Origin: Candidatus Tayloriibacteriota bacterium
GTDB lineage: Bacteria; Patescibacteriota; Minisyncoccia; Phycocordibacterales; PALSA-1337
DNA length: 32,956 nucleotides
Direction: 5' to 3'
NCBI GenBank assembly: GCA_903857825.1
Contig: CAIOGI010000008.1
Coordinates: 1-32,956, forward strand
Shown: one piece after another, positions 1 through 32,956 of the stretch
Layout: every line of letters begins with the position of its first letter
How positions within the stretch are numbered: position 1 is the first letter of the stretch
Notes under the pieces: generated by a model
Told to the model about the DNA's origin: nothing
Seen by the model: only the letters and a program-made list of their open reading frames with translations
Databases searched by the model: none
Position numbers and translations under genes: made by a program

Positions 1-333
1 AACAATACCTCTGTGATCAGATACTGCAATTGAACCTTGCCATGCTTTCATTTTATTTATTGCAAGATCACCACATTCAACAAGTTGATATGTGGATAAA
101 TCGTCCGATGCTTTATTATAATTATCATCTCTTGAGGATTTTATTATTACTCCGAGATCACGATATACTGACAATAATTGTTCGTTTTCAAATCCCATCC
201 TTTTAACCTTGGTGAAGAGATGTTGTAAATTATTCAATTTCCACCCCTTAGGAATCTTACCCAACCACTCAACACCTGAATCTTTATATTCAGGATATGT
301 CTCATATTTTTTTGTAAGTTTGAGTGTTTGCAT
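1..333 (-). CDS. hsdS: Type I restriction-modification specificity subunit (HsdS), N-terminal part; runs off the left edge
   Basis: Not in ORF track. Reverse-strand ATG at 333 reads MQTLKLTKKYETYPEYKDSGVEWLGKIPKGWKLNNLQHLF..., the typical HsdS N-terminus (YKDSGVEWLGxIPxxW); same strand as hsdM. Confidence 0.88.
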   Translation of the reverse strand, partial: MQTLKLTKKYETYPEYKDSGVEWLGKIPKGWKLNNLQHLFTKVKRMGFENEQLLSVYRDLGVIIKSSRDDNYNKASDDLSTYQLVECGDLAINKMKAWQGSIAVSDHRGIV

Positions 334-334
334 G

Positions 335-613
335 TTATTTATTCCAACCTAATATAAATACGAATAGAGCAATCACGAGTCCGCAAAGCACCGTAATTAT
401 TGAAATACCCCACCAAGTGGTGTGCCAACTTTGCTGGAACTTTTCGCCTTGAATTATTTTCCCCTTGTTACTTGTATAATCTCCACCAACTTTTATACCA
501 ACAGTAGCATCTTTGTCAGTCTGTATTACACCGTCTTGTTGCATATTTCCGTTTACCTCAAAAAATATACCTTTTATACCTCCCTTTATATTTTTATCTT
601 GATTATTATCCAT
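335..613 (-). CDS. Small hypothetical protein with one C-terminal transmembrane helix
   Basis: ORF directly upstream of hsdS; C-terminal hydrophobic segment WWGISIITVLCGLVIALFVFILGW. Confidence 0.7.
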   Translation of the reverse strand: MDNNQDKNIKGGIKGIFFEVNGNMQQDGVIQTDKDATVGIKVGGDYTSNKGKIIQGEKFQQSWHTTWWGISIITVLCGLVIALFVFILGWNK

Positions 614-617
614 GTAT

Positions 618-1061
618 TTATTTTTCTACTACTCCCAATCTCTCAATTCCATTTTTCTCCAATTCATTTTCCCATTCAATAATGCATTCTTGCATCTTTA
701 TAAAATGTTCTCCATTATCCATTTTTTCTATTACATCTTCCGAATACTTAAGAAAGAAGTCTTTCTCGCCAAGTCTACTTGATAATTCATCCCAAAAGCT
801 AACTTCATCATATTCTTCATGGAGTCTACTTACTTCTGTAGTCTCGGTCATTTCATCATCACTAAATTCTAGTTCAGACTCAAAGTGTTCTGGGAGCCCA
901 AATTGTGGTGCGAGAGAATATATATAATCAGCAATTTCTTCATATTCAGGTAATCGCAAATCACCTGGGCGACCAGTTCTAACAGCATTCGCCATCCAAT
1001 TGCCCAAATACACCGCTTTTGCCAATGATTCGTATTGTTTTTTTGTTATATTGATTTTCAT
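618..1061 (-). CDS. Hypothetical acidic protein
   Basis: 147 aa ORF, co-directional within the hsd operon. Confidence 0.7.
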   Translation of the reverse strand: MKINITKKQYESLAKAVYLGNWMANAVRTGRPGDLRLPEYEEIADYIYSLAPQFGLPEHFESELEFSDDEMTETTEVSRLHEEYDEVSFWDELSSRLGEKDFFLKYSEDVIEKMDNGEHFIKMQECIIEWENELEKNGIERLGVVEK

Positions 1062-1115
1062 ATTATTTTTATTAATTATCCACAGCTCAGTTGCTTTTTG
1101 CCAGCTGATGGGCTA

Positions 1116-1865
1116 CTATTCTTTATACGATCTTTGGATCGTCCTGCCCGTGGATTCGGGTTGACTATCCGCAAGGTCTGGCCTTAAAAAGCCAGATTTT
1201 TGCTTTTTCTCTGCTATGTATAGTTTAAGATCCTGTGCATTAATTATCTTTCCATTAAGCTCAACTTCTGTAGCCAATGCTGTCTGTATATATCCACCTT
1301 TTACGAGTAATGATTTTTTCTTTTGTTCAGTTCTTAAATATCTGATTAAATGAAGAAAATCTGAATCACCAGAAAGAAGACAGAAGGTATCATAGTGTTC
1401 TGCAAGCCTAACCGCATCCACACTAATTTCAACATCAAAGTTACATTTTGGAATTAAAATATATCTTCCTCCACGATCTGTTTTTATTTCCCTTGTATTG
1501 TTTGATATTTCACCATCGGAAAGATAGTGACGAATCATTTGCATAGGTTTTGTAAATACCTTACTTTTACCAAATATATGTCTTGTCGCTTTAATGAAAT
1601 CTTGGGAACCTTGATTGTTTGGATTATGACCATAATAGAAACGAGTGTCCGTTGAAAAAGATCCGAGTGTGTCTTTCAATTTTTCTAAATTAATAGTTAA
1701 TTTTTGACTATCCAATAGTAACTCTCCGTTTTCATCTCTATCATCATCAGAAAACCAATGATTCACATTTCCAAAGTCAACAAAGGCAATGACTCTCGGA
1801 AATGTATCCGTGGTAATTTCGAGTAATTTGCAAATCTGTTGTTTTCTTAATTCCTGAAGTTCCAT
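1116..1865 (-). CDS. NYN/LabA-like (DUF88) PIN-fold nuclease
   Basis: VIAFVDFGNVNHWF and DVEISVDAVRLAEHYDTFCLLSGDSDFLHLIRYL match NYN-domain motifs; ATG at 1865 lies just after the hsdM stop, so the listed 1907 start is probably too long. Confidence 0.82.
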   Translation of the reverse strand: MELQELRKQQICKLLEITTDTFPRVIAFVDFGNVNHWFSDDDRDENGELLLDSQKLTINLEKLKDTLGSFSTDTRFYYGHNPNNQGSQDFIKATRHIFGKSKVFTKPMQMIRHYLSDGEISNNTREIKTDRGGRYILIPKCNFDVEISVDAVRLAEHYDTFCLLSGDSDFLHLIRYLRTEQKKKSLLVKGGYIQTALATEVELNGKIINAQDLKLYIAEKKQKSGFLRPDLADSQPESTGRTIQRSYKE

Positions 1866-1869
1866 ATAC

Positions 1870-3852
1870 TTATAATTCCTTAAGCAAACCCAGCAATTCA
1901 TTCTCAACCTTTTCTATGTCAGTCTCTATCGCCTCAAGACTTCGTGGTGCTTCGTACTTGTAGAAGTGTCGTGTGAATGGAATTTCGTATCCAACTACAC
2001 CAACTTTGCTATCTTTATGATCTCGGACCGATTCATTGATCCAAGCATCTGAAACATATGGTTTTACCTCTTTATCAAAATATTCTTTGATATCCATTTC
2101 ATACGGTACATTTTCAAAATCACGCAGTTCGCCATCTGGCTCTGGTTTGCCATCCTTATCTGCACAGATTTCAGCCTCTTCATCACGAATACCAACTATT
2201 GATATAAGCTTCTTGTATTGTCCTGCTGTAAATTTCACAGCTATACGTTGGTCTTTTCCTGCTTCAATTTTTTCATCTAGCACTTTCTTACTTGTGATAA
2301 TTTGATTTTCGAAAGATCCAATAAAATCTTTCATACCGTTTTTATTGTCTTTAATATCAAGGGCGGTGAGAAGTTCTTTTATCTTCTCTGTGGTGAAATC
2401 AAACTTGAGGCGTAGTGGTCGCTCAATAGTGATTTGTCTGTATGCAAAATCGGTAGTTTTGAAAATCTTTGAGTGTTCGTTTTCCTCGAACTTTTCGTAC
2501 AGATCCAGAATTTGCTTTTTATGATCTGAATCAATCTCATGTCTCTTATTACCAAGACTTTTTCTAGTCTTCTTTAGGAATGTACGAGCATCGATAAGCT
2601 GAACTTTTCCTTTTCTTTCTTTTGACTTTCTATTTGTGACAAACCATAGATATGTATTGATACCTGTGTTGTAGAATAACTGGTCCGGCAATGCCACAAT
2701 AGCTTCGAGCAAATCCTTTTCTAGAATCCATCTTCGGATTTCACTTTCTCCGCTTCCTGCATCTCCAGTAAATAGTGGGGACCCGTTATGAACGATAGAG
2801 ATTCGGGACCCACCATCCTTTTCAGGCTTCATCTTTGAGATCAAGTGTTGTAAGAATAAAAGCTGACCATCTGAAATACGAGGTGTACCAGCACCAAACC
2901 TTCCAGCATAACCACGTATGGTTTCCCTTTCAACAGCATCTTTATCTTTTTTCCAGTCGATTCCATATGGCGGATTACTCAATCCATAGTCAAATACTTC
3001 ACCAAAGAACTGATCGTTCGAAAGAGTACTTGCTTTAGTAGAATCTTTGTCTCCACCTCTAATGTAATCGGGGTTATCACCTTTTATAAGCATATCTGAT
3101 TTAGCGATTGCATATGTCTCCGGGTTTAACTCTTGTCCATAAAGAAAAATATCAGCGGCTTTATTTATATTAACCAAGATATAATCTTTTGCCACTGAAA
3201 GCATTCCTCCTGTACCACATGCGGGATCATATATCTTTTTTATGACATGTGGTTTCTTTAATTCCTTTTTATCAAACAAGAAAACCATTTCTGTCATCAA
3301 TTCAATAACATCTCGTGGAGTATAGTGCTGACCAGCCTCTTCGTTGGACATTTCGGAAAATTTTCTAAGAAGTTCCTCAAAAATGTGACCCATCTGGTAG
3401 TTATCAACACTTTTGGGATGCAGATCAACTTTATTTAACTCCTGAATAATTAGAAAGAGTAAGTTACCACCCTCTAGTCTTTCTAATTGACGGTCAAACT
3501 CAAACTTCTCAAAAATATCCTGTATGTTTTTACTATATCCATTGATATATTGCTTAAAGTTTTTGCCAAGATGTTTTGGTTCACCAAGAATTGTCTTAAA
3601 ATCATAATCTGAAATATTATAAAATTCTGTACCCGATGTTCGCTTAAGGATAGGATCGAGATCATTTACCTTGCCCTTATACTCATTGTATTTTTCTAAT
3701 ACCTTTGACTTCGTGTCAGTAAGAATAGAATCTAGACGTTTAAGTACAACCAGAGGCAATATTACATCTTTATATTGATGCCTCATCCATCCGCCATGTA
3801 GTATATCGGCGATGTTCCAGATCATTGATGTTTTTTGGTTGAAGTTTTCCAT
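1870..3852 (-). CDS. hsdM: Type I restriction-modification methyltransferase subunit HsdM
   Basis: GQHYTPRDVIELM, DPACGTGGML, LSNPPYG motifs; N-terminal HsdM-like IADILHGGWMRHQYKDVILPLVVLKRLD. Confidence 0.95.
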   Translation of the reverse strand: MENFNQKTSMIWNIADILHGGWMRHQYKDVILPLVVLKRLDSILTDTKSKVLEKYNEYKGKVNDLDPILKRTSGTEFYNISDYDFKTILGEPKHLGKNFKQYINGYSKNIQDIFEKFEFDRQLERLEGGNLLFLIIQELNKVDLHPKSVDNYQMGHIFEELLRKFSEMSNEEAGQHYTPRDVIELMTEMVFLFDKKELKKPHVIKKIYDPACGTGGMLSVAKDYILVNINKAADIFLYGQELNPETYAIAKSDMLIKGDNPDYIRGGDKDSTKASTLSNDQFFGEVFDYGLSNPPYGIDWKKDKDAVERETIRGYAGRFGAGTPRISDGQLLFLQHLISKMKPEKDGGSRISIVHNGSPLFTGDAGSGESEIRRWILEKDLLEAIVALPDQLFYNTGINTYLWFVTNRKSKERKGKVQLIDARTFLKKTRKSLGNKRHEIDSDHKKQILDLYEKFEENEHSKIFKTTDFAYRQITIERPLRLKFDFTTEKIKELLTALDIKDNKNGMKDFIGSFENQIITSKKVLDEKIEAGKDQRIAVKFTAGQYKKLISIVGIRDEEAEICADKDGKPEPDGELRDFENVPYEMDIKEYFDKEVKPYVSDAWINESVRDHKDSKVGVVGYEIPFTRHFYKYEAPRSLEAIETDIEKVENELLGLLKEL

Positions 3853-3867
3853 ATGTCTAATTATATG

Positions 3868-5010
3868 TTAATTATTAAATAAGTCTAAATACTCTCGCAA
3901 GTAAAAAATTCTGTCCTTTTTTCGGCCAGTCTTCTCTGTAAATATCTTAAGGCGTTCAAAATCCTTTGTTATAGATGCAGCGGTCGGATAAGTCATTGGT
4001 GCTAATGCCATAATCTCCCTAATTGTAACAATAGGCTTTGAGTATAACTTATTCAAAAGCTCCCTCGCCAACTTCTGACGTTTCGTACCCACTCCATTGA
4101 GTATCAATTGTTCATACTTGACACGCAAGTCAATTATTTTCTCTAGTGTTTCTCGAGCTTCTTTCGCTGTCTGTATAACACCGGTCAAGAAAAATCTTAT
4201 CCAATGCTCAATATCATTTGACTCTCTAACACGTGAAAGTGCATCGTAGTAATGTGCACGATTCTTTTCGAAATAATCAGACAAGTACAGAGTTGGCTTG
4301 TTGAGTATGCCCAAACTGACCAAGTGCAAAGTAATTATCAATCTACCAATACGACCATTACCATCTAAAAATGGGTGGATAGTCTCGAACTGATAATGCC
4401 CAATAGCGGTACGAATAAGGTCCGGAACTTGTACAATTTTATTGTGCAAAAACTTCTCCATATCGTGTAGAAGATCCGCAACAACAGTATGGTGCGGTGG
4501 AATAAATACTGCATCTTTTAGTGTTGCCCCGCCGATCCAATTTTGACTCTTGCGTATCTCCCCTGGAAGTTTAATATAACCACGAACGTTATCGAGTAGT
4601 ATTTTATGTGCCTCTTTAATCAAACGTATTGAAAAAGGTGGTTTGTCATTCTGAGATAATTGATCAATTGCAAAATTTATTGCCTTTATATAATTTTGTA
4701 CTTCACTCCAATCGTCTCTTTGTTCAGGTTTAATTTCAATCTTTGGTAATAGAGCCTCATCTAGATTTGTTTTGGTACCCTCAATTTGATTTGATTTTGT
4801 AGCCTCTTTAGCGACATACATTTGTATAAAAAAATCAATATCTGGCACAAGCTTAGAATATGCATTCAATTCACCCAAATAGCGCATAGCATCGCTCAAT
4901 AAAATATCGATACGCTTATCAGTCCATTCAAAAGGACCGTTGACTTGTGACGGTAAGTAGCTTTTATAGCCAATTTGTTCAATATGTGTGCCAGCCTTAT
5001 ATTTAGCCAT
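3868..5010 (-). CDS. Fic family AMP-transferase-like protein
   Basis: HPFLDGNGRIGRL Fic core; N-terminal inhibitory-type motif SNQIEGT; C-terminal winged-helix-like region. Confidence 0.93.
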   Translation of the reverse strand: MAKYKAGTHIEQIGYKSYLPSQVNGPFEWTDKRIDILLSDAMRYLGELNAYSKLVPDIDFFIQMYVAKEATKSNQIEGTKTNLDEALLPKIEIKPEQRDDWSEVQNYIKAINFAIDQLSQNDKPPFSIRLIKEAHKILLDNVRGYIKLPGEIRKSQNWIGGATLKDAVFIPPHHTVVADLLHDMEKFLHNKIVQVPDLIRTAIGHYQFETIHPFLDGNGRIGRLIITLHLVSLGILNKPTLYLSDYFEKNRAHYYDALSRVRESNDIEHWIRFFLTGVIQTAKEARETLEKIIDLRVKYEQLILNGVGTKRQKLARELLNKLYSKPIVTIREIMALAPMTYPTAASITKDFERLKIFTEKTGRKKDRIFYLREYLDLFNN

Positions 5011-5016
5011 GAAATG

Positions 5017-5045
5017 AGTATATACCTTAAATGTGTCTGAGTCAA
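5017..5045 (-). promoter_or_regulatory. Sigma70-type promoter of the fic-hsdM operon, apparently leaderless
   Basis: Reverse strand TTGACT (5045-5040) - 17 nt - TATACT (5022-5017) - 6 nt - ATG. Confidence 0.75.
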
Positions 5046-5097
5046 ATGTAAAGTTAAGCCTCTAACTTTTAATTTGCCCTATTCAAATTTAAAGTTG

Positions 5098-5241
5098 TTA
5101 ATAGTTACTACTAACTGAAAATTTTGCAGATCTAGTCAAATTTTGATTATCTCCTATCCCTTCCGCTCTCTTCTTCATCCATGCATTATGTGGATATTCC
5201 CGCCAGATCAGATAGTCGGTTTTAGAGATGAGTTTGGGCAT
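5098..5241 (-). pseudogene. Truncated N-terminus resembling DUF2779-type protein
   Basis: 47-codon reading MPKLISKTDYLIWREYPHNAWMKKRAEGIGDNQNLTRSAKFSVSSNY*; the first ~25 aa resemble DUF2779 starts (KSDYLLWLECPKNAWLKK), then sequence is lost. Confidence 0.5.
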
Positions 5242-5244
5242 AAA

Positions 5245-5664
5245 TTATAGGTTACCTACTGGTAATGGAAAACTATTTATAAACTTTAATAATTGATTCT
5301 CATCTTTTTGCAAATTCACTTCAATCCAATTATCTAGTACTCCATGTTTGATTAAGATTTTCTTTTCAAAATCAAAACAGTCATCATCAAACCACAGAAA
5401 TGGTTTAGTAAAATCAATTCCATCTGTTTTTGCAACATCCCATTTGGTTGGCTTGATCATTCTCATAAGTTCTATTGTTTCTAGATCAAATAAATGCCCT
5501 ACATGCTCTATGGGAGTATTTGCATCACCCTGACAATGCGTAGTTAGCCAATATGTTGTATCTGGATAATGTTCTAAAACATATGATAGAAACTCTTTAG
5601 CATGTGGTGCTAGATTTTTGTCATTTGCAAGCAGAACTCCATCTATGTCTAGGTATATATTCAT
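5245..5664 (-). CDS. HAD-like hydrolase
   Basis: N-terminal MNIYLDIDGVLL and later WFDDDCFDFE. Confidence 0.7.
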   Translation of the reverse strand: MNIYLDIDGVLLANDKNLAPHAKEFLSYVLEHYPDTTYWLTTHCQGDANTPIEHVGHLFDLETIELMRMIKPTKWDVAKTDGIDFTKPFLWFDDDCFDFEKKILIKHGVLDNWIEVNLQKDENQLLKFINSFPLPVGNL

Positions 5665-5666
5665 AA

Positions 5667-6533
5667 TTAATTATGTAATCCTTGCATATGAATAACTTTA
5701 TCATCATAACCATTTTTAAATATCATATCTCCTTGACCCAGTAGTTCTTCAGCACCAGCTCGATCTATAAAAAGCTTTGATTCAGCTTCGTATGGCATTT
5801 GAAAAGCAATTCTATTAACAAATGTGTCATGGATAATTGGGGTAATAACATTTACGCTCGGCTGTTGCGTAGTAATAATAAAATGAATATTGGTCACTCT
5901 AGTCATTCCAGCTATTTTATAAAGCAAAGTGTCAAAATTTGGAATATCAATCAAATCACCAAGCTCGGTTATAAATATGACAATACTCGGTATAAATGGT
6001 TTGTCTATAGACTTAAATTTATTGTAATCAGATATATTAGTTGTATTACTATTATTCAGAATATTTAATCTTCTCTCGGTTTCTTCTTGGCACCATTTTA
6101 TTATATTTAAACTATCATCTAAGGTTCCCGCTGGTTGTGATTGCAAATATGGAATATTATAAAAATCTATCAACAATTTTTTATTATCTATAAAAATAAC
6201 CTTAAGATTCTCTGGATTATGTGTTTTTATTAATGAAGCTAATGACACTCTTCTAAACATTCCGACCCCCGAAAGCATTGTACCGCCTATCAAAATATCC
6301 CTTCCTAGAGTTAAATCAAAAGTATAATAACCGTTTTCATTTTTTCCCAATGGAATATATATGTCTGTTTTTTTATTGGATACTTTCGATGTCGTATGCC
6401 CAATATCAGTATTCCAAGTAACAGGCAGTAGAGTATTCAAAGAATTTTCTAGTTCCTTATTATCATTCCAAAATGTCTCAAGTTCTACTTGAACATCCAT
6501 ACCTCTTTTTTTGTTTACATCGATTTTAGGCAT
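5667..6533 (-). CDS. FtsK/SpoIIIE-like ATPase paralog with degenerate nucleotide-binding motifs
   Basis: Colinear with the 6610-7659 FtsK-like protein, but Walker A reads GGTMLSGVGMFRR and Walker B IVIFITELGDL; retains GQGDMIFKNG. Confidence 0.75.
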   Translation of the reverse strand: MPKIDVNKKRGMDVQVELETFWNDNKELENSLNTLLPVTWNTDIGHTTSKVSNKKTDIYIPLGKNENGYYTFDLTLGRDILIGGTMLSGVGMFRRVSLASLIKTHNPENLKVIFIDNKKLLIDFYNIPYLQSQPAGTLDDSLNIIKWCQEETERRLNILNNSNTTNISDYNKFKSIDKPFIPSIVIFITELGDLIDIPNFDTLLYKIAGMTRVTNIHFIITTQQPSVNVITPIIHDTFVNRIAFQMPYEAESKLFIDRAGAEELLGQGDMIFKNGYDDKVIHMQGLHN

Positions 6534-6609
6534 ATATTTATAATTTACTTGACGATTTTCTTTACTCGCTTTGAATTATAATGTGGGCAATGTTGATCTT
6601 TGGTCATAA

Positions 6610-7659
6610 TTATTTCTCCTCTTCTTCCTCACAAACCTCCCTAGCCGCACTTCCATTTGCTGGTCCAATAACTCCCCGTTCTTCAAGCATATCGATCAGC
6701 TTCGCCGCTCTAGAATATCCGATTGACAGCCTTCTTTGAATATACGAAGTTGAAGCCTTGCCACTTTCAACTACTATCTGCTTTGCTTGATCATATAATT
6801 CATCTGGTTCAAATTCAGTATTATCTGAATCAAAATTAGCTGAGAATACTGCATCCCTATCTGATTCAGGTGTAGTTAGATTTAATTCACCCATAACCTC
6901 ATCTCTATATGAATCTGACTGAAACTTTACTACTTTTTTAATTTCCTCTACGGATATAAATGAAGCTTGCCCACGAATAATATACTTCATGCCTTCACGG
7001 TAAAGCATATGTCCTTCTCCCTTCAAGCCACAAGCATCTATTGTGCCTATAACTGATTTTGAATCCTGTGCTGAAGTTGTCTGTAGAGCAATACGAGTTC
7101 CTATTAAATCTCGCATTGGTTTAGTAAATATTTTTGTATTTGGTCTTGAAGTAGAAAGTATTAGATGTATACCAACTATATGTCCCATCTCTAAAATCTT
7201 CACAACAGCTGCTTCTATCTCTTTTGGATATACCTGCGTAATGTCTGATAATTCATCTATTACAATAACAATATGTGGCATATGTTCTACTGTATCTTTA
7301 TGATACTCTTCTATATTCCTACTATTATTATCTTTCAAAATATCCAGACGTCTATTCATCTCCTTTCCAGCCCATTTTAAAGCTAGTATTGTTCTCTTTT
7401 GGTCTCTAATTACTGGAGTAAGTAAGTGTGGAATTCCGTTATAGACATTTAATTCGACTTGTTTCGGATCAGACAACATAAATTTTATTTTTTGTGGAGA
7501 ATTATTAGAAATGAGAGTACATATAATGTTATGCAATACTACAGACTTCCCAGTACCAATATTGCCAGCAACAAAGAGGTGTTTAATTGTGCCCAGGTCT
7601 ATAACCAGATCCTTGCCATATTCATCAGTTGCTATGTTGATATTTAAATTTGTTTTCAT
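6610..7659 (-). CDS. FtsK/SpoIIIE-like DNA translocase, soluble form (motor plus gamma-like winged helix)
   Basis: Walker A VAGNIGTGKSV, Walker B HIVIVIDELSDI, C-terminal LYDQAKQIVVESGKASTSYIQRRLSIGYSRAAKLIDMLEERGVIGP (FtsK gamma). Confidence 0.9.
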   Translation of the reverse strand: MKTNLNINIATDEYGKDLVIDLGTIKHLFVAGNIGTGKSVVLHNIICTLISNNSPQKIKFMLSDPKQVELNVYNGIPHLLTPVIRDQKRTILALKWAGKEMNRRLDILKDNNSRNIEEYHKDTVEHMPHIVIVIDELSDITQVYPKEIEAAVVKILEMGHIVGIHLILSTSRPNTKIFTKPMRDLIGTRIALQTTSAQDSKSVIGTIDACGLKGEGHMLYREGMKYIIRGQASFISVEEIKKVVKFQSDSYRDEVMGELNLTTPESDRDAVFSANFDSDNTEFEPDELYDQAKQIVVESGKASTSYIQRRLSIGYSRAAKLIDMLEERGVIGPANGSAAREVCEEEEEK

Positions 7660-7700
7660 GCCACTATTATACCCCTCCCCTACTTTTCAAGCAAATGAGT
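7660..7700 (-). promoter_or_regulatory. Promoter of ftsK-like gene, leaderless
   Basis: Reverse strand TTGCTT - 17 nt - TATAAT - 6 nt - ATG. Confidence 0.7.
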
Positions 7701-7792
7701 TATGAACATACTAGCTAGTAGGGAGGGTATGTATATTAAATACTAAAGAGACCCGTATTCTCCCCAACCTGACCAAATACTAGTCACATTTC

Positions 7793-8056
7793 CTACTCTC
7801 TCCTCCCAACCCACCAGCCTTTCACAGCTGAAACTGACAATGTTGAAAGTATATAGCCGATTGTTGGTACTAGCGCATTTACAAATGGTCTAGGTAAGTC
7901 CGATACTAAGAAGAACAGAACTACTATTATATATGTCAAAACTGCAACGAGTATCTTCCTTGCAGAACTAACTTCCCACGCCTTATCAACCTCTACCCGC
8001 GCATTTCTGTCCTGAATCTGCTTTATGTCATTTTTTAACTGTTCAATTTCATTCAT
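7793..8056 (-). CDS. Small membrane protein, N-terminal coiled coil plus two predicted TM segments
   Basis: MNEIEQLKNDIKQIQDRNARVEVDKAWEV followed by hydrophobic segments. Confidence 0.6.
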   Translation of the reverse strand: MNEIEQLKNDIKQIQDRNARVEVDKAWEVSSARKILVAVLTYIIVVLFFLVSDLPRPFVNALVPTIGYILSTLSVSAVKGWWVGRRE

Positions 8057-8065
8057 AAATATATT

Positions 8066-8878
8066 TTATACACCCGCATTGTTAATTAATCTCAAAAACT
8101 CCTCTTGGGTTTCTGATTTAATGGATTTAAAAAAGTATTTCATTCCATTATCAAGCCCTGTATCTTCAACGTAATTAAGACGTGCATACTCAAGATGGTT
8201 AGCTGTGAATTCTTCATCTCCACTCATTCCAAAGTAATTCTTCAATTGAGCCATCCTTTCAACAATTTCAGTTGGACTTAAAAGATATTTGATTATTTCG
8301 TTTTTAGCTTCATCATCAGTTATGTTTCTTTCTTTTTCTGGCAATGCCTTTTTCCACATATTTACTACATCCTGTTCTAATTCAGAAACTTCTAATTTAC
8401 AAGCATTTAAAAAGGACTTTTCAAAAAATTTACCAAAGTAAGCTCTAACTGAGTGACCTTTTTCATGTGCTTCTACAATACTCATTTGTTTAACTGTATA
8501 TGTTTTGTCATTCCAAGGAGCCTTTGCCCCTAAAACCATGCAGACATTAGTCGAAGTCTCAAAATCCCACTCAGCAAATTTTATATCAGTATGATCCTGC
8601 ATCTCATGTAAAATTTTGTCATACTCTAATTCTAGATGCTCTCTGGATAATGGAGTGTAAAATACTTTTCGATCCTCTGGTCTGCGTATCAGTGAGTTAT
8701 TTTTATCAAAATGTCTATAGCGAACAACCTTACCTGCTTTTGATTGTTCATTTTGTAAGAGAAGATCAATTACTTGATTCCTAATTTTTTGGTTCTTTAA
8801 ACGCTGAAACAATAACGTGGAATCATTGCCCTCGTAGTTTGCTGTACCCTCTACTGTATTTGCTTTGAATTCTTCCAT
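8066..8878 (-). CDS. Hypothetical protein with HExxH-type (putative zincin) motif
   Basis: SIVEAHEKGHSVRAYFGKFF contains HEKGH; downstream LLSPTEIVERMAQLK could hold a third ligand. Confidence 0.55.
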   Translation of the reverse strand: MEEFKANTVEGTANYEGNDSTLLFQRLKNQKIRNQVIDLLLQNEQSKAGKVVRYRHFDKNNSLIRRPEDRKVFYTPLSREHLELEYDKILHEMQDHTDIKFAEWDFETSTNVCMVLGAKAPWNDKTYTVKQMSIVEAHEKGHSVRAYFGKFFEKSFLNACKLEVSELEQDVVNMWKKALPEKERNITDDEAKNEIIKYLLSPTEIVERMAQLKNYFGMSGDEEFTANHLEYARLNYVEDTGLDNGMKYFFKSIKSETQEEFLRLINNAGV

Positions 8879-8891
8879 ACTGAATATTATT

Positions 8892-9290
8892 CTATCTATT
8901 TAAATAAGTAATCGTCAATTGCACTGCTGTCGCAAAGCATACCCACAACAAATACGGTATCTGCACATAAGTCACCCATTTCATATGCGGATATATTGCA
9001 ATCATTGCCCAGATCAAAGTCCCGAGCACGAGTAGAATATCGGTAGCTGCAAGTAAATTATTCTTTAAGCCAAACTGTATGGGGGTGAAAATAAAATTAA
9101 AAAGAAGATTTAAAATAAAAGGCAGGAGAATGATAAAAGGAATTTGCTTCTGAAAGAACATAATAAAGACTTTGCCAAATGAAATAGCGATCAGGACATA
9201 GAGGAAAGTCCATACGGGACCAAATATCCATGAAGGCGGTGCCCATGATGGTCTAATAAGTTGAGAATACCAGTTATATGATTGATTCAT
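8892..9290 (-). CDS. TspO/MBR family protein
   Basis: YSQLIRPSWAPPSWIFGPVWTFLYVLIAISF, five hydrophobic helices. Confidence 0.9.
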   Translation of the reverse strand: MNQSYNWYSQLIRPSWAPPSWIFGPVWTFLYVLIAISFGKVFIMFFQKQIPFIILLPFILNLLFNFIFTPIQFGLKNNLLAATDILLVLGTLIWAMIAIYPHMKWVTYVQIPYLLWVCFATAVQLTITYLNR

Positions 9291-9324
9291 GGGATAATTG
9301 TAGCATAAAAATTATTACAAAAAG

Positions 9325-9355
9325 AAAGGACCAGCCGCTGTCGACTGGACCCTTG
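9325..9355 (-). terminator. Intrinsic terminator of the PEP-CTERM gene
   Basis: Reverse strand GGTCCAG-10 nt loop-CTGGTCC (one mismatch) followed by TTTCTTTTT. Confidence 0.6.
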
Positions 9356-9375
9356 AACTAAAGTGAACACCTTTT

Positions 9376-9963
9376 TCAGTACCGCCGCCGGAAAATCAAC
9401 ATGGCAGCGAGACTAACACCGACCAATGCGCACGTTGCCGGTTCTGGAACGGAGTAAGACAGAGTGCCTGACTCCCAAGACTCGCGAGTACCATGAAAGT
9501 CATCGCCATGCTGGTAAAATTGGATCTCAGCATGTGTGACCATCCCATTTAAACGCTCGAAGTCGAGAACTTTGAACCAGCCGCTCGACGCATTGTAACC
9601 ACGGCTGTCGCCGTATAGACCAAGCCCGGGATGTCCAGGTTCTTGGAAAGGCGCGCGCTGTGCGCCAGCGTAGGTGGTTCCCGACTGAAAGTCGGTACCA
9701 TCTGCCGTTGCGAACTCCAGACCCCAAACTGATGACCAGTCGGGAGTATGGATGGTGAGGATGAAGTCTCCAATACCGTTTGGCCCGCTGTTGTCAGTGA
9801 ATACGTACTCTGGCGAACCAATATCGAAAGTCTGGCCATTGTGGCCGACATAACTTTCTGGGGAACTCTCAAAGAGTAAAAGATTCCACTGCGCCATGGC
9901 ATTTCCAACCATCAACAAGGCAGCCGAGGTTACCAACACCGCAAGAACATTTTTGGTCTTCAT
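9376..9963 (-). CDS. Secreted PEP-CTERM sorting-domain protein
   Basis: Signal peptide MKTKNVLAVLVTSAALLMVGNAMAQ; C-terminus VPEPATCALVGVSLAAMLIFRRRY. Start at 9963 is preceded by GGGGGAG Shine-Dalgarno-like sequence. Confidence 0.85.
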   Translation of the reverse strand: MKTKNVLAVLVTSAALLMVGNAMAQWNLLLFESSPESYVGHNGQTFDIGSPEYVFTDNSGPNGIGDFILTIHTPDWSSVWGLEFATADGTDFQSGTTYAGAQRAPFQEPGHPGLGLYGDSRGYNASSGWFKVLDFERLNGMVTHAEIQFYQHGDDFHGTRESWESGTLSYSVPEPATCALVGVSLAAMLIFRRRY

Positions 9964-10037
9964 AACAGTAAAATCTCCCCCGCACATTCATTTACGTGCG
10001 ACGATCTTGTCGTTCTTTTTGGAAAGGAGCCTTCTAC

Positions 10038-10066
10038 ACTATATCATACTAAGCTTTTTTTGTAAA
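10038..10066 (-). promoter_or_regulatory. Promoter of the PEP-CTERM gene
   Basis: Reverse strand TTTACA (10066-10061) - 17 nt - TATAGT (10043-10038), extended TATGA. Confidence 0.75.
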
Positions 10067-10077
10067 GACTTGAGAAT

Positions 10078-11643
10078 CTACTCCCCCTCCCCAATCTCCA
10101 CCATTCTATCCACCCTGAAAGTCCTCACCGATTTCCTATTCTGACAATACGCCTCTACCCCCAAATACTTTTTCCCTTTATATTCCATTTCTCCAATCTT
10201 TGTCGGCTCTATGACTCTTTGTGACTTTTCATCATTATTTTTTAAATATGTTATGGAAAGCTCCGCTTTATCCTTTATCGCCTTTTTAATTATTTTAATT
10301 CTCTCCTCTATAGAACATTTCTCTTCCGATTTTGCATAATGAAGTGAAGTTACAAATTTCACCACCCTCCAATCCATAATCACATGTCTCTTTTGTAATG
10401 GCTGGCAAAGTGTAATACCTTCAAGCGTTCTACATCGCGAAAGTGCTACATACAGCTGTCCATGAGCAAAAGTTCCTCTCCCCAGATCTATCATAACCTC
10501 ATCAAATGTCTTGCCCTGACTTTTGTGAATAGTTATAGCCCAAGCTAGCTTCATCGGGTACTGTGTAAATGAACCAATAGTTTTTGTCTTCAGTGCACCC
10601 TTTCTATCAACATTGTATTCGAAAACATCCCAAGTATTTTTATTAATTGGATAATATTCTCCCGTCTCCAGTTTTACCAAAATCCCCTCTTCCTCAATCT
10701 TATGAATTATCGCCATGGTTCCATTGACCCATCGGCCGTCATGATCATTGTTGAGTAGCATGACCTGCGCACCAATTTTTAAACGTAGTACATCATCCGT
10801 CGGCATATGTGATCTATCAAATCTTCCTGTAATATCTGCAACCCTTACAAATTCCTCACCCTCTAGCTCACCGAGATTTATGGTATTTATTTCACTTGCC
10901 TTAGCATTTGTAGATGTCAGACAAACAACAAACTTTTCATCTACAGATCTTACAAAATCTTTTATATATCTTTTATTAAGCTCATCCAGTTCCGCAGGGG
11001 TTACGCTATTATTTCTAATAGTATTCAAAAGTCTAATGAAATTATTATCCAGCTGGCGATATACTTGTTCAAGTTCTATAAAATGAAAAAGCTCTGGAAC
11101 AAAACACTTCGCACTGAAAAAGTATGGGCTATCATAAAGTTTTTTAAAAGCACTGCTTTCTGATGAATTCACTACTGGAGGTAATTGATATAGGTCACCG
11201 ATAAATATTATTTGCAAACCGCCAAAAGGCTTCAGTACCGCGTCTTTCCTATTCAATCTTAAAAATCTATCAAAGCAGTCTAGAAGATCTGCTCGTGTCA
11301 TGGATATTTCATCTATAACAATAGCGTCCAGTTTGCTAAGCACTTTTACTTTCTTGTTTCCATCTGGAAATTTCTTTACTTTTTTCAAAGTAATATCCGG
11401 CTTGAAACCACAAAATGAATGAATAGTCTGCCCAGAGACATTCACAGCCGCCACACCAGTCGGTGCCAGCACAGCTATGCGCTTCTTTGTATTTCTTTTA
11501 AATTCATTTAGTAAAGTAGACTTACCAGTACCTGCGCGGCCAGTAAGAAAAAGATTCTCGGTAGTTTCATTCATTATGCGTAAAGCCTCCTTTGCCTGCG
11601 TATTCCATGAGAGGTTTTTTGTAAACTTGATGGAATTGGTCAT
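10078..11643 (-). CDS. PIF1-like helicase with C-terminal WYL-like domain
   Basis: FLTGRAGTGKSTLL, VIDEISM, AITIHKSQGKTFDEVMIDLGRGTFAHGQLYVALSRC; C-terminal LSITYLKNNDEKSQRVIEPTKIGEMEYKGKKYLGVEAYCQNRKSVRTFRVDRMVEI. Confidence 0.9.
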   Translation of the reverse strand: MTNSIKFTKNLSWNTQAKEALRIMNETTENLFLTGRAGTGKSTLLNEFKRNTKKRIAVLAPTGVAAVNVSGQTIHSFCGFKPDITLKKVKKFPDGNKKVKVLSKLDAIVIDEISMTRADLLDCFDRFLRLNRKDAVLKPFGGLQIIFIGDLYQLPPVVNSSESSAFKKLYDSPYFFSAKCFVPELFHFIELEQVYRQLDNNFIRLLNTIRNNSVTPAELDELNKRYIKDFVRSVDEKFVVCLTSTNAKASEINTINLGELEGEEFVRVADITGRFDRSHMPTDDVLRLKIGAQVMLLNNDHDGRWVNGTMAIIHKIEEEGILVKLETGEYYPINKNTWDVFEYNVDRKGALKTKTIGSFTQYPMKLAWAITIHKSQGKTFDEVMIDLGRGTFAHGQLYVALSRCRTLEGITLCQPLQKRHVIMDWRVVKFVTSLHYAKSEEKCSIEERIKIIKKAIKDKAELSITYLKNNDEKSQRVIEPTKIGEMEYKGKKYLGVEAYCQNRKSVRTFRVDRMVEIGEGE

Positions 11644-11675
11644 TTATTGACTATATTACCACAAGCCGAAGTTTA

Positions 11676-12245
11676 CTATTTCTTCTTCCCTATTTTCTTT
11701 GTCTTTGGTGACACCTTAGCAAATACTTTTGGAGCTTTCTTTGCAACTTCTTTTGAATCTACTTTTATAGCTTGAGGATTTTCTTTTGATTCATTTGTTA
11801 CACCTTTCAAAGCACCTTTTAGAACCACTTCTTGAACGATAGATATAAACTTGTCGAGCTTCACATTCATTGCTTCTAGCTGTTTCTTCATTTCACTATT
11901 TCCAACTGTGGGCTGTGAACCTGTGTTTGATTGGGTATTGTGTGAAGTATTTTGTGAGAATGTTCTTGGATCTTTTCTTTGAGAACGATCTCCACCCATA
12001 GCACTTCTACCAGCAAAACAATCTCGACAATACACTGGCTTCTCACCAGTCGGTCTGAATGGAACTTCACATGGCTTTCCGCAACTACTGCAAATAGCAC
12101 TGTGCATTGTCACAGGTCCTCTTTCACCTCTATCATTTCCTCCTTTATATCCACCCTTGAAACCCCCCTTATAGCCCCCACCTCCGCCACCACGAAAACC
12201 TCCTCTATCACCACCATCTCTATTGTCTCTTGGATAATTTCCCAT
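11676..12245 (-). CDS. RGG/glycine-rich protein with CxxC-x17-CxxC zinc ribbon and Lys-rich tail
   Basis: N-terminal GGDRGGFRGGGGGGYKGGFKGGYKGG; MHSAICSSCGKPCEVPFRPTGEKPVYCRDCF; KKIGKKK tail. Confidence 0.8.
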   Translation of the reverse strand: MGNYPRDNRDGGDRGGFRGGGGGGYKGGFKGGYKGGNDRGERGPVTMHSAICSSCGKPCEVPFRPTGEKPVYCRDCFAGRSAMGGDRSQRKDPRTFSQNTSHNTQSNTGSQPTVGNSEMKKQLEAMNVKLDKFISIVQEVVLKGALKGVTNESKENPQAIKVDSKEVAKKAPKVFAKVSPKTKKIGKKK

Positions 12246-12300
12246 ATATATGTTTATTAAGCGCTATAAATAATAAGAATTTGCTTAGTTATTAACAGTA

Positions 12301-13497
12301 TCACACTCTCTTACTAATCCCAAACACCACAAGTCCGACAATCACAATAAACCCTGATAGTAGTAGCGCGTAGCTTGCCCCAACATTTTGCCATACTAGC
12401 CCACCCACTATTCCAGAAATCATTGCTCCAAAACCAATAGCACCATTTAAAAGACCGTAGGCCGTGCCTCTTTCATATTCTGGAATCTTCTTTGCAATAT
12501 GTGAACGCTGTGTAGAATCAACACATGCAGAAAAGATACCCATGATAAAGAAGAATATACCAAGTGTAATAGGGCTAGTTGCCCAAGCCATTCCCAAATA
12601 TGAAACTATCAAAATCAAGTATCCCAGAATCAAGACATTTGATGTTCCTATCTTATCCGACAACTTTCCTGCAGGATAAGAAAAAATAGTAAATGATACA
12701 GAATAGAACATATAAAATAGAGGAATTGATGCTATGAGCAAACCTACTGACACAGTTTTCAAAAGCAAAACCGCTGTAGGCAGACTCCCCATTGATAGAA
12801 TAAAGATGGCGAGCAGATAATATTTGAAAGATTTTGAAAATGAAGTAAATGTTTTCCAAGAGAAAACTTTTTTACCATTAGGCGTGACTGAAGTTACAAC
12901 TTCCTTTACAAAGAAAATTGTCGCCACAGCCAAGAGGCCTATGACAAATGTAATCATAAAGAAAAAACCCCATTGCCCAGGCCAATATTTTAATATCAAG
13001 AAAGCCGCAAGTGGGCCTAGTATTCCTCCTGCTGTGTCCATCGCTCGGTGATATCCGAAAGATCTACCTGTTTCCCATTTACTAGAAGAAACTGAGATAA
13101 TAACATCTCGTGGAGCCTCTCTAACGCCCTTTCCTATACGATCCACTACCCTTAAGCCCAAAACTCCCGCCACACTTCCCATAAACATATAAAAGGGTCT
13201 CACCGCAACAGATAGACCATAGCCAATAAAAATAAATATTCTTCTCTTGTGAATTTTATCGGAAAGATTTCCTGAATAAATTTTAATAAGATTTGCAGCC
13301 CCGTCCGCAATACCCTCCACCATTCCGAGTGATGCCGCTCCAGACTTCAATACAGATGTAAAGAAAGCCGGAAAAGCCGAAAGTATCATTTCATTGGAAA
13401 AGTCATTAAAAAAACTTGTAAGCCCTAGGAAAAATATATTGCGATTCAGACCAAAAATCTTTTTGTTTGTATGATGATTATTTTCTTGTTCATGCAT
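12301..13497 (-). CDS. MFS transporter
   Basis: About 12 hydrophobic segments; GxxxDRxGKGVREAPRDVI motif. Confidence 0.9.
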   Translation of the reverse strand: MHEQENNHHTNKKIFGLNRNIFFLGLTSFFNDFSNEMILSAFPAFFTSVLKSGAASLGMVEGIADGAANLIKIYSGNLSDKIHKRRIFIFIGYGLSVAVRPFYMFMGSVAGVLGLRVVDRIGKGVREAPRDVIISVSSSKWETGRSFGYHRAMDTAGGILGPLAAFLILKYWPGQWGFFFMITFVIGLLAVATIFFVKEVVTSVTPNGKKVFSWKTFTSFSKSFKYYLLAIFILSMGSLPTAVLLLKTVSVGLLIASIPLFYMFYSVSFTIFSYPAGKLSDKIGTSNVLILGYLILIVSYLGMAWATSPITLGIFFFIMGIFSACVDSTQRSHIAKKIPEYERGTAYGLLNGAIGFGAMISGIVGGLVWQNVGASYALLLSGFIVIVGLVVFGISKRV

Positions 13498-13529
13498 GAT
13501 GAAGATTATAACATGGAGAGGAGTCGGCT

Positions 13530-13575
13530 AAAAAAAAGAACCCGCTGGTCACGCTGGGTGACTAGACGGGTGAAC
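13530..13575 (-). terminator. Intrinsic terminator of the 13549-13881 gene
   Basis: ACCCG...GTCAC-gctgg-GTGAC...CGGGT nested stems with T-tract on the reverse strand. Confidence 0.7.
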
Positions 13576-13881
13576 AGTATACCGGGTACTGTGTACACGT
13601 TTTAGAATGTGGCCATGCCAAACGAATACTGCGCTTCCATCTTTCAGCATCAAATAGACAGAGAATTGAGTGTAATAATTCACATAGTCTAGTATGTCAC
13701 GAAGCCCTACTGGCCACATCAGCCTTACTTGCTTATCTAAACATGTTACTTTGACAGCTCTCATTTCATCTAGCGCAACTAGATAGCTAATGAATTTCTG
13801 ATTCGTCGTGTAGATAAACCACCGACAGGTTGACTTTTCTGGCTTTTTAATTGATTTGAATTTCATAGGTTCAGTCTGCAC
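13549..13881 (-). CDS. Hypothetical protein (solitary unit)
   Basis: ORF between TATGATA-type promoter and terminator; stop codon overlaps the terminator. Confidence 0.6.
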   Translation of the reverse strand: MQTEPMKFKSIKKPEKSTCRWFIYTTNQKFISYLVALDEMRAVKVTCLDKQVRLMWPVGLRDILDYVNYYTQFSVYLMLKDGSAVFVWHGHILKRVHSTRYTVHPSSHPA

Positions 13882-13948
13882 AATAGACTATCATAAAAAT
13901 AAAAAATTTGCCTCTTCTACCGCTTTCATGTAATACTAGATTGAACAT

Positions 13949-16297
13949 ATGAAATTACTTATCGTTGAGTCACCAGCAAAAGCAAAAACTATTTCCAAAT
14001 ACTTGGATGGCAAATACACCGTAAAGGCATCCGTCGGACACATCAGAGATCTTCCAAAGAGTAATAAAAAAGCTATCGATATAGAGGGTGGCTTTATTCC
14101 CCATTATGAAATTTCTCCAGGAAAAGAAAAAGTCGTTCAAGAAATAATTGAACTCGCAGACAAGGCAGATGAGATAATACTAGCAACAGACCCCGACCGT
14201 GAAGGAGAGGCTATTGCTTGGCATATTGCTGAAGCAGCACATTTGAAGAATCCAAAGCGTGTAGTATTTCATGAAATTACAGAGGACGCAGTGAAGGAAG
14301 CAATGAATCATCCGAGAGGAATAGATGAGAATCTTCGCATGGCGCAAGAAGCTCGAAGAGTGCTGGATAGACTTGTGGGCTATGATCTTTCTGGTCTTAT
14401 ATGGAAAAAGGTACGCTATGGACTTTCTGCAGGTCGTGTTCAATCCCCCGCTCTTAGAATAATAATGGAGCGCGAGAGAGAAATTCGAGCATTTATTTCT
14501 CATGCATTCTGGGTAATTACTGCTGACACTACAACGACAGGATCTGCGAAAACTCCCTTAGCTTTGACTTGTTCAGAAGAACCTACAGATTTTAAAGTTG
14601 TAGAAAATATATTGAAGCTAGGAAAAGAAAATCCATGGGAAGTAACAGATGTTACAGAAAGTACCATGAAGCGATCCCCTCGCGCACCTTTCATCACCTC
14701 CACCCTACAGCAGGCAGCCAGCTCTCGCCTAGGCTTCGCCCCTTCTCGCACAATGCAGATCGCACAAAGACTTTATGAGGCAGGACATATTACATATATG
14801 AGAACGGATAGTACAAATTTGAGCCAAGTCGCTCTTGCGCAGATTGCAAAAATCATTGAAAAGAAATACGGCAAAAACTATTTAGAATTCAGAACATACG
14901 CAAAGAAAAGCAAGAATGCTCAGGAAGCGCATGAAGCTATTCGACCTTCACATATAGATATAGAAAAAGCAGGAATGAATGAGGAGCAAAAATTACTCTA
15001 TAGATTGATATGGGAGAGAACGGTAGCTTCACAAATGGCAGACGCTGAAATGCTACGAACAAAAATTACAGCGAATATAAAGACAGAAAACCCAGCCCAC
15101 AAAATTCCAGAATTCCAGGCTAATGGTTCTAGAGTAGTATTCCCTGGCTGGCTAAAAGGTGATCCAGATGGTGCAGGTGAAGACGTAGAACTTCCAAAAG
15201 TAACAAAGGGCGAGGCTTTGGATCTAAAGGAAATAAAGAGTGAGGAGAAGGCCACACAGCCACCTGGACGCTACAGCGAAGCAGGACTTATTAAAGAACT
15301 AGAAAAGAGAGGAATCGGTCGTCCTTCAACTTATGCTTCTATCATAAGGACAATAGAAGAGCGTGGTTATGTTGAAAAAGAAAATAAGGCATTGAAGCCT
15401 ACAGACACTGGAGATGTTGTCTCTTCATTCCTTGAGGCCAATTTCATGCACTATATTAATGACACTTTCACAGCAGAAATGGAAGACTCACTAGATGATA
15501 TTGCAAATGGTGACAAGGAATATGCCACAACATTAAAGAAATTTTATATTCCTTTTGCAAAAGAAATAAAGATACTCGAGAAAGAAGCGAAGATCACAAA
15601 TCTCGGTGAAGCTGATGCGAAATATAAATGTCCAAAGTGCGGTTCAAATATGATTATCAAACTCGGACGAAACGGTAAATTCTTATCTTGCTCTACATAT
15701 CCAGATTGCGAAGGCGCATTGATGATGGATGGTACAGAGATAAAGAAAGATGAGCCAATAGGTAATGACCCTGCCACAGGCCTACCTATATATGTGCTAG
15801 TTGGTAAATACGGACCATATGTACAGCTAGGTGCATACGAACCAAAGCCGAAGAAAGTTCCAGGGGAAAAGAAACCTAGGAGAAAGAAAGGGGGAGTAAA
15901 AAGTGAAGCGTCCGCAGGCGAGAATGGTCTATCGACTGGCCACGCCACGAAGATAGATCCATTGTCGCCGGGAGGACGCGTAGTTGTTAAACCTCGCATG
16001 TCTTCAATACCAAAAGGTATGGATATTTCAAAAGTCACAGTAGCAGATGCAGTAAAATATTTAAGCCTACCTCGAGTACTTGGCGCCTTCCCTGCAACTG
16101 GAAAAAACATTACAGCAAATATTGGCCGCTTCGGTCCATATATAGTACAAGATGGAGATTTCAGATCATTAAAGATAAAGGATGGTGATAATCCTTATGA
16201 GATAACACTTGAACGTGCAATAGATATATTGAGTAAACCAAAACCAGAGCGAAAAGAAAGATGGGCGAAGAAGCCAAAAATAGAAGCGACAAAATAA
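13949..16297 (+). CDS. topA: DNA topoisomerase I
   Basis: MKLLIVESPAKAKTISKYL, ATDPDREGEAIAWHI, GLITYMRTDST-like HITYMRTDSTNLS, KYKCPKCGSNMIIKLGRNGKFLSCSTYPDC zinc finger. Confidence 0.97.
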   Translation: MKLLIVESPAKAKTISKYLDGKYTVKASVGHIRDLPKSNKKAIDIEGGFIPHYEISPGKEKVVQEIIELADKADEIILATDPDREGEAIAWHIAEAAHLKNPKRVVFHEITEDAVKEAMNHPRGIDENLRMAQEARRVLDRLVGYDLSGLIWKKVRYGLSAGRVQSPALRIIMEREREIRAFISHAFWVITADTTTTGSAKTPLALTCSEEPTDFKVVENILKLGKENPWEVTDVTESTMKRSPRAPFITSTLQQAASSRLGFAPSRTMQIAQRLYEAGHITYMRTDSTNLSQVALAQIAKIIEKKYGKNYLEFRTYAKKSKNAQEAHEAIRPSHIDIEKAGMNEEQKLLYRLIWERTVASQMADAEMLRTKITANIKTENPAHKIPEFQANGSRVVFPGWLKGDPDGAGEDVELPKVTKGEALDLKEIKSEEKATQPPGRYSEAGLIKELEKRGIGRPSTYASIIRTIEERGYVEKENKALKPTDTGDVVSSFLEANFMHYINDTFTAEMEDSLDDIANGDKEYATTLKKFYIPFAKEIKILEKEAKITNLGEADAKYKCPKCGSNMIIKLGRNGKFLSCSTYPDCEGALMMDGTEIKKDEPIGNDPATGLPIYVLVGKYGPYVQLGAYEPKPKKVPGEKKPRRKKGGVKSEASAGENGLSTGHATKIDPLSPGGRVVVKPRMSSIPKGMDISKVTVADAVKYLSLPRVLGAFPATGKNITANIGRFGPYIVQDGDFRSLKIKDGDNPYEITLERAIDILSKPKPERKERWAKKPKIEATK
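15908..15979 (+). repeat. Long imperfect palindrome inserted in frame within topA
   Basis: Nested complementary arms GCGTCC/GGACGC, GGCGA/TCGCC, AATGG/CCATT, TCTATC/GATAGA, TGGC/GCCA (about 26 bp). Confidence 0.8.
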
Positions 16298-17359
16298 TTA
16301 CACTCCAAAGTTCTTTACTGAATACAAATCCTCTGTATTTTCTTCTTCTACTATTTCTGCTGGAGCTCTATCGTCTACTGGTAAATCCGCAGTTTCTGGG
16401 ACTATTTCCTCTACTGGTATATCCTGTGCATTTACTTCGCTAACTTGTAATGGTGTTGCATTTGAAATATCATCTATTGATTTTTGTGCATTCGCAATTA
16501 TCTTTTTCTCGAGATTTTCCACAGGAACTACTCCATTTATAGAAATCTTCTCTAGGAAATTTCTTATGTCATCAGCGGTAAAGTAATCTATAGTGATTCT
16601 TCCACCATTTTCTCTCTTTTCAATAGAAACTCTAGTTCCCAGACTTTCCTTTAATTTATTCTCCATTTCTATAAGTTCTGGATCTATGAGTGACTTCTTG
16701 CGTACTTTGTCTTGTGCGATCTTTCTAGCATAAGCTTCAGCTTCACGTACTGTAAGTTTCTTAAATACTATTTCCTTAAAGAGAGTAAGTTGTTCCTCCG
16801 GCTTATCCACCAACATAAGCAACGGTCTTGTATGCCCTTCTGAAAGCTTTCCTTCCGACAAGCCATTCAATATTTCTTCTGGCAATGACAAGATGCGCAT
16901 TGTATTCGAAACGTATTCCCTACTCTTTCCAACTTTCTCTGCAATTTGAATATGCTTCATACCGAATTCCTTTGCGAGGCGGTCGAATGCACGAGCACGG
17001 TCAACGGAATTTATATCCTCTCTCTGTAGGTTTTCTATAATAGCAAGCTCAAGTTTCATTTTGTCGCTTTCTTCTCCATTTCGTATAAGTGCAGGAACTT
17101 GTTGTAATCCAGCAAGCTTTGATGCACGAAGACGTCGCTCACCTGCAATGAGCTCGTACTCTACTCCTAGCCCTCCATCTTCTTTTGTAAATTCTTTACG
17201 AGTAACTACAAGTGGCTGAAGAACTCCATACATACGAATGGATTCTGAAAGATCCTTCAAGCGTGCCTCGTCAAAGTCCCTTCGAGGTTGATAGGGATTT
17301 GGCTTTATCTTTTCTACTTCTATCCAAAATATTGAATCTCCAAAAAATTGTGATGACAT
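16298..17359 (-). CDS. parB: ParB/Spo0J-like chromosome partitioning protein
   Basis: IKPNPYQPRRDFDE, ELIAGERRLRASKLAG, ENLQREDIN, HTH EKVGKSREYVSNTMRIL, EGHTRPLL. Confidence 0.93.
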   Translation of the reverse strand: MSSQFFGDSIFWIEVEKIKPNPYQPRRDFDEARLKDLSESIRMYGVLQPLVVTRKEFTKEDGGLGVEYELIAGERRLRASKLAGLQQVPALIRNGEESDKMKLELAIIENLQREDINSVDRARAFDRLAKEFGMKHIQIAEKVGKSREYVSNTMRILSLPEEILNGLSEGKLSEGHTRPLLMLVDKPEEQLTLFKEIVFKKLTVREAEAYARKIAQDKVRKKSLIDPELIEMENKLKESLGTRVSIEKRENGGRITIDYFTADDIRNFLEKISINGVVPVENLEKKIIANAQKSIDDISNATPLQVSEVNAQDIPVEEIVPETADLPVDDRAPAEIVEEENTEDLYSVKNFGV

Positions 17360-17397
17360 GATACAATAATAACAGAAATGCAGGAAAGAAAAAAGCT

Positions 17398-17574
17398 ATG
17401 AAAAAACCAAGAAAGAAACGGCCTGAGCCGAAACACGAAATTGTCCCTGAACTTGAGGGGAAAACGTTTCGACTAAGAAAGAAACCTCCCCAGAAACCAC
17501 CAAATCTTGTCGGATGGAGACCTGGCTCAGGCACAATAAGACAGTTAGTGCCAGCACCAGACCTCCTGCGTTGA
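17398..17574 (+). CDS. Small basic proline-rich hypothetical protein (58 aa)
   Basis: Not in ORF track. MKKPRKKRPEPKHEIVPELEGKTFRLRKKPPQKPPNLVGWRPGSGTIRQLVPAPDLLR; SD-like AGGAAAG 5' of ATG, upstream TGATACAAT, downstream terminator. Confidence 0.65.
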   Translation: MKKPRKKRPEPKHEIVPELEGKTFRLRKKPPQKPPNLVGWRPGSGTIRQLVPAPDLLR

Positions 17575-17601
17575 CAGTGACTCAACTCCGACCTAGCTCC
17601 C

Positions 17602-17627
17602 GCACGGCCACTCAGCCGTGCTTTTTT
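17602..17627 (+). terminator. Intrinsic terminator
   Basis: GCACGG-ccactcag-CCGTGC-TTTTTT. Confidence 0.88.
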
Positions 17628-17667
17628 CTTGATTTCCTCGCCAGATTTAGTAGACTATGTAAGTAAT

Positions 17668-17752
17668 GCCGAAGTGGCGGAATTGGCTATACGCACAACA
17701 CTCAAAATGTTGCGAGAGCAATCTCATGTGGGTTCGAGTCCCACCTTCGGCA
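17668..17752 (+). tRNA. tRNA-Leu(CAA)
   Basis: GCCGAAG/CTTCGGC acceptor, CAACA-CTCAAAA-TGTTG anticodon arm, long variable arm, GTGGG-TTCGAGT-CCCAC T arm; CCA not encoded. Confidence 0.95.
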
Positions 17753-17754
17753 CA

Positions 17755-18453
17755 ATGAATAATATAAAGAGATACAAGCCCAAAAGGGTGCAAAGTTTTG
17801 TTTTGTCAGCTGAACTTGCCTATGTTGTCGGTTTACTTGTAACTGATGGGTGTCTATCATCCGATGGCCGACATATTATATTTACCTCTAATGATATCGA
17901 GTCTATTGGAAATGTGATTAGAATACTTAAATTAAAAAATATAATTGGTTTTACAAGAAATAAAACGAGCGAAGTTTATAGAATACAGATTACCAATGTC
18001 CAATTATATGATTGGCTTATAAAAATTGGACTGAGTCCAGCTAAGTCATTAACCATTGGTGAAATAAACGTTCCTGACAAATATTTTGTTGACTTTCTCA
18101 GAGGACATCTTGATGGCGATGGTTCAATAACGACATACACCGATAGATATAATACGAAGAAAAATATAAAATATGTTTATGAAAGAATCTTTACGACATT
18201 CATTTCCGCAAGCAAAAAGCATATCTTATGGTTAAGAGATAGAATAATTTGTAATCTAGAAGTAAAAGGATCAATTCACAAAACAAAAATAAATAATACA
18301 TCCCCAAATCCTATTTACATTATTAAGTACGGAAAGAAAGAATCCATAAAATTGCTTGCGAAAATATATTATTCAAACAAGATACCATGCTTGTCACGTA
18401 AAAAGATAAAATATGAAAAATATTATAAAAAAACTCCACCGCTCCAGACTTAG
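17755..18453 (+). CDS. LAGLIDADG homing endonuclease-like protein immediately 3' of tRNA-Leu
   Basis: LAGLIDADG motifs AYVVGLLVTDGCLS and FLRGHLDGDGSIT; ATG at 17755 is 2 nt after the tRNA discriminator; the frame is open back through the whole tRNA (ORF track start 17629). Confidence 0.85.
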   Translation: MNNIKRYKPKRVQSFVLSAELAYVVGLLVTDGCLSSDGRHIIFTSNDIESIGNVIRILKLKNIIGFTRNKTSEVYRIQITNVQLYDWLIKIGLSPAKSLTIGEINVPDKYFVDFLRGHLDGDGSITTYTDRYNTKKNIKYVYERIFTTFISASKKHILWLRDRIICNLEVKGSIHKTKINNTSPNPIYIIKYGKKESIKLLAKIYYSNKIPCLSRKKIKYEKYYKKTPPLQT

Positions 18454-18464
18454 GCAACGGTGTG
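18425..18464 (-). terminator. Intrinsic terminator of 18481-18681 gene, overlapping the end of the LAGLIDADG ORF
   Basis: Reverse strand CACCG-16 nt-CGGTG-GAG-TTTTTTT. Confidence 0.7.
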
Positions 18465-18480
18465 AGTGTTTCTGAAGACT

Positions 18481-18681
18481 TTACCTTGAGTCATGAAATG
18501 AAGCTTTACTACGAGCACGGCGAGCCAATGCAATATGCCTCTCAAGTAGTTTGATCAGATCATCAGTAGAAGGATTTCTTATTTCGGTTAGTGCTCTAAT
18601 AGCACGATCCTTTTCTTTTGAGGCAGTACCAATATCATCCAACAGACAACTTGCGATTCCGGTTCTTTGAATTGGATACAT
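18481..18681 (-). CDS. Small hypothetical helical protein
   Basis: 66 aa ORF with adjacent terminator. Confidence 0.55.
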   Translation of the reverse strand: MYPIQRTGIASCLLDDIGTASKEKDRAIRALTEIRNPSTDDLIKLLERHIALARRARSKASFHDSR

Positions 18682-18740
18682 AATTTTGAATATCAGGATC
18701 TTGTTTGCTATCTACCAAATCTCATTGTACATTAATAAAC

Positions 18741-19598
18741 ATGAAAATCAAAATCGTAGTAATCACAGGCCCCACAGCTACCGGCAAAAGCGACTTTGCT
18801 GTTGAATACGCCCTGAAACATAATGGCGAAGTTATTTCTGCTGATTCAAGACAGGTATATAAAGGTATGGATATCGGTACCGGAAAGATCACTATTGAGG
18901 AAATGAAGGGCGTCCCTCATCATTTACTTGATGTCGCTGATCCAAGCGAACAATTCAATGTTGGGCAATATAAAAAGCTGGCCCAAGAAGCCATAGAAGA
19001 TATCTCCAGCCGAGGTAAGTTACCAATCATTTGTGGTGGAACAGGTTTCTATATTGATGCAGTTGTTAATAATATTTCATATCCAGATGTGCCACATGAT
19101 AAAGAACTTAGAGAAGGTCTTGAAAAAATGACTACTGAGGAACTTTTCACTAAACTTGCAACACTAGATAAAGAGTTTGCAATTTCTTTAAATAATTCTG
19201 AAATAAATAATAGACAAAGGCTAGTCAGATTAATAGAGATCGCTACTGCTCTCGGCAATATTCCCAAGGTGACTAAAAATCAGTCAGATTATGATGTGAC
19301 ATGGATTGGACTAAATTATCCTTATGAAAAACTAAAAGAAAGAATTCATATTCGCCTATTGAAGCGCGTAGATGCCGGCATGATAGAGGAAATTGAAAGA
19401 CTGCATAAAGAAGGATTGTCATGGGAGAAGCTAGATGGCTTTGGTCTTGAATATAGATATATTTCGAGATTCTTACGCGAGATGATTACAAAAGAAGAAA
19501 TGTTGAAGCTGCTCGAAATCGAGATTTGCCATTATGCAAAGAGACAAATGGTTTGGTTTAAGAGGAATAAGGAGATTGAGTGGGTCAACAAAAACTAA
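18741..19598 (+). CDS. miaA: tRNA dimethylallyltransferase
   Basis: MKIKIVVITGPTATGKSDFAVEYA, ISADSRQVYKGMDIGTGK, VPHHLLDV, GGTGFYI. Start moved to 18741, where TTGCTA-17-TACATT-7 nt-ATG gives a leaderless promoter. Confidence 0.94.
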   Translation: MKIKIVVITGPTATGKSDFAVEYALKHNGEVISADSRQVYKGMDIGTGKITIEEMKGVPHHLLDVADPSEQFNVGQYKKLAQEAIEDISSRGKLPIICGGTGFYIDAVVNNISYPDVPHDKELREGLEKMTTEELFTKLATLDKEFAISLNNSEINNRQRLVRLIEIATALGNIPKVTKNQSDYDVTWIGLNYPYEKLKERIHIRLLKRVDAGMIEEIERLHKEGLSWEKLDGFGLEYRYISRFLREMITKEEMLKLLEIEICHYAKRQMVWFKRNKEIEWVNKN

Positions 19599-19606
19599 AT
19601 AAAATG

Positions 19607-19677
19607 CGGGAGATGGAGGAATCGAACCCCCGTCAGAGATTTTGGAGATCCCTGTTTTACCACTAAACTAATCTCCC
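19607..19677 (-). tRNA. tRNA-Trp(CCA)
   Basis: Reverse strand GGGAGAT...GGGAT-CTCCAAA-ATCTC...GGGGGTTCGATTCCTCC-ATCTCCC-G. Confidence 0.92.
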
Positions 19678-19687
19678 ATTTGACATA

Positions 19688-20338
19688 CTAAATATATAGC
19701 CTAATGAACTTTTTGGCAAACGAAATTATAACTCTTGCAATATGAGAATCAAAATATGATATCCTTACACACCCCTTATACCCTTCATTGATATATTTGT
19801 GATTACTTTTCTTCCTGTATATTGAAAGGTTTTCTTTTGGAATCTTTATCTTTGACAACCAGAACTTAGATAATTCACCCACATTGTGATAGTCATGAAC
19901 GTGCAAACACATTCTTATTCTGTTCATATCTATATTAAATATCTTTTTCAAAAGATTTACAAAAGCTACCACGAGCTCGGGGTTTGAATTTGTAAAAGCA
20001 ACTCCATTATCTCTCTTAATTCCCTCACACCAGTACATCATCGCTAGCGCAGTTAATTCAACATCATTATCAATAGTCATCAATTTTATCAGATCATTGG
20101 CTTCCTTACTTGCAATTTCAAGTCTTTTCAATTTCTTCTCATGTAATATTGTATGCCCCTTTAATCGACTAGTTTTAGCTTTTTGTTCCATACGACTAAG
20201 ACCACTAGCATCAATCATTACATCTTTTGTCCATAACGACGCTGTACTTTTAGAAATACCTATTTTTTTAGATATTTCAGCCAACGAATAACCTGATCTT
20301 CTTAACTTCATAGCCTTTTCTTTTTCGACTTTCTTCAT
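19688..20338 (-). CDS. HTH protein with a possible LAGLIDADG-like C-terminal domain
   Basis: N-terminal HTH YSLAEISKKIGISKSTASLWTKDV; ALAMMYWCEGIKRDNGVAFTNSNPELVVAFVNLLKKIFNID resembles a LAGLIDADG-type core. Confidence 0.6.
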   Translation of the reverse strand: MKKVEKEKAMKLRRSGYSLAEISKKIGISKSTASLWTKDVMIDASGLSRMEQKAKTSRLKGHTILHEKKLKRLEIASKEANDLIKLMTIDNDVELTALAMMYWCEGIKRDNGVAFTNSNPELVVAFVNLLKKIFNIDMNRIRMCLHVHDYHNVGELSKFWLSKIKIPKENLSIYRKKSNHKYINEGYKGCVRISYFDSHIARVIISFAKKFIRLYI

Positions 20339-20413
20339 AAGATTTTAGTTAATATTAATAATACAAAAGACCCAGAGTCACTGAGTCCTTCATACGCTTA
20401 AAAAAGAAAACTT

Positions 20414-20569
20414 TTATTTCTTGGCCTCCTTGAAAGTTACATGCTTTCGAAGTTTCTTGCTGAACTTCTTTAGCTCTATCTTTCGCTCTACCTTTTTCTT
20501 ATTCTTTCGAGACATATAAACCTCACCTGTCTCTTTGTTTTTTAATTGTATAAGTTGAATCTGTGACAT
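20414..20569 (-). CDS. rpmG: 50S ribosomal protein bL33 (cysteine-less form)
   Basis: Not in ORF track. MSQIQLIQLKNKETGEVYMSRKNKKKVERKIELKKFSKKLRKHVTFKEAKK; C-terminal ELKKFxxxLRKHVxxKEAK matches bL33. Confidence 0.85.
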   Translation of the reverse strand: MSQIQLIQLKNKETGEVYMSRKNKKKVERKIELKKFSKKLRKHVTFKEAKK

Positions 20570-20712
20570 AGTGGGAATACTATATACTATTTGATTAAAA
20601 ATGGCAAACCGTGTTTGAAATGGTAAAAACTATATGTCTGAATGATTAAAAACTTGTAAAAATAATTTGTATATATTAAATTACATTTATTAATAAATAA
20701 CTAATAAAAATA

Positions 20713-20916
20713 ATGACAAAAAATTATTGTGATCACTGTAAAAATGAGATCATAGACAAGAAATATGTGAGAGTTTCATTTATGGGGCCAGTATCAATAA
20801 AACCTTGGTTTGTTGGAGATAATATATATTTATGTGAGCAATGCTATTGGAATGTTAAAGAAAAAATGGAAAGCATAATTGGTAATAATATACAGGGAGT
20901 GTTGACTAGTGCTTAA
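20713..20916 (+). CDS. Small putative zinc-binding protein
   Basis: 67 aa, CDHCKNEI ... LCEQCYW. Confidence 0.6.
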   Translation: MTKNYCDHCKNEIIDKKYVRVSFMGPVSIKPWFVGDNIYLCEQCYWNVKEKMESIIGNNIQGVLTSA

Positions 20917-20930
20917 AAATTGGCAAATTT

Positions 20931-20992
20931 AAACCGCTAGAGGACATTGCTGCCAATAGCGGTTTCGAAAGGGAAGCATCACCGAGCTTCCC
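20931..20992 (-). terminator. Two consecutive hairpins downstream of the 22435-21015 gene pair
   Basis: AAACCGCTA/TAGCGGTTT (20931-20965) and GGGAAGC/GCTTCCC (20971-20992). Confidence 0.65.
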
Positions 20993-21014
20993 TACTTACG
21001 GGATGGAGATACCA

Positions 21015-22052
21015 TCATTGACTGGGTACCGGTGTTAACGGCACAGGTTCCGCATCCCAGCGACTTGCCCAATAATAGCGCATGCCGTAGTTTCCACTCT
21101 GGAAGTCCAGGACGAGACTCCTGTTTGTCCCCATTCTATATTGCATAGAGTGGAGAGGGTCTGACATGTGCCAAATACTTACTGCTTCGGCCATTTCCGT
21201 CGTCTGAGTACCGTTGTTGTTGTCAAAAACAGCAGCGGCACCCAGAAACACAGTCCGATTTGTTGTCGTCACGAATTGTACAAGCGGATTTCTTCGTTCA
21301 CGAATCTCGTCACCAGACACGATTACCACAACCGTGTTGGTGTTGACAATGGAACGAAAGCCGAGCAGATGGATCTTCTGTTCAATCCTCAAGCTTGTAG
21401 GCAGGATTTGCCTGCCGCCACGTAAAGCATATGCATGCTGAACACCATCCTCGGTGGTAACAACAATCTCGCCATTTTTTCCAGCGAATGATGTTGCTAC
21501 CATGAACCCAGATCCTTCCCTCACCCCGAACTCGTTGTCCGAGTAGAAGCGGATAGGATTTCCGTTTGAATCTCGCTCAACGGCATAAACCCAGTGAACC
21601 CCATTGAATGGGATCCAGATCTTGTCAGAAATCCTGAGCTTAACAGGTATCTTGACAGTGCCGTTTGAGGACGGTGACCAGCCGTAGCCGTCGAATAGGT
21701 TGTAACCAAACTCGTCGTAGAGACCGACCCAACTACTGACCATTTTGTTGGTGTAAAGAACAAACAGCGACAGACGCTGAGTCTCCACCAACTGTACGGC
21801 ATCAGCTAAAATGACGCCGTTAGTGCCTGGCCGATACTCACCGAACCAGTACGATCCTTGACCAGAATTGACGGTTCCATCAGCCCCAACGTTCGCACCA
21901 GCGAAGCGGATGCGATTGATGGCGAATGACTGGATCTGATCCAGACTGCCGATCGGTAGTTGATCCGGCGGTGGTGTAGGGACAGTCTGTGACAGCACGG
22001 ACGTGGTTACAAGGGTGGCCAAGGCCAGCGCAAGTAGGTTGATTGTCTTCAT
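21015..22052 (-). CDS. Secreted hypothetical protein
   Basis: Signal peptide MKTINLLALALATLVTTSVLSQ; GC-richer ORF. Confidence 0.8.
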   Translation of the reverse strand: MKTINLLALALATLVTTSVLSQTVPTPPPDQLPIGSLDQIQSFAINRIRFAGANVGADGTVNSGQGSYWFGEYRPGTNGVILADAVQLVETQRLSLFVLYTNKMVSSWVGLYDEFGYNLFDGYGWSPSSNGTVKIPVKLRISDKIWIPFNGVHWVYAVERDSNGNPIRFYSDNEFGVREGSGFMVATSFAGKNGEIVVTTEDGVQHAYALRGGRQILPTSLRIEQKIHLLGFRSIVNTNTVVVIVSGDEIRERRNPLVQFVTTTNRTVFLGAAAVFDNNNGTQTTEMAEAVSIWHMSDPLHSMQYRMGTNRSLVLDFQSGNYGMRYYWASRWDAEPVPLTPVPSQ

Positions 22053-22093
22053 TTCTTTGCTTTGTCTTTCTTTTTTTTTACTGTTGTTTTCCG

Positions 22094-22435
22094 TTATCTC
22101 ACAGGCGACACCACATTGGTGTCAACTTTTGGTTTTCTGCGAGAAATTATTTCCAGTAGCTGACCCTCGCCATTTGTAATGGCGATCGAATCTACTGGTG
22201 GAGGTGGAACCTCCGATGTGAATCGGGGTTCAGTCACCACCACAATTTCAAAGCCGTTCGTCGCCGCGGGAGCAACCTGCTCCTGCTGAGTGGCCGCTGC
22301 CCGCTCCTCTTCTCTGACGAAGTATAGATAGAGCGAGATAAAGCCAATCACGACTGCGAGCACCAACAACATTGCAATTAGCAGTCCAAAACCGTTATCT
22401 TTTTTTGACGTTCCGGAGTAGATAGGTCCTGACAT
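22094..22435 (-). CDS. Single-pass membrane hypothetical protein
   Basis: TM segment FGLLIAMLLVLAVVIGFISLYLYFV; directly upstream of 21015-22052. Confidence 0.75.
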   Translation of the reverse strand: MSGPIYSGTSKKDNGFGLLIAMLLVLAVVIGFISLYLYFVREEERAAATQQEQVAPAATNGFEIVVVTEPRFTSEVPPPPVDSIAITNGEGQLLEIISRRKPKVDTNVVSPVR

Positions 22436-22570
22436 AATATCTTTCTACCGCATTCTCCAACCAAAAACATAAATAGCCCTGCACACGCAGAGGTTTATAC
22501 TATTTTTTGTCAAAGGTCGGAAGGGGTCTGAGCTATTGCACAGATTGTTTCCCCTTTTTGTACAAGATCT

Positions 22571-22599
22571 ACCCTATCATACTCCCTGATATATGTCAA
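22571..22599 (-). promoter_or_regulatory. Promoter of the 22435-21015 pair
   Basis: Reverse strand TTGACA (22599-22594) - 17 nt - TAGGGT (22576-22571), extended TATGA. Confidence 0.65.
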
Positions 22600-22635
22600 T
22601 ACCCTATCGAGGCATATAGGTAGTACAATGTACCC

Positions 22636-23778
22636 ATGAAAAGACTATTAAAACGCCTTGCAAGAATGAGCAAATTCACAGAAAATATCGCTCAACCACT
22701 TGTTAAAATAGAAATATCGAGTTCTGCCCTTCACAACAACTTGAATGAGTTTAGAAAGATAGCCTCTCCATGCAAAATTGCCCCAGTTTTGAAGAGCAAT
22801 GCCTATGGTCATGGCCTATCAATAGTGGCAAATGAGTTAAAGGATGAGGAAGTTCCCTTCTTTGTAATAGACTCGTATTTTGAGGCAAAAGTATTAAGAA
22901 ATGAAGGTATAAAAACTTCCCTTTTGATTATCGGATACTCTTCAATTGAATCAATAACAAAAAATCATTTAAAAAATATTAGCTTTACCATATCAAATAT
23001 AGATACACTGAAAGAATTGGCGGCGAGTATAAAAAGCTCAACAAATATTCATTTAAAGATAGATACGGGCATGCATAGGCATGGAATATCTATTGAAGAA
23101 AAGGATGAAGCAATAAAAATAATAAAAGAAAATAAAAAAATAATCTTAGAAGGAATCTGTTCACATTTTTCTGATGCAGATGGAGTTGATGAGACATTTA
23201 CGAATAAACAAGTAGACACCTGGAACAGTGCAGTAAAATATTTTAAGAATCAATTCCCTACACTAAAATATTGGCACACAAGTAACAGTGCTGGGCATAT
23301 ATTCAAAAAGGCGAAGGCAAATGTAACTCGCCTCGGTATTGGTCTTTACGGATTGATAAATGTTGCGGGACTCAGACTCAGACCAGCGCTTGAGATGAAG
23401 ACGATAATTACTGGAATTAAGAAAATAAAAAGTGGAGACACTGTAGGATACAATAATACTTTCATTGCTTCAGAAGACATGATCATTGCCACTATTCCCG
23501 TTGGCTACAATGAAGGCGTTGACCGTAGACTTTCAAATAAGGGATTTATAAAAGTCGCCGGATTATTATGTCCAATACTTGGCCGCGTCAGTATGAACAT
23601 AACGATAATTGATGTAAGTAAGATTAAGAATATTAAAATAGGTGATGAAGTAATAGTTTTCAGTTCAAATATAAATGACAAAAACTCTATAGAAAATACT
23701 GCAAAAACTTGCGAGACAATTTCTTATGAAATAGCAGTACACATACCTTCATATTTAAGAAGAGACATTATTGATTAA
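22636..23778 (+). CDS. alr: Alanine racemase
   Basis: VKIEISSSALHNNLNEFRK, APVLKSNAYGHGL (PLP lysine), IDTGMHRHGI, GRVSMNITIIDVS. Confidence 0.93.
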   Translation: MKRLLKRLARMSKFTENIAQPLVKIEISSSALHNNLNEFRKIASPCKIAPVLKSNAYGHGLSIVANELKDEEVPFFVIDSYFEAKVLRNEGIKTSLLIIGYSSIESITKNHLKNISFTISNIDTLKELAASIKSSTNIHLKIDTGMHRHGISIEEKDEAIKIIKENKKIILEGICSHFSDADGVDETFTNKQVDTWNSAVKYFKNQFPTLKYWHTSNSAGHIFKKAKANVTRLGIGLYGLINVAGLRLRPALEMKTIITGIKKIKSGDTVGYNNTFIASEDMIIATIPVGYNEGVDRRLSNKGFIKVAGLLCPILGRVSMNITIIDVSKIKNIKIGDEVIVFSSNINDKNSIENTAKTCETISYEIAVHIPSYLRRDIID

Positions 23779-23790
23779 TACATATACCAA

Positions 23791-23813
23791 AAACCCGCCT
23801 TAAGCGGGTTTTC
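23791..23813 (+). terminator. Intrinsic terminator after alr
   Basis: ACCCGC-cttaa-GCGGGTTTTCT. Confidence 0.8.
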
Positions 23814-23870
23814 TGGTGTGACTATGTGTTCTTCTATCAATAAATAAATATCAACCGAAGTGTCCTTGTG

Positions 23871-23952
23871 TGCGCCGGGCTGGACTCGAACCAGCGATGC
23901 CCGAAGGCCGGAGATTTACAGTCTCCTGGAATAGCCACTATCCGACCGGCGC
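23871..23952 (-). tRNA. tRNA-Tyr(GTA)
   Basis: Reverse strand GCGCCGG...GGAGA-CTGTAAA-TCTCC...GCTGG-TTCGAGT-CCAGC-CCGGCGC-A. Confidence 0.95.
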
Positions 23953-24030
23953 AAGTTGTATTTCCCCAACAACTAGTCCCCTTTAAGGACGATTAAGGTA
24001 CTGTCCATTCATGAGTCTATCAAATTTCTT

Positions 24031-26709
24031 TTACTTCTTCAACTCAATTGCCGACAAAATCATCTTTCCCTCACCTCTCTTCTTCTTTTTAACATCAAAG
24101 ACAAACTCTTCACCTTTCAGACTTACAGATATTGAGCCACCTTTTACCACGCCCTGAGAGATCATAAGCGAGGCCACTGGTGTAAGAATCTTGTTCTGTA
24201 TCAAGCGTTTTAGAGGTCTAGCACCGTATTGAGGGTTATAACCTTCTTTTGCAAGGTATGCTAGTACTTCTGAAGTAACTGTCAAAGTTATGTCCTTTGC
24301 CTTTAGTCTTTCTGTGACAATATCAACCTGTATTTTCACTATCTTTTCAATCGATTCCCTACTTAGAATATCGAAGAGGATAATATCATCAATACGATTC
24401 AAGAATTCTGGTCTAAAGTAATCCTTCAAACTTCCCATTACCTTATCTTTCACATCATTATAATTTTGCTTTTCAGAATTTTCAGTTGATGAAGTAAATC
24501 CAATCTTCTCCATTTTCTCTATGAATTGAGCTCCGATATTTGAGGTCATGATAATAACAGTATTTTTGAAATTCACCGTACGACCCTTTGAATCAGTTAG
24601 ACGACCATTATCAAGAACCTGAAGAAGAATATTGAATACTTCAGGATGTGCCTTTTCTATTTCATCAAAGAGAATTACAGAGTATGGTCGACGACGAACA
24701 AGCTCGGTCAAACCTCCACCTTCATCATGTCCGACATATCCTGGAGGTGCACCGATAAGTTTCGACACGGAATGTTTCTCCATGAACTCTGACATATCTA
24801 CACGTATCAAGGCCTTGTCATCATTGAATAAGAATTCTGTAAGTGCCTTTGTAAGCTCAGTTTTTCCAACTCCAGTAGGACCAAGGAAAATAAATGAGCC
24901 AATAGGTCTTTGAGGATCTGCAATTCCAGCTCTAGATCTCTTTATAGTATCCGAGATTTTCTTTACAGCTTCATCCTGACCAACAAGTCTCTTCTTCAAA
25001 GCCTCTTCCATTTGCGCTAGTTTATGCGCCTCCTCTTCCATCATTTTTGTAATTGGAATACCAGTCCAACGTGCCACAACTTCCGCAATATCTTGCTCGG
25101 TTATTTCTTCTTTCAAAATTCTTCTTGAGGACTGTAATTTCTTTAATCTCTTACCCTTTGATTCCAATTCCTTCTCCAAATCAGGAATCTTTCCATAACG
25201 AATTTCCGCTGCTTTTGAAAGATCAGAGCGTGCTTCAGCCGCCTCCGCCTCTATACGTAAAGCCTCAAGATCCTTCTTGATCTTCTTCATATCAGCGATT
25301 GTCTCCTTTTCATTTGTCCACTTGAGTTCAAGTTCGGAAGTACTTTCCTTTAGATTTGCAATTTCCTCCTCGATTTTATGCATCCTCGCTTTAGCATCCT
25401 TTGTCGTTTCCTTTTTCAGAGCCTCGCGCTCAATTTCTAATCGCATTATCTTTCTTCGAGTTTCTTCTAGAAGCGGTGGCATATTCTCAAGAGAAATTTT
25501 CAAAGCGGATGCGGCCTCGTCGATAAGGTCAACGGTTTTATCTGGTAGGAATCTATCAGTTATATATCTACTAGAAAGATTTACGGCAGCGACTATTGCA
25601 TCATCTGTAATTCTTACTCCATGGAAGAGTTCGTACTTCTCCTTTAATCCACGAAGAATGGCTGTAGCATCCTCAAGTGAAGGTTCATTAACATAAACCG
25701 GTTGGAAACGTCTTGTCAGAGCTGGATCCTTCTCTATATGCTTTTGATATTCACGAAGAGTCGTAGCACCGATGGCACGGAGCTCTCCACGAGAAAGTGC
25801 AGGCTTCAACATATTTGAAGCATCCATTGAACCTTCAGATGCCCCGGCACCTACTATAGTATGTATTTCATCGATAAATAGAATAATTTTCCCTTCTGCT
25901 CTTTCTACTTCTTTCAAAATATTTTTTAGTCTTTCCTCGAATTCTCCACGATACTTAGTACCAGCGATAAGAGAACCGAGATCAAGAGAAACCAATTCCT
26001 TATCCTTCAATGATTCAGGAATATCACCTTGTGCCATGCGTATTGCAAGTCCCTCGACTATTGCTGTTTTTCCAACACCCGCCTCACCTATCAAAATAGG
26101 GTTATTTTTTGTACGTCGAGAAAGGATTTGTATGACACGAAGGATTTCATTATCACGACCAATAACTGGATCGAGTTTGTTTTCCTTGGCAAGTTTCGTT
26201 AGGCTTCTTGCATATTTTGAAAGTGTACGGAATTGCTTCGGCTTCTGCTCTGCTGTGAAATTTGAAGTTTTAAATTCTTCGATAATTTTCATCACACTTG
26301 CACGCTCAATCTTGAATCTCATCAAAATATCTTTTGCTGGACCATTTGAATCAAATAGTGCAACAAAAAGATGTTCTGTCGAAATGAATTCATCTTTTAA
26401 ACCAGCAGCAATCTTTCCGGCATTATCTAAAACAGTTCCTAGTTCTGGAGTGATATAAATCTGATATGAAGGTGAGAGAGTTTTACCAGCCTCTGGAGCT
26501 TCTATATGCTCAAGTATGAGATCAGTCAGAAGCATTGTGTCTATTTCAAGACGATCAAGAATAGAAGCGACCATACTCTCTTCTTGAAGGATGAGAGCGC
26601 ACATAAGATGTAGCGGATTCACATGATTCATCCCCCTTTCTATAACAAGCTCATGTGAGCGACGCAGAGCTTCCTTTGCTTTAGTTGTAAAGTTATTTAG
26701 TGGCGGCAT
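24031..26709 (-). CDS. clpB: Clp/Hsp100 AAA+ ATPase, ClpB-like with long middle domain
   Basis: Two AAA+ modules ([31 protein letters not shown]), long M domain ending [13 protein letters not shown]..., [12 protein letters not shown]; also KIGFTSS before [11 protein letters not shown]. Confidence 0.92.
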
Positions 26710-26746
26710 ATTTTGTGATTTAGGAACGTATTATAGTGCTTTTTTG

Positions 26747-27811
26747 CTATTTTTGCAATATTTGTGTTATAACTTTTATCACATCTTTTAACTCACCTTT
26801 TGTGGTATTTCTACCAAAAGAAAACCTTATTGAATTCTTTGAATTTGCCCCTATTTCTTTAAGCACATATGATTCTTCTTCGTCCTTCAGACATGCACTT
26901 TTTGTAGAACATTCTATACCTCTAGCATCTAGTTGTAGAACGAAGAATTCATTATCGATATTTGGAATAGAAACATTAAGTATATGTGGACTAAAATTGT
27001 ACAAATCTCCGTTTATACGAATACCAGAATCTATACCTATCAATTCATTCACAAAATATTCCTTTAAATCCGCAATGCGTGCGGTTTCTTTTTCTCGTAT
27101 TTTTTCTGTAAGTTCTATCGCATAGGCAAGACCCATGATTCCAGGAACATTTGCCGTACCAGCACGTTCAATATTCAATGTTCCTCTTCGCACATAAAGC
27201 ATTCCTATACCCCTTGGTCCATATACTTTATGACCATCAAGTGATATCAGATCAACTCCAAGCTTTTCTACATAAATAGGTATATGAGCTATAGCCTGAC
27301 ACGCATCTGTGTGTAAAAGTGGAAATTGCCCACCATAATTCTTCCTTGCATCGCGAACTATTTTTGCAATTTCACTTAGAGGTTCAATAGTTCCGATCTC
27401 ATTGTTTACAAGCATAACAGAAACTATAGTTGTCTCTGATGTTATAGATTTCTTCAATAAATCCAAATTTATCATTCCATTTGCGTCTACAGAAATATGT
27501 GTAGCTTGTATTGGATTTATGATTGACGAATGTTCTATGGCGCTGGTAATAATGTGTTTGTTTATTTTGTTTTGTAATACAAGATTGTTTGATTCTGTTC
27601 CACCAGAAGTAAAGATTATTTCGTCTGGATGTGCATGTAGAACATTAGCGATTCTCTCCTGTGCGCCTTCAATTGCCTTCTTGGCATTAACAGCAGAAGC
27701 ATAATACGACATGGGGTTTGAATACTCCTGTGTCGAATACTTCTTCATTTGCTTCATTACCCCATTATCTATAGGTGTAAGTGAGGCGTAATCTAGATAA
27801 ATTCTTCTCAT
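26747..27811 (-). CDS. Cysteine desulfurase (NifS/IscS family)
   Basis: MRRIYLDYASLTPID, FTSGGTESNN, HTDACQAIAHIP, LDGHKVYGPRGIGMLYVRRG; start likely 27811 rather than 27871. Confidence 0.93.
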   Translation of the reverse strand: MRRIYLDYASLTPIDNGVMKQMKKYSTQEYSNPMSYYASAVNAKKAIEGAQERIANVLHAHPDEIIFTSGGTESNNLVLQNKINKHIITSAIEHSSIINPIQATHISVDANGMINLDLLKKSITSETTIVSVMLVNNEIGTIEPLSEIAKIVRDARKNYGGQFPLLHTDACQAIAHIPIYVEKLGVDLISLDGHKVYGPRGIGMLYVRRGTLNIERAGTANVPGIMGLAYAIELTEKIREKETARIADLKEYFVNELIGIDSGIRINGDLYNFSPHILNVSIPNIDNEFFVLQLDARGIECSTKSACLKDEEESYVLKEIGANSKNSIRFSFGRNTTKGELKDVIKVITQILQK

Positions 27812-27864
27812 TTGGTTTATTGGGTTATATGTAAAATATATAGGAAAATCGGGCATAAAAATAC

Positions 27865-27893
27865 TTGACATGGTGACCTAGTTATGCTATACT
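27865..27893 (+). promoter_or_regulatory. Consensus promoter for the ClpP-like gene
   Basis: TTGACA (27865-27870) - 17 nt - TATACT (27888-27893), extended TGC. Confidence 0.85.
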
Positions 27894-27977
27894 TCTGGGC
27901 ATAACGCTCTTTGAATTGCGACACTGAAATCAAGGAGCAAAACCAAAACCGCCTCAATGAGGCAGAAAGAAAAAATT

Positions 27978-28508
27978 ATGGAGAGTAGAGACCAGGCCAA
28001 ACGCAGGGTCATTCCTGTTTTTGGAAAGTTGAACCATGAGACAATTGTCAAAATCATGGGCGAAGTCATTGCCCTTACTGCAGAAGATCCGGAAAAGAAA
28101 ATCAGCCTAGTGATCTGTTCTGGAGGTGGAATGGTGGAACCAGGTTTTGCTTTTATTGATATGCTGAAGGTCCAAAAGATAAGCATCACAACGATCGGAA
28201 CTGGAGGCGTCGGTTCAATGGCTGTCATGTTGTTTGCAAGTGGCGATCGAAGGCTAGTCACCAAACACACAGTCTTCTTCCTCCACGACTTTGGATTCCA
28301 TCCAAATAAGGACGAAAGGGTGTCCTTGAATGAACTTCGGCGAAAAACAGATGACTTCCAAATCGGACAGCAGTGGTACGCCGATTATATCCAAGAACAA
28401 ACTGACGGCAAGTTTCAGGCGTCCGAGGTTCTTCGGATGATGAAGGAGGAAACCAACCTTTACCCCGATGACCTGATCAGACTTGGTCTCGCACACGAGA
28501 TCATCTGA
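27978..28508 (+). CDS. ClpP/crotonase-fold serine protease-like protein
   Basis: ISLVICSGGGMVEPGFAFIDMLK, GTGGVGSMAVMLFASGDRRLVTKHTVFFLHDF (Ser/His context of ClpP), LYPDDLIRLGLAHEI. Confidence 0.75.
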   Translation: MESRDQAKRRVIPVFGKLNHETIVKIMGEVIALTAEDPEKKISLVICSGGGMVEPGFAFIDMLKVQKISITTIGTGGVGSMAVMLFASGDRRLVTKHTVFFLHDFGFHPNKDERVSLNELRRKTDDFQIGQQWYADYIQEQTDGKFQASEVLRMMKEETNLYPDDLIRLGLAHEII

Positions 28509-28527
28509 CCTCCACCCCCCCCTTCGC

Positions 28528-28562
28528 AGCCAGACTTCTCACAGAGTCCGGCTGTTTTTTTA
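28528..28562 (+). terminator. Intrinsic terminator of ClpP-like gene
   Basis: CAGCCAGAC-10 nt-GTCCGGCTG-TTTTTTT. Confidence 0.85.
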
Positions 28563-28570
28563 TATTTTAA

Positions 28571-28598
28571 TTGACTTCAAAAGTAGATTTGCTAATAT
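28571..28598 (+). promoter_or_regulatory. Promoter of candidate small RNA
   Basis: TTGACT (28571-28576) - 16 nt - TAATAT (28593-28598), extended TGC. Confidence 0.7.
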
Positions 28599-28604
28599 AT
28601 GTAC

Positions 28605-28700
28605 ATAATCCTTGCGAACCCTTAGTCTAAAAGCTAAGATGGTTCAGTTCGACACTATTGTTGACAGCAAGAATTCACAGGCCTCCTTCGGGAGGTTTTG
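28605..28700 (+). ncRNA. Candidate structured small RNA (about 95 nt)
   Basis: Closing stem CTTGC/GCAAG around hairpin GAACC-CTTAG/CTAAG-(AT)-GGTTC and hairpin TCGACA-CTAT-TGTTGA, then UUCG-capped terminator CCTCC-TTCG-GGAGG-TTTT. Confidence 0.6.
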
Positions 28701-28702
28701 TG

Positions 28703-29077
28703 TTATTCATCCATAATACTAAAGAAATGTAGATTACCATTATCACCTAGTCTCCTTAAGATGATGCGGATCTTTTTCCCCTTAACCAAACCTTTAATTG
28801 TCCAGAAATATGCATGATTATTGTTCTTAACCCTCTTTTCTTCGCTTTCAACAGTCTTTAATTTTAAAAGTAAATTAGGAACGTAAGGCAACAATTCAAA
28901 TCTTTCAATCACCTCATTTCTTACTCTAGGAACCCCTAGTTTATAGATTAAATGATAAAAACCATGATGATTAAAATACACATTCTCACCCTGAAAGGCT
29001 GGACAAGCAATATGTCCAATCATTTTATACTTTTTTCTTTCGTTTTCGATGAATTGTTTCCAATCTATATTTTTCAT
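28703..29077 (-). CDS. Hypothetical protein
   Basis: 124 aa ORF ending GKKIRIILRRLGDNGNLHFFSIMDE. Confidence 0.6.
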   Translation of the reverse strand: MKNIDWKQFIENERKKYKMIGHIACPAFQGENVYFNHHGFYHLIYKLGVPRVRNEVIERFELLPYVPNLLLKLKTVESEEKRVKNNNHAYFWTIKGLVKGKKIRIILRRLGDNGNLHFFSIMDE

Positions 29078-29201
29078 CCCCTCACCCTAACAAAAAGTTA
29101 TTAAGAAATTTTAAAGAAAAGTTAAAGAAATGATAAAGATTTCAGTTACAACACAAAAAGTTCCTTTGTCGCAAGCAGATTTCTCCCAAAATTAAAAGTA
29201 G

Positions 29202-29371
29202 TATACGACATTGTTTAATTTATTAAACAATTTACACTCCTATGATACGACTTATTTCACATGCGCTGTACTCAGCGAATTTGTGAAATAGAAGTGCCCT
29301 TGTGGTACAACCTAATTTTCTTGAGCGAAGCGATTAGAAAATGGAAGTAGTCTTGTGCTATAATCCTCCAC
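29202..29371 (+). promoter_or_regulatory. Tandem hairpin / extended -10 array upstream of the DUF4446-like gene
   Basis: Hairpins 29211-29230, 29253-29290, 29315-29342, each followed after 15, 15 and 16 nt by TGATACGAC, TGGTACAAC, TGCTATAAT; an additional TATACGAC at 29202. Confidence 0.75.
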
Positions 29372-29851
29372 ATGAACATCCCCACAGAATACATTTTAAT
29401 TTTACTTATTATTTTAGTCGTCATTGTCCTGGTCCTCATTGGCCTAGTTATTCATTTAAATACCAAATTAAAGAAATTCCTTATCGGCTCATCATCCAAG
29501 AATCTTGATGACTCTATAACGACCATGAATGGTTCTATAAATGAGCTTGAGAAATTCCGCGTAGATCTAGAAAAATATTTAACAACTGTTGAGAAAAGAA
29601 TGAAGAAAAGCGTTCAAGCGGTTCAAACTGTACGCTTCAATCCTTTCAAGGGTAATGGCTCAGGAGGAAATCAGAGCTTCGCCACAGCATTCTTAAACGA
29701 AGACAGTAATGGCGTTGTCATTTCTAGCCTATACTCTAGAGAACATGTAAGTGTGTATTCAAAGCCAGTTAAGAATGGCGTCTCTGAATATGAACTTTCA
29801 GAGGAAGAAAAACAGGCTATTGGAGAGGCGAGAAAAGTTGTGAGGGATTAA
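29372..29851 (+). CDS. DUF4446-like membrane-anchored coiled-coil protein
   Basis: N-terminal TM, coiled coil, then QAVQTVRFNPFKGNGSGGNQSFATAFLNEDSNGVVISSLYSREHVSVYSKPV. Confidence 0.8.
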   Translation: MNIPTEYILILLIILVVIVLVLIGLVIHLNTKLKKFLIGSSSKNLDDSITTMNGSINELEKFRVDLEKYLTTVEKRMKKSVQAVQTVRFNPFKGNGSGGNQSFATAFLNEDSNGVVISSLYSREHVSVYSKPVKNGVSEYELSEEEKQAIGEARKVVRD

Positions 29852-29899
29852 TAAATATTTTGGCAATAGGAAATAACAGAAATTATAATAAAGAATTAT

Positions 29900-30667
29900 A
29901 TGAATGATAAAGAAACATCCTGGGGTAAAGTAGCGGGCTGGTACGATGAACTTCTAGAGAAGAAAGATGGAACATATCAAAAGGAGGTTATTTTACCGAA
30001 TCTTCTAAGACTTTTGGAGCCACAGAAGGATGAAGTTGTGCTGGACATTGCTTGTGGACAAGGATTTTTCTCTAGAGCAATTGCAGAAAAAGGTGCGAAG
30101 GTTATAGGTTCAGATATAGCAAAGGAGCTTATAAATATTGCAAGAGAAAATTCTCCAAAATCAAATGCATTTCATGTTGCTAGCGCCGATGCACTCACCT
30201 TCTGTCCAGATAGTTTGGTTGATAAGGCAATAATAATTCTTGCTCTACAAAATATTGAAAATTTCAATGGGACAATACGTGAAGCATATAGAACACTGAA
30301 GCCTGGTGGAAAGTTTTATATAGTATTAAATCATCCAGCATTCCGAATACCAAAGAACTCCAGCTGGCAATGGGACGAAACAGCCCGGAAGCAGTATAGG
30401 AGAATCGATTCATATATGTCAGACATTAAAGAAAGAATAGAAATGAATCCAGGGGAAATAAAGGAGCACGAGAAAAGATTTACAATTTCATTCCATAGAC
30501 CATTACAAGTATATTTTAAAGGATTAAATAAAGCAGGATTCTTAGTAGGAAGATTTGAAGAGTGGATATCACACAAAAAGAGCAAAGAAGGGCCAAGATC
30601 AGCTGAGGAAGATAGGATTAGGAAAGAAATACCAATATTTGCTATAATAGAAGCCATTAAAAATTAA
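29900..30667 (+). CDS. SAM-dependent class I methyltransferase
   Basis: VVLDIACGQGFFSRAIAEKGAKVIGSDIA, LKPGGKFYIVLNHPAFR. Confidence 0.88.
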   Translation: MNDKETSWGKVAGWYDELLEKKDGTYQKEVILPNLLRLLEPQKDEVVLDIACGQGFFSRAIAEKGAKVIGSDIAKELINIARENSPKSNAFHVASADALTFCPDSLVDKAIIILALQNIENFNGTIREAYRTLKPGGKFYIVLNHPAFRIPKNSSWQWDETARKQYRRIDSYMSDIKERIEMNPGEIKEHEKRFTISFHRPLQVYFKGLNKAGFLVGRFEEWISHKKSKEGPRSAEEDRIRKEIPIFAIIEAIKN

Positions 30668-30674
30668 TAGTTAA

Positions 30675-31985
<1,311 letters not shown>

Positions 31986-32007
31986 ACAAAAAAGCTATAT
32001 TTAGAAA

Positions 32008-32047
32008 CAAAAAATGTGTATCCTGATTTGGATACACATTTTTTTGT
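32008..32047. terminator. Bidirectional intrinsic terminator
   Basis: AAAAAATGTGTATCC-tgattt-GGATACACATTTTTTT, between convergent genes. Confidence 0.92.
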
Positions 32048-32079
32048 TTAATCAACTACAGAAAGTTTTAAATTAGTTA

Positions 32080-32956
32080 CTATGGATGGACGCAACGGGT
32101 GCCAATATTTTTACTTTTACTATCTGTCCATGACGTAGTAACCTGATCATTTGGCGTATCAACTTGTACTATTTTTCTATTTATTTCATTACCAGCAATT
32201 CTTGCTTCACTTGTCCAATATGAATTTACTTTAAAACCATCATTTCTGATACCCTGAGTCCCACCAGATCCATATGCTAAAGTCATCCTTAATAATAACT
32301 CTGTTCGTGTAGGCAATCTCCAGTAATTAACGGGATTTAATGATGAAAAAGTTGTACCATTTTCGTTCAAATATTGACAATATTCCTTTGCACCCAAAAT
32401 TACATTACCACTATTATTTGGGCCAGATTTTACAAAGCCTCTTGAGGTTAGAGTAGGGTGTGTATGTAGTCGTAGTCCGTCGTGTACGTGAGAAAATGAA
32501 GTAGGTGCTAATCCCACAGAACAAGTGTTATATGGTGTTTGATTATAAGCTGAATTTTCATAGCATAAACCACAACTACCACCGTTATCAGTACAAACTA
32601 GAGGTGCAAACATCGTATCCATGTTATCAGTACTCCATGTAAGAGAAGATGGAGTACCCCCACCAACATAATTACCTCTTACACCAAATATTTCTACTCC
32701 ATCTCTTATGTTTCCTGGAATAAGTCTCGTGTTCTCTGCAGTCAATAACTCGTATATATCCCCTAAAGTATACATAGAACCAGCAGGACTAGTGGTTGTT
32801 GAGACTGCGTGTGTAGCACTTGGATTTAAAGCAAAGTTTGTTAGCTTTGCACGTATATCTCCTAGTGTACGATAGTTGTTTGTGGGCGTTGTACCTTGAG
32901 GTGGGGTTAGTGAACCTGCATAAGCTACTCCAGCAACAATGACTGTAGCTAACACT
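32080..32956 (-). CDS. Secreted protein with DUF1566/Lcl C-terminal-like domain, open at the right edge
   Basis: WRLPTRTELLLRM...YWTSEAR...IGTRCVHP; hydrophobic N-terminus VIVAGVAYAG; frame open to the window end. Confidence 0.75.
   Translation of the reverse strand, partial: VLATVIVAGVAYAGSLTPPQGTTPTNNYRTLGDIRAKLTNFALNPSATHAVSTTTSPAGSMYTLGDIYELLTAENTRLIPGNIRDGVEIFGVRGNYVGGGTPSSLTWSTDNMDTMFAPLVCTDNGGSCGLCYENSAYNQTPYNTCSVGLAPTSFSHVHDGLRLHTHPTLTSRGFVKSGPNNSGNVILGAKEYCQYLNENGTTFSSLNPVNYWRLPTRTELLLRMTLAYGSGGTQGIRNDGFKVNSYWTSEARIAGNEINRKIVQVDTPNDQVTTSWTDSKSKNIGTRCVHP

Follow-up and report, generated by a model that had tools for sequence, protein, structure and literature searches.

A hairpin array in the promoter of a DUF4446-family gene is very probably made of small mobile elements inserted in the -10 box

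Introduction

In the genome of a Candidatus Tayloriibacteriota bacterium, three hairpins follow one another upstream of a DUF4446-family gene, and each precedes a box that resembles an extended -10 element. This layout raises the question of whether the hairpins are working parts of the promoter or have come to it from elsewhere. A first-pass annotation of the window (the whole stretch of 32,956 nucleotides that was analysed) took the hairpins to be unrelated in sequence and saw, in their constant distance to the boxes, selection on the structure itself. It proposed a hairpin-assisted promoter, a recombining promoter array or a site for a hairpin-recognising protein. Here, we compare the array with its source genome (G000), with a sister genome (G003) and with other Parcubacteria-type genomes.

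Results

The hairpins belong to a dispersed repeat

The three hairpins are positioned at 29210-29231, 29253-29290 and 29315-29342, and about 15 nt after each of them stands a box (TGATACGAC, TGGTACAAC and TGCTATAAT, respectively). An extra TATACGAC is indeed present ahead of the first hairpin. The last box ends 7 nt before the start of the downstream gene (29372-29851, + strand), whose family is confirmed by Pfam (PF14584, E=1.7e-37) and which is represented by orthologs in 51 of 61 genomes. In several relatives, a cysteine desulfurase gene seems to have stayed directly divergent from the DUF4446 gene; in the window, a ClpP-like gene and an orphan ORF (27957-29077) lie between the two.

A 374 kb part of G000 was scanned for modules composed of a hairpin, 10-20 nt and a TGNTAYNAY box. 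Modules with a spacing of 10-16 nt numbered 15, against a mean of 3.0 in Markov resamples, which is above background. The matches of the scan are mostly copies of window sequences, showing that the hairpins belong to a dispersed repeat. Unit 2 of the array (see below) shares 98% identity with a unit on contig C3 of G000, and unit 3 shares 92% with one on contig C1 of this genome and with copies in the Taylorbacteria genome G080. Hence, the hairpins are copies of a repeat, contrary to their initial description as sequence-unrelated. The probability that AT-rich hairpins stand near a promoter in this way by chance is negligible: AT-rich sequence does yield some modules, as the resamples show, and the third hairpin alone folds like shuffled sequences, but near-identical copies occur elsewhere in G000 and in other genera, and the stems covary.

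Architecture of the units and of the array

The element is a dispersed unit of 42-62 nt, comprising a 5' CGAC head, a hairpin and a 3' tail (GAAGTRCYCTTGTGGTR in the aligned copies). Nearly all copies start with CGAC (or CAAC/TGAC) and finish with GTGGTR. The stems fall into recurrent types, named A (TATTTCACA/TGTGAAATA, inner GCTG/CAGC), B (AATTTCTTAC/GTGTAGAAATT), C (ATTTTCT/AGAAAAT, loop GAGCRAAGCGA) and D (TTGTTTGA/TCAAACAA).

In the window, the feature is best bounded as 29206-29360 and contains three units, all on the + strand, in the order D (decayed)-A-C. Unit 1 (29206-29247), of D type with a decayed tail, consists of CGAC, the hairpin ATTGTTTAAT/ATTAAACAAT and TTTACACTCCTATGATA; it has D-type relatives in G000 and in other genomes, and its stem covaries. 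Unit 2 (29248-29307), of A type, consists of CGAC, the TATTTCACA/TGTGAAATA hairpin with inner arms CGCTG/CAGCG, and GAAGTGCCCTTGTGGTA, and scores 88 bits with a covariance model of the unit. Unit 3 (29308-29360), of C type, consists of CAAC, the ATTTTCT/AGAAAAT hairpin and GGAAGTAGTCTTGTGCTA; it scores 57.7 bits and shares the covariation of the C class.

On the left, the host flank ...CAAAATTAAAAGTAGTATA (29184-29205, + strand) aligns with G003 CCTAAATTAAAAATGGTATA^TAATCC; it holds the part of the DUF4446 promoter that ends at base 2 of the -10 hexamer. On the right, the host TAAT (29361-29364, + strand) is the downstream piece of the interrupted -10, and this junction matches G003 TATA^TAATCCTAGTTATG. 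The extended -10 TGCTATAAT (29356-29364, + strand), 7 nt upstream of the ATG, is thereby rebuilt half from the element and half from the host, its TGCTA coming from the tail of unit 3. On the other hand, the inner boxes are made of the tail GGTA of one unit and the head CGAC of the next. The fixed spacing of 15-16 nt that had drawn attention to the locus is real, and it reflects the length of the conserved tail GAAGTRCYCTTGTGG rather than promoter geometry.

Across G000, inner junctions read TACGAC, TACAAC or CACGAC, never with the final T of a -10. Ends adjoining a gene read TATAAT at most loci, or else CAAT, AAAT or ATAT after TA. Arrays of mixed types are found (A-B-A-A, B-A, C-A, A-C and D-A-C), which fits separate insertions better than tandem duplication. 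In an Rfam scan, neither the window nor the largest array matched any RNA family except tRNA.

Pairing is kept while stem sequences drift

The sequence of the hairpin drifts and its pairing is kept. In the D class, represented by 19 units from several genomes in an ungapped alignment, 97.4% of the cells pair; two-sided changes affect 26 cells, whereas shuffles give 9.4 (sd 2.0). In the C class (13 units), pairing reaches 100%. The covariation score was attained by 0 of 500 shuffles in each class, a count that is not a probability since the sequences within the classes are related and not independent. Shifting the partner by one column abolished the signal in both classes. Folded as DNA and compared with shuffles, window hairpins 1 and 2 have z values of -4.6 and -4.7, respectively; hairpin 3 alone folds no better than shuffles (z -0.6), and its support comes from covariation. 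This strong compensatory change in the stems bears out the proposal that the structure itself is conserved.

The -10 boxes are uninterrupted in a sister genome

The covariance model found 25 matches in G000, and searches within this genome identified 11 promoter-type loci, in addition to D-type copies elsewhere. Units other than D-type lie within promoters in G000, in a single orientation. The same model gave 0 matches in G003 and one weak match each in G004 and G005, of the same genus; by BLAST, no strong unit was found in the other six examined genomes of the genus.

The genes located 3' of the arrays were identified in G003 at 50-92% protein identity, and their promoters were then compared. 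At 10 of the 10 promoters with an ortholog, the G003 -10 box is uninterrupted at the junction and there is no unit. Most of these boxes are of the form TGNTAHAAT (TGGTATATAAT for DUF4446, TGATACAAT, TGTTAAAAT at two loci, TGTTATAAT at five loci, and TGATATAAT); the RmuC locus has no match in G003. Because TGNTAHAAT occurs at only 1.6e-4 of strand positions, chance cannot explain this result. At the window gene, G003 ...TTAAAAATGGTATATAATCCTAGTTATG corresponds to G000 ...TTAAAAGTAGTATA[array]TAATCCTCCACATG, and both flanks align (G003 CCTAAATTAAAAATGGTATATAATCCTAGTTATG, G000 CCAAAATTAAAAGTAGTATA^TAATCCTCCACATG). At the other promoter loci, the junction on the right is clear; the one on the left was judged by the TGNTA motif, left-flank homology with G003 being only partial because upstream units are truncated or flanks have diverged. 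The cut separates the second base of the -10 hexamer from the third (TGNTA^TAAT). The N of the left TGNTA usually differs from that of the right one, and therefore the tail belongs to the element and is not a target duplication, except possibly for TA.

For D-type units, empty sites are observed within G000 itself, where a second inverted repeat reads GAGCG^CAAGTCG with or without a unit. This second dispersed family is intergenic, about 105-190 nt long (AAAATTGAGACTCGRCGCGGTGAGG...CGAGTCCAATTTT), and has an internal hairpin and outermost bases that possibly co-vary; D-type units often lie in its loops (sites L033:1925-2080, L035(-), L036(-), L041:18158, L043:13805, L045:6736, L047(-):13194 and L049(-)). 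A similar element is present in G080.

These observations bear on the reading in which each hairpin forms, with its box, a promoter of its own and acts at the -35 region. The hairpin-box geometry is real, the 3' stem arm overlaps the -35 position, and the last box is an excellent extended -10. However, the inner boxes never end in T, whereas nearly all promoter-end boxes are TATAAT or CAAT/AAAT; moreover, orthologous promoters have no hairpin, and units are also found outside promoters, next to tRNA ends or at the tips of palindromes. We consider such tandem hairpin-assisted promoters very improbable. The array is associated with a promoter, as the first-pass annotation stated, without being a series of hairpin-assisted promoters, since its inner boxes are unit junctions. 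That annotation had itself named a lack of hairpins in orthologous regions as grounds for refuting its reading; hairpins are lacking there, which points to insertion instead.

Promoter context and downstream genes

TGNTAHAAT is present between -40 and -5 of 33/367 and 70/681 genes in the two genomes G000 and G003, against 3/367 and 5/681 between -200 and -165, and in both genomes it is commonest 6-9 nt before the ATG. This suggests that leaderless mRNAs transcribed from extended -10 (TGNTATAAT) promoters are common in the lineage, and the transcript of the DUF4446 gene is probably leaderless. With TGNTATAAT placed 6-9 nt before the ATG, as in a leaderless-type layout, insertions would be tolerable: judging from the sequence, an upstream insertion whose tail supplies TGNTA should change neither the core promoter nor the transcript start. 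At most promoter loci, TGNTATAAT is rebuilt in sequence.

The genes downstream of the 11 promoter loci include those for a PilB-type ATPase, PilM, a T4SS coupling protein, an MFS transporter, RmuC, DUF4446, DUF5652 and an ABC ATPase. The units could be binding sites of a regulator, kept or spread by selection for co-regulation, and at 11 genes, some of them related to pilus or secretion, they do directly precede the core promoter. However, the downstream genes are mixed and form no coherent regulon, the stem sequence is unconserved, contrary to what an operator would require, and many units of other genomes lie outside promoters, so that a regulatory operator is quite unlikely.

Units in other Parcubacteria-type genomes

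The same tail and architecture are present in at least nine other Parcubacteria-type genomes. A public genome collection scanned for GAAGTRCYCYTGTGGTAYRAY gave 19 stretches, where about 8 would be expected by chance (an estimate); roughly ten of the 19 are Parcubacteria-type (Vogelbacteria, Taylorbacteria, Kaiserbacteria and others). The covariance model has matches in nine of those genomes, from 1 to 40 each, with 40 in G080. A promoter junction of the TGNTA^TAAT type was also observed in G079, G082, G083, G085 and G086.

Most units of the other genomes are located outside promoters. At 15 of 93 non-promoter junctions, the unit is at a palindrome apex, with at least 8 complementary flanking bases, as compared to 1.4% of random positions, many of these junctions representing one repeat family (GATCCCGTT..AACGGGATGAC) in G080. 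At locus L242, the palindrome with the unit is a 16-pair stem that resembles a terminator and precedes a T-run. Units also adjoin tRNA 3' ends in antisense (L231, L142, L135, L283 and L297), where the tail TGGT is the complement of the tRNA ACCA end. In G080 (Taylorbacteria LacPavin), loci L239-L270 contain many copies of a palindrome, GTCATCCCGTT..AACGGGATCCA, that resembles CGTC-tagged REPs, and a large share of those seen carry a unit at the tip.

Search for a mobilising enzyme

G000 gave no match to a Y1/RAYT transposase, a serine recombinase or a reverse transcriptase. The Y1_Tnp family (PF01797) is absent from G000, G079, G083 and G084, and no unit was found near any of 26 Y1_Tnp loci in other genomes. 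As mobilisers, serine recombinases and reverse transcriptases were rejected because several or most of the unit-bearing genomes lack them or they are not linked to units; IS110 was rejected as well, PF01548 occurring in just two of the genomes (G000 and G080) and at loci where there is no unit. Tyrosine recombinases (PF00589) are present in 9 of the 10 unit-bearing genomes searched, and two of them lie close to units (G081 C47 and G082 C7). They are probably housekeeping Xer enzymes, their closeness to units having been noticed post hoc. Gene-content comparison of G000 and G003, covering half of the genome, revealed no obvious mobiliser candidate.

An XerC/D-type tyrosine recombinase gene of G000 (L313:676-2874, - strand, corresponding to C1:42675-44873) carries an in-frame intein-like insert with LAGLIDADG-type motifs, located at the conserved catalytic segment HVIRH^SFATDLL. 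In the window, an ORF with LAGLIDADG-like motifs (17629-18453, + strand), directly after a tRNA gene (17668-17752), probably encodes a homing endonuclease. A PEP-CTERM-like secreted protein and two more proteins encoded in the window (9376-9987 and 21015-22435, both - strand) have no homologs in G003 and are possible horizontal acquisitions.

A mobiliser compatible with insertion would be a Y1 (RAYT) transposase, lost here or acting in trans, with the units as REP or IS200/IS605-derived elements. The single hairpin with unpaired head and tail, the strong stem covariation and the Y1_Tnp genes of several unit-bearing genomes agree with this idea. In addition, among the GTAG- or CGTC-tagged palindromes known as REP, BIME or REPIN, CGTC REPs are likewise without a known dedicated transposase, and some REPs, in some species, sit inside other palindromes (PMC3733652). 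Against it stand the four genomes without Y1_Tnp, the 26 Y1 loci without a nearby unit, and the lack of both GTAG and CGTC tags on the units. We regard a Y1 mobiliser as doubtful.

Discussion

Very probably, the array is made of a mobile element of Parcubacteria-type bacteria that is non-coding, has a single hairpin and is present here in three copies, inserted in a -10 box. A unit would enter the promoter within the -10 hexamer, after its second base (TGNTA^TAAT), and its tail, ending in TGNTA, would rebuild the extended -10, while the short leader and the start codon would stay in place. The rebuilt target could then accept further units, giving rise to mixed-type tandem arrays in which only the last box would be a real -10 (TATAAT). 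Promoter activity would be retained.

The units may spread by transposition, through an enzyme recognising the hairpin on single-stranded DNA and using the stem as its binding site. Single-stranded DNA is proposed because the -10 of open complexes and the tips of palindromes can expose a strand. Gene conversion or homologous recombination between promoters may have spread some of the copies. The recombining or hairpin-recognising activity put forward in the first-pass annotation is plausible. A more specific and tentative possibility is a self-healing micro-transposon that enters transiently single-stranded DNA. In open promoter complexes this would be the non-template strand, and elsewhere tRNA ends and the tips of extruded palindromes or terminators. 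The hairpin and tail would be selected to restore promoter, terminator or tRNA function, and an undescribed Parcubacteria enzyme would drive the process; the cut sits at the upstream edge of the melted -10.

Some recombination systems and phage modules resemble the units in part. tRNA-targeting integrative elements insert in an essential site and restore it. The units also restore their target, and several adjoin tRNA 3' ends with a tail reading as the complement of the CCA end; in contrast, they are non-coding, 40-60 nt long, and no attachment-site pair was identified. T4-type phages have promoter-early-stem-loop cassettes, in which stem-loop and promoter modules form mosaic arrays and the cassette contains a complete promoter. 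From this general description, the units are alike in their mosaic stem-loop modules, but the cassettes are phage early promoters. Mobile promoters are reportedly recognised by whole-promoter similarity. For the units, in contrast, the boundary falls within the -10, half of the box still being host sequence. Like the units, mobile promoters are short intergenic repeats that are located upstream of genes and spread in genomes (Matus-Garcia et al. 2012 and van Passel et al. 2014, as cited in PMC8049555).

In form, REPs, which are reported mainly downstream of genes (PMC3733652), are nearest to the units. Both are short palindromes dispersed in many copies, also in tandem clusters, and have unpaired tags and stems that vary while staying paired, dispersal and pairing being evidenced here by 25 copies in G000, 40 in G080, and the covariation. 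However, the units have a CGAC tag, instead of an unpaired GTAG or CGTC, and a conserved 17-nt 3' tail; they have no RAYT association and insert in one orientation in promoter -10 boxes, which are rebuilt. A Y1 transposase flanked by the element, as for the IS200/IS605-derived REPIN and PATE, was not found. The units do not conform to MITEs, as the CGAC and GTGGTR ends are not inverted repeats and there is no duplication beyond a possible TA, nor to IS110 targets or passengers, with no unit at PF01548 loci. By inspection, unit boundaries show no GTTRRRY of integron attC sites, and one of the tyrosine recombinases found is XerC/D-like.

The Correia repeat enclosed elements of Neisseria are non-coding mobile repeats, 69-157 bp long, that have terminal inverted repeats and duplicate their target; a -10 can be completed by their end where they join the host (Black promoter), promoters being created only in favourable places (PMC2649163). 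The units share with them insertion at TA and, in sequence, the -10 completed at the junction. They differ in length (42-62 nt) and in lacking terminal inverted repeats, and they enter an existing promoter and restore it. A limited literature search found no earlier description of palindromic repeats in Patescibacteria. We rate the units as a kind of mobile palindromic repeat with an unusual target and self-repair.

If true, this would clearly illustrate how mobile DNA can target the promoter -10 box itself and repair it, comparably to integrases that restore the tRNA genes they target. The loci would provide a natural series of promoter insertions in a tiny-genome lineage whose gene regulation is little known, and they would point to a hairpin-acting enzyme yet to be found in Patescibacteria.
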